Source: Dehalococcoidia bacterium
GTDB taxonomy: Bacteria > Chloroflexota > Dehalococcoidia > UBA2979
Direction of reading: 5' to 3'
Assembly: GCA_009379925.1 (NCBI GenBank)
Contig: WHSU01000008.1
Location: 1-64,000, forward strand
Length of the DNA stretch: 64,000 nt
The notes under the pieces are model-generated. The model was not told where the DNA came from, searched no databases, and was given only the letters and a program-made list of their open reading frames with translations. Positions 1-64,000 of the stretch are shown here, one piece after another. How positions within the stretch are numbered: position 1 is the stretch's first letter; the number at the start of each line of letters is the position of its first letter. The position numbers and the translations under genes are program-made.

Positions 1-168
1 ATTCTCGATGTCCCCGGGGAACGGGCCATCGCGGCGCGAGGGGTCACCGCCGGGCGGCTCGACCTTGATCACGCGCGCGCCGAAGTCCGCCATCAGTTTC
101 GTGGCGAACGGACCGGCCACGCCGGTCGTGATGTCGAGGATGCAGAGCCCTTCGAGAGGACCGGTCAC
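1..168 (-). CDS. CaiB/BaiF family III CoA-transferase, N-terminal fragment (runs off window edge)
   Basis: Reverse-strand translation [56 protein letters not shown] matches the family III N-terminal pattern ([40 protein letters not shown]). Confidence 0.85.
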
Positions 169-272
169 GTTGATGCCTTCCGGGTGCCCGCCGTGCTCCG
201 GGGTGAGCGGGAGTGTGCGTCGCGATGCTAGGAGAGGGGACGGGGCGACACCATTAGCGATCCCCGTACGTC

Positions 273-1619
273 CTACGCTGCGCCGCGAATCAACGTCCCC
301 AGCACGGCCACGTCCGTGATCGCCTCGATGTTCGCGACTCCGGCGATCAGTCGCTCCGCCTGCTCGTCGGGCACCACGCCCGAAGCGTAGCGACGGAGCT
401 TCGCCGCCATGTCGTCGAACGAGTAGGGGTCGGAAGGAGCGCCCTTCCAATCGCTGGCTTCCAGCGTGATGCGCTCGCCTGCGACCGTCAGCACGACCTC
501 GGCGGCGATGCCGGGCGTCGAGGTCTGCTCGCGGACCACCTGGACGCGTCGGGCCAGCGCGTTGACGCGCTCGTCGTGCAGCGACCGGTCGCTCCAACTA
601 GCGGCTGCGGCAGGGTCGAGGGAGAGCGCGAGCGCGGTCGCCCACGGCAGGCTGATCTGCGCGCCGAGCAGCGTCGCCGGCTGCTGGATGGCGAAGCGGT
701 CCGATGTCATGCGGTGCGTGCCGCGGATGGTGACCGCCTCGATGGCCGCCGGGTCGACGCCGCTGCCCTGGCGGAAGCGGTCGATCGCGGCGATGACCGG
801 GTGGAACGACATGTGGCACGGATACGCCTTGAACGAGACGCCCGTGAGCAGCCATTCTTCGCCCAGGCCCGCGACCACCAGGTCGGGCCGGGGCGCCGGC
901 GAGTAGACGTTGAGGAAGCCGTATCTGCCTTCCAGCACGGTGGAGGGGCCCGTCACGCCTCGCTGCGCGAGCAACGCGCTCTCGAGGCCCAGCTGGCTGC
1001 CGCGGCCGACATGCAGCCGCTTCGTGAGCGCGCCCTCGTCGGTGAACTCCGGCAGCCCGCCCCCATGCGAGCCAGCGATGCCGGCGGCGTGCGTGAGCAT
1101 GTCCGCATCGAGACCCAGCGCGCGTCCGGCGCCAAAGGCGCCGCCGAACGCCGCGTTCACCGCGGGGCCGTGGAAGCCGCGCTCCTCCTCGACAGCGCGC
1201 GTGGCGGCGGCGCCGATGCGGCACAGCGCCTCGTAACCGAGCGCGACCGCGGCGAAGAACGCGCGGCCGTCGATGTGGGCGGCCTCGCCCGCGGCGAGCA
1301 CCGCGGGGAATACCGCGCCGCCGGGATGGCAGCTGCCGGGGCTGTACGGGTGGTCCGTCTCGAAGCCTCCGACGGCGACACCGTTGAACAGCGCGGCCGC
1401 AGAGGCGGAGGCCGTCCCCGCGCGACCAAAGCGCGAGCACGGCCCGCTCGCGCTCTCATGCAACGAGGCGACGGCGTCCATCCAGGGGTGCGGCGCCCCG
1501 GCGAAGCCGCTGGCGAAGTCATCCAGGATGCAGAGACGCACGGTCTCGACCACGGCCGGAGGGAGCGCCTGGAACAGCGTCTCCGCGACGAAGCGGGCGA
1601 GCGTACGGGTCTCCTCCAT
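273..1619 (-). CDS. MmgE/PrpD family protein (2-methylcitrate dehydratase-like)
   Basis: MmgE/PrpD-like layout: G-rich [61 protein letters not shown]; start taken at [10 protein letters not shown]. Confidence 0.85.
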
Positions 1620-1626
1620 CGCGGCG

Positions 1627-3030
1627 CTAGGCCGGCGTGAGGAGGCGTGCGAGGGTGGCGGTGTCATCGAGGTCGTCGAGCGCCATCACCGTATCAACGA
1701 TCTGTCGCGCCTGCCCCTCGGACAGCACCTTTGTGGCGAGGGCCTGGAACTTGCCGGCGACGTCCTGGTCGGAGCCGAAGCGCTGCTCGCTGCCTCGGGC
1801 CGTCTCGACGGTGTCGCGGAGCACCATTCCGTCGCGCAGGGTCACCTCCACGTGAACCTTGTGACGCATGTTCGGCCCCTCGGCCGTGATGCCTGGGTCC
1901 TCGACACACTGCACGCGCTCGGCGAGCGCCATGCGCTGCGGGTCCGCGACGATGGCCTCCGAGAACTGGTCGACGAAGCACGCGCCCTCAAGGAGCCAGG
2001 TGGCGACGCAGAAGCTGAGGTTGAGCTGCGCCGAGGTCACGCCCTCCGGCCGGTACGGCCAGCCGACGTGCTCCAGCGTGGCCTTCGAGCCCTTCACCAG
2101 CACCTGCTCGACGTCCTCCGCACCGAAGGGGTGCTGCTCCTGGAGGTTCCGGATGGCGTCGAGGGTGGTGTGGTTGCTAGCGACGCACGAGTAGAACTTG
2201 AGCGACACGCGCATCAGCTCGTAGCCGTCGCCGAGCCCTCGGATCAGCCGTTCGCGGTCGAAGTGGTCCTGCGAGTTGGAAAACGTGGTGCAGTACCCAC
2301 CGTACTCGGCCTCGAAGAGGTCGATGATGCCGGTGAAGCCGCGCTCCGCGAGCAGAGCCGCGTAGAGGCCGCTCTGCGCCGACTTGCCGGAGTGCATGCG
2401 CTTCACCATGGAGCCGAACTGCGCGGCCATCAGCCCCGCCGACTGTGTGCCGGCGATGCCGATGGCGTGCGTCGCGCGCTCCTCGTCGAGCCCGAGGACG
2501 CGCGCGGACGCCGCTGCCGACGAGAACACGCCCAGCGTCGCGCCGGTGTGCCAGCCCTGCTCCAGGTGCTGGCGCCCCATGCACATCCCCACGCGCGGCC
2601 CCACCTCGTAGCCCGCGACGACGGCGGTGAGGAAGTCCTTGCCGGAGATGCCGCCGCGTGTCTCCGCGAGAGCGATGATCGGTGGGATGGTGACCGACCC
2701 GGGGTGCATCACCGCCTCGCGGTGGACGTCGTCCAGCTCGAAGCCCTGCACCTGGGTGCCGTTGCAGAGCGTGGCATGCACCGAGGAGAGCCGGTGCCGC
2801 GTGCCCCAGATGCCGCAGTCGCGCGTCTGGTCGCTCGCCATCAGCGTGTCTCGGAGCAGGGTGCTCCATTGCAGGTCGGCGGCGTAGAGCCCGCATCCGA
2901 GCGCATCGAGCACCATCAACTTCGCGCGGTGACGCACGTCGCCTAGCAGGTCTTCGTAGCGCAGTCCCGCGACGAACCTCGCGAGGCCGCGCGTATAGCG
3001 GTTGTCTACCGTGGTGGCCGCTTCAGACAT
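1627..3030 (-). CDS. MmgE/PrpD family protein
   Basis: DALGCGLYAADLQWS, LCNGTQVQGFELDDVHREAVMHPGSVTIPPIIALAE, KFYSCVASNHTTLDAI; start at MSEAATTVDN. Confidence 0.87.
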   Translation of the reverse strand: MSEAATTVDNRYTRGLARFVAGLRYEDLLGDVRHRAKLMVLDALGCGLYAADLQWSTLLRDTLMASDQTRDCGIWGTRHRLSSVHATLCNGTQVQGFELDDVHREAVMHPGSVTIPPIIALAETRGGISGKDFLTAVVAGYEVGPRVGMCMGRQHLEQGWHTGATLGVFSSAAASARVLGLDEERATHAIGIAGTQSAGLMAAQFGSMVKRMHSGKSAQSGLYAALLAERGFTGIIDLFEAEYGGYCTTFSNSQDHFDRERLIRGLGDGYELMRVSLKFYSCVASNHTTLDAIRNLQEQHPFGAEDVEQVLVKGSKATLEHVGWPYRPEGVTSAQLNLSFCVATWLLEGACFVDQFSEAIVADPQRMALAERVQCVEDPGITAEGPNMRHKVHVEVTLRDGMVLRDTVETARGSEQRFGSDQDVAGKFQALATKVLSEGQARQIVDTVMALDDLDDTATLARLLTPA

Positions 3031-3068
3031 CGGTCCGCCCGTCCTACCCAACGCCCGGCGGGCGCGGA

Positions 3069-3944
3069 CTAATCGGTGGCGTAGCGCCGCTCCAGGTCGT
3101 CGTACTTGGGCTTGTCGACCAGTCGCTGGCGCTCATCGAAGGTCGCGACGCGGCCCATGACGCCCTCGATCGAGCCGGTCTGCCTGATGTGGCCGAGCAC
3201 CTCCTGCATGCCGGTGACGGCCGCCTGCAGCGCTGCGTTGGCGTAGAGCACCATCGCGAAGCCCATCTCGGCCAGCTCCGCCTGCCCGAGGATCGGCGTG
3301 TCGCCGCCGTACACGAGGTTGAGCAGCACAGGCGCGTCGAACTCGCCCGGGATGCGCCGGATCTCCTCGACGGCGCGCGGGCCTTCGATGAACAGCGCGT
3401 CCGCACCAACTTCCCGGGCGCGGTGCGCGCGGTCGAGGGCGTCCTCGAAGGAGGTGCAGGCAGCGGCGTCGGTGCGCGCCAGGATCATGGTGGCGTCGCT
3501 GGCGCGGGCGTCGAGGGCCGCCTGGATGCGGGCGAGGAACTCCGCGGTCGGGACGACCTCCTTGCCCTCGAAGTGGCCGCAGCGCTTGGGGAACGTCTGG
3601 TCCTCGATCTGGATGCAGTTGGCGCCGGCGCGCTCCAGCATCTTCACGGAGTAGCCGGCGTTCACCGCGTTCCCAAAGCCGGTGTCCGCGTCCACGATCA
3701 GCGGCAGCGTCGTCGCCTCGCGCATCGCGGCCACGTGCTCGACGAGCTGGGGCAGGCTGATGAAGCTGAGGTCGGGCAGCCCGAGGAACATGTTGGTGAC
3801 GCCGGCGCCGGTGACGTAGGCGGCCTCGAACCCGAGGTCCTCGATGATGCGGGCGGTCAGGGCGTTCGGCGCACCGGGCACGAGCATAGCGTCGCGCCGC
3901 TCGAGGCGTTCGCGCAGCTGCCGGCTGAGGTCGGTGTCGCTCAC
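3069..3944 (-). CDS. Isocitrate lyase/PEP mutase superfamily protein (PrpB/2,3-dimethylmalate lyase-like)
   Basis: LVPGAPNALTARIIEDLGFEAAYVTGAGV, LIVDADTGFGNAVN, IQIEDQTFPKRCGHFEGKEVV are typical of the ICL/PEPM lyase family. Confidence 0.9.
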   Translation of the reverse strand: MSDTDLSRQLRERLERRDAMLVPGAPNALTARIIEDLGFEAAYVTGAGVTNMFLGLPDLSFISLPQLVEHVAAMREATTLPLIVDADTGFGNAVNAGYSVKMLERAGANCIQIEDQTFPKRCGHFEGKEVVPTAEFLARIQAALDARASDATMILARTDAAACTSFEDALDRAHRAREVGADALFIEGPRAVEEIRRIPGEFDAPVLLNLVYGGDTPILGQAELAEMGFAMVLYANAALQAAVTGMQEVLGHIRQTGSIEGVMGRVATFDERQRLVDKPKYDDLERRYATD

Positions 3945-3958
3945 GGTCCCCTCCGGGG

Positions 3959-5446
3959 CTACGCGCCGGCGGCGCTAGCGCCGGCGATGCGGCCGAAGAC
4001 GGAGCCCGCCATCAGCCCGGTGCCGCTCGCGTAGTTGTGGTAGTAGAGCCCGCCCACCATCTCGCCGCAGGCATACAGCCCGTCGATCAGGTTGCCCGAG
4101 GTGTCCTCCACCTGCGCGCGCTGCGTCACCTTCAGCCCACCGAAGGCGAACGTCACGCCGGCCGTGACGGCGTACGCCTCGAAGGGCGGCTCGCGGAGGG
4201 GATTCGCCCAGTTCGTCTTGTCGACGGCGAGGCCGTTCGTGCGGCGGCCGTCCTTCACGTTCGGGTCGAACGGGATGCTCTGGTCGATGGCCGCGTTGAA
4301 CTCGCGCACGGTCTTGAGGAAGCCCTCCGGGTCGACGCCCTCGAGCTGTGGCGCCAGCGCCTCGAGGGTGTCCGCGGTGACCTTCGTGATGCGGCTGATG
4401 CGGTACTCCGAGCGCAGCAGGTGGGTCACCTGCTGGTCGAAGACCTGCCACGCGAACATCCCCGGCTGCTGCAAGATCTCGCCGCCGTAGCGCGCGTAGG
4501 TGTAGCTGTGGAAGTCCGAGCCTTCATCGCGGAAACGCTCGCCCTTCGCGTTGACCATGATGCTGAACGGCACGTTGTGCTTCTGGAACTGGTCGCCCAC
4601 CGTGATGTCGCCGTACGGCGGCGCGTTCAGGTCCCATGCCACCGCGTGGCTGCCCGACCAGTGGCCGTACGGCGCCGCGCCGATGTCCATGGCCATCTTC
4701 AGGCCGGCGCCCTGGTTGAACCGTGTGCCGCGCACCTTCGCCAGGTCCCACCCCGGCCCGAGGTAGCGCGCCCGCATCTCCGGGTTCGACTCGAAGCTCC
4801 CACACGCCAGGACCACGGACTTCGCCTTGATCTCGTGCGCGGCGCCCTGGTGCGACACGCGCACGCCTCGGACGGCGCCGCCGTCGTGAAGGAGGCCGGT
4901 CGCCGGCGTTTCGTACAGCACCGGGACACCGGCGCGCTCGAGGGCCGCGTGCAGCGTGGCCACCAGCTCCTGGCCGCCGCCGTTGATGTGCAGCGCCAGC
5001 CCGCCCCAGAAACGGAACTTGCCATCGACCTTGAAGGCCTGCCGTCCCACGGCCGGGTAGAAGCGGATGCCCTGCTCCTTCATCCACAGCGCCGTCTGGT
5101 AGCTATTGCGGACGAGCAGCGCCGTGAGGTCCGGGTCGCACCGGAACTGGCTCATCCGCGCCATGTCGTCGAACATCTGCTCCTCGGTGTACGTCCCGAA
5201 GTCGATGCTCCCCAGCTCTGACTCGCTCATTTCGGCGAGCGCCTTCAGGTCCTCCACGTCGCGGTAGGTGAAGCGATAGGCGCCGCCGGTGAAGGCCGAG
5301 TTGCCGCCGCGCAGGGCGACCGGTGCGGCCTCGAGCACGACGACGCGCGCACCCTGCTGCCGCGCGGTGAGGGCGGCGACACTGGCGGCGTTGCCCGCGC
5401 CCACGACGACCACATCGACCTCTGCCACGTCCTCGATCGTTGCCAC
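3959..5446 (-). CDS. FAD-dependent dehydrogenase, TcuA/fumarate-reductase flavoprotein-like
   Basis: N-terminal VDVVVVGAGNAASVAALTARQQGARVVVLEAAP Rossmann motif, RGGNSAFTGGAYRFTY, C-terminal LYACGEMVGGLYYHNYASGTGLMAGSVFGRIAG. Confidence 0.85.
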   Translation of the reverse strand: MATIEDVAEVDVVVVGAGNAASVAALTARQQGARVVVLEAAPVALRGGNSAFTGGAYRFTYRDVEDLKALAEMSESELGSIDFGTYTEEQMFDDMARMSQFRCDPDLTALLVRNSYQTALWMKEQGIRFYPAVGRQAFKVDGKFRFWGGLALHINGGGQELVATLHAALERAGVPVLYETPATGLLHDGGAVRGVRVSHQGAAHEIKAKSVVLACGSFESNPEMRARYLGPGWDLAKVRGTRFNQGAGLKMAMDIGAAPYGHWSGSHAVAWDLNAPPYGDITVGDQFQKHNVPFSIMVNAKGERFRDEGSDFHSYTYARYGGEILQQPGMFAWQVFDQQVTHLLRSEYRISRITKVTADTLEALAPQLEGVDPEGFLKTVREFNAAIDQSIPFDPNVKDGRRTNGLAVDKTNWANPLREPPFEAYAVTAGVTFAFGGLKVTQRAQVEDTSGNLIDGLYACGEMVGGLYYHNYASGTGLMAGSVFGRIAGASAAGA

Positions 5447-5501
5447 GCAGTCCCGCTCCTGTCAGTCCCTCTGGTCGCCGTCGTGTCCTGTGGTACGCGG
5501 A

Positions 5502-6872
5502 TCAGACCGCTACCGGCGCCGTCGCCGCCAGGGCATCCCGGACGCTGCCGATGGCGCCGATGTCCGACCACCGCTCGTAGAGCGCGTCCGACTCGAGGCC
5601 GGCACGGCGGCAGTTCGCCTCGAACTTCTCGCGGATCGCCGCGGTGTCCAGCGGCGCCTTGCGGGTGCCCGGCATCGCGTAGCGGTTGACCGACTCGGAC
5701 AGCACGCTGCCGTCCTTCAACCGCAGCGTCACCGTCGTGTCCTCGAAAGTGGCCTCGGTGCCGTGATTCCACTTCGACCCCACCGCGACGCGGACCTTGC
5801 TTAGCAGGTCGCGATACGCGGGCTCCGACACGGCGTCGTCGGCGAAACTCTCGACGGTGATGTCGCCGTGGTCGCAGAGCGCGCGGGCGGTGGCGAACTC
5901 GATGGAGAACTTGCCTTGGAGCCCTGTAGCGGGGTCGGGGTACAGCAGCACGTGCGAGGCGGGCGGCAGCTCCCCCACCTCGATCTGCTCGATGTCGTCG
6001 AGGGGGACCGGGGCTGCCTCGAACATCGCCCGGACGGCGTTGATGGCGGCGTGCGTGCTGCCGCAGCAGGGGAAGCGCTTGAGGGTCAGCGCCACCGACA
6101 TCTGCCAGACCGTCCCCAGACCCTCGAGGTTCGCGCGCAACCGCGCGGTGTCCGCCTTGCCATAGACCGCGAGCATGGCGCCCGCGCCCTCGAGGAAGGC
6201 GGGGTTCGAGGTAAAACCGTCCGCGGCGAGAGTCGCGGCCATCACGGCGTTGCGCGCGGCCATGCCGGCGTGCAACGACTTCGTGTGGGTGCCGAAGTTC
6301 TGGACGAGTCCCGCCGGCGTCGAGGCGGCCACGCCCATGGCGTGTTTCACCTGCTCCTCGGTCAGGCCCAGGAGCCGAGAGACGGCCGCCGTGGCGGCAA
6401 AGACGCCGATCATGCCGGTCGTGTGCAGGCCGCTCTCGCCTCGGGAGATGCCGAGGCCCTTGTTGAGCGCGGCGCCGACCTCGAAGCCGACGGCATACGC
6501 GGCGAGCAACTGCTCGCCACTGGCGTCGAGGGACTCGCCGACGGCGAGGACCGCCGGTAGCAACACCGCCGAGGGGTGTCCGAACGCACCCATGTCGTCA
6601 TAGTCGAGCGCGTGTGCGGCGGTGCCGTTGGCCAACGCGGCATCCATGGGCGACGCGCGGAGCGCGGTACCCACCACGGAGGCGGCGTGCCCGCTGCCGT
6701 GCCGCCGGAGCTGCTCGTGCACCTTCACCGCCGGCGCCTGCCTCGAACCCGCGAGCATGACGCCCAGGCAGTCGAGGCACGCCTCACGGGCGACCGCCCG
6801 CACGTCCGCCGGGATCTGGGACGCGTCGAAGCCCACCACGAACCGCACCAGCGTGTCCTCGGCGGTAGCCAT
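5502..6872 (-). CDS. MmgE/PrpD family protein
   Basis: CLDCLGVMLAGSRQAP, ANGTAAHALDYDDMGAFGHPSAVLLPAVLAVGE, KRFPCCGSTHAAINAV; start at MATAEDTLVRF. Confidence 0.87.
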   Translation of the reverse strand: MATAEDTLVRFVVGFDASQIPADVRAVAREACLDCLGVMLAGSRQAPAVKVHEQLRRHGSGHAASVVGTALRASPMDAALANGTAAHALDYDDMGAFGHPSAVLLPAVLAVGESLDASGEQLLAAYAVGFEVGAALNKGLGISRGESGLHTTGMIGVFAATAAVSRLLGLTEEQVKHAMGVAASTPAGLVQNFGTHTKSLHAGMAARNAVMAATLAADGFTSNPAFLEGAGAMLAVYGKADTARLRANLEGLGTVWQMSVALTLKRFPCCGSTHAAINAVRAMFEAAPVPLDDIEQIEVGELPPASHVLLYPDPATGLQGKFSIEFATARALCDHGDITVESFADDAVSEPAYRDLLSKVRVAVGSKWNHGTEATFEDTTVTLRLKDGSVLSESVNRYAMPGTRKAPLDTAAIREKFEANCRRAGLESDALYERWSDIGAIGSVRDALAATAPVAV

Positions 6873-7143
6873 GGTCCCTCCTCGTAGCCCGACGGGTAGA
6901 GCCTGACCGGCGATCGCGAGCCCGACGCGTACGTTACAGCGGACAGGGCCGCAGGTGACGATGGACGGGGGGCTACCCAGCGTCAATTAGAAATGAAGCG
7001 GCGGCCATCCCTCAAGGATTAATTGTCCGGCTTCTGCACCGGCGCGTACCGTGCCTCCCGAATGCACCGCGGAATGCACCCCGGATCCGCTCGCTCACCT
7101 CGGACGGCGGTCACGCGGCCACGCCGGCAGCGATAGAGGGCAC

Positions 7144-8363
7144 ATGGACTGGAATGACAACGCGGAGCAGGCGGCCTTCCGCGAACAGGTTCGGGAGGTG
7201 CTGCGGACGCAGCTGCCCGAGCCCTATCGCGACCTGGTGCTGCTCACTTCCAACAACAACCGCTGGGACGAGGACCGCGCCTCCGACGACCCTGCCCGGC
7301 GCGCGGACGCCGAGGCGTGGACGGGGGCGCTGTCGGCCCGTGGCTGGTTCGCCCCTCAGTGGCCGAAGGAGTACGGCGGCGGCGGGCTCTCGCCGATGGA
7401 GATGTTCATCTTCAAGGAGGAGATGGCCCGCGCCGGCGCGCCGCCCGTGGGTGGCCAGGGCACCCGTCAGCTGGGCCCCACCCTCATCCTGCACGGCACC
7501 GAGGAGCAGAAGGCGGAGCACCTGGGCGGCATCCTGAGCGGCCGCGTGAACTTCCGCCAGGGCTACTCCGAGCCCGGCGCCGGCTCTGACCTCGCTTCGC
7601 TACAGACGAGCGCCGTGCGCGACGGGGACGACTACATCGTCAACGGCCAGAAGATCTGGACCTCGGGCGCCCACTATGCGGACTGGCTCTACGTGCTGGT
7701 GCGCACCGACCCGAGCGCGCCCAAGCATCGAGGCATCTCATTCCTCCTCGTGGACATCAAGACGCCAGGGATCACCGTGCGGCCCCTGATCAACGCCTGC
7801 TACGACCACGAGTTCAACGAGACGTTCTTCGAGGACGTCCGCATCCCCGTGAAGAACCGCATTGGCGAGGAGAACCGCGGCTGGTATATCGCCGCGACCC
7901 TGCTCGACTTCGAGCGCTCGAACGTGGACGGCTCGGTGGTCTGCCGCAAGACGATCAACGAACTCGCGGCCTTCGTGCGCACCGACGAGGGGCGGGCGAA
8001 GTCCACGCTGGACGTACAGCCGAGCCTGCGTGGGGAGATCGCGCGGAACTACATCGAGACCGAGGTCCTCACAACTTCTCTTTCCGCATCATCAGCATGC
8101 AGAACGCCGGGCAGGTGCCGAACTACGAGGCGTCCATCACCAAGCTGTTCAACTCGGAGTTGCAGCAACGGCTGGCCCGTACCGGCACGCGCGTGTTCGG
8201 GCTCTACTCGAACCTGTGGGACACCGAGGACGAGCGCGCTCCGATGGGTGCGCGCTTCACGCGCCGTTATGTGCGGACCACGGCGATGACCGTGTCGGCC
8301 GGCACGTCCGAGATCCAGCGCAACGTGATCGCGACGCGCGGCCTCGGGCTACCTCGGGGGTAG
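7144..8363 (+). pseudogene. Acyl-CoA dehydrogenase family protein, interrupted by one apparent frameshift near 8066-8071
   Basis: MDWNDNAEQAAFREQVREVL...GYSEPGAGSDLASLQT...; the C-terminus (SFRIISMQNAGQVPNYEASITKLF...GTSEIQRNVIATRGLGLPRG) is in another frame. The paralog at 54812 has the same segment in one frame. Confidence 0.85.
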
Positions 8364-8547
8364 AGTCGCGCGCGGCCGCCGTGGCGCGGTGCGTCGCCCG
8401 CACCGTGCTCGTCCTCTAGTAGCGCCCAACCGTCCGCGGGACGAGGGCTATCGCATCTTGCATGGACGCGCTCGCTCGCGCCGCCATACCATCCGCGCAC
8501 TCGCGTCCTCCGGCCATCGCGAGGAGGACGCTGGCGAAGGAGTGCTT

Positions 8548-9050
8548 GTGACCGCCGAACAGACTGAGGCGCCACCCACACTGGTCACGGACGAAATGCG
8601 CCGGGACCAGGGCGTGTGGATGGACGAGCAGACCTCGTACCCGGTCAGCGAGTCGGACATCCGCCGTTGGGTGATCGCCACGTACTGGCCGGAGACCCCG
8701 CCGCGCCAGTACTGGGACGCCGACTACGCGAAGACCACCGCCCACGGTGGCATCGTGGCGCCGCCCGACTTCAACCCCTTCGCCTGGCCGCCCGAGCGGG
8801 AGGTCCCGGCGGACAAGTTGTCCGCGACCGCCCAGGGCGTCGGGCAACGCCGCATGAACGGCGGCCAGGTGGACACCTACGGCGCGCCGATGCCCCCGGC
8901 GACGTGATCCGGACACGCACCCGCCTCCGCGACTGGAACGAGCGCGAGACCAGCCTGGGCCTCACGATGTTCCTCTTCGAGGAGACGGAGTGGCGCAACC
9001 AGCGCGACGAAGTCGTGAAGCTGCGCGTGAAGACGCGCATCCGCTACTAG
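8548..9050 (+). pseudogene. MaoC/FAS1-like hotdog dehydratase, interrupted by an apparent frameshift in a C-run at 8893-8897
   Basis: VTAEQTEAPP...YWDADYAKTTAHGGIVAPPDFNPFAW continues in the next frame as GDVIRTRTRLRDWNERETSLGLTMFLFEETEWRNQRDEVVKLRVKTRIRY. Confidence 0.75.
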
Positions 9051-9081
9051 CGCCGTCAGCGAGGGGCGACGAGGGACATCG

Positions 9082-9513
9082 ATGCCGAACTTCTACTTCG
9101 AAGACGTGAACGTGGGCGACGAACTGCCGGCGTGGTCACGCAAGACCGATTTCATGAACTGGAACCGCTACGCCGCGGTGAACGACGAGTTCGTCTACAT
9201 CCACATGGACGACGAGGCCGGACGCCGTGCCCTGAACGAACGCGGCGCGTTCGGCATGCGGAACCTGCGCCACTCCTACATCGTGAACTCGCTTCAGTCG
9301 TGGATGGGCGACGGAGAGGTGATCCGCGAGATCGGCGTGCAGTTCCGTGCGAAGAACCAGAAGGACGACGTCCTCACGGTGGTGGGCACCGTGAACGAGA
9401 AGAAGGTCGAGGACGGCGAGAACCGCGTCTACCTCGACGTGAACGTCGTCGACCAGGACGGCCAGGCGACGTGCCCGGGACACGCCATCGTGGTCCTGCC
9501 GAGCCAGCCGTAG
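9082..9513 (+). CDS. MaoC-like dehydratase
   Basis: YFEDVNVGDELPAWSRKTD, YAAVNDEFVYIHMDDEAG, C-terminal DGQATCPGHAIVVLP; hotdog-type hydratase pattern. Confidence 0.8.
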   Translation: MPNFYFEDVNVGDELPAWSRKTDFMNWNRYAAVNDEFVYIHMDDEAGRRALNERGAFGMRNLRHSYIVNSLQSWMGDGEVIREIGVQFRAKNQKDDVLTVVGTVNEKKVEDGENRVYLDVNVVDQDGQATCPGHAIVVLPSQP

Positions 9514-9546
9514 CCTCGAGGCACGGACGGCGTCCGCGAGGACAAG

Positions 9547-9569
9547 GAGGCGCCCCGCTGGGGCGCCTC
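9547..9569. terminator. Bidirectional terminator-like hairpin between convergent genes
   Basis: Perfect 10-bp stem GAGGCGCCCC-gct-GGGGCGCCTC in the 77-nt gap between convergent stops at 9513(+) and 9591(-). Confidence 0.65.
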
Positions 9570-9590
9570 TCGCGTGCCGAGTCGCGGGCC

Positions 9591-10823
9591 TCAGTCGGCG
9601 GTGAGGACCAGCGTCCCGGTCGCGGACAGCGTGCCGCCGGCCCCGTTCACCACCGCGGAGCGCGCGGCCGTCTGCTTGCCCTTCACACCGTGGACGCCGT
9701 CCTCGGCGATGCCGGCGAGCTGCCGGTACGCCTCGATCAGCAGCATCATGCCGTAGCGGCCGGAGTGGTTGAACGACAGGCCGCCGCCGTTGGTGTTCAC
9801 CGGGATCCCCGAGCCGCCCGGGCCGGCCTTGCCGTCGTCCCACAGCGAGGTGCCCTCGCCACGCCTCGTGAGGCCGAGCATCTCGGCGGTGATCGCCGCG
9901 GTGACCGTGAATGAGTCGTACATCAACGCCAGTTCCATGTCCTGCGGCCCCATCCCGGCCATGGCGTAGGCGCGCGCGCCGGACTTCTTCGCCGACGTGG
10001 TGGTGAAGTCCGGAATCTCCAGCATCGAGGTGTGCTGCATCGCCTCGCCGGCGCCGTCGATCCAGACGGGCTTGCCTCGGAAGCGGTGCACGACGCGTTC
10101 GGACGCGAGGATCACGGCGCCGCCGTGGTCCGTCACCAGGCAGCAGTCGAGCAGGTTTAGCGGCCACGCGATGAGCGGCGAGTCCAGCACGTCCTGCACC
10201 GTGATCTCCCCGCCGTTCGGGTGTGTCTCCTTCGAGTACATGACCGCCCGCGGGTTGAGCATCGCCCAGTCACGGGTGGTGACGGCGACCTGCGCGAAGT
10301 CTTCCTTCGTGGAACCGAACTCGTACATGTGCCGTGTCATGGCGTGCGAGTAGAGCGTTGGTGCGCCGCCCACGCCGTACGGCATGAGGTACATGGTGTC
10401 CGGCGACTGCGGGTCGGCGTTGCCGCGCACACGCTCCATGGAACGCGTGGGGCCGCTGGTGCCGCCTCGCGGGAAGTTTCGCCTGGAGTACCCCGCCTGC
10501 CCGTTCAGCACGACGGCGATGTCGAACATCCCGGCGTTGATGCCCGCCAGCGCATGCGCGACGTGGACCTCGTACGAGCAGCCACCGATCGAGGTGGTGT
10601 CGATCCACCTCGGGTCCATGCCGGTGTACTCGGCGATCTCGTTCGCGTTGGTGGTGGCGAACACCGCCTCGATGTCGTGGACGCCGATGCCAGCCTCGCG
10701 GCAGACGTTCTGCAGCGCCTCGATGGCGAGCATCATGTCCGTCTTCGGGGTCTCCAGGTAGCCGATCTCGTTCGACTCCGCGGCGGCTACGATCGCGGCG
10801 GCGCGGGAGGGGTTGCTGGGCAT
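9591..10823 (-). CDS. Thiolase family protein (SCP2/Ltp-like)
   Basis: IEALQNVCREAGIGVHDIEAVF, HAMTRHMYEFGSTKEDFAQVAV, C-terminal GIPVNTNGGGLSFNHSGRYGMMLLIEAYRQL. Confidence 0.87.
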   Translation of the reverse strand: MPSNPSRAAAIVAAAESNEIGYLETPKTDMMLAIEALQNVCREAGIGVHDIEAVFATTNANEIAEYTGMDPRWIDTTSIGGCSYEVHVAHALAGINAGMFDIAVVLNGQAGYSRRNFPRGGTSGPTRSMERVRGNADPQSPDTMYLMPYGVGGAPTLYSHAMTRHMYEFGSTKEDFAQVAVTTRDWAMLNPRAVMYSKETHPNGGEITVQDVLDSPLIAWPLNLLDCCLVTDHGGAVILASERVVHRFRGKPVWIDGAGEAMQHTSMLEIPDFTTTSAKKSGARAYAMAGMGPQDMELALMYDSFTVTAAITAEMLGLTRRGEGTSLWDDGKAGPGGSGIPVNTNGGGLSFNHSGRYGMMLLIEAYRQLAGIAEDGVHGVKGKQTAARSAVVNGAGGTLSATGTLVLTAD

Positions 10824-10878
10824 CTCTGCTGCCTCTCGGCGCTGTGGCGCTACGTGCTGGGGCGTGCGGGCGGTCTCG

Positions 10879-11307
10879 CTACTCCTCGACGACCCGCCAG
10901 TACGGCATGAAGGTGTCCTCGCCGGCCTGGTCCCACTCGATGCGGCACTTCGCGCCGATGCGGATCTCCTCCGGCTTCAGCGGGTCGACTCCGCGCAGCA
11001 CCGTGAACACCCGGTCGCCCTCCATCAGGTCGATAAAGGCCGTGACGTACGGCACCTCCTTCGTCCAGGCGCCCACCCCGCGATGCTGCACGGCGAAGGT
11101 GTGCAGGAAGCCGTAGCCGCTGGCCTCGAACCACTCGATGGTGTCGCGGCCGCAGTGAGGGCACATGGAGCGGGGGTAGAAATGCGTCTTGCTGCACGAA
11201 GTGCAGCGGGGCAGCATCAGCTTCCCCTCCTTCCCCCCGTCCCAGTACGGCTTCCCCACGAAGGGGTCGGGGAAGGGGGCCGGCTTGTCGTACTCCGCCA
11301 TCGTCAC
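10879..11307 (-). CDS. Zn-ribbon OB-fold protein (DUF35 family)
   Basis: LPRCTSCSKTHFYPRSMCPHCGRDTIEWFEASGYGFLHTFAV; paired with a thiolase. Confidence 0.9.
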   Translation of the reverse strand: MTMAEYDKPAPFPDPFVGKPYWDGGKEGKLMLPRCTSCSKTHFYPRSMCPHCGRDTIEWFEASGYGFLHTFAVQHRGVGAWTKEVPYVTAFIDLMEGDRVFTVLRGVDPLKPEEIRIGAKCRIEWDQAGEDTFMPYWRVVEE

Positions 11308-11344
11308 TCCACTCTCAAGCCTCGTCGGTCAGAGCCCCCGCCGG

Positions 11345-12478
11345 TCAGGCAGGGATCGCCTCGTCCGCCGTCTGCGGCAACAGCTTGCCCAGGCGGCGGC
11401 GGTGCCACTGAGGGTCACCGAGCGCGTGGTAGAGCGACCGCGAAGCGCGCGTGTACTGCGTCAGTCCGTACTCGCGCATCACGCCGATGCCCGCGTGTAC
11501 CTCGTGCGCGTAGTTGGTGGCCTGCACGTAGCCCTCGCTGGCGCACACCTTCGCGAGGTGGACGGAGATCTCGGCGTTCGGCCTGGCCTCGTCGAGCTTC
11601 CAGAGCGCCTCGAACGTGGTCCAGCGCGCACCATCCACGTAGTTCACGAGCTGCACGATGTGATTCTGGACGTGCTGGAAGCGGCCGATGGGCTGCGAGA
11701 ACTGCCTGCGCCGCCGGCTGTACTCGACGGACATTTCGTATACGGCCTGCGCGCCACCTACCATCTGCGCGCACAGGATCGGTGTCGCCCGCAGAAACGC
11801 GCGCTCCAGGGCGAGCTGGCCGCCCTCCAGGACATCGCCCGCCGGCACCTTCACGTCGGTCAGCCGCACCACACACTCCGAGGTGAGGAAGCCGGTCATG
11901 CGCCGGACCTCGACGCCCACGTTCGAGGTATCGACCATGAGCAGCACGAGCTGACCGTCCGCACGCGCCGGGACGATCAGGTGGTCCGCCGCCAGCGCAT
12001 CGAAGGCGAAGACCTTCACGCCGCTCACCACGTAGCCGCCGTCCGCCGAGGGCTTCGCCTGCATCTGCACGGAGTCCGCGCCCCAGCCCCACTCCGGCTC
12101 CGTCATCGCGAGGGCGCAGACCGTCTGACCGCTGGCCAGCGAGGGCAGGTAGCGCTGCCGCTGCTCCTCGTTGCCGGCCTCCGTGATGATCAGCGGCGAC
12201 AGCACGCCGGAACTGAAGAACGGGCCGGGCACGGGGCCGCGGCCCAGGCCCTCGAAGACCACGGCCGCGTCGGTCAGGCTCCCGCCGGTACCGCCGTACT
12301 GCTCGGGTGTCACCATCCCGAGCCAGCCGATCTCGGCGGCAATCTTCCACATCTCCGGTGAGTAGCCGGCGGCCGAAGTCTCGGCCTCCAGGATCGCATC
12401 GCGTGTCGCGGACCGCGCGAGGAAGTCGTCCACGCTGTGCTTCAGCATCTGCTGCAGTTCGTTGAGGGAGAGGTCCAT
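11345..12478 (-). CDS. Acyl-CoA dehydrogenase family protein
   Basis: MDLSLNELQQMLKHSVDDFLAR...WLGMVTPEQYGGTGGSL...CALAMTEPEWGWGADSVQ...RRRQFSQPIGRFQHVQNH. Confidence 0.88.
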   Translation of the reverse strand: MDLSLNELQQMLKHSVDDFLARSATRDAILEAETSAAGYSPEMWKIAAEIGWLGMVTPEQYGGTGGSLTDAAVVFEGLGRGPVPGPFFSSGVLSPLIITEAGNEEQRQRYLPSLASGQTVCALAMTEPEWGWGADSVQMQAKPSADGGYVVSGVKVFAFDALAADHLIVPARADGQLVLLMVDTSNVGVEVRRMTGFLTSECVVRLTDVKVPAGDVLEGGQLALERAFLRATPILCAQMVGGAQAVYEMSVEYSRRRRQFSQPIGRFQHVQNHIVQLVNYVDGARWTTFEALWKLDEARPNAEISVHLAKVCASEGYVQATNYAHEVHAGIGVMREYGLTQYTRASRSLYHALGDPQWHRRRLGKLLPQTADEAIPA

Positions 12479-12525
12479 CGCGTCGTCCTCTACGTTGGCT
12501 ATTCCCGGATGGCGGCGCGGCGGCG

Positions 12526-13747
12526 CTACCGGGGTGTCGCCCCCGCTTGCTCCGCCAGGTCGCGCCCGATGCCGATACGGCGCGCCATGATCACCTTCTG
12601 GATATCGGTGGTGGCGCCGGGGTGGAGCGCCTGGATAGCGAGCCGCGTGTAGGACTCCAGCCGACCATGGCTCTGGGTCGAACTCCGGGTCGTTCGTCAA
12701 CGCATACGGCCCGACCATGTCCATGATCGCCTGGCTGATCTCCAGTCCGCCGATCTTGCGGAAGTACGAGGACTGCGGGCCCTCGTAGGTCATCTTGGTG
12801 CCGGTACGGTTCATCCAGAAGTTGCGCAACTCAAAGAGCCGGTTCACCTCGGTGCGCACGAAGAGGTCCACCATGCGCGACCGCACGTCGTCATGCTCGA
12901 TGAGCGGCTTGCCCTCGCGCTTCATGGTCAACGAGAGCTGCAGGGCCTCCTCGAACCAGCGGTTGCGTCCGATGCGACCGCCCGAGCCGTGCTCCAGCTC
13001 CAGGTGCGTCGTGGCCACCTGCCAGCCGTTGTTCTCCCCGCCGACCAGGTCGTCCGCCGAGACACGCACGTCCTCGAAGTAGATCGTGTTCTTCCAGGAG
13101 TGGCCGACGCCCTCGGCGCCATCGCCCAGCAGCTCCATCGGCTTGATGGTGATGCCCGGCAGGTCGGCGGGGATCATGAACCACGACAGGTTCTTATGTC
13201 GCTCCCCGTCCCGGTCGGTGCGGACGATGGTCCAGAGGTAGTCCACGTCGTGCGAGCCGCCGATGTAGAGCTTCTCGCCGTTGATGACGTACTCGTCGCC
13301 GTCGCGCACCGCGTCGGTGGTGGTGCCCGCGAGGTCGGAGCCGGCTTCCGGGCCGGTCAGCAACTGCCACGTCACGACCTCGCCCTTGATGATGCGCGGC
13401 ATCATTCGGGCCTTCTGCTCCTCGGTGCCCCAGATCAGCACGGAAGCGCCGCCGAGGCGGCCGCCGCTGTCGTAGATGGGTGGGAGCGGCAGGTCGTAGC
13501 GGTCCAACTCCTCCGCGACCACGATCATGTGGTCGACGGAGAGGCCGCCGCCGCCGTACTCGACGGGCGCGGTCGGCCAGAGCCAGCCCCTGGCGCCCAG
13601 CTCACGGTGCAACTGGCGGAAGCGCTGGTAGTTCTCCGGCGTATCGCGCTCCAGGTGCGGCACGTCCGGCACGTGCTGCCCCAGCCAGGCGCGCACCTCC
13701 GAGCGGAACTCTTCCTGCTCGGCGGTGTAGGCGGGTTCGAAGTCCAT
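12526..13747 (-). pseudogene. Acyl-CoA dehydrogenase family protein with a C-terminal frameshift near 12661-12672
   Basis: MDFEPAYTAEQEEFRSEVRAWL...LTGPEAGSDLAGTTTDAVRDGDEYVINGEKLYIGG; the expected C-terminus LESYTRLAIQALHPGATTDIQKVIMARRIGIGRDLAEQAGATPR* is in another frame. Confidence 0.83.
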
Positions 13748-13947
13748 GGCGGCCTCCTGTGCCCCACGTCGCGGGCTCGTCAGCCCGCTCGCCCTCGGTC
13801 GGCCGAGGGCCGGGCGATGCGCTCGCATGATGGGCCGTGGCGGCAGCCTCGTCGAGCACCCCCCGACCGCCGCGGTCGCGGTGCCCGCGATCGCGGCCGC
13901 ACTGAGCCGAAGACTATGCCGTGAGGCCTGACCCGGCCATTAGATCA

Positions 13948-13970
13948 CGCGTTGGGCGGTGACCAACGCG
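13948..13970. promoter_or_regulatory. Operator-like inverted repeat in divergent intergenic region
   Basis: CGCGTTGG-gcggtga-CCAACGCG, perfect 8-bp arms between the divergent acyl-CoA dehydrogenase (-) and SDR (+) genes. Confidence 0.4.
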
Positions 13971-14080
13971 GCCCGTACATCGGCGACCGTTGGTCCAATC
14001 CGGTCGATCCGGGCATCGATGGCGCTCGCCGCCGCAACGAGGCGGGCCGGGCGTCAACGTCCGCCGTGGGAGGTGTTTCT

Positions 14081-14985
14081 TGGCTTCACGCCATCTGGAG
14101 GGCAAGGTCGCCGTCGTCACGGGCGGCGCCGGAGGTATCGGCACGCACGTCAGCAAGATCTTCGCCCAGCAGGGCGCGAAGGTGGTGGTGGCTGACACGG
14201 GCGCAGACGTCGAGGGCCGCATGGGCATCGACCCGACGCGCGTCAACGCCGTCGTCGAGGACATCAAGGGCGCGGGCGGCGAAGCAGTCTCCGTGATTGG
14301 CGACATCGCCGACATGGAGGTGGCCGAGGGCGTGGTCCGCACGGCGCTCGACACCTACGGCAAGCTCGACATCCTCGTGGCCGCGCACGGCATTCTGCGC
14401 GAGCGCATGATCTTCAACATGAACGAGGACGAGTGGGACGGCGTGGTCCGTGCCCACCTCAAGGGCTGCTTCGCGATGACCAAGTTCGCCTCGATCCACT
14501 GGCGTACGGAGCGCCAGGGCGGGCGATTGATCTACTTCACCTCGGGCGCCGGCGTCCGAGGCAGCGCGGGCCAGCCGAATTACTCCGCGGCGCAGGCCGG
14601 CAAGGTCGGCCTCATGCTCTCCTGTGCCCACTCCCTGTCGAAGTACGGCGTGACTTCGAACTGCATCTCGCCGCGGGCGTCCACCCGCATGACGGACCGG
14701 CACCTCGAGGAAGAGGGTTCCCTGGCGAGCGACGCCGTGGAGGGCACCGAACGAGACCCGCGAAACATCGTGCCGCCCATCGTCTTCCTCGCCTCGGACG
14801 CCGGCGCCGACGTGAACGGGCGCGTGATCGGCGTCGAGGGGCACCGCGTGAGCGTGTTCCGGGAGATCTACGCGGAGAAGACGATCTACTCGCGCACGCC
14901 GATGTGGGACATCGACAAACTGTTCGAGGCGATGCCGCAGACGCTGGCCGCCGGAGGCATCGAGATGCCGGACCGGCGCATGTAG
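14081..14985 (+). CDS. SDR family oxidoreductase (copy 1 of tandem pair)
   Basis: VAVVTGGAGGIGTHVSKIF (TGxxxGIG), LVAAHGIL, NYSAAQAGKVGLM; start TTG about 14081 inferred from alignment to copy 2. Confidence 0.87.
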
Positions 14986-15040
14986 GCAGTACAGACCGGA
15001 TTCATCCGCCCGCGAGCCGGGCGCACAGAGGAGCATCGGC

Positions 15041-15940
15041 ATGGGCCAGCATCTGGCAGGTAAGGTCGCAATCGTCACCGGGGGCGCCGGCGGCATCGGC
15101 ACCCACGTCTCGAAGATCTTCGCGGAGCAGGGCGCGAAGGTGGTGGTCGCCGACACCGGCGCGGACGTCGAGGGCCGCATGGGCGTCGACCCGACGCGTG
15201 TGAACGCCGTCGTCGACGACATCAAGGCGGCGGGCGGCGACGCCGTGTCCGTGATCGGTGACATCGCCGAGATGGACGTGGCGGAGAGCGTAGTACGCAC
15301 CGCGCTCGACACCTACGGCAAGCTCGACATCCTGGTCGCGGCGCACGGCATCCTGCGCGAGCGCATGATCTTCAACATGGACGAGGACCAATGGGACGGT
15401 GTGACACGCGCCCACCTCAAAGGCTGCTTCGCGATGACGAAGTTCGCCTCGATCCACTTCCGCCAGGAGCGCCAGGGCGGCCGCATCATCTACTTCACCT
15501 CCACGGCCGGCACGTTCGGCTCCGCCGGGCAGCCCAACTACTCCGCGGCGCAGCTGGGTAAGGTGGGCCTGATGCGGTCGACGGCCCGCGCGCTGGAGCG
15601 CTACGGCGTCACCGTGAACTGCGTCTCCCCCTCCGCCAACACACGCATGACCGACCGCAGCATCGGCCGCGACCCCGACAGCAGCCAGACCTCCGAGGGC
15701 ACAGACCGGGACCCGAGGAATGTGGTGCCGATCACCGTGTGGCTCGCCTCGGACGAGGGCGGCGTCGCGAACGGCCGCGTGTTCGGCGCCACCGGCCACA
15801 AGGTCATCCTGTACAAGGAGCCCACGCTGGAGCGGGTGATCTTCAACGACTCGCCGATGTACGACATCGACGACCTGTTCGCGGACTGGCCGGAGACGCT
15901 GGGCAAGGCCGGCTTTCCGCTGGAGGCGCGCCCGGCGTAG
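15041..15940 (+). CDS. SDR family oxidoreductase (copy 2 of tandem pair)
   Basis: VAIVTGGAGGIGTHVSKIF, LVAAHGIL, NYSAAQLGKVGLM; very close to the upstream gene. Confidence 0.9.
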   Translation: MGQHLAGKVAIVTGGAGGIGTHVSKIFAEQGAKVVVADTGADVEGRMGVDPTRVNAVVDDIKAAGGDAVSVIGDIAEMDVAESVVRTALDTYGKLDILVAAHGILRERMIFNMDEDQWDGVTRAHLKGCFAMTKFASIHFRQERQGGRIIYFTSTAGTFGSAGQPNYSAAQLGKVGLMRSTARALERYGVTVNCVSPSANTRMTDRSIGRDPDSSQTSEGTDRDPRNVVPITVWLASDEGGVANGRVFGATGHKVILYKEPTLERVIFNDSPMYDIDDLFADWPETLGKAGFPLEARPA

Positions 15941-15946
15941 GGGCCG

Positions 15947-16768
15947 CTACCGCCCCCGGAACTGCGGCGTGCGCTTCTCGGCGAAGGCGCGCCGGCCCTC
16001 TGCGTAGTCTTCGCTCGCGTAGCACTCGGCGGCGAGCGCCGCGAGGGCCGTGAGGTCGCGAGCCGCCTCCGGCTTGCGTGCTTCGCGCATGTTTGCCTTC
16101 ACCAGGCGCACGGCCAGCGGCGCGTTCGCGGCGACCTCGGTCGCCAGTTCGCGCACCGTGCGCTCCAGGCTGGCCGCGGGCACGACGCGGTTCACGAGGC
16201 CCGCCTCGAGCGCCTCGGCCGCGCTGAAGCGGCGTCCCGTCAGCAGCATGTCGGCCGTCCGCGTGGGGCCCATCGCGTGTAGCAGTTCCTCCGTGTTGTG
16301 GTAGCTGAAACCCAGCCCGATTTTCACGGCCGGGATCCCGAACTGAGCGTCCTCGGAGGCGACCCGCAGGTCCGCACGCAGCGCGGTCTCCAGCCCGCCG
16401 CCGAGCGCGTAGCCGCGGACCATCGCGATCATCGGCTTGCTCACGGCGCGCAGGCTCTCCCACATGCGGTCGGTGACCCTGTCGTACTCGCGGATCGCCT
16501 CCGGCGTGGAGCGGCGTTCGCCGAACTCGGAGATGTCGGCGCCGGAGACGAACGCACGGTCACCGGCGCCGGTGATCACGACCACGCGCACGTTGTCGTC
16601 GCGCTCGAACGCCTCGAGGATGGCCGGCACGGCGAGCTTCATCGCGAAGGTGACGGCGTTGAGGCGCTCGGGGTTGTTGAAGACCATCCAGCCGACGCCC
16701 GCCTGCACGAAGGCGACCATCTGGTCGGTCCCCGTGTCCATACGCTCCGCCGGGAGTTCGATGCCCAT
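15947..16768 (-). CDS. Enoyl-CoA hydratase/isomerase family protein
   Basis: GWMVFNNPERLNAVTFAM, VITGAGDRAFVSGADISEF, RGYALGGGLETALRADLRVASEDAQFGIPAVKIGLG. Confidence 0.92.
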   Translation of the reverse strand: MGIELPAERMDTGTDQMVAFVQAGVGWMVFNNPERLNAVTFAMKLAVPAILEAFERDDNVRVVVITGAGDRAFVSGADISEFGERRSTPEAIREYDRVTDRMWESLRAVSKPMIAMVRGYALGGGLETALRADLRVASEDAQFGIPAVKIGLGFSYHNTEELLHAMGPTRTADMLLTGRRFSAAEALEAGLVNRVVPAASLERTVRELATEVAANAPLAVRLVKANMREARKPEAARDLTALAALAAECYASEDYAEGRRAFAEKRTPQFRGR

Positions 16769-16782
16769 CGCCGCCGCCTCCG

Positions 16783-17433
16783 CTAGCGGGCCGGACCCGC
16801 CGCCGCCCCACGCAGCTCGCCGAGCAGGTCGCCCAGCTCGCGGATGTCCGCGGGCAACGCCAGCACCTCCATACGCTGCGCGCCCACGTGGTCCAGCTCG
16901 TGCGCGTCGCTTCCGAGCGTGAGCGGCTTGCCGAGCAGCGCGCCGACCGCCGCCGCGAGCTGGTTCTCCCGGTCGGTGCAGATGGCGTTCACCGCCTCGA
17001 TTGCGTCGGCGCGCGCCAGCATCGGGTCCTGCGCCAGCTCCTCGGGCGAGAGCCCGGCCTCGAAGGGCGGGCGCTGACTACCGTGGATCGAGTCGAAATA
17101 GTGGCGAAATGGGTGTGCCCAGATCGTGCGATGACCGCGCGACGAGGCGTACGGCAGGAGCTCCTCCACAGTGCCGGGCAGCTTCTCGGCGGGCTCGGCC
17201 CCGATCACGATGATGTGGCCGCGGTTCGTGGTCACCTCGACGGCCGGATAGACGCGGACCCCCCAGCGCGCCTCGAAGCCGTCGCGCTCCCAGTCCGTCC
17301 ACACGCGAAAGTGCTCCGCAATGACCAGCCCGTGGGTGCCCTGCGCCGCGGCGGCTTCGCCCAGCTGGTCGACCGTGATGCTCGAGTCCGCCGAACCGGC
17401 CTTCGTGTGGATGTGGAACTCGAGGTACGGCAC
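16783..17433 (-). CDS. PHP domain-containing protein
   Basis: YLEFHIHTKAGSADSSITVDQLGEAAAAQGTHGLVIAEHF, AVEVTTNRGHIIVIG, LTLGSDAHELDHVG. Confidence 0.85.
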   Translation of the reverse strand: MPYLEFHIHTKAGSADSSITVDQLGEAAAAQGTHGLVIAEHFRVWTDWERDGFEARWGVRVYPAVEVTTNRGHIIVIGAEPAEKLPGTVEELLPYASSRGHRTIWAHPFRHYFDSIHGSQRPPFEAGLSPEELAQDPMLARADAIEAVNAICTDRENQLAAAVGALLGKPLTLGSDAHELDHVGAQRMEVLALPADIRELGDLLGELRGAAAGPAR

Positions 17434-17455
17434 GGCGCCTCCGGCCCGTCGCCCG

Positions 17456-18622
17456 CTAGCTGCCGCTACGGACGTTCAGGATGTCACGCGCCATGACGAT
17501 CCGCTGCACCTCGGACGGCCCCTCGCCGATGCGGCGGATGCGCACCTCGCGGTAGAAGCGCTCGAGCGGCAGGTCCTTGCTCATGCCGAGGCCGCCGAAG
17601 ATCTGCATGCAGCGGTCGATGACACGCCCGGCGCCCTCCGTGCAGAGCAGCTTCGCCATCGATGACTCGAAGCGGAACGGCTCGCCTCGCTGCGAGAGGT
17701 CGGCGGCCTGCAACGCAGCCCAGCGTCCGCTGCGGATGTCGATTTCGTTGTCGACGAGCATCCACTGGATGGCCTGGCGGTTCGCGAGCGGCTCCCCGAA
17801 GGTCACGCGCTGCTTCGCCCAGTCCACAGCCAGCTCGTTGCTCCACACGGCAATGCCGGTACATGCGGCGGCGTACGGAATGCGGTTCCGTGCCAGCTGG
17901 TCGTTCGCGAGGGCGAAGCCGCCCCCCTCTTCGCCAAGGATGTTCTCATGCGGCACCCGCATGTCCGTGAAGGTCAGTTCCGTCGTGTAGTGCGCGCGCA
18001 ACACCTGCACCAGGCGCGCCACCTGAAACCCGGGCGTGTCCGTGTCCACGATGAAGGCGGTGATGCCCTGGCGGCCCTTCGTCGGGTCCGTGCGGACATA
18101 CAGGACACCGAAGTCCGACGTGTCGGCGTGGGACGTCCACAGCTTGCCGCCGTTGATCACCCAGTCGTCACCGTCGCGCACGCCTCGCGTCTGGATCGCG
18201 CGCGCGGGGTCCGAGCCGCCGCTCGGCTCGCTGAGCCCGAAGAAGGCGTGGCGCTCGCCTCGGAGAAACGGGTCCAGGTACTTCTCGCGCTGCGCCGGGG
18301 TGCAGGCGTACAGCTGCGCCGGCGGGCTGTCGCCGAAGACCCCGTAGGCCGCGTCGTAGAGGCCGGCGCGGTGCTGCGACAGCTCCTCCGCCACCAGAGT
18401 GCGCGTGACGATGTCGACGCCCGGCCCGCCGAACTCGACGGGCACTTCCATCTGGTAGAGGCCCATCTCGCGGGTCATGGCGACCAGGCGCTCGTACTCG
18501 GCCTCGGGCAGCTCGTACGCGTCCGGGTCCAGGTCCGCTTCCAGCGGGCGGATCTCGTCGCGGATGAACCGCCGTACGGTCTGGATGATCAACTGCTGCT
18601 CTTCGCTGAGCTGGAAGTCCAC
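17456..18622 (-). CDS. Acyl-CoA dehydrogenase family protein
   Basis: MDFQLSEEQQLIIQTVRRFIRDEIRP..., FFGLSEPSGGSDPARAIQTRGVRDGDDWVINGGKLWTSHAD, ILNVRSGS; GTG start. Confidence 0.92.
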   Translation of the reverse strand: MDFQLSEEQQLIIQTVRRFIRDEIRPLEADLDPDAYELPEAEYERLVAMTREMGLYQMEVPVEFGGPGVDIVTRTLVAEELSQHRAGLYDAAYGVFGDSPPAQLYACTPAQREKYLDPFLRGERHAFFGLSEPSGGSDPARAIQTRGVRDGDDWVINGGKLWTSHADTSDFGVLYVRTDPTKGRQGITAFIVDTDTPGFQVARLVQVLRAHYTTELTFTDMRVPHENILGEEGGGFALANDQLARNRIPYAAACTGIAVWSNELAVDWAKQRVTFGEPLANRQAIQWMLVDNEIDIRSGRWAALQAADLSQRGEPFRFESSMAKLLCTEGAGRVIDRCMQIFGGLGMSKDLPLERFYREVRIRRIGEGPSEVQRIVMARDILNVRSGS

Positions 18623-19035
18623 TACAGGCCCTCGCTCTTCCAGTGGTAGCGCCCCAGTCGCGGAGGCTGCTCCGGATCTTGCAGGTTGGCCGGCGGCAGG
18701 GTGCCGTAGTCCTCGTTGTGCCGCGTCAGCAATTCGATCCAGCGGCTGTAGTACTGGTGGTTCACCTCGTAGCGGAAGTAGCGGGCGCGGCCGGCGATCG
18801 CGGGCAGGTCTTCGCCCATCCGCGGGTGCGTCCAGTTCTCGGCGGCCAGCCGTTCGCTCGTGCTGAAGTGGCGGAACAGCTCGCCGCGGATCCCGAAGGG
18901 CGACCTGCCCCCCGCCTTGCCGATGTAGAGGAGCTGCTGGTGCTCATCGGCCAGTTCGTACACGCCCATCGCGCCGGGGATGGACTTCGACGAGACCGAA
19001 TCATCCCACACGGTCCACGGCTTGCGCAGCGGCAT
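18622..19035 (-). CDS. Small GIY-YIG-like domain protein
   Basis: GAMGVYELADEHQQLLYIGKAGGRSPFGIRGELFRHF resembles a GIY-YIG core; stop overlaps the downstream acyl-CoA dehydrogenase GTG start (TAGTG). Confidence 0.6.
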   Translation of the reverse strand: MPLRKPWTVWDDSVSSKSIPGAMGVYELADEHQQLLYIGKAGGRSPFGIRGELFRHFSTSERLAAENWTHPRMGEDLPAIAGRARYFRYEVNHQYYSRWIELLTRHNEDYGTLPPANLQDPEQPPRLGRYHWKSEGL

Positions 19036-19269
19036 GGATAGCCCTTCCCATCCTCTGCCCGCACGGCGCCCTGCCGCGGGTGTGAGGCGCCCTCGCAGGC
19101 TTCACGGTGTGCGTGTTACGCGCCATCGACGATTCGATGTACCGACCGAGGCGCGCGGACCATGCTACGAGGGGCGCGGCCGATCCGGCCTGCACGGTTA
19201 TACTGCCGCGCATTGCCGCTGTCACACAGGGCCGTCACGCCGTAAGGGCACGCAGGATGGAGGAGTCCG

Positions 19270-20466
19270 TTGGCCGGGTCGCTCGATGGTGTCCGTGTGC
19301 TCGACCTCGCCGGCGGGAGCTTCGGGTACGCCGGCCGCCTGCTCGCCGGGCTGGGCGCCGAGGTGATCAAGGTCGAGCCGCCGGGTGGCGACGCCCTGCG
19401 TCGATGGCCGCCGTTTCCCAGCGACCAACCCGACCCGGAGACCGGCGCCCGTCACCTCCACCTGGATGCGGCCAAGCAGAGCGTCGTCGTCGACCTCGAC
19501 CAGCCCGAGGGCTGCGACCTCCTCCGCCGGCTGGTCAGCGAGGCGGACGTGGTGCTCGAGAGCTTCGCGCCGCGCTACCTCGCCGAACGCGACCTCGATT
19601 ACGACCGGCTCATCGAGGTACGCCCAGACCTCGTCATGGCCTCCGTAACGCACTTCGGGCAGGACGGGCCGTACGCGGGCTACCTCGGCGGGGAGATCGT
19701 CGACCTGGCGCTGGGCGGCTATCTGAAGCTGACCGGCGACGCCGACCGCGAGCCGGTGAAGCCCTACGACGACCTGATCCTGCAACACGCCGCCCTCCAT
19801 GCGACGGTGGCCGTCATGGGCGGCCTCATGCGCCGCGATGCCACCGGCGAGGGCGACCACTTCGATGTGTGCGTGATGGAGGCCGCGCTTACCCTCGGCG
19901 GCGGCGCGTTGCAGATGTACCACGCGAACGGGCATATGCATCAGCGCACCGGCGCGCGCCTGCTGAGCGCCAACCCACGCTACGCGTACCCTTCGACGAT
20001 CCGCCCCTGTCGCGACGGTTATGTCCATGCGCACTCGAACAACCGGCACATCGACCTGCTCGCGGTCCTCATGCCGGGACTCGGCCTCGAAGCGCTGCTC
20101 GAGACGCCGATGGCGAACGCCGACGCCATCGATGAAGCGATGGACCAGTGGCTCGCGGACAAGGACAAGACCGAGGCCGTGCGGCTGGCGCAGGAACTAC
20201 GTCTCCCCTTCACGGAGGTCTTCACTCCGGACGAGATCCTCAGCGACCCGCACCTGGAGGAACGTGGCTTCCTCGTCGACCTGCGGCACCCGGAGGCGCC
20301 TGAGGGGCTGAAGCAGCCGGGTGCGGCGGCCACCATGACCGCCACGTCCTGGCGCGCGGAACGCGCACCGATACTGGGCGAGCACACCGAGGCGATCCTC
20401 ACGGACCTCCTGGGCATGGAGGCCGGCGACATCGAGGCCCTGCGCGCATCGGGGGCCGTCGCGTGA
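19270..20466 (+). CDS. CaiB/BaiF family III CoA-transferase
   Basis: [49 protein letters not shown]..., DAAKQSVVVDLDQPEGCDLLRRLV. Confidence 0.92.
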   Translation: MAGSLDGVRVLDLAGGSFGYAGRLLAGLGAEVIKVEPPGGDALRRWPPFPSDQPDPETGARHLHLDAAKQSVVVDLDQPEGCDLLRRLVSEADVVLESFAPRYLAERDLDYDRLIEVRPDLVMASVTHFGQDGPYAGYLGGEIVDLALGGYLKLTGDADREPVKPYDDLILQHAALHATVAVMGGLMRRDATGEGDHFDVCVMEAALTLGGGALQMYHANGHMHQRTGARLLSANPRYAYPSTIRPCRDGYVHAHSNNRHIDLLAVLMPGLGLEALLETPMANADAIDEAMDQWLADKDKTEAVRLAQELRLPFTEVFTPDEILSDPHLEERGFLVDLRHPEAPEGLKQPGAAATMTATSWRAERAPILGEHTEAILTDLLGMEAGDIEALRASGAVA

Positions 20467-21701
20467 CGCGGCCACTTGCGCGCTACCGGGTGCTCGAACT
20501 GACGAACGCCGTGGCCGGGCCGGTCGCCGGCTTCGTGCTGGCGGACCTGGGCGCCGATGTCATCAAGATCGAGGCGCCCAACGGCCGCACGGCGCAGCAA
20601 TCGGCGCCGCCACCGGCCGTCGAGGGCGCACCCGACCGGCCGTGGAATCGTGTCCCGAACTTCAACGAGCTACACCGAGGCAAGCGCCACATGGGCCTCG
20701 ACCTGTCACGGCCCGAGGGACGCGGGCTCTTCCTCCGACTGGTCAAGCTGGCCGACGTCGTACTGGAGAACTTCTCCCCACGGGTGCTCGGCAACCTGGG
20801 GATCGACTACCCGCAGCTGCGCGAGGTGAAACCGGACATCATCCTCACCTCGATGCCCGCCTTCGGGAAGACCGGGCCGTACGCGACCCGCAGCTCCTAC
20901 GGACCAGGCATCGACGCGATGAGCGGGCTGTCGCACCTCACGGGCTACGCCGACCGCGGCCCCGGCAAACCCGCGCAGTTCTACTGCGACTACCACGCGG
21001 GGCTCACCGCGGCCTTTACGACGATGGCCGCTCTGCGCCACCGCGACCGCACCGGCGAAGGGCAATACATCGAGCTGTCGATGCTGGAGGGCGAGATGCA
21101 GATCATCGCTCCGGCCGTCATGGACGTGACCATGAACGGCCGCGTGCAGTCCCGCATCGGCAACCGCCACGCGTGGCTGGCGCCGCAGGGCGTCTACCGT
21201 TGCGCCGGCGGCGACCGCTGGGTCGCGCTCTGCGTCGAGACCGACGAGCAGTGGGGACACCTCGCGAGGACGATCGGGCATCCGCAGCTCGCGGAGGCGC
21301 CCGACTACGCGACCGCCGAGGCGCGACGACGGGAGCACCATGACGGGATCGACCGGCTGATCGAGGCGTGGACGAGCCAGCGGTCGGACTATGACGCGAT
21401 GCATACGCTCCAGGCGGCTGGCGTCCCGGCAGGGGCCGTCCTCGATGTGCATCAGATCCTCGAGGACCCGCACGTGAAGCATCGGGAGTCCCTCGACTGG
21501 CGGTATCACCCCGAGGCGGGCAACTTCCCGCACACGCGCCTCGCGTGGCGCGCTCGCAGCGGGGACCACGGCGTCAGCGGCCCTGCGCCGCTGTACGGCG
21601 ACGGCAACGCCTACGCGGTGCAGGAACTGCTCGGTGAGCCGGCTGCGAGCCTCGAGGCGCTGATCGAGGGCGGCGTGCTGGCGACGGAGCCGCGGGGATA
21701 G
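20463..21701 (+). CDS. CaiB/BaiF family III CoA-transferase
   Basis: RYRVLELTNAVAGPVAGFVLADLGADVIKIEAPNG, ENFSPRVLGNLGIDYPQLREVKPDIILTSMPAFGKTGPYA; overlaps preceding stop. Confidence 0.93.
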   Translation: MTRPLARYRVLELTNAVAGPVAGFVLADLGADVIKIEAPNGRTAQQSAPPPAVEGAPDRPWNRVPNFNELHRGKRHMGLDLSRPEGRGLFLRLVKLADVVLENFSPRVLGNLGIDYPQLREVKPDIILTSMPAFGKTGPYATRSSYGPGIDAMSGLSHLTGYADRGPGKPAQFYCDYHAGLTAAFTTMAALRHRDRTGEGQYIELSMLEGEMQIIAPAVMDVTMNGRVQSRIGNRHAWLAPQGVYRCAGGDRWVALCVETDEQWGHLARTIGHPQLAEAPDYATAEARRREHHDGIDRLIEAWTSQRSDYDAMHTLQAAGVPAGAVLDVHQILEDPHVKHRESLDWRYHPEAGNFPHTRLAWRARSGDHGVSGPAPLYGDGNAYAVQELLGEPAASLEALIEGGVLATEPRG

Positions 21702-21702
21702 C

Positions 21703-22368
21703 CTACAGCCGCATCTCCGCGACGCTATTCGGCACGCGCAGAGGGGCGTCTGTCAGCGCCGCCACCTGCTCAGACGTCACGCCCGGCGCTACCTCGCGTA
21801 GCACGAGACCGTCCGGGGTCACGTCGATCACGGCGAGGTCGGTGACCACGAGGTCGACGCAGCCCTGACCGGTCAGGGGGTAGGTGCACTCGCGGAGGAT
21901 GCGCGCCTCGCCCTCGCGGGTGGTGTGCTCCATGACGACGATGAGCTTGCGCGCGCCGACCGCAAGGTCCATCGCGCCGCCCACGCTGCCGCCGCCACGC
22001 GCCGGCACGAACCAGTTCGCCAGGTCGCCCGTCTCGGACATTTGCAGCCCGCCGAGCACCGCGATGTCGATGTGCCCGCCTCGGATCATGCCGAAGGAGG
22101 TGGCGCTGTCGCAGAACGAGGCGCCGGGGAGCAGCGTGATTGGTTGGCCGCCCGCGTTGATCAAGTCCTGGTCGAAGTCGCCGTCCGAGATGCCCCCGAA
22201 GCCCAGGATGCCGTTCTCGGACTGCAGCGTGACCCGTCGGCCCTCCGGCAGGAACGACGAGACCAGCGTCGGCAGCCCGATCCCGAGGTTGACGGTCATG
22301 CCGTCCTCGAACTCCTGGGCGACACGCATCGCCATCAACTCGCGGGTCAGTCCCTGCGGCCTTTGCAT
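21703..22368 (-). CDS. CoA-transferase subunit B (3-oxoacid/glutaconate type)
   Basis: GMTVNLGIGLPTLVSSFLPEGRRVTLQSENGILGFG, DIAVLGGLQMSETGDLANWFVP, MDLAVGARKLIVVMEHTT. Confidence 0.92.
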   Translation of the reverse strand: MQRPQGLTRELMAMRVAQEFEDGMTVNLGIGLPTLVSSFLPEGRRVTLQSENGILGFGGISDGDFDQDLINAGGQPITLLPGASFCDSATSFGMIRGGHIDIAVLGGLQMSETGDLANWFVPARGGGSVGGAMDLAVGARKLIVVMEHTTREGEARILRECTYPLTGQGCVDLVVTDLAVIDVTPDGLVLREVAPGVTSEQVAALTDAPLRVPNSVAEMRL

Positions 22369-22371
22369 CGG

Positions 22372-23064
22372 CTACCCGTCCCAGCTCACCGGCAGCGCCG
22401 GCGCCTGCACCATGCGGTCCACGAAGATCGCCGGCGTATGCACCTGCTCCGGTTCGATCGCGCCCGGCTCGACTATCTCGTCCACCTCAGCGATCACGAG
22501 GCCGGCCGCGGTCGCCATCAGTGGGTTGAAGTTCCGCGCCGCGCGCCGGTAGACGAGGTTTCCCAGCGTGTCCGCCCGATGCGCGCGGATGAAGGCGACG
22601 TCCGCGGTCAGACCGCGGACGAGCAGATACGTCTCGCCGTCGACCTCCATCTCTAGTTTGCCTTCGGCCAGCGGCGTGCCGACCCCGGTCCGCGTGAGGA
22701 AGCCCGCGATGCCCGCGCCACCGGCGCGGATGCGCTCCGCGAACGTGCCCTGCGGCACCATCTCCAGCGTGACCTTTCCCGCTCGGTAGAGCGTCTCGAA
22801 GTGGCTCTTCTTCCCGCTGGACGCGCGGATGGCGAACGTGGCGACGAGGCCATCGACGCGTCCCGCCTCGCACATGCGGTCCAGGACGGTGTCCGAGTTG
22901 AGCGCGTTGGTGATGGCGGTGATGCCGCGCGTACCGCGCTCGAACAGGGCCTCCAGCAGGTTGGTGGGCAGTCCGGCGGTGACGAAGCCGCCGATCATCA
23001 GCGAGATGCCGTCCTCGATGCCCTCCAGCGCCTCGGCTGGGGTGTCGTACACCCGCGCGACCAT
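22372..23064 (-). CDS. CoA-transferase subunit A (3-oxoacid type)
   Basis: EALEGIEDGISLMIGGFVTAGLPTNLLEAL, RIRAGGAGIAGFLTRTGVGTPLAEGK, GNLVYRRAARNFNPLMATAAGLVIAEVDEIVEPGAIEPEQVHTPAIFVDRMV. Confidence 0.93.
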   Translation of the reverse strand: MVARVYDTPAEALEGIEDGISLMIGGFVTAGLPTNLLEALFERGTRGITAITNALNSDTVLDRMCEAGRVDGLVATFAIRASSGKKSHFETLYRAGKVTLEMVPQGTFAERIRAGGAGIAGFLTRTGVGTPLAEGKLEMEVDGETYLLVRGLTADVAFIRAHRADTLGNLVYRRAARNFNPLMATAAGLVIAEVDEIVEPGAIEPEQVHTPAIFVDRMVQAPALPVSWDG

Positions 23065-23104
23065 TCGGCTCCCTCTGTGTGCGTCGGCGCTCGCCGTTGA
23101 CCGG

Positions 23105-23902
23105 CTAGCGGCCGTGGAACTCCGGCGTGCGCTTCTCCGCGAAGGCCTTCGGGCCTTCCTTCGCATCGTCGGTGGTCTTGAGGATGTGCGACATCGCCTG
23201 CTCCAGGCGCAGGCCCTCCATCAGCGGGAGCCCCTGGTGGGCTCGCACCGCGAGTTCTTTGATGGCGCGCACGGCCAGCGGCGGCATCTCGCGGAGCTGC
23301 CGCGCGTACTCCATCGCGGTATCCATTACCTGGTCGTGTGGTACGACCTCGTTGATCAGCCCGAACTGCGCGGCGCGCTGTGCCGAGAGCCGCCTGCCGA
23401 GGAGCAGCACCTCCATCGCGATCGGGTACGGCAACTGCCGGACCGTGCGCTGGGTGCCACCGTTCGCCGGGAGGATACCGCGCTTCACCTCGGACAGGTC
23501 GTACATCGAGTGCTCGGAGCCGATGCGGAAGTCGGTCGCGAGCAGCATGGTCATGCCGCCGGCGAGGCACCAGCCGTTGATGGCGGCGACCACGGGCTTC
23601 CAGACCTCGAGGCCCCGGTTCAGGATCTGCTCCTGCTGCGTCTGCCAGAGCTGCGCCATCTCGTTCTGCTGCGGGATGGTCAGCTTCAGGTCCGCGCCGG
23701 CGCTGAACACCTGCCGCTCGGGCGGCCGGTCCGGCTGCGGCGCGCCTGTGACCACGGCGACCCAGATCTCCGGGTTGTCGCGCACCTCGATCCAGGCGTT
23801 CGAGAGCTGCGTGTACATCTCGGGCGTCATGGCGTTGAGCGCCTCCGGCCGGTTCAGCCGGATCGTGGCGATCCTGTCTTCGACGCCAAACTCGATGGTC
23901 AC
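23105..23902 (-). CDS. Enoyl-CoA hydratase/isomerase family protein
   Basis: VTIEFGVEDRIATIRLNRPEALNAMTPEMYTQL, VFSAGADLKLT, INGWCLAGGMTMLLATDFRIGSEHSMYDLSEVKRGI, EKRTPEFHGR. Confidence 0.93.
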   Translation of the reverse strand: MTIEFGVEDRIATIRLNRPEALNAMTPEMYTQLSNAWIEVRDNPEIWVAVVTGAPQPDRPPERQVFSAGADLKLTIPQQNEMAQLWQTQQEQILNRGLEVWKPVVAAINGWCLAGGMTMLLATDFRIGSEHSMYDLSEVKRGILPANGGTQRTVRQLPYPIAMEVLLLGRRLSAQRAAQFGLINEVVPHDQVMDTAMEYARQLREMPPLAVRAIKELAVRAHQGLPLMEGLRLEQAMSHILKTTDDAKEGPKAFAEKRTPEFHGR

Positions 23903-23955
23903 CGTAGCCTCCTCAAGTCCGAGGGCTCCGCGTCGTAGCCGGTAGGATGCCTCGG

Positions 23956-24393
23956 CTATCCCTCGGCGCGCTCGAAGTAGAGCGCGCTCTGCTCCTCGGT
24001 CAGTGGCCGCGGCGACGCCTGCACACGCATCCCCACCGTCACCGATTCCGAGGGCATCCCGATCACGTTCGAGAGGATACGCGGCCCCTCGTCCAGTTCG
24101 ACAATCGAGACGTTGTAGGGCAGGTCGTCCACGAATGCCGCGTGATATCGCTGGTGCACGGTGATGAACGAGTAGACCGTGCCCAACCCGTTCGCGACCT
24201 TCCACTCGAGGGCTGTCGAGCCGCACTCGTAGCAGAACGTCTCCGGTGGGTACTGGTAGAACTGGCACGCCGTGCAGCGCTGGAGGCGCAACTCGCCCTC
24301 GTGCAGTCCCGCCCAGAAGGGCGCATCCACCTCCGTCGGCGCCGGCAGCAGCGCCGCCTTCGCGGACCGGTCAGTCGTCTGTGGCTCAACCAT
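23956..24393 (-). CDS. Zn-ribbon OB-fold protein (DUF35 family)
   Basis: FWAGLHEGELRLQRCTACQFYQYPPETFCYECGSTALEWKVANGLGTVYSFITVH. Confidence 0.92.
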   Translation of the reverse strand: MVEPQTTDRSAKAALLPAPTEVDAPFWAGLHEGELRLQRCTACQFYQYPPETFCYECGSTALEWKVANGLGTVYSFITVHQRYHAAFVDDLPYNVSIVELDEGPRILSNVIGMPSESVTVGMRVQASPRPLTEEQSALYFERAEG

Positions 24394-24428
24394 CGAGGTC
24401 TCCCCTGCGCTCGCCGCTGCTCACAGGC

Positions 24429-25577
24429 CTATGCCGGCTGGTTGGTGAGGACCATCGTGGCGTGCGTGGTCATGATGCCGCCCTGCTGGCTCACCAGTCC
24501 GACCTCGGCGCCCTCGACCTGTCGCTCGGTCTCCGCGTACGCGCCGCGAAGCTGCCGCACCGCCTCGATGATCAGGTGGGGGCCGGGCATGCCGGTCTCC
24601 GACAGCAGCCCGCCCGAGGTGTTCACGGGCAGTTCGCCACCGAGGTGTGTGCGCTTCTCCTCGTAGAACGACCCGCCCTCGCCCTTCGCGACGAAGCCGT
24701 AGTCCTCCAGGGTAATCAGCGGGACGATCGTGAAGCAGTCGTAGATCTGGCAGAAGTCCATGTCGGCCGGCCCGAGACCTGAGTTGCGGAAAGCCGCCTC
24801 CCCGGACACCCTCGCCCCCGACACTGTGAGGTCACCGCGCCGGTGGAAGTCCCACGCCGGGTGCCCCTGGCCCAGGCCCTCGATGTAGACCGGCGGCTGC
24901 TTCAGCGCCTTCGCCCGCTCCTCGGTGGTCACGATCCACGCCGCGCCGCTGTCCGAGACGGGGCAGCAGTCGACGAGGTGGAACGGCTCCGCGAGCCAGC
25001 GCGAGTTGTGGTAGTCCTCCAGGGTCAGCGGGTCCTGGAACTGCGCGTTCGGGTTGAGGCTCGCGTGGTAGCGGTGCGCGACGGCGACGTTGCCCAGCTG
25101 CTCGTGCGTGGTCCCGTACATCGCCATGTGACGCCGGGCGGCCATCGCATACGCCGAGGGTGCACCGAACAGCCCCGCCAGTGCCGCGTCCCCCTTCGGC
25201 GCCGCGTAGCTGCTACGGCTGCCCGTGGCGGGGTTGTCCCCGTAGGAGCAGACGACCACCTCCGCCTGTCCGAGTTCGATGGCCCCGATCGCGAACTGAA
25301 TCAGCCCGATGTTGCTGGCGCCCGCCTGGTCGATGGTGGCGCACACCTTCGGCACGATGCGCAGCGCCTCCGCCACCCGCGTCGACCAGAGCCCCGGGAA
25401 CGTCGAGGTGGGCGTCTTCGTGAGGACGCCGTCGACATCGGCGGTGGTGAGCCCGGCGTCGTCGAGCGCGGCGCGGATCGCGGTGACGTTATGTCCCAAC
25501 TGGGAGAGGCCCGGGTTGCGCCCGTAGGCGGTGTTTCCCACCCCCACGATGCAATACCGATGCTGGAGGCCCTTCAT
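24429..25577 (-). CDS. Thiolase family protein
   Basis: YCIVGVGNTAYGRNPG, AALDDAGLTTADVDGVLTKTP, CSYGDNPATG, LPVNTSGGLLSETGMPGPHLIIEAVRQLRG. Confidence 0.9.
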   Translation of the reverse strand: MKGLQHRYCIVGVGNTAYGRNPGLSQLGHNVTAIRAALDDAGLTTADVDGVLTKTPTSTFPGLWSTRVAEALRIVPKVCATIDQAGASNIGLIQFAIGAIELGQAEVVVCSYGDNPATGSRSSYAAPKGDAALAGLFGAPSAYAMAARRHMAMYGTTHEQLGNVAVAHRYHASLNPNAQFQDPLTLEDYHNSRWLAEPFHLVDCCPVSDSGAAWIVTTEERAKALKQPPVYIEGLGQGHPAWDFHRRGDLTVSGARVSGEAAFRNSGLGPADMDFCQIYDCFTIVPLITLEDYGFVAKGEGGSFYEEKRTHLGGELPVNTSGGLLSETGMPGPHLIIEAVRQLRGAYAETERQVEGAEVGLVSQQGGIMTTHATMVLTNQPA

Positions 25578-25866
25578 ACGGCCGGCTCCTGTCCTCCTCG
25601 GCGCTCGCGTCGCCCGAGCATCCGCCGTCCCGCACGGGCGGTCAACAAAACCTTTGCATCACGGGCCTGGGGGTCCGGGACACCCGGCGAGGCCCACGCG
25701 CTGCGCCCGCACGACGGCCCACGTGCTACCCCGGTTTGCATGGAGCGCTCGAGGGCGTGTGCGGTGCTGTGGCTACGGATGACCAGCCACGAAGCCGACC
25801 ATTACGCGTACCATCTCGCGCGTTCATCGGAAATCATCCCCGATGCTCATGGTTCGGAGTCCCGCG

Positions 25867-26796
25867 ATGCGAAAGCTCATCCTCCTGTTCGTGGCGGCGG
25901 TCGCGCTCTGGCCAGCCACCAGTTCGGCCCAGACCCCACTGACCGGCGACATCCCGACGCAGGGAGGCTTCGGGCTGGCAGTATGGGGCGGAGGGCCGGT
26001 CGCGGACCTGGAGCTAGCGGCAGCCGCCCGCGGGTGCGACCTCGATGCCGTGTGGCTGACGGTCGGCGGTCAGTTCGTCGGTCACCTCATCGGGGCGCCC
26101 GCCTTCGTGAACGCCGCGTTCACCACGTCGGTGGGTGCAGTCATCCCACCCGGAACAGTCGTTGTCCTCGTGTGCCAGCCCGGCGCAGTAGTGCCGCTGC
26201 TGCTGCCAACGCCCCCGCCGACGGGCACGCCGATCATGTCGTTGCTGCTCGACATCGATGACTTCGAGCCCGGCGCAGCAGTGCTCGACGAGGGATGCTT
26301 CGTCGCGGGTGCCCGCCCGAACGCGGCTCGGTTGTTCGACGGCACTGCCGGCTACCTCGAGGTCAACGGGACGGTCCTGGCGCTCGCGAGTTCCGATGTG
26401 GTCGTGCTGGCGAGCGCGGAGGCGGCGAAGGGTCACCTCGACCTGCTTCGGCCGGACGTCGGGACCTGGCCACTGGTCAAAGAGTTTGCGGCCGCGGCCG
26501 GGGTGACCACCGAACAGTACGAATCCCTGATCGTCGGTTCGTTCTCTCATGACCTCGCGGCCTACGGAAACGAAGGTGTGTACGTCGAGCTCGACTTCAC
26601 GAGCGGATTGACGCTGGAGGTCGAGATCGTCCGCATCGGCAACGTGATCCTGCAGGTCACGACCACACGGGCCTCGGACGAGGGCGTGACGTCGGTCGAC
26701 AGCTCCGCCGCATACCCGCTGATCAAGCTCCAACTCGCGGAAACCCAGGCGGCGGTGACCGCCGGCATCGACGCCAGCGCATGTGTGCCGGTCTAG
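25867..26796 (+). CDS. Secreted protein of unknown function with signal peptide
   Basis: MRKLILLFVAAVALWPATSSAQTP signal peptide with Ala-x-Ala-like cleavage; roughly 300-aa ORF, no family recognised. Confidence 0.6.
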   Translation: MRKLILLFVAAVALWPATSSAQTPLTGDIPTQGGFGLAVWGGGPVADLELAAAARGCDLDAVWLTVGGQFVGHLIGAPAFVNAAFTTSVGAVIPPGTVVVLVCQPGAVVPLLLPTPPPTGTPIMSLLLDIDDFEPGAAVLDEGCFVAGARPNAARLFDGTAGYLEVNGTVLALASSDVVVLASAEAAKGHLDLLRPDVGTWPLVKEFAAAAGVTTEQYESLIVGSFSHDLAAYGNEGVYVELDFTSGLTLEVEIVRIGNVILQVTTTRASDEGVTSVDSSAAYPLIKLQLAETQAAVTAGIDASACVPV

Positions 26797-26848
26797 CCGT
26801 CGAGCAGACAGCCTCGTCTCGTACTTCTTGCGCGCCCCGCGTAGGCCG

Positions 26849-27754
26849 CTATCGCCCTCGGAGGCGCGGGTCGAGCGCGTCGCGCAGCGCGTCACCGAAG
26901 ATGTTGAACGAGAACACGATGAGCGTGATCGCCACACCGGGCACGATCGCCAGCATGCTCTGCCGCCGCATGAACTCCAGCCCGTCACCGCTCAACATCG
27001 CACCCAGGTCCGGTTGCGGCGGAGGCAGGCCGTATCCGAGGAACCCGAGCGACGCCACGATCAAGATGACGGCTCCCAGGGCCACCGTGGCGGAGTAGAT
27101 AATCACATGGGCCACGTTCGGGAGGATGTAGCGCAGCATCACCCGGGTGTTGGAGACTCCGATGGCCTGAGCCGCCTCGACGTAGGGCTCTTCGCGCACC
27201 TGCAGCACGACGCTACGGATCAGACGTGCGTAGTTCGGGGCGATCGTGGCTGCAACGATCAGGATCATCGACTTCACGCCGGGGCCAACGATCGCGATCA
27301 GCGTGATCAGGATCACCAGCGTGGGCAGGGCGATCCAGATGTCCACCAACCGCTGCACGATCTTGTCGACCCACCCGCCGTAGAACCCGGAGACGATAGC
27401 TACCGAGGCCGCCGCTGCCTGGGCGAGGAACACGGCTGCCAGACTCACGCCCAGCGAAACGCGAGTCCCCCAGATGGCGCGGCTGAAGACGTCCCGCCCG
27501 AGATGGTCGGTGCCGAGGAAGAAGTCCCGGCTGGGGCCCTCGAGCGCCCGCGCGAAGTCGAATTCGTCGTAGCCGTACGGGGCCACGATCGGGGCGAATG
27601 CCGCGGCGAGCCCCATCGCGACGAGAATGCAGAGCCCGGCGAAGCCCAGCGGCTTTCGCGTGGCAAAGCGCACGAACGAGCCCCACGCACTGCGGGTGCG
27701 CGGCAGGCCGTCCAACCGCACGGCCGGCTCCCGGACCGTCGTTGCGCCGCTCAT
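26849..27754 (-). CDS. ABC transporter permease (DppC/OppC-like)
   Basis: FFLGTDHLGRDVFSRAIWGTRVSLGVSL, EEPYVEAAQAIGVSNTRVMLRYILPNV, DALRDALDPRLRGR; start at MSGATTVREP overlaps upstream stop. Confidence 0.93.
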   Translation of the reverse strand: MSGATTVREPAVRLDGLPRTRSAWGSFVRFATRKPLGFAGLCILVAMGLAAAFAPIVAPYGYDEFDFARALEGPSRDFFLGTDHLGRDVFSRAIWGTRVSLGVSLAAVFLAQAAAASVAIVSGFYGGWVDKIVQRLVDIWIALPTLVILITLIAIVGPGVKSMILIVAATIAPNYARLIRSVVLQVREEPYVEAAQAIGVSNTRVMLRYILPNVAHVIIYSATVALGAVILIVASLGFLGYGLPPPQPDLGAMLSGDGLEFMRRQSMLAIVPGVAITLIVFSFNIFGDALRDALDPRLRGR

Positions 27755-28713
27755 CGCCCGGAGAACCGGATGCGCGGGTCGATCACCCCGTACAGGATGT
27801 CGACGACGAGGTTGGAGAAGACCAGGACGGTCCCGAAGAACAGGTTCGTCCCCAGAATGACGTAGATGTCCAGGCGCTGGAGGGCGGTCAGCAGGTACCT
27901 CCCGACCCCGGGGACGAGGAAGATCTGCTCGAAGATGACGGTCCCGGAGACGACGTTCGGGATCTGGAGCCCGACCACCGTGACGATAGGCAAGAGGGCG
28001 TTCCGCAGCACATGGCGGAAGTAGACAGTCTGCGTCGAGAGGCCTTTCGCGCGGGCTGTCCGGACGTAATCGTGGCCCAGCACCTCCAGTACTTGCGTGC
28101 GCACGAGCCGGATCATCGTCCCGGTCGAGTTCAACCCCAGGATCAACATTGGCAGCCAGATGTGCTTGAGGTTCGCCAGCGGGTCCTCCCAGAATGGTCT
28201 GAACTCGATAGAGGGCGCCCAGCGGAACCACACACTGCCGAACACCAGCACCAGGATGGCAAGCCAGAATCCGGGCACCGCATACAGCAGGATCGCGCCA
28301 CCCCGCGCCAGGTAGTCCGGGACCGTATCGCGGCGCACCGCCGACATCATCCCGATCGGGAGGGCTACGAGGACCGTGATGACGAGCGCGCCGAGTCCGA
28401 GCTGCAGGCTGGTCGGCACGCGGTAGAGCAACTCCTCTGTCACGGGACGCCCGCTCACAAACGACCGCCCGAGGTCGCCCTGGGCGACCCGCCCGAGCCA
28501 CCGCGCGTACTGGACCGGTAGCGGGCCATCAAGCCCGAACTTCTCGCGGAGCTCCGCCGCGATCGTGGGGTCGAACGTCGTGTCGGTCTCGCCCAGGAGC
28601 ACGTCGACCACATCGACCGGCATCAGCACGCGGATCGCGATGAAGATGACGACCGTCAACCCGAATAGCGTGGGCACAGCCAGCGCAAGTCGATGCAGGG
28701 CGTACTGAAGCAT
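27751..28713 (-). CDS. ABC transporter permease (DppB/OppB-like)
   Basis: MLQYALHRLALAVPTLFGLTVVIFIAIRVLM, DYVRTARAKGLSTQTVYFRHVLRNALLPIVTVVGLQI, VDILYGVIDPRIRFSGR. Confidence 0.93.
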   Translation of the reverse strand: MLQYALHRLALAVPTLFGLTVVIFIAIRVLMPVDVVDVLLGETDTTFDPTIAAELREKFGLDGPLPVQYARWLGRVAQGDLGRSFVSGRPVTEELLYRVPTSLQLGLGALVITVLVALPIGMMSAVRRDTVPDYLARGGAILLYAVPGFWLAILVLVFGSVWFRWAPSIEFRPFWEDPLANLKHIWLPMLILGLNSTGTMIRLVRTQVLEVLGHDYVRTARAKGLSTQTVYFRHVLRNALLPIVTVVGLQIPNVVSGTVIFEQIFLVPGVGRYLLTALQRLDIYVILGTNLFFGTVLVFSNLVVDILYGVIDPRIRFSGR

Positions 28714-28829
28714 GGGCGATCCGTCAGTAGGTGTGCTGGGCGGCCGAGCGGGTCGCGCGAGCGAAGGTACACGGCGACCCGCTCCTCGGCATGCGAACGC
28801 AGGCGGTGCTCACGGCACGGTCCGCGCGG

Positions 28830-30674
28830 CTACGTCCGCAGGCGTTCGTCGAGCCAGTAGTGCGGCAGCACCTCGGTGGCGTAGCCGTACCCGCCCAGCG
28901 CACCGGGCCACGGCTGTACGACGCCGGGTCCGTGCAAGCCCTCCCAGTGCACGTCCGTGAAGTCCGTGGTTGCATCCACAGGGCACGTCACCATGTGCTC
29001 CACGGCGTATCGCTGGATGTCGTGGACGGCGGCACGCCGTTCCTCCTCGTCCGTCATCCCCTTCAGCGCCACCACCTGGTCCCAGAGGTCCGGGAACTCC
29101 TCGCCGGTGATCGTGTTCGACCCTTGTGGATTGAAGTAGTCGGTGAACCACTGTCCGGCGTCCGTCTTGGACGAGCTGGGCCGGTACAGCACGCCATCCA
29201 TTGGCTCAGACTGTTCAGGGCCCCGCGGCCAATAGCCGCGGGACGGTGAGTAGATTTCGAGCCAGCCGGTGTTGTAATCGGTGGAGTTGAGCACCACCTC
29301 GATGCCTGCCTGCGACGACATGGCCTGCCAGGTCTCTGCCTGGCGGGTCCGCCTGGAGTCATGGCGGTTGCCGGGGAAGATCAGCTCGTACCTCAGCGGG
29401 TTGCCGTCGTTGAATCCGGCCGCATCCAGGAGGCGGCGCGCTTCCTCCAGGTTGTGGTGCATGTACTGCGCGGACTCGCCGAAGTCGGGGCCCTTCGGGT
29501 CCAGCCACCACGGGCCGTAGGACGACGGCAGCGGATTGTTCCAGGTCTGAGGCAGCTCGAGGCCCGCCTCCACGTACTCGGCAGGCCGGAAGATCACCTC
29601 GATGAACGTGTCGCGGTCGAGCGCCATGGACGCGGCGCGGCGGACGCGCTCATCGAGGAAGCTCGAGTCCGGCATCCAGTTGAAGTTCAGCGTCGCGCCA
29701 TTGCCCTCGGGCGGGGCGGTGTAGAGGAGCGTGCCGGGCACCTCCTGCACCAGTTGCGGCTGGTTGCTGATCTCGCCCGAACCCATGTGGATGTTCCCGG
29801 CGCGGAACTGTGTCTCGAGCTGAGCAGCCTCCGGGATGATCGATAGCTCGATGGCGTCGAGATACGGGCGCTCCGGCCCGAGGTGCCATTTCTCGTTTCG
29901 TTCGAACCGCATACTGACGCCCTGGCGATACTCCACCAGGCGGAACGGTCCGGTGCCGCGCATCTCCTGCTCGGGGTTGAACGCCCCATCGATGGCCTCC
30001 ACGGGGTAGATGCCCATGGGGGAGAGGTTGGCGATCTGGTACAGCACTAGCACGTCAGGGAAGGCGAGCTTCATCTCCACGGTGTGGTCGTCGAGCGCCG
30101 TCATCGACTCGATGGGCGCGTCCGGGTTCACCGCGTTGGAGATCGACCCGCGGGCTCGAGCCGTCTCGCTGGCCTGGTCGAAACTGCGGACCACGTCTTC
30201 GGCGTTGAACTCGCGCCCGCTGGTGGGAGCGCGGTCGTCCCAGGTCACGCCCTTGCGCAAGTGGAAGACGTAGGTCTGCGGATCGACCACCTCATGCGAC
30301 TCCGAGAGGTCTCCCACCAACGAACCGTCCGCCGGGCCGCCTTCGCCGACGCTCGGCATAAGAAGGCGGCTGATGGCGTAGCCCATCTGCCTGCCGCCGC
30401 TCAACTGAGGCGCCGTCAGCATGTAGAAGGTTTCGACATCGCCCAGGCTGTGGGTCCGCAGCGTCCCGCCACGTTGAGGTTCCCCGCTTCCCGCCGGGTC
30501 CGTGGTCGCGATCGTGTCGGGCGTCGCCCCCCCAGATGGCTCCTCGTCGTCACCCGAGCAGCCCAACAGGGCCGCCCCCGCGAGGCCCAGGCCCCCGATC
30601 GCCGACGAACGAAGGACGCCTCGCCGCGACACGCGACGTGACATCCGCCGGCTGAGCCAGTAGTTCGAGTTCAT
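28830..30674 (-). CDS. ABC transporter family 5 substrate-binding protein (Tat lipoprotein-like signal)
   Basis: SRRGVLRSSAIGGLGLAGAALLGCSG (twin Arg plus lipobox), ESHEVVDPQTYVFHLRKGVTWDDRAPTSGREFNAEDVVRSFD, MALDRDTFIEVIF. Confidence 0.93.
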   Translation of the reverse strand: MNSNYWLSRRMSRRVSRRGVLRSSAIGGLGLAGAALLGCSGDDEEPSGGATPDTIATTDPAGSGEPQRGGTLRTHSLGDVETFYMLTAPQLSGGRQMGYAISRLLMPSVGEGGPADGSLVGDLSESHEVVDPQTYVFHLRKGVTWDDRAPTSGREFNAEDVVRSFDQASETARARGSISNAVNPDAPIESMTALDDHTVEMKLAFPDVLVLYQIANLSPMGIYPVEAIDGAFNPEQEMRGTGPFRLVEYRQGVSMRFERNEKWHLGPERPYLDAIELSIIPEAAQLETQFRAGNIHMGSGEISNQPQLVQEVPGTLLYTAPPEGNGATLNFNWMPDSSFLDERVRRAASMALDRDTFIEVIFRPAEYVEAGLELPQTWNNPLPSSYGPWWLDPKGPDFGESAQYMHHNLEEARRLLDAAGFNDGNPLRYELIFPGNRHDSRRTRQAETWQAMSSQAGIEVVLNSTDYNTGWLEIYSPSRGYWPRGPEQSEPMDGVLYRPSSSKTDAGQWFTDYFNPQGSNTITGEEFPDLWDQVVALKGMTDEEERRAAVHDIQRYAVEHMVTCPVDATTDFTDVHWEGLHGPGVVQPWPGALGGYGYATEVLPHYWLDERLRT

Positions 30675-30914
30675 GTCCAGTCTCCCTCTGTGGATCGACC
30701 CCGGCGCCGCCCGCGACCCGAAAGCGTCGATGGGACGCCTCGGCCTCCGGAACCTAGCACCTGCCTCCGGACACGGTTATCGCACCAGTAATGGGGCGCC
30801 ACACGCCGCCTCTGCTTCCGCCTGCCGCATCGTCTGGCAATCTCTGTAATCCCTCGGCAGGGTGGTTACCGTCTAATTGAGGGGTAGCGACGCACTACCT
30901 CGGGAGGACGGGCT

Positions 30915-32471
30915 ATGACGCGCAGCCGGACCTGGGATGCGGCCGCCGGACTGCTGGCGGCCGGGCTGGCGCTCGGCGTGTCCGAGTTGGTCGCCGGGAT
31001 CGCCGGGGGCACGTCGCTGATCGTCGCCGTGGGCGACGTGGTGGTGGACCACGCACCGGGAGGGGCGGTGAAGGCCGCGATCGACGTGCTGGGGACGGCC
31101 GACAAGCCGGCGCTCCTGCTGACGGTCACGCTCGCGTCGCTTGCCATCGGGGCGCTGCTGGGCCCCGCCGCCGGCCGATGGATGTCGGTCGGCACGGTGG
31201 GCTTCGGGCTGTTCGGGCTGGCCGGAGCGCTGGCCGCGGCGCGCGACCCGCTGACCGGGACGGCCATCGCCTTCGTGACCGCCGGTGCGGCCGCCGTCGC
31301 CGGCTATCTGACCCTCTCGTTCCTGCTCCGCGCCGCCGATCCGGCTCGACCGGCGCCGGCCGCGCAGATGCCCGGCCGCGGCACGGGCACGCGCCGCCAG
31401 TTCCTGTCGTTCGCCGGCGCGACCGGGGTGGCGGGCGTGGCCGCCCTGAGTGGCAGGCGGCTCCTGAGCGAGGCGGTGGATGTGGAGGCGCAGCGAGATG
31501 CCGTGGTGCTGCCCACCACGCGGCCTGCACCGTTTGGCGGCGACGCCAGCCTGGAGGTCCCCGGGCTCTCGCCGCTCGTCACCCCGAACGAGGACTTCTA
31601 CCGCATCGACACCGCGCTCGTGGTGCCCCGCGTCGACGCGACGAAGTGGCGGCTCCGCGTCACGGGCATGGTCGACCGCCCCTACGAACTCACCTTCGAT
31701 GAGCTACTCGCCATGGCCTCCATCGAGCAGTCGGTCACCCTCGCGTGCGTGTCGAACGAGGTCGGCGGGCGCCTGGTCGGCAACGCCGTGTGGCTCGGCG
31801 TCCCGCTGCCGGCGTTGCTCGAACGCGCAGGGGTGCACGCCGAGGCGAGCCAGATCGTGGGACACTCGGTAGACGGGTTCACGGTGGGCTTCCCGACCGA
31901 GGCCGCCCTCGACGGGCGGGCGGCGATGGTGGCCGTCGCGATGAACGGCGAACCGCTGCCCGCGGTCCACGGCTTCCCCGCCCGCCTGGTCGTGCCGGGC
32001 CTGTATGGCTACGTCTCCGCCACGAAGTGGCTCGAGGAGATCGAACTGACCACGCTCGATGCCTTCGACGCCTACTGGATCCCGCGCGGGTGGGCGAAGC
32101 AGGCGCCCATCAAGACACACTCCCGCATCGATGTCCCGCGCGACGGCCGCGAGTTGGCGGCCGGCCGTGTAGCCATCGCGGGGGTCGCGTGGGCCGGCAT
32201 CCGCAGCATCGACCGCGTCGAGGTGCGCGTCCGCCCCTCGGACGGCGACGATGACGCCGGCGAATGGCGCGAGGCGCGCCTCGGCGACGCGCTGACACGG
32301 AGCACCTGGCGCCAGTGGGTGCTCGAGTGGGACGCCGTCCCGGGCGAGTACGACATCGAGGTGCGCGCCACGGACGGCGAGGGCGAAGTCCAGACCGCAG
32401 AACGCCAGCGCCCGGATCCAGACGGCGCGACGGGCCACCACAGGGTGCGCGTAACGGTGGAGGACGCTTAG
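30915..32471 (+). CDS. Molybdopterin-dependent oxidoreductase (sulfite-oxidase fold) with N-terminal membrane domain
   Basis: N-terminal hydrophobic segments; RRQFLSFAGATGVAGVAAL; YELTFDELLAMASIEQSVTLACVSNEVGG; PARLVVPGLYGYVSATKWLEEIEL. Confidence 0.9.
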   Translation: MTRSRTWDAAAGLLAAGLALGVSELVAGIAGGTSLIVAVGDVVVDHAPGGAVKAAIDVLGTADKPALLLTVTLASLAIGALLGPAAGRWMSVGTVGFGLFGLAGALAAARDPLTGTAIAFVTAGAAAVAGYLTLSFLLRAADPARPAPAAQMPGRGTGTRRQFLSFAGATGVAGVAALSGRRLLSEAVDVEAQRDAVVLPTTRPAPFGGDASLEVPGLSPLVTPNEDFYRIDTALVVPRVDATKWRLRVTGMVDRPYELTFDELLAMASIEQSVTLACVSNEVGGRLVGNAVWLGVPLPALLERAGVHAEASQIVGHSVDGFTVGFPTEAALDGRAAMVAVAMNGEPLPAVHGFPARLVVPGLYGYVSATKWLEEIELTTLDAFDAYWIPRGWAKQAPIKTHSRIDVPRDGRELAAGRVAIAGVAWAGIRSIDRVEVRVRPSDGDDDAGEWREARLGDALTRSTWRQWVLEWDAVPGEYDIEVRATDGEGEVQTAERQRPDPDGATGHHRVRVTVEDA

Positions 32472-32640
32472 ACCCGCCCCTGCCTGCGGCCCAGCCCCGG
32501 TTCACCATTCGACGCGACGGACAGTACCGGCTCGAACGACCGCGCCGCCAAGGCGACACTGTCGCCGCGTGACCCGGATGCACGTCCGGGCGCGCGTCGA
32601 TTACCTTGGGCCGCGCGGAGCGAGAGCGGGTGGCCCGGCG

Positions 32641-33603
32641 ATGAGTGATGTGACCGACACGCCGCCCGGGCCAGTGCAGCAGGACCTTGACTCCATCGCG
32701 GCACTGCTCGATGCCGTCGTGCCGGCGAAGCAGGTCGACCGCAACCTGCTGGTCGCGACCTGGAACCTCAAGGCGTTCGGCGGGCTCACGCCGAAGTGGC
32801 AGGCGGACGACGGCGACAGCCCGAAGCGCGACTTTCACGCGCTCCGGCTCATCGCCGAGGTGGTGTCACGGTTCGATGTCGTCGCGATCCAGGAGTTGCA
32901 GGGCGACCTGACCGCCGTGCGGGCGTTGCTGCGCGTCCTCGGGGATGACTGGGGCCTGATCGCGACGGACGTCACCCGAGGCGACCCCGGCAACAACGAG
33001 CGGCTGGGCTTCGTCTTCGACCGGCGGCGTCTGCGGCCGTCCGGCCTCGCGGCAGAGTTGGTGGTCCCGACCGACGAGTCGGCGATCTCGGAGGGGGCAT
33101 TCGACCGCCAGTTTGCGCGCACGCCGTACGCCGTGAGCTTCCAGGCCGGAGCGGACGAGTTCATCCTCGTCACGCTGCACGTGCTCTACGGCTCGAGTGC
33201 CTCGTCGCGGTTGCCCGAGTTGCGCGCGATCTCGGACTGGCTGGCAGGTTGGGCCCGCTCCGACCGCGCATGGAACCAGAACCTGATCGCGCTGGGCGAC
33301 TTCAACATGGACCGCTCGGGCGATGCGCTCTACGACGCGTTCGTGTCGACCGGGCTACAGGTGCCGGCCGACCTGATGGGCGTGCCGCGCAGCATCTTCG
33401 ACACCGGCCGGTTCTACGACCAGATCGCGTGGTTCATGCAGAGCGCGTCCGCCTCGGCGCCGCCCGCGCTCACCATGCGGTATCTGAGCGGCGGTTATGT
33501 CGATTTCCCGGCCGCGGTCTACCCCCGCGCCACCCGGCAGACGCTGCAATGGCGCGTCTCGGACCACTACCCGCTCTGGACGGAGTTCTCGCAGCGGCGC
33601 TAG
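32641..33603 (+). CDS. Endonuclease/exonuclease/phosphatase family protein
   Basis: NLLVATWNLKAFGG, DVVAIQELQGDLTAVRALL, NQNLIALGDFNMDRSGDALY, VSDHYPLWTEF. Confidence 0.9.
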   Translation: MSDVTDTPPGPVQQDLDSIAALLDAVVPAKQVDRNLLVATWNLKAFGGLTPKWQADDGDSPKRDFHALRLIAEVVSRFDVVAIQELQGDLTAVRALLRVLGDDWGLIATDVTRGDPGNNERLGFVFDRRRLRPSGLAAELVVPTDESAISEGAFDRQFARTPYAVSFQAGADEFILVTLHVLYGSSASSRLPELRAISDWLAGWARSDRAWNQNLIALGDFNMDRSGDALYDAFVSTGLQVPADLMGVPRSIFDTGRFYDQIAWFMQSASASAPPALTMRYLSGGYVDFPAAVYPRATRQTLQWRVSDHYPLWTEFSQRR

Positions 33604-33625
33604 GCCCGATGCGAGGGCTGCCCGT

Positions 33626-34462
33626 CTACCGCTCGCGCTTCGCCACCTTGAAAATGTTGGTGTGGCGGATGCGGGCGAGTTCCCGACCGTCCTCACCGTA
33701 GAGGTTGGCATCGATCACCGCGTAGTGGTGGCCACCCCGCTCGTACGCATCAATGAACTGGCCGCTGAGCGCCAGGTCCTGCCCCGCCTCGACACGCCCG
33801 ATGTGCTGGATGTGGCTGCTCACATGGATCGCCGGGCGCCCGTATTCGTACGAGTGCGCCAGCAGTGTGATCATGTGGCGGGCGATCACGCTGGGATGCA
33901 CGAGCGGCTGGTCCCCCGTGAACAGAGGGGACTGCACCTCCTGCTGCAATCCGAACTCGCGAGCCTCCTCCACGCTGATGCGGTAGCCCAGCGTGCGCAG
34001 CTCCGTGCCGATCGGCGCGCCCTCCAGTGTGAGGGCGTCGTGCACCTCGAGGGTGGGGTCAGCGTCGCGCCTCGGTGAGACGTGGAACTCCCCGAGGAAC
34101 GGCGCGTCGCCGATGCCGATGTCGCCATGCATGCAGACCTCGTCCTGGTCGTTCACGACCGAGAACGTCGCCGGGGCATCGTCGCCGCGCACGATGCGCA
34201 CGGTCATCTGCGTGTTCGGGTAGGTCGGCCGGCGGAACCGCACGAAGACCCAGCCGCGGTCCAGCCACTCCTCCCCGAAGGCATCGAGGATCGTCGGGAC
34301 GGCCCACCCGTAGAGCGTGACCCCACCAACGAGGGCGCCCTGGAAGCCGTACTGCGCGGCGCCGCCCGTGGTGTGGATGGCGTTCCGCTTCATCATGTCG
34401 GGGTCATCCGGGTCGCGCATCGTCGCGAGAAACGCGCGCTCAGCGATCAGGGTCTCGGCCAT
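33626..34462 (-). CDS. Hotdog-fold dehydratase/thioesterase-like protein (MaoC/FAS1-like)
   Basis: MAETLIAERAFLATMRDPDDPDMMKRNAIHTTGGAAQYGFQGALVGGVTLYGW...; start at MAETLIAERA, longer ORF rejected. Confidence 0.65.
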   Translation of the reverse strand: MAETLIAERAFLATMRDPDDPDMMKRNAIHTTGGAAQYGFQGALVGGVTLYGWAVPTILDAFGEEWLDRGWVFVRFRRPTYPNTQMTVRIVRGDDAPATFSVVNDQDEVCMHGDIGIGDAPFLGEFHVSPRRDADPTLEVHDALTLEGAPIGTELRTLGYRISVEEAREFGLQQEVQSPLFTGDQPLVHPSVIARHMITLLAHSYEYGRPAIHVSSHIQHIGRVEAGQDLALSGQFIDAYERGGHHYAVIDANLYGEDGRELARIRHTNIFKVAKRER

Positions 34463-34625
34463 TTGGGTCTCCTCTACGGGCGCTGGTCGTGCGGCGGCTG
34501 CCCGGACGGATGCATGTAAGCAGATCACCGCCTCTCTGTGCGAGCCCGCCTCGTGTGTTCGCCGGCTTCGCCGCCGCGCCACAGCCGCCTGCCCCTGCCG
34601 TCTGCCAGTGCCAATAGAAACGACG

Positions 34626-34654
34626 TTGACGCGCCCGAGCAGCGGGGACACAAT
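34626..34654 (+). promoter_or_regulatory. Sigma70-like promoter upstream of enoyl-CoA hydratase
   Basis: TTGACG - 17 nt - CACAAT ending 24 nt before the GTG at 34679. Confidence 0.5.
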
Positions 34655-34678
34655 CCGCTCACTTGAAATGGGGTAGCG

Positions 34679-35530
34679 GTGGACTTCGAGAAGATCCGGT
34701 CCGAGACGCACGAACATGGCGTGCTGCTGGTCACGCTGGACGACCCGTCCACGCTGAACGCGCTCGGCGAGCCACTGATGACCGAACTGCTCTCCGAGAT
34801 CGACCGGTTCGCGGCCGACCCCGACCTGCGCTGTCTCGTCCTCACCGGCTCGGGGCGCTCGTTCTCCTCCGGCGCGAACGTGCGTGGCTTCGCGCGGAGC
34901 ATCGAGGCGCGCGACCAGGCGGCGCAAGCGCCGCCGCCGCCCCCCTCGCCCTGGTCCACGCTCGACCCGATGTTCACCGCGTCCGAGGGGCGGAAGGCTG
35001 TCGGCCCACTGGTCGTCCACCGACTGCACAACCTGCAGAAGCCCTCGATCGCCGCGGTCAACGGCTTCGCGTACGGCCTCGGATGTGGCCTTGCGCTGTC
35101 GTGCGACATCCGGGTGGCCGGCTCCAACGCGCGGTTCAGCGAAGCCTTTATCCGCAACGGCTTGATCCCGGCGGATGGGAGCACCTGGCAGCTGCCGAAG
35201 CTCATCGGCCCGGCGCGCACCCTGTGGATGCAGTACACCGGCGACGCCATCGATGCCACAGAAGCGGAGCGCATCGGCATCGTGAACAAGACGGTGCCGG
35301 ACGAGCAGCTGCTGGAGACGGCTCTGGAGATGGCGACGCGGCTGGCCCGCGGACCGGTCTTCTCGATGGGCATGATCAAGCAACTGGTGATGCGCGGCTT
35401 CGAGCAGGACCTGCCGGAGCACATGTCGCTGGCTTCGCGCGCCCAGGACCTGGCCCGCCTCACGGACGACCACCGCGAGGGAGTCCGCGCCTTCATCGAG
35501 AAGCGCGACCCGCAGTTCACCGGCCGCTAG
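34679..35530 (+). CDS. Enoyl-CoA hydratase/isomerase family protein
   Basis: GVLLVTLDDPSTLNALGEPLM, LTGSGRSFSSGANVRGF, VNGFAYGLGCGLALSCDIRVAGSNARFSEAFIRNGLIP; GTG start. Confidence 0.92.
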   Translation: MDFEKIRSETHEHGVLLVTLDDPSTLNALGEPLMTELLSEIDRFAADPDLRCLVLTGSGRSFSSGANVRGFARSIEARDQAAQAPPPPPSPWSTLDPMFTASEGRKAVGPLVVHRLHNLQKPSIAAVNGFAYGLGCGLALSCDIRVAGSNARFSEAFIRNGLIPADGSTWQLPKLIGPARTLWMQYTGDAIDATEAERIGIVNKTVPDEQLLETALEMATRLARGPVFSMGMIKQLVMRGFEQDLPEHMSLASRAQDLARLTDDHREGVRAFIEKRDPQFTGR

Positions 35531-35531
35531 C

Positions 35532-36833
35532 GTGAGCGCCTCGGGCCCGCTGGCCGGTGTCCGCGTCCTCGAGTTCTCGCAGATCGTGTCGCTGCCGTAC
35601 GCCGGCGTGCTGCTGGCGGACCTGGGCGCGGACGTGATCAAGGTCGAGGCGCTCGCGGGTGACCCTCACCGCCACCGCGGGGCGATCGTGCCGGACGAGT
35701 CGAAGCGTTTCCAGTCGCTGAATCGCGGCAAGCGGAGCCTCGCGGTCGACCTCCGTCAGGCCGCGGGCCGCGACCTGATCTACCGGCTGATGCCCTCGAT
35801 CGACGTGGTCACCATCAACTTTCGACTCGGGGCGTCCGAGCGCCTCGGCGTGGACTACGAGACCCTGCGCAAGCACCGCCCCGACGTCATCTACTGCGAG
35901 TTGACCGGCTTCGGCAACCGCGGTCCGATGGCGTACCGCGCGGCGACCGACGTGGTGGCGAGTGCGTACAGCGGCCTCACCTTCGCCGACATGAAGATGG
36001 ACCAGGAGGGGCAGCCGGTCCAGTTGACCGCGATCTCACTGGCCGACTACGTCGCGGGGTTCTCCGCCGCGCTCGGCGTCGCCTCCGCGCTTCGGCACCG
36101 CGAGGTGACGGGCGAGGGGCAGCGCGTGGACACCTCGCTGCTGGCGGCGGCGCTGTCGGTGCAGGACACCGTGGTGATGCGCGAGCCGCTGCACGACACG
36201 GACGTGCGCGACCCGATGGTGGAGCGCCTGCAGGAGGCCCGCGGGCGCGGCGCGCCGTACCCGGAACTGATCGACATCTACGCCGGCGCGCGCGCGGCCG
36301 CCCGCTCCGCCTTCCGCTGCTACTACCGCGCCTACCAGGTGGCCGACGGCCACATCGTGCTGGGCGCGCTCACGAAGCCCGGCCGGGACGGCGTGCGGCG
36401 GGTGCTCGGCATCACGGACGACCCGAGCGACGAGCCGGGCTTCGACGCGCGTGAGCCGGCGAACATGGCGCTCGGCGACGAGCTGTTGAGGCGCCTGGAG
36501 CGGCTGCTGCGCGACCGTACGATGGCGGAGTGGACCGACCTGTTCGCGGCCGAGGGTGTACCGGTCAGCCCCATACACGCCCCGGAGGAGTTATCGGACG
36601 ACCCACAGGTGGAGGCCATCGGCATGATGTCCACCATCGAGCATCCCGTGTTCGGCACGCAGCGGGTCGTCGGCTCGCCGCTCTCGATGTCCGTCACGCC
36701 GCCGGCGGTGCAGGGGCCGTCGCCACGCATCGGCGAGCACACGGACGAGGTGCTGCGAGACCTCGGCGGACTCGGAACGGCCGACCTGGCCCGCCTGAGC
36801 GAGGCTGGGGTGATCGGCCGCTTCGAAGGGTGA
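35532..36833 (+). CDS. CaiB/BaiF family III CoA-transferase
   Basis: GPLAGVRVLEFSQIVSLPYAGVLLADLGADVIKVEALAGDPHRHRG, LNRGKRSLAVDLRQAAGRDLIYRLM, IYCELTGFGNRGPMAYR; GTG start. Confidence 0.93.
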   Translation: MSASGPLAGVRVLEFSQIVSLPYAGVLLADLGADVIKVEALAGDPHRHRGAIVPDESKRFQSLNRGKRSLAVDLRQAAGRDLIYRLMPSIDVVTINFRLGASERLGVDYETLRKHRPDVIYCELTGFGNRGPMAYRAATDVVASAYSGLTFADMKMDQEGQPVQLTAISLADYVAGFSAALGVASALRHREVTGEGQRVDTSLLAAALSVQDTVVMREPLHDTDVRDPMVERLQEARGRGAPYPELIDIYAGARAAARSAFRCYYRAYQVADGHIVLGALTKPGRDGVRRVLGITDDPSDEPGFDAREPANMALGDELLRRLERLLRDRTMAEWTDLFAAEGVPVSPIHAPEELSDDPQVEAIGMMSTIEHPVFGTQRVVGSPLSMSVTPPAVQGPSPRIGEHTDEVLRDLGGLGTADLARLSEAGVIGRFEG

Positions 36834-36843
36834 CCGGCGCCGG

Positions 36844-38035
36844 CTACTCAACCAGCCGCACCGTGAACTGGTCGGCAATCTGGTCGAACGCCTCGGCGAG
36901 CAACTCCGGGTCATCGACGTCGAAGTATTGACCACCGCTGATGGCCGCGATGTCCTGGAGCACGCCTTCGTCGGCGGCCTCCGTCAGGCCGATGGTGAAG
37001 ATGCGGTACCCCAGGCCGGCGGCGATCTGCGCCTCGTCGCGTGCGTAGTCCTCCGCGGCGGTGCACAGGCCGCTACCACCGCAGTTCGAAAACGTCGGGT
37101 TGGCGTCGGTACCACCGCTGCGGTAGCGGTTCGCGATGCCGTCCGTGAGCAGCACGATCACCTTCTCGGTACCAAACTGCCCGTTCGCCTGCAGCTGCTG
37201 GCGCGCCACCGCAATGGCGTGTCCGATGTTCGTGCGGTCCTGCGGCACGAGGGCATCGATGGCGGCCGAGTAGGCGGAGGCCTCGCCGAAGTCGCTCGTC
37301 AGACCCTGGTCCAGGGTCGCCGTGTTCGCGTACGAGACCATGGCCAACCGGTCGAAGTCGAAGCCTCCCACGGTGGGCTCGAAGCGCTCGCTGAAGCCGA
37401 TCGCCGCCTCGCGCATCGTGTCGAAGGGTTGCCAGTCCGCGATGCCGTTCCCGTCCGGGTCGCCCGGCGGGATCGGGCAGTTGTTCATCGGCCCGCCGTG
37501 CGTGAACAGACACACCGACCCGGAGCGGTCGAGGACCACGGCGATCTCACGAGGGGTGCTGTTCGTCTGGCTGACGGCCCGGCCGGTCACCATGGCCTCG
37601 TCCTTGCCGAATAGGCGGGCGAAGAGCCAGGGCTCGTGAAGCGTCAGGCTCACCTCGATGGGTGTCGGCCTCACCGTTGTAGCCAGTCAGGACTGTCGCA
37701 TCGATGTCGTCCTCGGCGGGGTCGAAGCCGTTGGCGACGAGATAGCGCCGCGCCGTGTCCTCCGCGATCGCGAGCTTCGCCGCATAGTCAGGGTCGTGGA
37801 TGCTCCTGGGGAGGTCCTGTGCGGCGGCGAGCGCGGCGAAGTCCGCGGCCCCCTGCACGCGCGACTTGGTGTCGTACAGCTGCGCGATATCGACACAGAG
37901 CACCCCGCCAACCACGAAGAGGCCGAGCACGACCGCCATGAGCGGCGCGACCTGACCTCCATCGGATGACCGGGCGGGTATCGAGAGACGGCGGAGGGCC
38001 CCGGCGCGGCGGGACCATGAGCAAAAGTTGGGCAA
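36844..38035 (-). pseudogene. TadG/TadE-like pilus-associated protein with VWA domain, split by an apparent frameshift near 37657-37666
   Basis: N-terminal GGQVAPLMAVVLGLFVVGGVLCVDIAQLYDTKSRVQGAADFAALAAAQDLP; C-terminal REIAVVLDRSGSVCLF...VIVLLTDGIANRYRSGG (VWA/MIDAS-like) in the adjacent frame. Confidence 0.82.
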
Positions 38036-38041
38036 CCGACA

Positions 38042-38069
38042 CTCCTCGAGCTGGACCTGTGTCGAGGAG
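38042..38069 (-). promoter_or_regulatory. Possible Shine-Dalgarno-sequestering hairpin upstream of the TadG-like gene
   Basis: Minus-strand RNA CTCCTCGA-12 nt-TCGAGGAG; the GAGGAG arm is the likely SD of the TTG start at 38035. Confidence 0.4.
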
Positions 38070-38262
38070 CAGTGTGTGATCGGCGCCGTTGGCGAACAGT
38101 CAGCGGAACATCAGAACTCCGACGGGGCATCTCGAGGGCTCTCATCACGCTCGTGACCCGGACGGCTCAGGTTTCGGGCCCCCTCGATTCCCGCGGCGTG
38201 CGCTAGACTGCCGCTGCCCGAGGGGCGCTGGCGGCCGGCGGCCGCGATCGAGGGAGACGGCG

Positions 38263-39102
38263 ATGACGACCGAGGCAGCCGTGGCGGACCAGACCGTGAC
38301 GCTGAATGGACTGCGGTTCCATTACCGCGACTGGCCCAGCGCGCGCACGGGAGCGCAGGACCTCGTGCTGCTCCATGGCTTTACCGGCCACGCCCGCAGC
38401 TGGGACTCCCTGGCGCAGGCGCTGAGCGCCGACTACCGGGTGCTCGCGCTCGACCAGCGCGGTCATGGCGAGAGCGAGTGGGCGGCGCCCGACCAGTACG
38501 GCGTCGACTACATGGTCGGCGACCTGGAGGCCTTCGTCGCGGCCCTCGGGCTCGACCGCTTCGTGCTGCTGGGACTGTCGATGGGTGGGCGCAACGCGAT
38601 CCACTACGCCGGAAAGCGGCCGCCGGAGCTCGAACGGCTGGTCATCCTCGATATTGGCCCGGAAACGGCCGCGGCTGGTTCGGCACGCATCACCGCGGGT
38701 GTGCAGGCACGCGACACCTTCGAGAGCGTCGACGAGGCGATCGCGCAGGCGCGCACCGCAAACCCGAACGCCGACGAGGCGGAACAGCGACACCGCGTGG
38801 CGCACAACCTGATGCAGATGCCGGACGGGCAGTGGACCTACCGCTACGACCGGGCCCTCCGCGACCCGGCCAACCCGCGCCCACGGCCGACGCCCGAGGA
38901 GGGCTGGCGGCTGCTTGCCAACATTGCGGTGCCGGCGCTGCTCGTGCGCGGCGAGGTCAGCGACGTGCTGGCGCGCGAGGTCGCCGACCGGATGGTCGAG
39001 ACGATCCCGGACTGCCGCTTCCAGGAGGTGGCGGGCTCGGGGCACTCGATCCCCCTCGACCGCCCGCGTGAGCTGCTGGAGGCGCTCCGCACGTTCCTCT
39101 AA
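38263..39102 (+). CDS. Alpha/beta hydrolase
   Basis: LVLLHGFTGHARSWDSLAQALSADYRVLALDQRGHGESEW, FVLLGLSMGGRNAIHYA (GLSMGG nucleophile elbow), VAGSGHSIPLDRP. Confidence 0.94.
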   Translation: MTTEAAVADQTVTLNGLRFHYRDWPSARTGAQDLVLLHGFTGHARSWDSLAQALSADYRVLALDQRGHGESEWAAPDQYGVDYMVGDLEAFVAALGLDRFVLLGLSMGGRNAIHYAGKRPPELERLVILDIGPETAAAGSARITAGVQARDTFESVDEAIAQARTANPNADEAEQRHRVAHNLMQMPDGQWTYRYDRALRDPANPRPRPTPEEGWRLLANIAVPALLVRGEVSDVLAREVADRMVETIPDCRFQEVAGSGHSIPLDRPRELLEALRTFL

Positions 39103-39160
39103 GGCGAGCGCGCGCCGGCCCGCATCGCTGGTGACTCGTCGACCGCCTCTCGGCGGACGG

Positions 39161-40165
39161 CTATCCGACGAGTTGCGCGTAGATCGCGCGGCGCTTCTTC
39201 GGGTCCCGCTCGTCGACGGCCACCGGGAGGATCGTGTAGCCGGCGTCGCGCTCCGCCTCCAGCCACTCGATGCACCCTTCGACCGGGCCTGCGTAGCCCA
39301 TCTCCTGCACGCACTCCAGCGGTAGCGCGGCGTACCCCGCGGCCGAGCCTCCGGCGTCCCAGGCGCGGCGGACGGCGAGCGCTTCCTCTTCCTCTTCCAT
39401 GCCGTTGCGCGCGAAGTTCTGGAAATGCAGGTCGCCCATCCTCGCCATGTAGAAGGCAGTGTTGCGGCGCATCGCCTCGTATGCCGCGTCCGGGTCGGAC
39501 GTGACGTGCGCCCCTCCGGGCGCCCGCACCTCCATCGAGGCCGGGTCGCGCCCGGCTTCGGCCGCCATGGCGAGGAACGCGCGCACCTCCTCCGCCCACT
39601 GGCTGCGCGGCGTGCGCCCGGGCAGCAGCCCGTCCGCGATCCGCGCCGTCTGACGGACCGACGCGGGCGACATAGCGCCGATCACGATCGGGATGTGCTT
39701 CCGGGGCGGCACCAGCCCTCGGAAGGTGAAGCCGCGCTGCAGTTGGAACAGCTCGCCTTCGTAGTTGAGCGGCTCCCCGGCGATGAGGAGGTCCATGATC
39801 TCCACGTACTCGCGCAGGCGGCGCAGCGCGCGCCGGTAGGGCAGGCCGTGGAAGTCTTCGATCACCTGCGGACCGGACGTGCCGAGGCCGATCAGGATGC
39901 GACCTTCCGAGAGCAGATCCAGGGTCGCGAAATGCTGCGCGAGGGCCGCGGGGGTACGCGAAAACACGTTGACGATCGCGGAGCCGATGCGGACGCGCTC
40001 GGTCGCCTCGGCGACCACGGCCATCAGGGTAAAGAGGTCCGCGCCCCACGACTCTCCAAGCCAGACGGAGTCCACGCCCGCCTCGTCCGCCAGGCGTGCC
40101 TCCTGGCGCAACTCATCGAAGTCGATGGTCGCGCGCGAGCCGACGGCGATCGAGATGCGGCGCAT
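39161..40165 (-). CDS. LLM class (F420-dependent type) oxidoreductase
   Basis: EARLADEAGVDSVWLGESWGADLFTLMAVVAEATERVRIGSAIVNVFSRTPAALAQHFATLDLLSEGRILIGLGTSG. Confidence 0.93.
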   Translation of the reverse strand: MRRISIAVGSRATIDFDELRQEARLADEAGVDSVWLGESWGADLFTLMAVVAEATERVRIGSAIVNVFSRTPAALAQHFATLDLLSEGRILIGLGTSGPQVIEDFHGLPYRRALRRLREYVEIMDLLIAGEPLNYEGELFQLQRGFTFRGLVPPRKHIPIVIGAMSPASVRQTARIADGLLPGRTPRSQWAEEVRAFLAMAAEAGRDPASMEVRAPGGAHVTSDPDAAYEAMRRNTAFYMARMGDLHFQNFARNGMEEEEEALAVRRAWDAGGSAAGYAALPLECVQEMGYAGPVEGCIEWLEAERDAGYTILPVAVDERDPKKRRAIYAQLVG

Positions 40166-40237
40166 CGTGGTGCTTCCCCCTCGCTACGGTGGCGGCATTG
40201 TACGCACGCGCGAGGCCGGAACGGAGAGGGTGGGTAC

Positions 40238-40281
40238 CCCGCCTTCGGCCACCAGGGCAGGCAATAAAGGCCGAAGGCGGG
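40238..40281. repeat. 13-bp perfect inverted repeat with 18-nt loop
   Basis: CCCGCCTTCGGCC (40238-40250) and GGCCGAAGGCGGG (40269-40281), between divergent genes. Confidence 0.8.
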
Positions 40282-40463
40282 TAGGACGAACCTACAGGGC
40301 TCGGGCCAAAAGGTGCTGACGAGGCACTGAGGTCTTGTTGACGGTACCGGCAGTCGGTGCGCCTCGAGGTCCGTGCGGGCGACGCCGTCCTGTCCCTTGC
40401 ACCACAGGCGGTGTGCCGGTACAAGCATCGTCATCGACGCCGCGACCGAACGGCGCGGACGGC

Positions 40464-41831
40464 ATGACCACCATAGTGGTAGATCCGGGGCCCGAGTTGG
40501 CCGAGGAGTCCCTGGAGGGGTCCGCCGCCCCTGCCGGTGCGCGCTCTCGGATTCGGGGGGTGTACTGGGGCTACTGGCTCGTCGGTGCTGCCTTCCTGGC
40601 ACAGTTCGCCTCGGTCGGCGCGCAGAACTACGTCATCGGCGCGTTCTTCACGCCGATGACCGAGGAGTTGTCGTGGACCCGCTCGGAGTTCACACTCGCG
40701 CGCACGATCGGACAGTTCTTCTTCGCCTTCATCGGGCTCTACATCGGCGCGCACGTCGACCGCCACGGCGCCCGGCAGTTGATGCGCGTGGGCGTGGTGG
40801 TGATGTCGTCGGCCATGTTCGGGCTGGCGTGGGTGCAGACGCACTGGCAGTGGTGGCTGTTCAACGGCATCATGCTCACCGCCGGCGCGGCCATGATCGG
40901 CAACCTGGTCGTCAACGTGACGCTGGCGAAGTGGTTCGTCGAGCGTCGAGGGCGCGCGGCCGGCTTCGCCTCGATGGGGGTGTCGTTCGCGGGCGTGGTG
41001 CTCACGCCGCTCGCGACGGTGCTGGTGGACGCGGTCGGCTGGCGCGACGCCTGGCGGATCCTCGCGGTCGGCGCCGCTGTCATCGTGATCCCGATCAGCT
41101 TCGTGATGCGCCGCGCCCCCGAGGACCACGGGCTGAACCCGGACGGCAAGAGCGCCGCGCAGATCGCGGCCGGTGGGGGCCTTGCGGCGGCCGCGGACTT
41201 CGCCTCCTCGCTGACGCGGTCGGAGGCGCTGCGTACGCGTGCGTTCTACCTGGTGGTGCTGGCGTTCGGCCTCGGTGGCCTCTCCATCGGCATGATGCTG
41301 GTGCAGACGATCCCGTTCATGACGGACGCCGGCTACTCGCGCGGCACCGCGTCCTTGATGGTCACGGTCGCCTCGGTGCCTTCGATGGTCGCGAAGCCCG
41401 TGTGGGGCTACTTCATCGACCGGGCGGACGCGCAACGGCTCTCGGTAGTTGGTTTCATCCTGACGGCCGCCGCACTGGTGACGATTGTGGTCGGGGTACG
41501 GCTGGGACTGGACCTGCTCGCGTTCGCCGGCTTCTTTCTGCTGGGTACCGGGTGGGGCGGGTTCATCCCGCTGCAAGAGGTCGTGTGGGCCTCGTTCTTC
41601 GGCCGGCGGTACCTGGGCGCGGTGCGGAGCGCCGGCCTGCCGTTCGCGCTCACGTTGAGCGCCAGCGCACCGCTCCTGACCTCGCTCTACTTCGACCGGG
41701 TGGGGAACTACGACGGCGCCTTCCTTACGGTCGCCGCCCTGGCCATCGTCGCCGTCGTGCTGATCTCGATGGCCACACCACCGACGCGCTCCGCGCGGGC
41801 CGGAACTGACAGCCTTGTCAGTAACCCGTAG
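40464..41831 (+). CDS. MFS transporter
   Basis: Multiple TM segments; YWLVGAAFLAQFASVGAQNYVIGAFFTPMTEELSWTRSEFTLARTIGQFFFAFIGLYIGAHVDRHGAR; WFVERRGRAAGFASMGVSFAGVVLTPL. Confidence 0.92.
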   Translation: MTTIVVDPGPELAEESLEGSAAPAGARSRIRGVYWGYWLVGAAFLAQFASVGAQNYVIGAFFTPMTEELSWTRSEFTLARTIGQFFFAFIGLYIGAHVDRHGARQLMRVGVVVMSSAMFGLAWVQTHWQWWLFNGIMLTAGAAMIGNLVVNVTLAKWFVERRGRAAGFASMGVSFAGVVLTPLATVLVDAVGWRDAWRILAVGAAVIVIPISFVMRRAPEDHGLNPDGKSAAQIAAGGGLAAAADFASSLTRSEALRTRAFYLVVLAFGLGGLSIGMMLVQTIPFMTDAGYSRGTASLMVTVASVPSMVAKPVWGYFIDRADAQRLSVVGFILTAAALVTIVVGVRLGLDLLAFAGFFLLGTGWGGFIPLQEVVWASFFGRRYLGAVRSAGLPFALTLSASAPLLTSLYFDRVGNYDGAFLTVAALAIVAVVLISMATPPTRSARAGTDSLVSNP

Positions 41832-41874
41832 ATTCAAAGGTGGGCGAGTCCCCGCCTGACCACGAAAGAGACTG

Positions 41875-43539
41875 ATGCGACAGGCGCTCAGGCACGCTCG
41901 AGTGGTCGGCGGTGCGGCGGTGCTCGCCTTGAGCACGGTCGTCGGGTGCGACCTGCCCACAGCCGAATCGCCGACCGGGTCGCCCGAGGGGCAGCCGGCG
42001 GTGCTCTCCACCTCGACGCCCGGCGAGACCGCCACCGTGGCCTCACCGACGCCGACGCCAACCGCGACACCGACGGGCGCACCCACACCCACGGCGCCCA
42101 CGTTCACGGAGACCGGCGACTGGTCGCAGGCGAACGGCGGCCTGGCGAACACCCGTGCCCGCGACAGCGCCATCACGTCGGAGACGGTGCAAGACCTGGC
42201 GCCGGTCTGGGCCTTCGACCTCAACGGTCAGGGCCCCTACGGCGCCGCCGCGGGCGCGCCGATCGTGGCCGGCGACACGGTGTACGTCGAGGACCTGGGA
42301 AGCAACCTCTACGCCGTCGACCTTGCTACGGGCGAGCAGCGGTGGCAGTACGCCGGCGGACCGCCCACAGCCGGCCCGGTTGGCCCGACGTACGCGGACG
42401 GACGGGTGTTCATCGCCACGGGGCTAGGCGGCGTACACGCGGTGGATGCGTCCACAGGAGAGCCGATCTGGGCGGTTGCGCTGGAGACGGACGGGTTTCA
42501 ACCGCTGGCCTTCGAGGACACCGTGTTCATCGGGACCGGGAACTTCGCTCACGTCGGCGGCCACAGCGGCTACGCCCACGCCCTCGATGCGGCCACGGGC
42601 GAGAGCCGCTGGTCGTTTCAGGTCGTGGAAGAGGGCTTCTGGGGTGACCCGGCATTGAACAGCGGGGGAGGCATCTGGTACCCGCCCGGCATCGATGAGG
42701 ACCGGGGCCTCGCCTACTTCGGCACGGGGAACGCCGGGCCGTACCCCGGGACCATCGAGTACCCGAACGCGGAGAGCCGCCCCGGTCCCAACCTGTACAC
42801 CAGCTCCGTGGTGGCCCTCGACCTCGAGGACGGCTCGCTCGCGTGGTACCACCAGGCGGTCGAGCGTGGACTCTTCGACCACGACTTCCAGACGTCGCCG
42901 ATCCTGGTGGACGCGGACGTGGAGGGCGAGGAACGTGCGCTACTCGTCGGCTCAGGCAAGCTCGGGCGGGTGATCGCGCTCCGCCGTGACACCAACGAGG
43001 TGATCTGGGACACCGAGGTGGGCGTCCACGAGAACGACGACCTGGAGGCCATCCCGCTGGCGGAGACGGTGAAGGTGTTCCCCGGCATCTTCGGCGGCGT
43101 CGAGACCCCGATGAGCGTGGCGGGCGGGCGTGTCTTCGTCCCGGTGGTCAATCTGGGCACGGTCCACACGGCGACCGGGCACGGGGCCATCGACGGGTCG
43201 GGCGCGCTGCTCAGCGCCAACAACAGCACGAACCTGGGCGAAGCGACGGGTGAACTCGTCGCGTTGGACCTGGCGACGGGCGAGCCGCTGTGGCGGCAGG
43301 AACTCGACTCCCCGCTCTTCGGCGGAGCGACGGCCGTGGGCGACCTGGTCTTCACCGCGACGTACAGCGGGACCATCGTGGCGTACCGGCAGGACACGGG
43401 CGAGGAAGTGTGGCGCCATGACACCGGCGGTGGGATCAACGCCTGGCCGGCGGTGCAGGACGACCGCATCCTCTGGCCGGTGGGCCTCGGCCCTCAGCCG
43501 CAGCTGATCGCCTTCGGACTCGGCGGCGGCACACACTAG
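41875..43539 (+). CDS. Lipoprotein with PQQ-binding-like beta-propeller repeats
   Basis: Lipobox-like VVGCDLP, Thr/Pro-rich linker, repeated blade motifs (LYAVDLATGEQRWQYAGG, VHAVDASTGEPIWAVAL, LVALDLATGEPLWRQEL). Confidence 0.88.
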   Translation: MRQALRHARVVGGAAVLALSTVVGCDLPTAESPTGSPEGQPAVLSTSTPGETATVASPTPTPTATPTGAPTPTAPTFTETGDWSQANGGLANTRARDSAITSETVQDLAPVWAFDLNGQGPYGAAAGAPIVAGDTVYVEDLGSNLYAVDLATGEQRWQYAGGPPTAGPVGPTYADGRVFIATGLGGVHAVDASTGEPIWAVALETDGFQPLAFEDTVFIGTGNFAHVGGHSGYAHALDAATGESRWSFQVVEEGFWGDPALNSGGGIWYPPGIDEDRGLAYFGTGNAGPYPGTIEYPNAESRPGPNLYTSSVVALDLEDGSLAWYHQAVERGLFDHDFQTSPILVDADVEGEERALLVGSGKLGRVIALRRDTNEVIWDTEVGVHENDDLEAIPLAETVKVFPGIFGGVETPMSVAGGRVFVPVVNLGTVHTATGHGAIDGSGALLSANNSTNLGEATGELVALDLATGEPLWRQELDSPLFGGATAVGDLVFTATYSGTIVAYRQDTGEEVWRHDTGGGINAWPAVQDDRILWPVGLGPQPQLIAFGLGGGTH

Positions 43540-43658
43540 AGCAGCGCAGCACAGCCAACGAGGCGTGCGCGAGACTGTGTAGAGCGGCGACAGCTGCAAG
43601 CGGTTCGTCGGCGGCGCCCCGGTGCGCGTGACACATATGAGATACATACGACTCTACG

Positions 43659-45305
43659 TTGGCGGTGTGGGAGTTCATCGGGTGCCACGCGAGACGGCGG
43701 CGGGTAGACCTTGCCGGCCTGCTCTGGCCCGCCGTGGCCACGGCGGGCTTCGGGCTCGTCGCCTGGCTGTTGGCATCGGCGCCCGCGGCGGGTGAGGCGC
43801 CCACCAGGGTACGGATCGACGCGGGCAGCGACGTGCGGGCCATTGTGGCCGCTCATCCACCGGGGACGACGTTCGTCCTCGGCGCGGGGATACACCGGCT
43901 GCAGTCCGTGGTCCCGCGGGACGGCGATACGTTCGAAGGCGAGCCGGGCGCGACCATGCGCGGGTCCCGGGTGCTCGATGCCTTCGAGCCGGCGGGCCGG
44001 CTCTGGATTGCGCGCGGACAGACACAGCAGGCCAACAACACGGGTCTGTGCCGCCCCTGGGGACCAGACGAGCCTCCGGTGCTGTGCACCTATCCGGAGC
44101 AACTCTTCATCGACGGCCAACGACTGACGCCGGTCGACGCGCCGCGGGCGGTCGATGCCCTGAGCTACCACTTCGACTACGAGCGGGACGCGATCTACAT
44201 CGGTGTCGACCCCGCGGGCCGGCTGGTGGAGACGAGCGTCACCGAGCGCGCCTTCAGCGGTACGGCACGCGATGTCACCATCCGCGGCCTGGTCATCGAG
44301 CACTACGCCAACCGCTCGCAGACCGGCGCCGTCCACGGCGCGAAGAGCGCCGGATGGACCGTCGAGGCGAACGAGATCCGGCTGAACCACGGGCACGGCA
44401 TCCGCACCGGGCCGGGGATGGTGGTGCGCGGCAACCGTGTCCATCACCAGGGCCAGTTGGGCATCGGCGGCGCCGGCGACGGCGTCCTGGTGGCCGGCAA
44501 CGAGATCGCCTTCAACAACCAGGCGGGCTTCGCGCCCGGATGGGAAGCGGGCGGCACGAAGTTCGTCAAGAGCGATGGGCTGGTCGTGCGGGACAACTGG
44601 GTGCATCGCAACGTCGGCCGCGGCATCTGGACGGACATCGACGTCATCAACGCTCGCATCGAGGGCAACGTCGTGGAGTGGAACACGTCCGCCGGGATCG
44701 TCCACGAGATCAGCTACCGGGCGACCATCCGCGGCAACGTCTCTCGCTTCAACGGCATCGAGCGTGATGAGTGGCTGTGGGGCGCGCAGATCCTGGTGCA
44801 GAACGGCCGCGACGTCGTCGTGAGCCGCAACCTCGCCGTCGTGCACGAGGACGGCGGCGACGGCATCGCGATCATCAACCAGGACCGAGGTGACGGCGAG
44901 TACGGGCCGCGTGCCTCCGCGAACGTCACCGTGTCCGGGAACACCGTCGTCCACCTCGGGTCTGTGGGGCACTCGGGGGTGGTCGACGACGTGGGGCCAC
45001 TTGACCCCGCGTGCGGCGAGGCGGCGGGTAACCGCTTCGAGGACAACGCTTACTTCCTCGGACACCGGTCCGGCCGAAGGTGGGAGTGGTGTGGCGCCCG
45101 GACGTGGCTGGAGATGCAGGCCCTAGGCCTGGAGGCGAACGGGCGTATCCGCGCCGGCTCCACCGCCGGCATCCGCATCGTCGGCGCCGCCTGTTGCTCT
45201 GACCGCGATTGGCCGATGCTGCTCGCCCTGCACCACACGATGCCCGGCGTCAGGTCCTTCGAGGGCGGCGGCGCGGGCGTGTTGGTAGGCGGGGAACCAG
45301 ACTGA
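43659..45305 (+). CDS. Right-handed parallel beta-helix repeat protein with N-terminal membrane segment
   Basis: VTIRGLVIEHYANRSQTGAVHG...WTVEANEIRLNHGHGIRTGPGMVVRGNRVHHQGQLGIGGAG...RGIWTDIDVINARIEGNVVEWNTSAGI; start codon uncertain (TTG 43659 or GTG 43665). Confidence 0.85.
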   Translation: MAVWEFIGCHARRRRVDLAGLLWPAVATAGFGLVAWLLASAPAAGEAPTRVRIDAGSDVRAIVAAHPPGTTFVLGAGIHRLQSVVPRDGDTFEGEPGATMRGSRVLDAFEPAGRLWIARGQTQQANNTGLCRPWGPDEPPVLCTYPEQLFIDGQRLTPVDAPRAVDALSYHFDYERDAIYIGVDPAGRLVETSVTERAFSGTARDVTIRGLVIEHYANRSQTGAVHGAKSAGWTVEANEIRLNHGHGIRTGPGMVVRGNRVHHQGQLGIGGAGDGVLVAGNEIAFNNQAGFAPGWEAGGTKFVKSDGLVVRDNWVHRNVGRGIWTDIDVINARIEGNVVEWNTSAGIVHEISYRATIRGNVSRFNGIERDEWLWGAQILVQNGRDVVVSRNLAVVHEDGGDGIAIINQDRGDGEYGPRASANVTVSGNTVVHLGSVGHSGVVDDVGPLDPACGEAAGNRFEDNAYFLGHRSGRRWEWCGARTWLEMQALGLEANGRIRAGSTAGIRIVGAACCSDRDWPMLLALHHTMPGVRSFEGGGAGVLVGGEPD

Positions 45306-45320
45306 GCGCGCTGCGTAAGT

Positions 45321-45791
45321 CTACCCACGAACGATCCGCGCGACCGTGGCCTCGGTGAGCCCAGCGAGGTCGGCGGGCGCCAGCACGATCTCCAATCCGC
45401 GCCGGCCGCCGCTGACGTAGACGGTCGCGTATCGACTGGCCGAGTCGTCGAGGGCAGTGGGGAGCCGTCGCTTCTGGCCCAGTGGGCTGATGCCGCCCAC
45501 CACGTAGCCGGTGGCCCGCTGCGCCTCGGCCGGGCCGGCCATTTCGGCCTTGCGGGCGCCCAGCGTGGCGGCGAGCGCCTTCAGGTCGAGCCGTTCGGCG
45601 ACGGGGACGATGGCCACGGCGAGCCGTCCGGTATCCAACTTCGCGACGAGTGTCTTGAACACCCGCTCGGCGGGGACACCAAGCATCGATGCGGCCTCCG
45701 CGCCGTAGGCGGCGGCTGCCGGGTCGTGCTCGTACTGCACCACCTCGAACGGGATGCCGGCGCGCCGGGCTGCCTCGACTGCCGGCGTCAT
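45321..45791 (-). CDS. ybaK: YbaK/EbsC-type Cys-tRNA(Pro) deacylase
   Basis: AAEAASMLGVPAERVFKTLVAKLDTGRLAVAIVPVAERLDLKALAATLGARKAEMA, GYVVGGISPLGQKRRLPTALDDSA. Confidence 0.93.
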   Translation of the reverse strand: MTPAVEAARRAGIPFEVVQYEHDPAAAAYGAEAASMLGVPAERVFKTLVAKLDTGRLAVAIVPVAERLDLKALAATLGARKAEMAGPAEAQRATGYVVGGISPLGQKRRLPTALDDSASRYATVYVSGGRRGLEIVLAPADLAGLTEATVARIVRG

Positions 45792-45847
45792 ACGCCTCCT
45801 CGAGGGCCGTCCGGCCGTCCTGGACGCCGACCCCCGCAGTCTAGTGG

Positions 45848-46270
45848 CTAGCGCCAGCGCACGATGCTCCACTCCTCCGAGATGCGCCCGTCCTGCAGAC
45901 AGTGAAGCAGCACGGCGTCGGCGTACATCTGGCGTCCGGTAGCGGCGTGGCCCTGGAACCGGTCCGTGTGCTTGCCCCGGAAGGTCACGTGCGTCACCAC
46001 GCGGCCGCCGATGGCCTCCATGTGCCGGATGTCCACCTCCGGCTGGGAGAAGCCATCGAAGACGACTTCCCCGAACGGCGCCGCGGTGTCGCCGCCGCAG
46101 GCCTGGCGCGCCGGTCCATACTGACGGAAGTCCGGCGCGTAGAACTCCGGGTCGAGTACGCCTCGCTCGCCTGCCACGCCACGGGCCAGCCGGCGCGAGA
46201 GCGCCCGGCGGACAACATCGATATTGCGCGCGGTCTCGGTCTGTGCTTCGCGTTCCACCAGGTTCGTCAT
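45848..46270 (-). CDS. SnoaL-like/ester cyclase family (NTF2 fold) protein
   Basis: FYAPDFRQYGPARQACGG, VDIRHMEAIGGRVVTHVTFRGKHTDRFQGHAATGRQMYADAVLLHCLQDGRISEEWSIVR. Confidence 0.7.
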   Translation of the reverse strand: MTNLVEREAQTETARNIDVVRRALSRRLARGVAGERGVLDPEFYAPDFRQYGPARQACGGDTAAPFGEVVFDGFSQPEVDIRHMEAIGGRVVTHVTFRGKHTDRFQGHAATGRQMYADAVLLHCLQDGRISEEWSIVRWR

Positions 46271-46411
46271 GGCCGTCTCCGTCTCGCTCCCATCGAATGC
46301 ACTGGCTTTCCACTGAGGAGAGCATCCGGCAGACAGGCGAGGGGGTCGTCGGCAGGCGGTACCTAAGTTGCCTACCCACGCTGCCTAGATCGCACAGGTC
46401 ACAAAAAAGAG

Positions 46412-46441
46412 CGACGGCCGGGGAGCGCTCCCCGGCCGTCG
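46412..46441 (-). terminator. Rho-independent terminator for the thiamine operon (minus strand)
   Basis: Perfect palindrome CGACGGCCGGGGAGCGCTCCCCGGCCGTCG followed on the minus strand by TCTTTTTTGT (plus-strand A-run 46403-46408). Confidence 0.85.
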
Positions 46442-46454
46442 ACAGGTAAAGGGT

Positions 46455-46485
46455 GCCCCGGTCCTGGCTGCCGTCGGACCGGGGC
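46455..46485 (-). terminator. Second hairpin immediately upstream of the terminator
   Basis: Perfect 10-bp stem GCCCCGGTCC - 11 nt - GGACCGGGGC between stop 46540 and the U-tract hairpin. Confidence 0.5.
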
Positions 46486-46539
46486 GGTGCAAGGGGTCCA
46501 GTCCTTGCATCACTTTCATTGCCCCGGACGGCGCGGATG

Positions 46540-47685
46540 TTACGCCGGTCCCGAAGAATCTCCGGATTGCAGCAACTCGGCGCCGACGCCCTCGAGCGCC
46601 ACCGAGGCGGAGGCGCCCGCGTTCTGGGTGAGCGCGTTGGCGTCACGCCAGCACCGGCCCAGATCGCTGGAGGCGAACAGGGCGCTGGTCCCGGCGGCCT
46701 CGTACAGGAGCTGTGCCGCTCGTGCCCCAGAGCTGGCCGCATGCACGGAGGCCAGTCGAGTCCGTGCGCGTGCCTCGGCGGTTAGTGCCCGTCCCTCGAC
46801 GACAGCATCCCAAGAAGCGTGTGCGGCTTCGTAGAAGAATGCGCGGGCTGCGCCAACGAGCGCCTCCGCCTCGGCGTAGCGGATGCGGGCATCCGGCCGT
46901 TCCGCGAGCAACGCCTCGCTGCCCTTCGGGCGCTTGGTACGCGCCAGCGCGCGGAACGCCTCCAGCGTGTGGCCCGCAATCCCCAGGGCGACCGCACCGA
47001 AGGCGAGTGCGGCGTTCAGGTCGAAGGGGAACCGGTACAGCGGCCCCGGCTCGCGGGCGGGTTCATCGAACAGCGTGAACGTGCGGTCATCCGGGACGAA
47101 GCAACCGTCCACCGTGAAGTCGTGGCTCCCGGTCGCGCGCAGTCCCGACACGTCCCACGCCTCGATGACGTGGACGGCGTCGCGCGGGACCGCGAAGGCG
47201 CGCACCCGAGGCGGGTCGCGGCCATCCTCCACCACGCAAGTAGCCGTGAACCACGTCGCGTGCGGCGCGCCGCTGGCGAAACGCCAGCGCCCCTGCACCT
47301 CGATGCCGCCGTCGACGGGCCGTCCTCGGCCGGTGGGTGCTCCGCTGCCGGCCACGACCGCCTCTCGGGGTCCGAACACCTCGCGCGCCGTGTGTTCCGG
47401 CAGGAAGCCGGCGAAGAGCCCCGCACCGCCGCCGATCATGACCGTCCAGCCGGCAGCGCCGTCCAACCGCGACACTGCTTCGTAGACCTCCAGGGTGTAG
47501 GGGATCGACAGTTCGTCGTCGCCCATCGAGCGGGGCATCCAGAGCCGGAGCAGCCGCTCGTCGTGCATCGCCTCGATGACCTCCGGGACGATGCGGCCCA
47601 GGCGCTCTGACTCGGCCGCGGTCTCGCGCACCAGCGGCGCGATGCGTTCCACGGCCGCCAGAACCTGTTCGCGTGAGCGGTTCAT
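46540..47685 (-). CDS. Acyl-CoA-dehydrogenase-fold flavin-dependent monooxygenase-like protein (group D, HsaA/DszC-like)
   Basis: LLRLWMPRSMGDDELSIPYTLEVYEAVSRLDGAAGWTVMIGGGAGLFAGFLP, IEVQGRWRFASGAPHATWF, VSGLRATGSHDFTVDGCFVP; start overlaps the ATPase stop by 4 nt. Confidence 0.85.
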   Translation of the reverse strand: MNRSREQVLAAVERIAPLVRETAAESERLGRIVPEVIEAMHDERLLRLWMPRSMGDDELSIPYTLEVYEAVSRLDGAAGWTVMIGGGAGLFAGFLPEHTAREVFGPREAVVAGSGAPTGRGRPVDGGIEVQGRWRFASGAPHATWFTATCVVEDGRDPPRVRAFAVPRDAVHVIEAWDVSGLRATGSHDFTVDGCFVPDDRTFTLFDEPAREPGPLYRFPFDLNAALAFGAVALGIAGHTLEAFRALARTKRPKGSEALLAERPDARIRYAEAEALVGAARAFFYEAAHASWDAVVEGRALTAEARARTRLASVHAASSGARAAQLLYEAAGTSALFASSDLGRCWRDANALTQNAGASASVALEGVGAELLQSGDSSGPA

Positions 47686-48488
47686 GGCGCACTCCGCTGG
47701 CCGGAGGGGACGGCGCGCGGCTCCTCTGGGGGCGTGACGCCTTCCAGCGCATCGAGGACGCGCGCCTTCAGTTCGACAAACGCCGGCGTGGTCGTGTCGC
47801 GCGCCGTCCGCGGCCGTGGGAGCGGCACATCGATGGTCGCGACGAGGCGCCCTGGACGCCGCGAGAGGATGTAGACAACGTCCGCCAGCACGAGCGCCTC
47901 CTCGATGTCGTGGGTGACGAGCATCACCGTGCGGCCATCGCGCCGCCAGACCTCCTGTAGCCACGCGTGCATCTCGCGGCGCGTGATGGCGTCCAGCGCG
48001 CCGAATGGCTCATCGAGCAGCAACACCGGGCGCGGCATCAGGAACGTGCGCAGCAGCGCGAGGCGCTGTCGCATCCCACCGGAGAGCTGGGAGGGCCACG
48101 CCTGCTCGAAGCCGGACAGCCCGAAGCGCTCCATCAGCACCTCGGCGCGCTCGTGCGCCTCGGCTCGGGGTACGCCGGCGATCTCCGCGCCCAGCGTGGC
48201 GTTCGCCAGCACGCGCCGCCACGGCAGCAGCAGGTCACGCTGCGGCATGAAGCTCACGCCGCCCGGTTCGCCGATGACCTCGTGCCCGTCCACCGCGGCC
48301 CGGCCTTCCGAAGGACGGAGCAGGCCCGCGAGCACGCGCAACAGCGTGCTCTTGCCAGAGCCGGACGGCCCCACGACCGCGGCGAACCTGCCCTGGGGCA
48401 CCTCAAGCGACAGCCCGTCGAGGGCGAGCACGGGCGGCGCCCCCGCGAAGCGGTGGGTGAGGTGCTGGACGCTGATGCCGGCGGTCAT
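47682..48488 (-). CDS. thiZ: ABC transporter ATP-binding protein (ThiZ-like)
   Basis: VVGPSGSGKSTLLRVLAGLL (Walker A), QLSGGMRQRLALLRTFLMPRPVLLLDEPFGALD (signature and Walker B), LVTHDIEEAL; operon context with TPP riboswitch. Confidence 0.85.
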   Translation of the reverse strand: MTAGISVQHLTHRFAGAPPVLALDGLSLEVPQGRFAAVVGPSGSGKSTLLRVLAGLLRPSEGRAAVDGHEVIGEPGGVSFMPQRDLLLPWRRVLANATLGAEIAGVPRAEAHERAEVLMERFGLSGFEQAWPSQLSGGMRQRLALLRTFLMPRPVLLLDEPFGALDAITRREMHAWLQEVWRRDGRTVMLVTHDIEEALVLADVVYILSRRPGRLVATIDVPLPRPRTARDTTTPAFVELKARVLDALEGVTPPEEPRAVPSGQRSAP

Positions 48489-48493
48489 CGTGG

Positions 48494-49573
48494 CTAGCTC
48501 TCCGGGAGGTATTCGTTGGTGAAGGTGGCGTCCGGGTCGACCTCGGTCTCCGTCAGGCCGGCCTCGCGCAAGAACGCCTCGAAGCGTTCCCAATTCTCCG
48601 GGTCCTGCACGCCCCACGGCTGCCCGTCCGCCGCGTAGAGCGGCGCGTGGTACTCCGCGCTGGCGCGCACCAGGCCTTCGTCCAGCTCGGGCGCGGCCGC
48701 CAGCAGTGCATCCGCCGCCGCGTCGGGGTCTTCGATGGCGCGGTCGTACCCGCGCGCCGTCGCCTCCAGGAAGGCGCGGACGAGATCGGGCTGCTCCGCC
48801 AGCATCGTCTCGTTGGTGATGAACGCGGGGGTGTACCAGTCCGGGATGCAGTCCAGGTAGTCGACGAACTTGAGGCTCGACACCTCGACGCCCTCGACCT
48901 CGCTCGCTCGGAGCGCGTCCCAGCCCTCGAAGACCCACACGAAGTCGAAGCGGTCCTGCTCCATCCCGGCCAGGTAGTCGATGTTGCCCACCTCGACGAA
49001 CTCCACTTGCGAGGGGTCGCCGCCGTCGCACTCCACCAGCGTGTTGAGCAGCTCCTGTTCCAGCGCCCCGCCGAAGCCGCCGTAGGTCTTCCCCTGGAGG
49101 TCTGACGGGCGTTCGATGCCCTCTGAGGCGAGGGCCATGAGGCTGGAGGCGTTGAACGGCAGGATCGCGGCGATGGACACGACCGGCGCGCCCTCCGCGC
49201 GGGCGGGGATGATCGACTCCGCGACGCCGATGCCAAATTCGGCCTGGCCGGCAGCCACCACGGCGACGCCACCGGCGGTCGCCGGCTCGACGATCTCGAG
49301 GTCGAGGCCGGCCTCCTCGTACCAGCCTTCCGCTAGTGCGATGTAGATGCCGGCGTGGTGGTTGTTGGGCGTCCAGTTCAGCATCAGGGTCACCTCGGTC
49401 AGCTCGCCCGACGCCTCCGCTGTGCCGGTCGCTGCGGACGTGGGGTCCGCGTCCGCCGACGCCGGGTCGTCGTCGTCGCAAGCGACCAGGGTGGCGGTCG
49501 CGAGCGCCAGCAGCGCCAGCACGGTCGCGCCGAGCCGCGTCGTGCGCGCCGTCCGGCGTGGAGTCGTCGTCAT
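48494..49573 (-). CDS. thiY: NMT1/THI5-like ABC substrate-binding lipoprotein (ThiY-like)
   Basis: Lipobox LVACDDDD; LMLNWTPNNHHAGIYIALAEGWYEEAGLDLEIVEP; FGIGVAESIIPARAEG; TPP riboswitch operon. Confidence 0.87.
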   Translation of the reverse strand: MTTTPRRTARTTRLGATVLALLALATATLVACDDDDPASADADPTSAATGTAEASGELTEVTLMLNWTPNNHHAGIYIALAEGWYEEAGLDLEIVEPATAGGVAVVAAGQAEFGIGVAESIIPARAEGAPVVSIAAILPFNASSLMALASEGIERPSDLQGKTYGGFGGALEQELLNTLVECDGGDPSQVEFVEVGNIDYLAGMEQDRFDFVWVFEGWDALRASEVEGVEVSSLKFVDYLDCIPDWYTPAFITNETMLAEQPDLVRAFLEATARGYDRAIEDPDAAADALLAAAPELDEGLVRASAEYHAPLYAADGQPWGVQDPENWERFEAFLREAGLTETEVDPDATFTNEYLPES

Positions 49574-50385
49574 CGCTCTTCCCCCTCGGTCGACACATAT
49601 CGGTAAGGCATGGCGAGTCGCGCGATGAGGTGCACCGCGGCGAACATCGCGATGCTGACGGCTGCGATCACGATCACGGCGACCAGCACGCGGTCGACGC
49701 GGAATGCGCTCTGCGCACGCGTGATGAAGAGCCCCAGGCCGGAGCTGGCGCCCACCCACTCGCCAATCACCGCCGCCAGCACGGCGTAGGTGGCGCTGAT
49801 CTGGAGCCCGGCGAAGAACGAGGGCAGCGCCGAAGGCACGAGGACGGAGCGCAGCACCTGCCAGCGTCCGGCGCCCATGCCACGCACCAACTCGATCAGG
49901 TCGCGGTCGGCGCGGAGCAGTCCGTCCGTGGTGGCGACCGCGATCGGGAAGAAGCCGACCAGCGCCACGATCAGCACCTTCGGCGTGAGCCCGAACCCGA
50001 ACCAGACGACGAGCAGCGGCGCCATCACGATCATCGGGATGTTCTGCGACAGCACCAGCAGCGGGTAGAAGGCCCGACGCAGCTGCGGGATGCTCACGAC
50101 CAGCGCCGCGAACGCAACCCCGACCACGATGGCGAACCCGAGGCCGACGATGGCCTCCGTCATCGTCGTGCGGATGTGGTCCGGCAGCGTAGAGCGCACC
50201 TCCAGGAAAGCGGTCCACACGTCGCTCGGCGGCGGGAGCATGTACCCCGGCACGGCGAACGTGCGCACGCCCACTTCCCAGGCCGCGAGCAGCAGCACAA
50301 TCAGCGCCACGGGCGGCGCCGCCATCGCGGCCCAGCGCGCCAGCCGCGACGCGCGCCGCGCGCGGCCGCCGGCGGTGCTAGCCAC
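49570..50385 (-). CDS. thiX: ABC transporter permease (ThiX-like)
   Basis: AWEVGVRTFAVPGYMLPPPSDVWTAFLE, SQNIPMIVMAPLLVVWFGFGLTPKVLIVALVGFFPIAVATTDGLL, ATYAVLAAVIGEWVGASSGLGLFI. Confidence 0.88.
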   Translation of the reverse strand: MASTAGGRARRASRLARWAAMAAPPVALIVLLLAAWEVGVRTFAVPGYMLPPPSDVWTAFLEVRSTLPDHIRTTMTEAIVGLGFAIVVGVAFAALVVSIPQLRRAFYPLLVLSQNIPMIVMAPLLVVWFGFGLTPKVLIVALVGFFPIAVATTDGLLRADRDLIELVRGMGAGRWQVLRSVLVPSALPSFFAGLQISATYAVLAAVIGEWVGASSGLGLFITRAQSAFRVDRVLVAVIVIAAVSIAMFAAVHLIARLAMPYRYVSTEGEER

Positions 50386-50680
50386 GGAACTTCGAGGTCA
50401 GGCTCTCCATGGTGGAGCCGGAGGCCTCGTCCGCCGACTGGGCGAATTTCACGACGCTGACGACGCTCCGCGCGCCCGCTTCCAGGCACGCCTCGTGGAC
50501 CCGCCGGACAAGCGGCCACAGCGCCTCCGGCTCCCCCTCGATCGTCGTGCCGAGCGGGTCGACCTCATACCGGAGGCCCGACTGCTGGATGACGGCGATC
50601 GCCGCCTCGACGTGCGCGTAGCGGTTGTCGCCGCTACCGGGCGGGTTGGGCAGGCATTCGATCTCCACGAGCACAGGCAC
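50378..50680 (-). CDS. MTH1187/YkoF-like thiamine-binding domain protein
   Basis: LVEIECLPNPPGSGDNRYAHVEAAIAVIQQSGLRYEVDPLGTTIEGEPEALWPLVRRVHEACLEAGARSVVSVVKF matches the small thiamine-binding family; GTG start; first gene after the riboswitch. Confidence 0.85.
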   Translation of the reverse strand: MPVLVEIECLPNPPGSGDNRYAHVEAAIAVIQQSGLRYEVDPLGTTIEGEPEALWPLVRRVHEACLEAGARSVVSVVKFAQSADEASGSTMESLTSKFRG

Positions 50681-50792
50681 ACCTCGCTGTCCGCGACGGC
50701 GCGCAGCCGGGAACCATGCTCGAAGGTCGAGTGTGTAGTGAATGGGCTGCGCGTGCGCGCAGCGAGCGACCGTGCTCGCTCTGCAAAGTGGA

Positions 50793-50875
50793 CCGCTTCC
50801 CTACGCTCGCATTACCGAGGTCAGGTTCCTGGGGTGGTCCCACGCGGGATCTCAGCCTTGCGGCCCCCCCAGCGG
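50793..50875 (-). promoter_or_regulatory. TPP riboswitch (THI element)
   Basis: Minus strand CCGCTGGGGGGGCCGCAAGGCTGAGATCCCGCGTGGGACCACCCCAGGAACCTGACCTCGGTAATGCGAGCGTAGGGAAGCGG; contains CTGAGA, GAACCTGA, GGTAATGC..GCGTAGGGAA; P1 CCGCT/AGCGG. Confidence 0.95.
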
Positions 50876-51089
50876 CGCACCGGTATTCCGACCGTTGCAA
50901 TCGCGATGGTATGTCGCGGACCTGCCGCACGCAATGGATTCCGAGCTCACCCCGCCCATCGCGCCCCTATCGCGCGAGCACGCGCGAGCCCACCGGCGGA
51001 TGCACGAGCGCCGGAGACTGAGGAACGGCGGAGGCCCGTCGAGAATCAGGACGAGGCTCGTGAACCTCGACGGCCCCGAGGAGGAGTCC

Positions 51090-51887
51090 ATGACGATCGC
51101 CCTGCCCACCGAATTGCCGGTGCTGTCGGCGCCACGCGCGCGAGCGCTGCTGCTGATGTGGAACCCCGACGCCGAGATTGACGACTACGTGTCAGTGATG
51201 GAGGGCGACCCGGCGCTCACCTCGGCAGTGCTACGTGCGGCCAACTCCGCCGCCTCGTGGCCGGTCGCGCGGGTCGCTACGGCCCGAGAGGCGGCGATCC
51301 GCATCGGGCGGGAGGCGGTGAGGCAGATCACGACCGCGCTGATCGTACGCTCCGAGTTCGACCGGCTGGACGAGTCCGGCATCGACGACGGTGAGTTGTG
51401 GGACCACCTGCTCGCCGTCGGGCTGCTCGCGGAACGGCTCGCGGGCGACGCGCACGGACCGCTCGCGTTCACGACGGGGCTCCTCCACGACATCGGGCGG
51501 CTCTCCATGGCCGGGCAGCAGCCGGCGAAGTACGCCCGCGTCGCGCTCGAGGTGGAGTCCGGCCGTCCGGCCATGGAGGCGGAAGCAGCCGCCTTCCTGA
51601 CCGACCACGCCGCGTGGGGCGCCCGCATCGCAGAGGCGTGGCGGTTCCCAGACGAGGTGGTGGAGGCCATCGGCAGCCACCACACCGGCGAGGGCGGGGC
51701 GCTGGCGACCGCGATCCACGCGGCGCGCGACCTCTCGTGGGCCCTCGGGGTGGGCGACGGCCTCGCGTATCCCTCCGGCAGCAGCCAGCCATCGGAGACG
51801 TACAGCGCGCTCGTCGAGGAACTGGGGGGCGCGCGCGGCCTGCGTCGCCACCTCCGCTGGTACCGCGAGGCGACCCGGCCGCGCTAA
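51090..51887 (+). CDS. HDOD domain-containing protein
   Basis: LPVLSAPRARALLLMWNPDAEIDDYVSVMEGDPALTSAVLRAANSA, AIRIGREAVRQITTALIV, TTGLLHDIGRLSM, IGSHHTGEGG. Confidence 0.87.
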   Translation: MTIALPTELPVLSAPRARALLLMWNPDAEIDDYVSVMEGDPALTSAVLRAANSAASWPVARVATAREAAIRIGREAVRQITTALIVRSEFDRLDESGIDDGELWDHLLAVGLLAERLAGDAHGPLAFTTGLLHDIGRLSMAGQQPAKYARVALEVESGRPAMEAEAAAFLTDHAAWGARIAEAWRFPDEVVEAIGSHHTGEGGALATAIHAARDLSWALGVGDGLAYPSGSSQPSETYSALVEELGGARGLRRHLRWYREATRPR

Positions 51888-51946
51888 CGCCGGCGCCGTC
51901 CCCATCGTCTGCGTGATATCGTGCCGCCGCTTCGAAGGAGGGCGGC

Positions 51947-52789
51947 ATGAGCGGCGTGTGGCCGGGCGAGACGCAGTGTGTGGTCATGCTCGGGTTCGAC
52001 GTGGACGGCCCGTCCGCGATGATCCGGCGAAACGCCGAGGTGGAACGGATGCCCTCCGCGCGCTCGATGGGCGAGTTCGGGCCTCGGGTGGCCGTGCCCC
52101 GCATCCTGGAACTACTGCACGAATACGACGTACCCGCCTCGTTCTATGTGCCCGGTTGGGTGGCGGAGCGGTGGCCGGAGGCGGTCACCTCGATCGCCGC
52201 CGCGGGACACGAGGTCGGCCACCACGGCTACCTCCACGAGGCCCCGGCCTCCCTCTCTCGCGAGACGGAAGCAGAGGTGCTCGACCGGGGTAGCGCGATT
52301 CTGCAGGCCATCACGGGGCAGCCGCCGGAGGGCTACCGTTCACCGAGCTGGGAACTGAGCGAGCACTCCCTGGCGCTGCTCGCCGAACGCGGCTTCCTCT
52401 ACGACTCAAGCCTGATGGGCGACGACGCCCCATACGCCGTCTCGGCCAGCGAGGACGGCGCGGTGCTCGTCGAGGTCCCGGTGCACTGGTCGCTGGACGA
52501 CGCACCCGCCTTCGCCTTCAATCCGGCGGTCGGCCGGCTGGACCCGATGTCAACGCCGGAGGACATGTACGTGACGTGGCTGGGCGCCTTCGAGGAGCTG
52601 TATGCGCGCGGACGGGCGTTCACGCTGACGATGCATCCGTGGGTGATCGGCCGCGCCGGGCGCCTCCGCATGCTCGAGCGCCTGATCCGGACGATTCGCG
52701 GGTACCCGCGTGTCGAATGGGCGCGCACGGTGGATGTGGCACGTGATTTTGCCGTGCGAGAGGGACTTCCGGTCCCCCAGCGCCGTTAG
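51947..52789 (+). CDS. Polysaccharide deacetylase family protein
   Basis: CVVMLGFDVDGPS, YDVPASFYVPGWVAERWPEAVTSIAAAGHEVGHHGYLHEAP, PEGYRSPSWELSEHSLALLAERGFLYDSSLMGDD. Confidence 0.93.
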   Translation: MSGVWPGETQCVVMLGFDVDGPSAMIRRNAEVERMPSARSMGEFGPRVAVPRILELLHEYDVPASFYVPGWVAERWPEAVTSIAAAGHEVGHHGYLHEAPASLSRETEAEVLDRGSAILQAITGQPPEGYRSPSWELSEHSLALLAERGFLYDSSLMGDDAPYAVSASEDGAVLVEVPVHWSLDDAPAFAFNPAVGRLDPMSTPEDMYVTWLGAFEELYARGRAFTLTMHPWVIGRAGRLRMLERLIRTIRGYPRVEWARTVDVARDFAVREGLPVPQRR

Positions 52790-52836
52790 ACCCGCCGCTA
52801 CGATGGCCTCGGCATCCTTCGGAACCGGGAGGCCAC

Positions 52837-54669
52837 GTGCCAGCCGCCACCGTCGAGGACTTCGTGCGCGTCGAGTCGGCGACCGGAGTGTCGTTCGCCT
52901 CAGACGGCCTTCGCCTCGCGTTCCGCTCCAACCGCTCGGGCGTGTACCAGGCGTACGTGACTGACCTGCACGGCGAGGATGCGCAGCGCGCCCAGACGGT
53001 CGCGGAGACCGAGGGCACGGTGTACCAGACCGCGTTCCGCCCGGGCCACGCACAGGTGCTCTTCGTCACGGACGACGGCGGCGACGAGCAATACCAGTTG
53101 CACCTGGCCGACCTCGATGCGGGGACGGCGCGGCCGCTGGGTTCCGAAGCCAGGGTGATCCACAACCTGGGCGCGTGGTCCCTCGACGGCCGGCTGCTCT
53201 CGTACGCCTCAAACCGACGGGACAGACGGTATTTCGACATCTACGTGCTGGACGTGGAGTCCGGACGGGAGCGGCTCGTCCTTCAGCAGGACGGGATGAA
53301 TGCGGCCGGACGGTTCAACGCGAGCGCGACGGCCTTGCTGGTCAGCCGGCCGAACCTGGAGCAGCCCGGAGACAACGACCTGTACCTGCTCGACATCGAG
53401 GCGGGCGGCGAGCCTCGACGCTTGACCGCGCACGACGGGCCGGCGCACTGGGCAGACGCGCGCTTCCACGCAGGTGGGGCCGTGCTGGCGCTCAGCGACG
53501 AGGGCCGCGAGTTCGTAGGGCTCCAGCGCATCGACCCCACCACCGGCAAGCGCGCGTTTGTGCTCGAGCGCGACTGGGACATCGAAGCGTTCGCGCTGTC
53601 GAGCGATGGACAGCGGCTGGCCGTGGCCGTGAACGAGGATGGCTTCTCCCGCCTCGAGGCGTTCTCGGTGGACGCGGACGGGCGCCCGGGGGCCCCGCTG
53701 GACGTGCCGGCGGTGCCGGGCGGGGTGATCTCGAGCCTGGAGTGGCGCCCGGAGGCGGCCGCTCTGGCATTCACCTTCGAGAGTGCGCACGCGGTGTCGG
53801 ACGTATGGCTCGCGGACCTCGACCGGCGAGGCCTGCGGCGCCTGACGCGCAGCGACATGAGGAGCATCAAGCCAACATCGCTGCCCGACCCCGAGGTGGT
53901 GCGCTACCCGACGTTCGACGGGGGTGAGGTGCCGGCCTTCCTGTACCGGCCGCTGCGACGCGCCTCGGAAGGAGCGTTGCCCTGCCTGGTGCTGGTGCAT
54001 GGCGGGCCAGAGAGTCAGTCGCGGCCGTTCCTATGGGGAAGCTACGCGGCCGCCGCCTACCTGCTGCACCAGGGGCGGCTCGCCGTGCTGGTCCCCAACG
54101 TGCGGGGCTCCACGGGCTACGGGAAGGCGTACCACCACGCGGACGATGTCGAGCGACGGATGGACTCGGTGCGCGACCTGATCGCGGCGCGGCAATGGCT
54201 GGCAGGCAGCGGCGTGGCCGACCCGGCGCGCATCGGCGTGATGGGCGGCTCATACGGCGGTTTCATGACGCTGGCCGCCATCACGGAGGCGCCAGAGGAC
54301 TGGGCGGCCGCCGTTGACCTCTTCGGCATCGCGAACTTCCTGACGTTCCTGGAGCACACGGGGCCGTGGAGGCGCCGCCCGCTGGCGGCCGAGTACGGCA
54401 GCGACACGGCGTTCCTCGAATCGATCTCGCCGATCCACAAAGCGGACCGCATCCGCACCCCTCTGCTGGTGGTGCAGGGCGACCATGATGTGCGCGTGCC
54501 ACCGGAGGAGTCCGAGCAGATCGTGCAGACGGTGCGGCGCAACGAGGGTGTCGTGGAGTACGTCGTGTTCGAGCGGGAGGGACACGGGATCCAGCGGTTG
54601 CCCAACCGCCTGGAACTGGCCCGCCGGACCGTCGCCTTCCTGGAGCGGTACCTGCTGCCCGGCGAATGA
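52837..54669 (+). CDS. S9 family prolyl oligopeptidase-type peptidase
   Basis: N-terminal beta-propeller repeats; LVLVHGGPESQSRPFLWGSYAAAAYLLHQGRLAVLVPNVRGSTGYGKAY; IGVMGGSYGGFMTLAAIT (GGSYGG serine); LVVQGDHDVRVPPEESEQI; GTG start. Confidence 0.93.
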   Translation: MPAATVEDFVRVESATGVSFASDGLRLAFRSNRSGVYQAYVTDLHGEDAQRAQTVAETEGTVYQTAFRPGHAQVLFVTDDGGDEQYQLHLADLDAGTARPLGSEARVIHNLGAWSLDGRLLSYASNRRDRRYFDIYVLDVESGRERLVLQQDGMNAAGRFNASATALLVSRPNLEQPGDNDLYLLDIEAGGEPRRLTAHDGPAHWADARFHAGGAVLALSDEGREFVGLQRIDPTTGKRAFVLERDWDIEAFALSSDGQRLAVAVNEDGFSRLEAFSVDADGRPGAPLDVPAVPGGVISSLEWRPEAAALAFTFESAHAVSDVWLADLDRRGLRRLTRSDMRSIKPTSLPDPEVVRYPTFDGGEVPAFLYRPLRRASEGALPCLVLVHGGPESQSRPFLWGSYAAAAYLLHQGRLAVLVPNVRGSTGYGKAYHHADDVERRMDSVRDLIAARQWLAGSGVADPARIGVMGGSYGGFMTLAAITEAPEDWAAAVDLFGIANFLTFLEHTGPWRRRPLAAEYGSDTAFLESISPIHKADRIRTPLLVVQGDHDVRVPPEESEQIVQTVRRNEGVVEYVVFEREGHGIQRLPNRLELARRTVAFLERYLLPGE

Positions 54670-54811
54670 GACCAACTCGAGTGCTATCGGCCGCGATCGA
54701 GGGGCCACGGGGCACCTCACGATTGCGCGGGCGCGGTAGTATCACGGATGCGAGAGCCGGGGCGACCCGATCGGGCGTGCGCGGCGGCCGCAGTAGAGGG
54801 GGCGACTGAAC

Positions 54812-56014
54812 GTGGACTGGAAAGACGACGCCGAGCAAGCCGCCTTCCGGCAGCAGGTGCGGACGGTGATCGAAGAGCGGTTGCCGGAGCGCTACCGCCG
54901 CGGCGAGGGCGAGTGGGAGCGCGACCGGCGCTCTGAGGACGCCTCCGCCCGCGACGCCGCAAAGGCGTGGGGCGACGCGCTGGCCGAGCAGGGCTGGTTC
55001 GCACCACACTGGCCAAAGGAGTACGGCGGGGCCAATCTGAGCCCGATGGAGCAGTTCATCTTCAACCAGGAGATGGCAAGCCACGGCGCCCCGGGCGTCG
55101 GTGGTCAGGGTGTGAAGCAGCTCGGTCCGACGCTCATCGTGCATGGCACGCCCGAGCAGAAGGCGGAGCACCTGCCGAAGATCCTTTCCGGCGAGGTGGA
55201 CTGGCGGCAGGGGTACTCGGAGCCGGGCGCCGGCTCGGACCTCGCGTCGCTGCAGACCCGCGCGATCCGCGACGGCGATGACTTCGTGATCAATGGCCAG
55301 AAGATCTGGACCTCGCTGGCGCATGTGGCGGACTGGCTCTACGTGCTGACCCGCACAGACCCGGACGCGCCGAAGCACCGCGGCATCTCCTTCCTGCTGG
55401 TGGACAAGGCGACCCCCGGCATTTCGATCCGCCCGCTGGTGGACATGAGCTACCGGCACCACTTCAACGAGGTGTTCTTCGAGGATGTGCGCGTCCCGGC
55501 CCGGAACCTGGTCGGCGACGAGAACCGCGGCTGGTACGTCGGTATGACGCTGCTCGACTTCGAGCGCTCCAACATCACCGGCGCCGTGTCTTCCCGACGC
55601 ACGCTGGACGGGCTGCGCGAGTACCTCAAGACCGAGGACGGGCAGTCGAAGTCCGCGGTCGGACGCACGGAACCACTGCGCGGGGAGATCGCGGACCGCT
55701 ACATCGAGACGGACGTGATGTTCAACTTCTCGTTCCGCATCATCTCGATGCAGAATCGCGGCCTGATCCCCAACTACGAGGCGTCGACCTCGAAGTTATT
55801 CGCGTCCGAGTTGAACCAGCGCGTGGCGCGCACCGGCACCAGGGTGTTCGGACTCTACTCGAACATCCTTGACCGCGCGGACGCGCGGGCGCCGTTGCAG
55901 AGCGACTTCACCCGGACGTACCTGAGTTCCGTGTCGGCGACCATCGCGGCCGGCACGTCCGAGATCCAGCGCAACATCATCGCCACACGCGGGCTCGGAC
56001 TGCCGCGAGGGTAG
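54812..56014 (+). CDS. Acyl-CoA dehydrogenase family protein
   Basis: MDWKDDAEQAAFRQQVRTVIEERLPERYR, GYSEPGAGSDLASLQTRAIRDGDDFVINGQKIWTSLAHVADWLYVLTRTD, AGTSEIQRNIIATRGLGLPRG; GTG start. Confidence 0.94.
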   Translation: MDWKDDAEQAAFRQQVRTVIEERLPERYRRGEGEWERDRRSEDASARDAAKAWGDALAEQGWFAPHWPKEYGGANLSPMEQFIFNQEMASHGAPGVGGQGVKQLGPTLIVHGTPEQKAEHLPKILSGEVDWRQGYSEPGAGSDLASLQTRAIRDGDDFVINGQKIWTSLAHVADWLYVLTRTDPDAPKHRGISFLLVDKATPGISIRPLVDMSYRHHFNEVFFEDVRVPARNLVGDENRGWYVGMTLLDFERSNITGAVSSRRTLDGLREYLKTEDGQSKSAVGRTEPLRGEIADRYIETDVMFNFSFRIISMQNRGLIPNYEASTSKLFASELNQRVARTGTRVFGLYSNILDRADARAPLQSDFTRTYLSSVSATIAAGTSEIQRNIIATRGLGLPRG

Positions 56015-56103
56015 CGGCTCGATCAACCGAGCGTGCGCGAGGACTGCGAAGCCGCTCCGGTCGGGGCGGCTTCGTTCGTGAGCCGCCCGCGGGGGCGGCG
56101 GGA

Positions 56104-58635
56104 GTGGAAGGGCGACCGGTGGAAGGACCTCTGACCGGGGTGCGCGTGCTGGACCTGACCGGCTACATCGCCGGGCCGTACTGCACCCGGCTCCTGGCTG
56201 GCTTCGGGGCCGACGTGATCAAGGTCGAGCGGCCCGGCGGCGACCCGGTCCGCCACTGGGGCCCGTTCCGCGGGGGCGAAGCAGACCCGGAGGCGGGCGC
56301 GTTCCACCTCTACCTGGACCAGGGCAAGCGCTCCGTGGTGCTCGACCTGGAGACCGCCGCCGGCCGCGAACACCTCGGGCGCCTCGTCGAGACCGCGGAC
56401 ATCCTGGTGGAGAGCTACCACCCCGGGACGATGGAGCGCTGGGGCGCCGGCTACGAGCAACTGCGCGAGAGGCACCCGGAGCTGCTCTACGTTTCGATCA
56501 CGGACTTCGGGCAGGATGGCCCGTACAGCGACTGGAACGCCTGGGAGATCACCACCTACGCCCTGAGCGGGCTGATGTACATCACCGGCGACCCCGACTG
56601 CGAGCCGCTGAAGAATGGGGGCTACCTGGGCCAGTACGGCGCCGGACAGAACGCCTTCGCCGCGACCCTCGCAGGGTGGCGGGAGCGCCAAGCATCCGGG
56701 CGCGGACAGCACGTCGATGTGTCCGTGTACGAGTGCGCGACGTCCCTCCTGGAGCAGACGGACATGTCCTGGATCTACGGCGGGAAGGTCCACCCGAGGT
56801 CCGGGAACGGCGCACGCGCCGCCTGGGGCATCTACCCGGCGCGCGACGGGTTCGTCGGCGTCGTCTCCGGGCCGCTCCGCCGCTGGGCCGCGATCGCCGA
56901 ACTGATGGAGACCCCGGCCCTCGCCGACCCGGCGTACCAGCGCAACGGCGCCCAGTCCGTGCATCGAGGCGAGATTGACGCGTTGATGCTGCCGTGGCTC
57001 ATCGAGCACGACAAAGAGGACATCTACCACCGCGCGCAGGCGAAGGGGCTGCCGTTCGGTTATGTCGCCACTCCTGAGGACTTCTTCCGCTCGGAGCAGG
57101 TCACCTACCGCGGCTTCTTCCAGGACGTCGACCACCCGGTAGCAGGAACGCTGCGCTACCCCTCGATGGCTGCGCATTTCAGCGACGGCCTCTGGTCGCT
57201 CGGCCGCGCCCCGCTGCTGGGCGAGCACACCGACGCCGTGCTGCGCGAGGCTGCCGAGGGCCACCGGTCGCCCGAACGGGAGCACGCCCTGCGCTCGGAC
57301 GACCCGCCGCGGCCACGCGCACTCCCGGTGCGGCCGGGACAGCAGGGTCCGCTCGAAGGTATCGTCGTGCTGGACTGCTCGATGGTGTGGGCGGGCCCGT
57401 ACTGCACGAAGCTACTCGGCGACATGGGCGCCACGATCATCAAGGTCGAAGCGAACCGTCAGTTGGACTCGGTGCGCGGGCCGGCGATTCCACCCGCGAT
57501 CCCGCTCTCCTCGTATGCCCAAGACGACCCGGGACAGGACCCGTGGAACCGCTCGGGGTACTTCAACAAGTACAACCGCAACAAACTCGGGCTGTGCATG
57601 AACATCCTGGAACCGGGCGGCCGCGAAGCCTTCATGGAGCTGGCCGCGGTTGCCGATGTGGTCGTCGAGAACTTCGGCGGCGGTGTCTTCGAGCGCATGG
57701 GGTACGGCTACGACGCGATCCGCGCCGTAAACGAGGACATCGTCTTCGTCTCGATGCCACCAAGCGGCAACGGTGGCCCGGAAGGCCGGTACGTCGGCTA
57801 CGGCGTCGCCATCGAACAACTCGGCGGTATCGTGGCGCGCACCGGGTACCCGAACGACGTGCCGATGAAGAGCGGCATCAACTACGGCGACCCGATCGCC
57901 GGGATCCATACGGCCGGTTACATCCTCGCCGGACTGCTGCATCGACGGCGCACGGGACGCGGGAGCTACATCGACCTCTCGCAGCGCGAAGCCTCCATTT
58001 GCTGGGTCGGCGAGTCCGTCCTGGAATACCAGTTGACCGGACGCATCTCCGAGCAGATCGGTAACCGGGACGCCTTCATGGCGCCTTCCGGCGTGTATCG
58101 CTGCCGGGGCGAGGACGAGTGGCTCGCGCTCGCCGTGGGCAACGAGCGCGAATGGCGCGGCCTGTGCGAAGCCATCGGCCACCCGACGCGGGCGAACGAC
58201 CCCACGTATGCAACCGTCGAGGGTCGCCGCGAACACCACGACGACATCGACGCTCTGCTCACGGATTGGGCGGCACAACAGGATCCGGACGCAGCGATGC
58301 ATCATCTACAGGGCCATGGTGTCGCGGCCGGTCTGTGCTCATACAACCGGCGGGTCGTGGAGGATCCGCACCTGCGCGCCCGCGGGTTCTGGCCGGAGGT
58401 GGAACACACCTCGGCCGGGCGCCACCTGATCGCCGGCGTCGCCTGGCACTTCGACCGCACGCCCGGCGCGGTCTACGCGGCTTCGCCGTGCCTAGGTGAG
58501 CACACGGACTACGTGTTGCGCGAGTTCGCGGGCAAGACCGCCGCCGAGGTGGCGGCCCTCCGCGCTACCGGCGTCCTCGAAGACACGCCCCTCGAGATTT
58601 TGCAGCGCGAGGAGGCGGCCCCGGCGGGCGACTAG
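56104..58635 (+). CDS. Two-domain fused CaiB/BaiF CoA-transferase
   Basis: Two complete family III N-terminal motifs: GPLTGVRVLDLTGYIAGPYCTRLLAGFGADVIKVERPGGDP and GPLEGIVVLDCSMVWAGPYCTKLLGDMGATIIKVEANRQ. Confidence 0.93.
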   Translation: MEGRPVEGPLTGVRVLDLTGYIAGPYCTRLLAGFGADVIKVERPGGDPVRHWGPFRGGEADPEAGAFHLYLDQGKRSVVLDLETAAGREHLGRLVETADILVESYHPGTMERWGAGYEQLRERHPELLYVSITDFGQDGPYSDWNAWEITTYALSGLMYITGDPDCEPLKNGGYLGQYGAGQNAFAATLAGWRERQASGRGQHVDVSVYECATSLLEQTDMSWIYGGKVHPRSGNGARAAWGIYPARDGFVGVVSGPLRRWAAIAELMETPALADPAYQRNGAQSVHRGEIDALMLPWLIEHDKEDIYHRAQAKGLPFGYVATPEDFFRSEQVTYRGFFQDVDHPVAGTLRYPSMAAHFSDGLWSLGRAPLLGEHTDAVLREAAEGHRSPEREHALRSDDPPRPRALPVRPGQQGPLEGIVVLDCSMVWAGPYCTKLLGDMGATIIKVEANRQLDSVRGPAIPPAIPLSSYAQDDPGQDPWNRSGYFNKYNRNKLGLCMNILEPGGREAFMELAAVADVVVENFGGGVFERMGYGYDAIRAVNEDIVFVSMPPSGNGGPEGRYVGYGVAIEQLGGIVARTGYPNDVPMKSGINYGDPIAGIHTAGYILAGLLHRRRTGRGSYIDLSQREASICWVGESVLEYQLTGRISEQIGNRDAFMAPSGVYRCRGEDEWLALAVGNEREWRGLCEAIGHPTRANDPTYATVEGRREHHDDIDALLTDWAAQQDPDAAMHHLQGHGVAAGLCSYNRRVVEDPHLRARGFWPEVEHTSAGRHLIAGVAWHFDRTPGAVYAASPCLGEHTDYVLREFAGKTAAEVAALRATGVLEDTPLEILQREEAAPAGD

Positions 58636-59141
58636 GGCGCCGTCCCCCCGTCCCACGTTTCCCACCGCACGAACTCGTCGAGGCCGATGCGCGGATTCCC
58701 GCGGCTCTGGATGCGCCCGCCCGCGGGGTAACCCAGCGTGATCGCCATCGCAACGATGGTGTTGGCGGGGAGCCCGAGGACCTCGCGCGCGCAGTCGTCG
58801 TGCTGGATGCCTACCGGACAGCTCGCGATGCCCTCCGCGCGGGCCGCCAGCATCATGTTCTGCGCGGTGCGTCCCGCATCGAAGGGGCGGCTGCCCTCGA
58901 AGCGCACGACGACGATCACCAGCGGGCTCGCGGGTAGATGCGTGGCGAAGTCACCACAACCGGCGAGCGCCTGCTTCCGTTCGGCGTCGCGGACGACCAC
59001 CAGGCGGATCGGCTGTTCGTTCTTGGAACTACCGGCCATGCGTCCAGCCCGCACGATGCGCTGCAGGACCTCATCCGCAATCGGACGTGGGTCGTAATCG
59101 CGGGTGTCGCGTTTCGAGAGGATCGCTTCGTACACGTCCAA
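58632..59141 (-). CDS. Nitroreductase family protein
   Basis: VYEAILSKRDTRDYDPRPIADEVLQRIVRAGRMAGSSKNEQPIRLVVVRD, AARAEGIASCPVGIQHDDCAREVLGLPANTIVAMAITLGYP. Confidence 0.92.
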   Translation of the reverse strand: MDVYEAILSKRDTRDYDPRPIADEVLQRIVRAGRMAGSSKNEQPIRLVVVRDAERKQALAGCGDFATHLPASPLVIVVVRFEGSRPFDAGRTAQNMMLAARAEGIASCPVGIQHDDCAREVLGLPANTIVAMAITLGYPAGGRIQSRGNPRIGLDEFVRWETWDGGTAP

Positions 59142-59343
59142 CAGGCGGCTCCTTCGGCTCGGGGAGCATGGTAGCCGCTGTGGGGCTCGCCATACCGCCC
59201 GGCCGGCTCGATAACAGCAGCAGACTTTGATTGCAACGCTTACAGGTAGGTCACTATCACTTCACGCCCGCATGTATGATGATACTCGCGTCCAGGACGT
59301 TCGCCGGACCTTCCCAATGCCGACCCGCGATTTAGGAGTCACA

Positions 59344-59763
59344 GTGCCAGATCCTCTACGAGCAGCCAACGACGCCTTGATGAGCGAGCGCGAGCGCGCA
59401 CTCAGCGAAATCAAACGACTACAGTCCCGGGTCACCGAGATCGACCAGGTGATGACCTCACTCGGTTCGCTCATGAACGGTACGGGACGCCGGCGCGGCC
59501 GCAGCGCGACGACCACGGCCCGAAGTGGCCAGCGGGGCGGACGAGCGCCGCGCGAGGGTACGATCGGCGCGGCCATCGAGGGCTTCCTGAGCAACAAGCG
59601 GCAGCCAGTACACGCCGACGAACTGATGCAGCACCTTACCGGTGGCGGGCGTGCTCCCGGCGGGAAGAACCCGAAGGCCAGCCTGCAATCGACGCTGCGC
59701 CAGCTCGAGCAGCGCGGACGTGTCCAGAACACGGGGCGCAACCGCTGGAAGCTCAGCGCGTAG
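59344..59763 (+). CDS. Coiled coil plus winged-helix (HARE-HTH-like) small protein
   Basis: GTG start with TAGGAG 5 nt upstream; C-terminus GTIGAAIEGFLSNKRQPVHADELMQHLTGGGRAPGGKNPKASLQSTLRQLEQRGRVQNTGRNRWKLSA. Confidence 0.75.
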   Translation: MPDPLRAANDALMSERERALSEIKRLQSRVTEIDQVMTSLGSLMNGTGRRRGRSATTTARSGQRGGRAPREGTIGAAIEGFLSNKRQPVHADELMQHLTGGGRAPGGKNPKASLQSTLRQLEQRGRVQNTGRNRWKLSA

Positions 59764-59791
59764 CACCACCGCCATCCGGATGCTTCCCTTT

Positions 59792-59816
59792 CATCGCCCC
59801 GGCTTCCGGGGCGATG
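59792..59816. terminator. Terminator-like hairpin between convergent genes
   Basis: Perfect 11-bp stem CATCGCCCCGG-ctt-CCGGGGCGATG between stops 59763(+) and 59830(-). Confidence 0.7.
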
Positions 59817-59829
59817 AACTTACCCGTGC

Positions 59830-60237
59830 CTACTCGTGCCCCACGCCATCACGGAGCGGGCGGGCAAAGCTCAGCTCGTGGCCATCCGGGTCACGGAGAT
59901 GGAAGTACCGCTCGCCCCACTCCGCGTCGCGAGGTGGCGCCGCCGGCTCAAGGTCGTACGCCACCGCTCGCTCGTATAGCGCGTCGACGTCGCTGACCCA
60001 GATGATCACCCGGCCCCACACCGCGCGATCCGGATCCGGCCGCTCTGCGCTCGCCTCGAGGTTGAGGCGCTGCCGCCCGACCTCCAGGCTCGTGAAGCTC
60101 GCCTCTGCGCCGCCGTACGAGAGCGCGAAACCGAGCGCTCGGTAGAAGGCCACCGAGCGCGCCATGTCGCCCACCTCGAGCGTTACCGCGCTGATGGATT
60201 CGATGAGGACCGGTCGCCCCTCGGTGGACTCGCGCAC
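59830..60237 (-). CDS. VOC/glyoxalase family protein
   Basis: AVTLEVGDMARSVAFYRALGFALSYGG, VIIWVSDVDALYERAVAYDLEPAAPPRDAEWGERYFHLRDPDGHELSFARPL. Confidence 0.93.
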   Translation of the reverse strand: MRESTEGRPVLIESISAVTLEVGDMARSVAFYRALGFALSYGGAEASFTSLEVGRQRLNLEASAERPDPDRAVWGRVIIWVSDVDALYERAVAYDLEPAAPPRDAEWGERYFHLRDPDGHELSFARPLRDGVGHE

Positions 60238-60743
60238 GCCGCCTCCCCTCGCTCACGACCCAGCGTAGCGTCCGCCTCCAGTTGCCTCCCGACGCATCCG
60301 ATGCGTGACCCAGGGATGGAGGTCAGCGTGGCCCCTCGATGTCTCACCACGGCCTGTCATCCACCTGCAACCGTGTCGCCAGGCGGCAACATAACTTCGC
60401 AAGTCACGCACGCCTAAGGTGCATGCCATGGGCGGCGGGCACCAGCCGGACGGCTTGCCCGCACCGGGGCCCGACCGCCCAATGGACGCCTGTGCGCTGC
60501 CCTGCAGAGAACCTCAGTCGGGTAGCCGTCACCACCGCGAGTGAAGGCCGTGAGGCGACCCAACAAACGCGGTGCACCGGAGTCGCGTCCGGTTGGCGGC
60601 TGCACGCCGACGACCGAACACGGCGGCGAGGGCATCGAGCGCATGTCGTCACGCGATTGCTACGAGCAGCCGCCCGGCTGCGATCCGGCCGTGACGCCTC
60701 GGGCGGCATGGTGCGGCGGAGGAGCCACGAGAGGAGCTACTCG

Positions 60744-61139
60744 ATGCCCGAGAAGCGTGGCGAACGCGACGAGACGAACATCCCCAGCACGGTTGAGCGC
60801 TCGGACGAGCATGCGCAGGCGATCTGGAAGGCAGCGCATGACAGCGCCGTCGAGTCCTACGGCGACGCCGAGCGCGCGCACCGCACGGCCTTAGCCGCGC
60901 TCAAGCACTCATACCGAAAGTCCGGCGACCACTGGGTCGAGAAGTCCAGGAAAGGCCCGTCCGACCCGCAGGACGCGCAGAGCTACCAGGACCCACCGAA
61001 GAAGACCGCCGGGGGCCGCGTCGCGTATGAGGAGGCGAGCAAGGACGACCTCTACGCCCAGGCCAGGGAAATGGACATCCCGGGCCGCAGCAAGATGGAC
61101 AAGCGCGAACTGGCGAAGGCCATCCTCGACCGCAGTTGA
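60744..61139 (+). CDS. chaB: ChaB family protein with C-terminal Rho-N-like segment
   Basis: IPSTVERSDEHAQAIWKAAHDSAVESYGDAERAHRTALAALKHSYRKSGDHWVEK (ChaB) and ASKDDLYAQAREMDIPGRSKMDKRELAKAI (Rho-N-like); SD GAGGAG. Confidence 0.88.
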   Translation: MPEKRGERDETNIPSTVERSDEHAQAIWKAAHDSAVESYGDAERAHRTALAALKHSYRKSGDHWVEKSRKGPSDPQDAQSYQDPPKKTAGGRVAYEEASKDDLYAQAREMDIPGRSKMDKRELAKAILDRS

Positions 61140-61160
61140 GCGGCACGACGCCGCTCCGCG

Positions 61161-61955
61161 CTACTCGCTGCTGACTTGCTGGTGGTAGCTGCAGAGCGCG
61201 GCCTGGTACGGCGACTCCGTCTCCAGCCCGGAGGTGCGGATGGCGTCCTCCAGGTGGCCGCCCGGGTCGTGCTCCACGCCGTAGTGCAGTAGCAGCCGCT
61301 CGACGAGGATCGACGGCACGATGATCGGCCGCGAGCAGACATCGCAGGCGCGCAGCGCGTGGAAGCCGGCGGCGAACTCGTACGAGAGGGGGCCGGCGTG
61401 CGCACCCGGGTCGTCCGAGCGCGACCCACCACCCGTGCCGCCCTCCGCGATCTCCTCAATGAGGGTCGCTAGGTCTTTTGGGAGGCTGTCCACCGCTATC
61501 GGAAAGACCTCTGTCTCGCGGATCGCGGCCTGGATCAGCGCCTCGCTCTGTGCCGGACCCGCCATCAGCACGGCCGCTGTCCGTGAGTGGCGCAGCACAT
61601 ACTCCGCCACCGAGCCGAGCAGGTTCCCACCGTCCTCGGTCTGCCCTCGTGTCGCCATGACGATCGCCTGGCAGCCCAGACGCTCCGACTGCTCGATGAT
61701 CGCAGGCCCCGGCGAGTCCCCCTCCACGGTGAGGACCTCGATGTCGGCGATCCCCGTGGCCTGAAGCTGGGTGCGCGCGTAGCCGAGCTGGCGCGCGGCC
61801 TCCTGTGCGTCCTCTGCGCTTTGCCCTCCATCGCGATGCACCACGTGCAGGAGGACGACGCCGGTCGAGCCGCCTCGGGCAAGCTCTCGCGCGTGGACGA
61901 CCGCCGAGGCGGCGTGCTTCGAGCCGTCGAGGGCCACGAGGATGCGTCGATACAT
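61161..61955 (-). CDS. Universal stress protein (UspA family) with C-terminal Cys/His-containing extension
   Basis: MYRRILVALDGSKHAASAVVHARELA, IVMATRGQTEDGGNLLGSVAEYVLRHSRTAAVLM; extension contains CDVC and CSYH. Confidence 0.88.
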   Translation of the reverse strand: MYRRILVALDGSKHAASAVVHARELARGGSTGVVLLHVVHRDGGQSAEDAQEAARQLGYARTQLQATGIADIEVLTVEGDSPGPAIIEQSERLGCQAIVMATRGQTEDGGNLLGSVAEYVLRHSRTAAVLMAGPAQSEALIQAAIRETEVFPIAVDSLPKDLATLIEEIAEGGTGGGSRSDDPGAHAGPLSYEFAAGFHALRACDVCSRPIIVPSILVERLLLHYGVEHDPGGHLEDAIRTSGLETESPYQAALCSYHQQVSSE

Positions 61956-62047
61956 GCGGGCCCCCTGCTCAGCTCAACCGGCAGCTCAACCTTCGCACGT
62001 CACGCGGCCCATGGCGGCATCCGCGACGTGATGCGCGGGAAGCCTCG

Positions 62048-62401
62048 CTACGCCTGCCCCCGGCGGAGGGGGTCCCGAGCCCGGCGCCTGGTGGAGCGCT
62101 GCAATTGGACGAAACCGTCTGTCTCCATGACTGGGCGGCCGAGGCGGAGGCAGTGACGCTCCAGGCTACCGAATTCCGCGAAGTATCCGGCCGTCGGCAT
62201 GTGCTCTTCGGGCCGGAACACGTCCACGTGCCCGTCGCTCAAGTCGATGACCTTGATGCTGCGCTCGATGTTCGGCGCGAAGAACACGGTGACACCTCTG
62301 CGCTGGAGCTCATGCGGCTCCGCGGCGCCCAGGTTGTCGCTAGCCCACTCGAAACCATCCACGGGCCGGCCCCTCTCGCGTTGACCCCAGGGTGGGGGCA
62401 T
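62048..62401 (-). CDS. Hypothetical small protein
   Basis: 117-aa ORF with protein-like segment VTVFFAPNIERSIKVIDLSDGHVDVFRPEEHMPTAGYFAEFGSLERHCLRLGRP; no family recognised and start unclear. Confidence 0.4.
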   Translation of the reverse strand: MPPPWGQRERGRPVDGFEWASDNLGAAEPHELQRRGVTVFFAPNIERSIKVIDLSDGHVDVFRPEEHMPTAGYFAEFGSLERHCLRLGRPVMETDGFVQLQRSTRRRARDPLRRGQA

Positions 62402-62491
62402 CTCGCGCGGGAAGGCGGGTCGCGGCGCGCCGCACGAAGGCCGTGCGCGTGCCTGTGGATCGATGCTAGCAGGCGACGGAACAGGCCCGGG

Positions 62492-63757
62492 TCAACCGGC
62501 TGCGCCCTGCGTCGGCAGGCGCTCCAGGTACTCGACCAGCGTCAATCCGCTGGCCGCCCAGGCGATGGCGTGGTCCGGGCCGATGTAGCGCCAGTGCCAC
62601 GGCTCGTACTTGTAGCCGGTGGTCGACTCCGTGCCCTCCGCATAGCTGAGGGCGAAGCCGAAGCGAGGTGCGTTCTCCGTCAGCCACGCGCCGGCCTCCG
62701 TGTCCCCCAGGCGCTCGGACAGCTCCCAGCCCACCTCCTGGGTCGTCAGGTCCGCGGTGGTGCCCAGCTGGTGTTCGCTGTGACCAGGCGGCGCGCTGAC
62801 ACGCCGCGCCTCCGCCTCTCCCAGCTGGTCAATCCAGTACTGGAACGTCCACACCTGCACCTGGTAGGAGCGGTACGAGGAGCGCACGCGGATATCGAAG
62901 CCGGCGTCGCGGGCGGCGGCCAGCATCCGGATCAGCGGCTCGAGGGCCACCGCGCGGACTGCCTGGTCCGGGAAGCCCGGGGCGTGGTACTCGGCCGGGA
63001 TCGGGACGACATCGACCGGTTCGTAGCCCGCCGGCAGGCCCCGTTCCTTGTCGACTACCTGCGTCAGGCTGACGTTCCAGTCTCCCGGCGACCGCAACTC
63101 GAGGGTCTGCACCATCGCATCGAGGACGCGGCGGTTCTGCTCGTAGTCGGCGTCCGGTAAGCCGTAGGCCACTGCCATCAAGGCGCCACCACCCGTCGCG
63201 ATCACGTAGCGGTACTCACGGAGGCTGCTGGGAGCGGCCGGCGAGTCATCGCTCCCGGACATCTTCGAAGTCTCGACCTCAAAGCGCGTGGCCTCGTGCC
63301 CGGCGACCTCCGTCGGCTCCTCGGAGAGCACCTGAAGCGTCTGGCTGTCCACCATGGTCTCGACCAGCTCCGTATAGCCGTCCGCGCCACGCGCGAACTC
63401 GATGGGCGCCCGCCCGCCGCCATCTGGCGGCATGCCCAGCGGCCCAGGCGCGAAGTAGCGGCATGCCTCCGCAGCGTCGCCGTCGGCGGTCGCCCAGCCG
63501 TCCGGGTAGCGCACCGCGAAGCCAACCTGCGCGTTCTCGCACGACTGCGTCAGCGCCGGGTCCCCGTCGGCCGTCGCGGCGACCGTCGGGGTGGCGGGCG
63601 CGGCGGTCGATGTGCCGGCGACCGGCGTGGAGGTGGGGGTGTCCTCGGCTTCGCCGCCGCCGCACGCGACAAGCAAGGCTGAGGTGAGGAGCGCGAGGAG
63701 GTACGCAGCGTTGCGCGGCCGCCGGTGGCCTCGCTCGGGGGCCTTCGAGGTGCTCAT
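62492..63757 (-). CDS. M15 family (VanY-like) D-Ala-D-Ala carboxypeptidase lipoprotein
   Basis: Lipobox LLVACGGG, Thr/Pro-rich linker; VRSSYRSYQVQVWTFQYWIDQLGEAEARRVSAPPGHSEHQLGTTADLT; YKYEPWHWRYIG (M15 Zn motifs). Confidence 0.92.
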   Translation of the reverse strand: MSTSKAPERGHRRPRNAAYLLALLTSALLVACGGGEAEDTPTSTPVAGTSTAAPATPTVAATADGDPALTQSCENAQVGFAVRYPDGWATADGDAAEACRYFAPGPLGMPPDGGGRAPIEFARGADGYTELVETMVDSQTLQVLSEEPTEVAGHEATRFEVETSKMSGSDDSPAAPSSLREYRYVIATGGGALMAVAYGLPDADYEQNRRVLDAMVQTLELRSPGDWNVSLTQVVDKERGLPAGYEPVDVVPIPAEYHAPGFPDQAVRAVALEPLIRMLAAARDAGFDIRVRSSYRSYQVQVWTFQYWIDQLGEAEARRVSAPPGHSEHQLGTTADLTTQEVGWELSERLGDTEAGAWLTENAPRFGFALSYAEGTESTTGYKYEPWHWRYIGPDHAIAWAASGLTLVEYLERLPTQGAAG

Positions 63758-63885
63758 GCGTCTACGGTAGGCGGGCGGGCGGACAGGTGCATCAGCCGGA
63801 GGCCAGCAGCGTCTGACCGGCAGCTGACGCTCGCGCCTCCTCGATGCCCCGCTACCCTGTGGGGCGCAGCCCACGGAGGTCACCC

Positions 63886-64000
63886 ATGCTCCGCCCGCCG
63901 ATCGAGCCGATGCTGGCGCGCCGCGAGGACGCCATCCCGAGCGGGAACGGTTGGCTCTACGAGCCGAAATGGGACGGCTTCCGCGCGCTCGTGTTCTTCG
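63886..64000 (+). CDS. ATP-dependent DNA ligase, N-terminal fragment (runs off window edge)
   Basis: MLRPPIEPMLARREDAIPSGNGWLYEPKWDGFRALVFF; EPKWDGFR adenylation motif. Confidence 0.88.
   Translation, partial: MLRPPIEPMLARREDAIPSGNGWLYEPKWDGFRALVFF

Follow-up and report, generated by a model that had tools for sequence, protein, structure and literature searches.

A TPP-riboswitch operon for probable B1 uptake, ending in a flavin monooxygenase-like gene, in a Dehalococcoidia bacterium

Organization of the operon and its riboswitch

A stretch of 64,000 nucleotides of Dehalococcoidia DNA (the window) has been analysed. The analysis confirmed that a TPP riboswitch, the genes of a thiamine-binding protein, ThiX, ThiY, ThiZ and a flavin monooxygenase-like protein (FMO), and a terminator-like hairpin form one tight unit (Table 1). 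As originally predicted from the DNA, the five genes are closely packed on one strand and most junctions overlap by 4 to 8 nt. The thiamine-binding protein and permease genes overlap by 8 nt, the permease and ThiY genes by 4 nt and the ThiZ and FMO genes by 4 nt (ATGA), with the FMO start placed within the ThiZ stop codon; the remaining junction, between ThiY and the ATPase, is a 5-nt gap. Co-transcription of these genes is probable. The hairpin with a U tract expected behind the last gene was also present, about 100 nt past the last stop codon, and it has the longest stem of the three terminator-like sites of the region, a number to be compared with 2.5 expected by chance. None of the operon genes encodes a flavin reductase, and no PADLOC match suggestive of an anti-phage role was obtained.

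Table 1. Features of the operon, listed in the direction of transcription
Feature	Coordinates	Strand	Evidence
TPP riboswitch aptamer (RF00059)	50781..50880	-	cmscan 66.5 bits (gathering score 54.3), full-length 1-105/105
MTH1187/YkoF-type thiamine-binding protein	50378..50680	-	PF01910 64.2 bits; TIGR00106 42.3 bits, below its 54.7 cut-off
ThiX-like ABC permease, GTG start	49570..50385	-	PF00528; orthologues 49-69% identical in the corresponding family operons
ThiY-like substrate-binding protein (NMT1/THI5-like), likely thiamine-binding	48494..49573	-	PF09084 207.8 bits
ThiZ-like ABC ATPase	47682..48488	-	PF00005 103 bits; orthologues 51-69% identical in family operons
Group-D (acyl-CoA-dehydrogenase-fold) flavin monooxygenase-like protein (FMO), 381 aa	46540..47685	-	phmmer to Rv3094c; AlphaFold model and Foldseek
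Intrinsic terminator-like hairpin, 13 bp, 11 GC pairs, then CTCTTTTTTG (T tract)	46412..46441	-	

The RF00059 match, the sole Rfam match within the window, encloses the THI-box that had been placed at 50793-50875 of the minus strand. The leader taken as a whole did not fold better than shuffled sequences (z -0.34), so the riboswitch assignment is based on the Rfam covariance match and on its recurrence upstream of orthologous operons. An equivalent riboswitch was found in all 17 family operons with the upstream side on the contig. Of the 60 ThiY loci from other Chloroflexota, 57 have a TPP element.

Transporter cargo and B1 genes in the family

The ThiXYZ transporter operon is of an ordinary and common type in Chloroflexota, present at 81 loci (21 in the family and 60 in other Chloroflexota). 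TPP regulons of Chloroflexi consist mostly of transporters and occur in thiamin auxotrophs (PMC3766115). The best PDB match of the window ThiY, over the whole mature protein, was 4nmy (E 2.7e-67), which is listed as thiamin-bound (PMC10586155), and the FAMP-binding protein 3ix1 was matched with E 2.2e-32. As a control, a ThiY encoded beside ThiD and a TenA-like frame (locus L300) was nearer to 3ix1. The second ThiY of the window genome, which adjoins TenA, was also nearer to 4nmy than to 3ix1, so that the comparison of binding proteins does not discriminate between thiamine and pyrimidine.

Gene absences were judged from six-frame family searches. In a panel of 18 genomes of the family, ThiC was detected in one, ThiE above the cut-off in three and TenA in three. 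Since ThiY is nearest to a thiamine-bound protein and most operon-bearing genomes lack ThiC, ThiE and TenA, the window transporter looks more like an importer of thiamine than of HMP, and its cargo is probably thiamine or a thiamine derivative. These same observations speak against the import of HMP-type precursors that had been attributed to this ThiXYZ system, and the idea that the operon serves mainly to import HMP was set aside as weakened by them.

The original prediction called for inspection of thiC, thiD, thiE and tenA in the window genome. Of these, only thiC was absent; ThiD, ThiE and also ThiO-like genes are present, and TenA matches were located on contigs C24 and C70. Contig C24 carries a separate TPP-thiYXZ-tenA operon, which is an ordinary precursor-salvage operon, and its existence argues against the proposal that the window operon provides a new salvage route. 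In the window operon none of the five cistrons is TenA-like, nor is there a YlmB-like gene.

Family and distribution of the monooxygenase-like protein

Sequence and model comparisons indicate that the FMO is a group-D-like monooxygenase and not an acyl-CoA dehydrogenase, which agrees with the group-D features first noticed in it in preference to those of CoA-ester dehydrogenases. The best NCBIfam match was HsaA (169.8 bits, far below the equivalog cut-off of 450), and the HPAH equivalog scored 111.5 bits against a cut-off of 650. The best PDB entry found by sequence was Rv3094c (phmmer, E 1.2e-65). A Foldseek search with the AlphaFold model (AF2, pLDDT 88.9) gave Rv3094c-FMN (7f74, TM 0.89) as the best hit, followed by HsaA, XiaF and HPAH, with putative hydroxylases completing the best 20; the entry at rank 21 is named putative acyl-CoA dehydrogenase, yet it groups with 5z8t, named flavin-containing monooxygenase, and solved entries named outright acyl-CoA dehydrogenase appear from rank 49. 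The flavin-pocket residues G113, F136, S138 and T185 are kept, S138 being found in 71 of 71 homologues. Monooxygenase activity is probable, as judged from sequence and model.

An FMO gene follows ThiZ at two of the 81 thi loci, those of the window genome and of G220, which belongs to another genus of the same family, and it is absent from 19 of the 21 family operons; given this distribution, the transporter can do without it. The order in G220 is ThiX-ThiY-ThiZ-FMO, the FMO is 55% identical to that of the window and its start shares 4 nt with the ThiZ stop (GTGA). The original assignment of the FMO to the TPP-controlled unit is supported, and because the ThiXYZ-FMO order recurs in a second genus, the arrangement is considered to be beyond chance. 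The riboswitch position of G220 lies off the contig, so that TPP control of the FMO is seen in the window only. The two FMOs group as sisters (support 87/91), but in the ThiXYZ tree their transporters do not, and the short G220 contig had no match to any gene flanking the window operon. Within the family, only these two genomes combine this type of ThiY with a member of this FMO clade, and the two genes are adjacent in each; a third genome with the FMO clade (G211) showed no ThiY match.

Searches of the class and phylum and inspection of the 60 phylum thi loci revealed no further case of thi-FMO linkage, and none was found in the GTDB contig collection, scanned with two peptide patterns that may miss distant members. 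The FMO clade was seen linked to thi genes in two genera of one family, all other close homologues examined being unlinked. Lack of THI/thiXYZ linkage among homologues had been named as the observation that would count against the original prediction, and it was found largely, not wholly, as the linkage is rare but recurs in a second genus with the 4-nt overlap. The combination appears to be undescribed, as had been supposed: no paper joining a TPP riboswitch, thiamine salvage and a monooxygenase was found in the open literature searched.

Interpretation and comparison with known systems

The operon, its riboswitch, the ThiZ-FMO coupling conserved in two genera and the predicted FMO fold with its flavin pocket can be read from the sequence. 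The explanation tentatively preferred is a riboswitch-controlled B1-uptake operon, induced at low TPP, with a captured FMO that acts on a B1-related compound or by-product. One small Chloroflexota lineage would have captured a group-D FMO gene as the last, translationally coupled cistron of a common B1-uptake operon. At low TPP the riboswitch would permit joint expression of importer and FMO, and the latter, most likely taking reduced flavin from a separate reductase together with O2, would oxidise either a B1-related compound that the transporter has imported or a by-product of it. The substrate may be B1-related, and the FMO is a modest lead rather than an established salvage route.

It is also possible, if somewhat more doubtful, that a general-purpose FMO of aromatic, sulfur or xenobiotic oxidation was inserted once behind ThiZ and has since been inherited in two genera without serving B1 metabolism. 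Members of the FMO family are numerous in the class, being found at E<=1e-20 in 46 of 197 genomes, many of which have several copies; the other close homologues examined (42-53% identity) lie apart from any thi gene or TPP element, several of them having in their vicinity genes that resemble, by eye, those of NADH-dehydrogenase subunits, and the 19 family operons without FMO point in the same direction, as does the third-position GC of the window FMO (0.84, below the 0.90-0.93 of the rest of the operon). However, that of the G220 FMO is normal, the 4-nt overlap has outlasted about 45% protein divergence across two genera, and a gene useless at low TPP would be an odd one to retain under a TPP switch. 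The salvage originally proposed, in which an HMP-type pyrimidine (for example an aminomethyl pyrimidine) is imported and the FMO makes from it a precursor that can be used for thiamine, is quite improbable. An imported pyrimidine would be useful in the window genome, given its lack of ThiC and its ThiD, ThiE and ThiO-like genes, and the ThiY family takes in FAMP- and HMP-related proteins; against this, TenA already adjoins the second thiYXZ of that genome, the closest ThiY relative is thiamine-bound, and G220 (genome about 90% complete) has the FMO with no ThiC and no detectable ThiE or TenA, so that without ThiE the product would be unusable there by the known route.

The C-terminal catalytic histidine is absent from the window FMO, where Asn355 is found at a position occupied by His in 54 and Gln in 2 of the 56 homologues with a residue there, and never by Asn. 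Position 350 is also Asn (His in 53 of 67 homologues), both codons are AAC, and the G220 FMO retains His at both positions. These losses could mean that the protein has degenerated or been repurposed and is no longer a normal monooxygenase, which is very improbable in view of the intact reading frame, the preserved flavin pocket, the confident model and an ordinary branch length (0.51, against 0.44 for G220). In related enzymes, His-to-Asn changes have altered the chemistry and not always abolished it.

A more ambitious reading, considered unlikely, is that the FMO constitutes a new flavin-dependent step of B1 acquisition, the oxidative repair or remodelling of imported damaged thiamine or a congener to a usable form under TPP starvation in bacteria lacking ThiC. 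B1 auxotrophy is a common trait of Chloroflexota and of aquatic bacteria at large. Thiamine breakdown products make up a real share of the B1 pool (PMC10470507). If a TPP-riboswitch-controlled monooxygenase does act on such compounds, an oxidative step undescribed in the open literature searched would be added to B1 salvage; if the FMO is only carried along, the locus is a caution against inferring function from operon membership alone.

In riboswitch, gene set and gene order, the window operon is like the Chloroflexota ThiXYZ (NMT1/THI5-like) ABC transporters of thiamine or its precursors (PMC3766115), and differs from them by the fifth cistron, found at one other of the 81 loci; this added FMO is the unusual part, the transporter operon being already known. 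The solved structure closest to the window ThiY, Clostridioides difficile 4NMY, is that of a distant relative (roughly 40% identity by eye, compared by sequence). With the TenA/YlmB pyrimidine-salvage operons the window operon shares TPP control and a ThiY-type transporter; it lacks their TenA or YlmB-like gene, and the FMO is unrelated to either. HsaA, HPAH C2 and DszC, the group-D two-component monooxygenases, resemble the FMO in fold and HMM matches, with scores well short of the equivalog cut-offs for HsaA and HPAH. Its closest solved relative, Rv3094c (39% identity in the structural alignment), is an FMN-dependent ethionamide S-monooxygenase with H351 as proton donor (PMC9904262; PDB 7f74). 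The FMN residues G113, F136 and S138 are common to both proteins, whereas H351 aligns with Asn355, W115 with Gly115 and the gate residue F221 with Ala225. The last two differences suggest a different substrate pocket in the window FMO, and ethionamide-like S-oxygenation was rejected as a guide to its substrate.

Organization of the operon

The riboswitch, the five genes and the terminal hairpin described in the original prediction have all been recovered through Rfam, PF01910 and PF09084 matches and gene coordinates. The permease gene overlaps the gene preceding it by 8 nt and ThiY overlaps the permease gene by 4 nt; the ATPase gene starts after a gap of 5 nt, and the flavoprotein gene overlaps it by 4 nt. 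The single promoter-like match on the operon strand is weak and located within ThiY (49236-49209), with about 0.5 matches expected by chance.

Features of the TPP riboswitch operon, listed in the direction of transcription
Feature	Position	Strand	Remarks
TPP riboswitch	50880-50781	-	RF00059, 66.5 bits
Thiamine-binding protein	first gene after riboswitch	-	PF01910
Permease (ThiX)	second gene	-	between thiamine-binding protein and ThiY
NMT1/THI5-like binding protein (ThiY)	start 49573	-	PF09084, translated from that start
ATPase (ThiZ)	fourth gene	-	between ThiY and FMO
Flavin monooxygenase-like flavoprotein (FMO), 381 aa	fifth gene, 46540-47685	-	after ATPase
Hairpin, 13 bp, with T tract	46441-46412	-	downstream of FMO

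Distribution of the transporter and of its linkage to the FMO gene

The family analysis covered the GTDB family of the window genome (44 genomes in the order), with ThiY matches at E<=1e-20 in 30 family genomes. Of 20 orthologous family loci read, 17 have the upstream side on the contig, and a TPP riboswitch was found at every one of these. For ThiY loci elsewhere in the phylum, a model was derived from 19 riboswitches, of which 18 adjoin these transporters or other thi operons of the genome; it gave a TPP match at 57 of 60 loci. Such a transporter unit is thus nothing unusual among Chloroflexota, in agreement with published riboswitch regulon work describing thiamin-auxotrophic Chloroflexi with TPP-controlled transporters (PMC3766115).

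Other neighbors were also observed. A different flavoprotein, FAD_binding_2 (PF00890), is co-directional after ThiZ in locus L097 (8131-9609), with similar genes in L098, L099 and L103, located within about 80 nt of ThiZ in two genomes and 0.5-1.2 kb away in two others. In four genomes of the genus g9 (L088, L091, L092, L094), cobalamin-type riboswitches are present about 0.7-4 kb downstream of ThiZ, and therefore B1 and probable B12 loci adjoin there. On contig C53 of the window genome, a paralogous FMO gene has a c-di-AMP riboswitch (73.1 bits; L038, 1628-1763) about 5 kb away.

The proposed linkage of the FMO clade to THI elements or thiXYZ across genomes held only in part. The FMO gene follows ThiZ at one of the 20 family loci, in G220, from a second genus of the family; no FMO match was found within about 6 kb at the 60 phylum loci, and neither thi genes nor a TPP element near the other close FMO homologues examined (42-53% identical; the class and Thiomicrorhabdus). 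The G220 protein is 55% identical to the window FMO and its GTG start overlaps the ThiZ stop (GTGA), on a contig that starts within ThiX, with the riboswitch region off the contig. Both proteins were joined in the FMO tree (support 87/91, branch not starred) and their transporters were apart in the ThiXYZ tree; this would fit one capture with later losses, as well as a transfer in which gene and operon moved together. This ThiY type and a member of this FMO clade occur together in only two family genomes, and their coupling in both supports the link in a very small sample; G211, the third FMO-clade genome of the family, lacks a ThiY match. Linkage was seen in two draft genomes only (about 87% and 90% complete), class and phylum sampling was partial (<=400 genomes per search), and the contig collection was scanned for linked cases with two peptide patterns.

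The operon would act as a B1 importer induced at low TPP, the FMO being produced together with it and fed reduced flavin by a reductase encoded elsewhere. Its substrate would probably be a compound imported by the transporter or one arising during B1 shortage. This B1-related role of the FMO is put forward tentatively, as somewhat less than an even chance, and it is almost as likely that the FMO is a passenger gene.

Thiamine genes and transporter cargo

Six-frame searches of a panel of 18 incomplete family genomes detected ThiC in one, ThiE above the cut-off in three, TenA in three and thiamine pyrophosphokinase (PF04263) in none; the named control genomes matched. From this scarcity, most panel organisms seem to require preformed thiamine or its phosphates. 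Most of the 18 genomes, all of them without PF04263, also lack ThiE; these organisms may obtain TPP by taking up TPP or TMP, or through a kinase not yet recognised. The sole panel genome with ThiC, G212, has it with two ThiE/TenI matches on contig C190, genes that may be foreign because all are on one contig and genome contamination is 6%.

The window genome is an exception, with ThiD, two ThiE/TenI matches, three TenA matches, a gene resembling ThiO by eye and a second operon, TPP-thiYXZ-tenA. This operon (L052, 8068-11746, from contig C24; thiY2-thiX2-thiZ2, then TenA) shares its region with a group II intron and recombinase-like and transposase-like genes. On contig C70, a third TPP riboswitch is followed by ThiD and the ThiO-like oxidase (L053, 5122-8005), with ThiE/TenI and two tandem TenA matches downstream. 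In the draft genome of G220, the other FMO carrier, neither ThiE nor TenA was detected by six-frame search, which makes an HMP-salvage role common to both carriers unlikely.

The window ThiY matched the Clostridioides difficile binding protein 4nmy, entered as thiamin-bound (PMC10586155), far better than the FAMP-binding 3ix1 (E 2.7e-67 versus 2.2e-32). As a control, the ThiY of L300, where ThiD and, by eye, a TenA-like frame are also present, preferred 3ix1. The preference is only suggestive of thiamine as cargo, because the second, TenA-adjoining ThiY of the window genome also prefers 4nmy.

Comparison of the FMO with Rv3094c

The nearest solved relative of the FMO by sequence was Rv3094c (E 1.2e-65), followed by HsaA-group hydroxylases and HPAH, consistent with the monooxygenase-like, rather than acyl-CoA dehydrogenase, character originally assigned. 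Identity with HsaA was ruled out because the NCBIfam HsaA score (169.8 bits) is far under the cut-off of 450. An AlphaFold2 model built from 23 sequences (mean pLDDT 88.9) gave Rv3094c with FMN as the best structural match (TM 0.89).

Ethionamide sulfoxidation using FMN has been reported for Rv3094c, with G113, W115, S138 and F136 in the flavin site, F221 acting as a gate and H351 donating a proton (PMC9904262). G113, F136 and S138 are common to both proteins, W115 is replaced by Gly in the sequence alignment, and F221 and H351 are aligned with Ala225 and Asn355. Position 355 is His in 54, Gln in two and Asn in none of the 56 homologues with a residue there, and the sister protein of G220 has His. 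Assuming the substrate of Rv3094c for the window FMO is not justified, since the equivalents of W115, F221 and H351 differ; judged from these residues, flavin binding is likely and the chemistry of the window copy may be altered.
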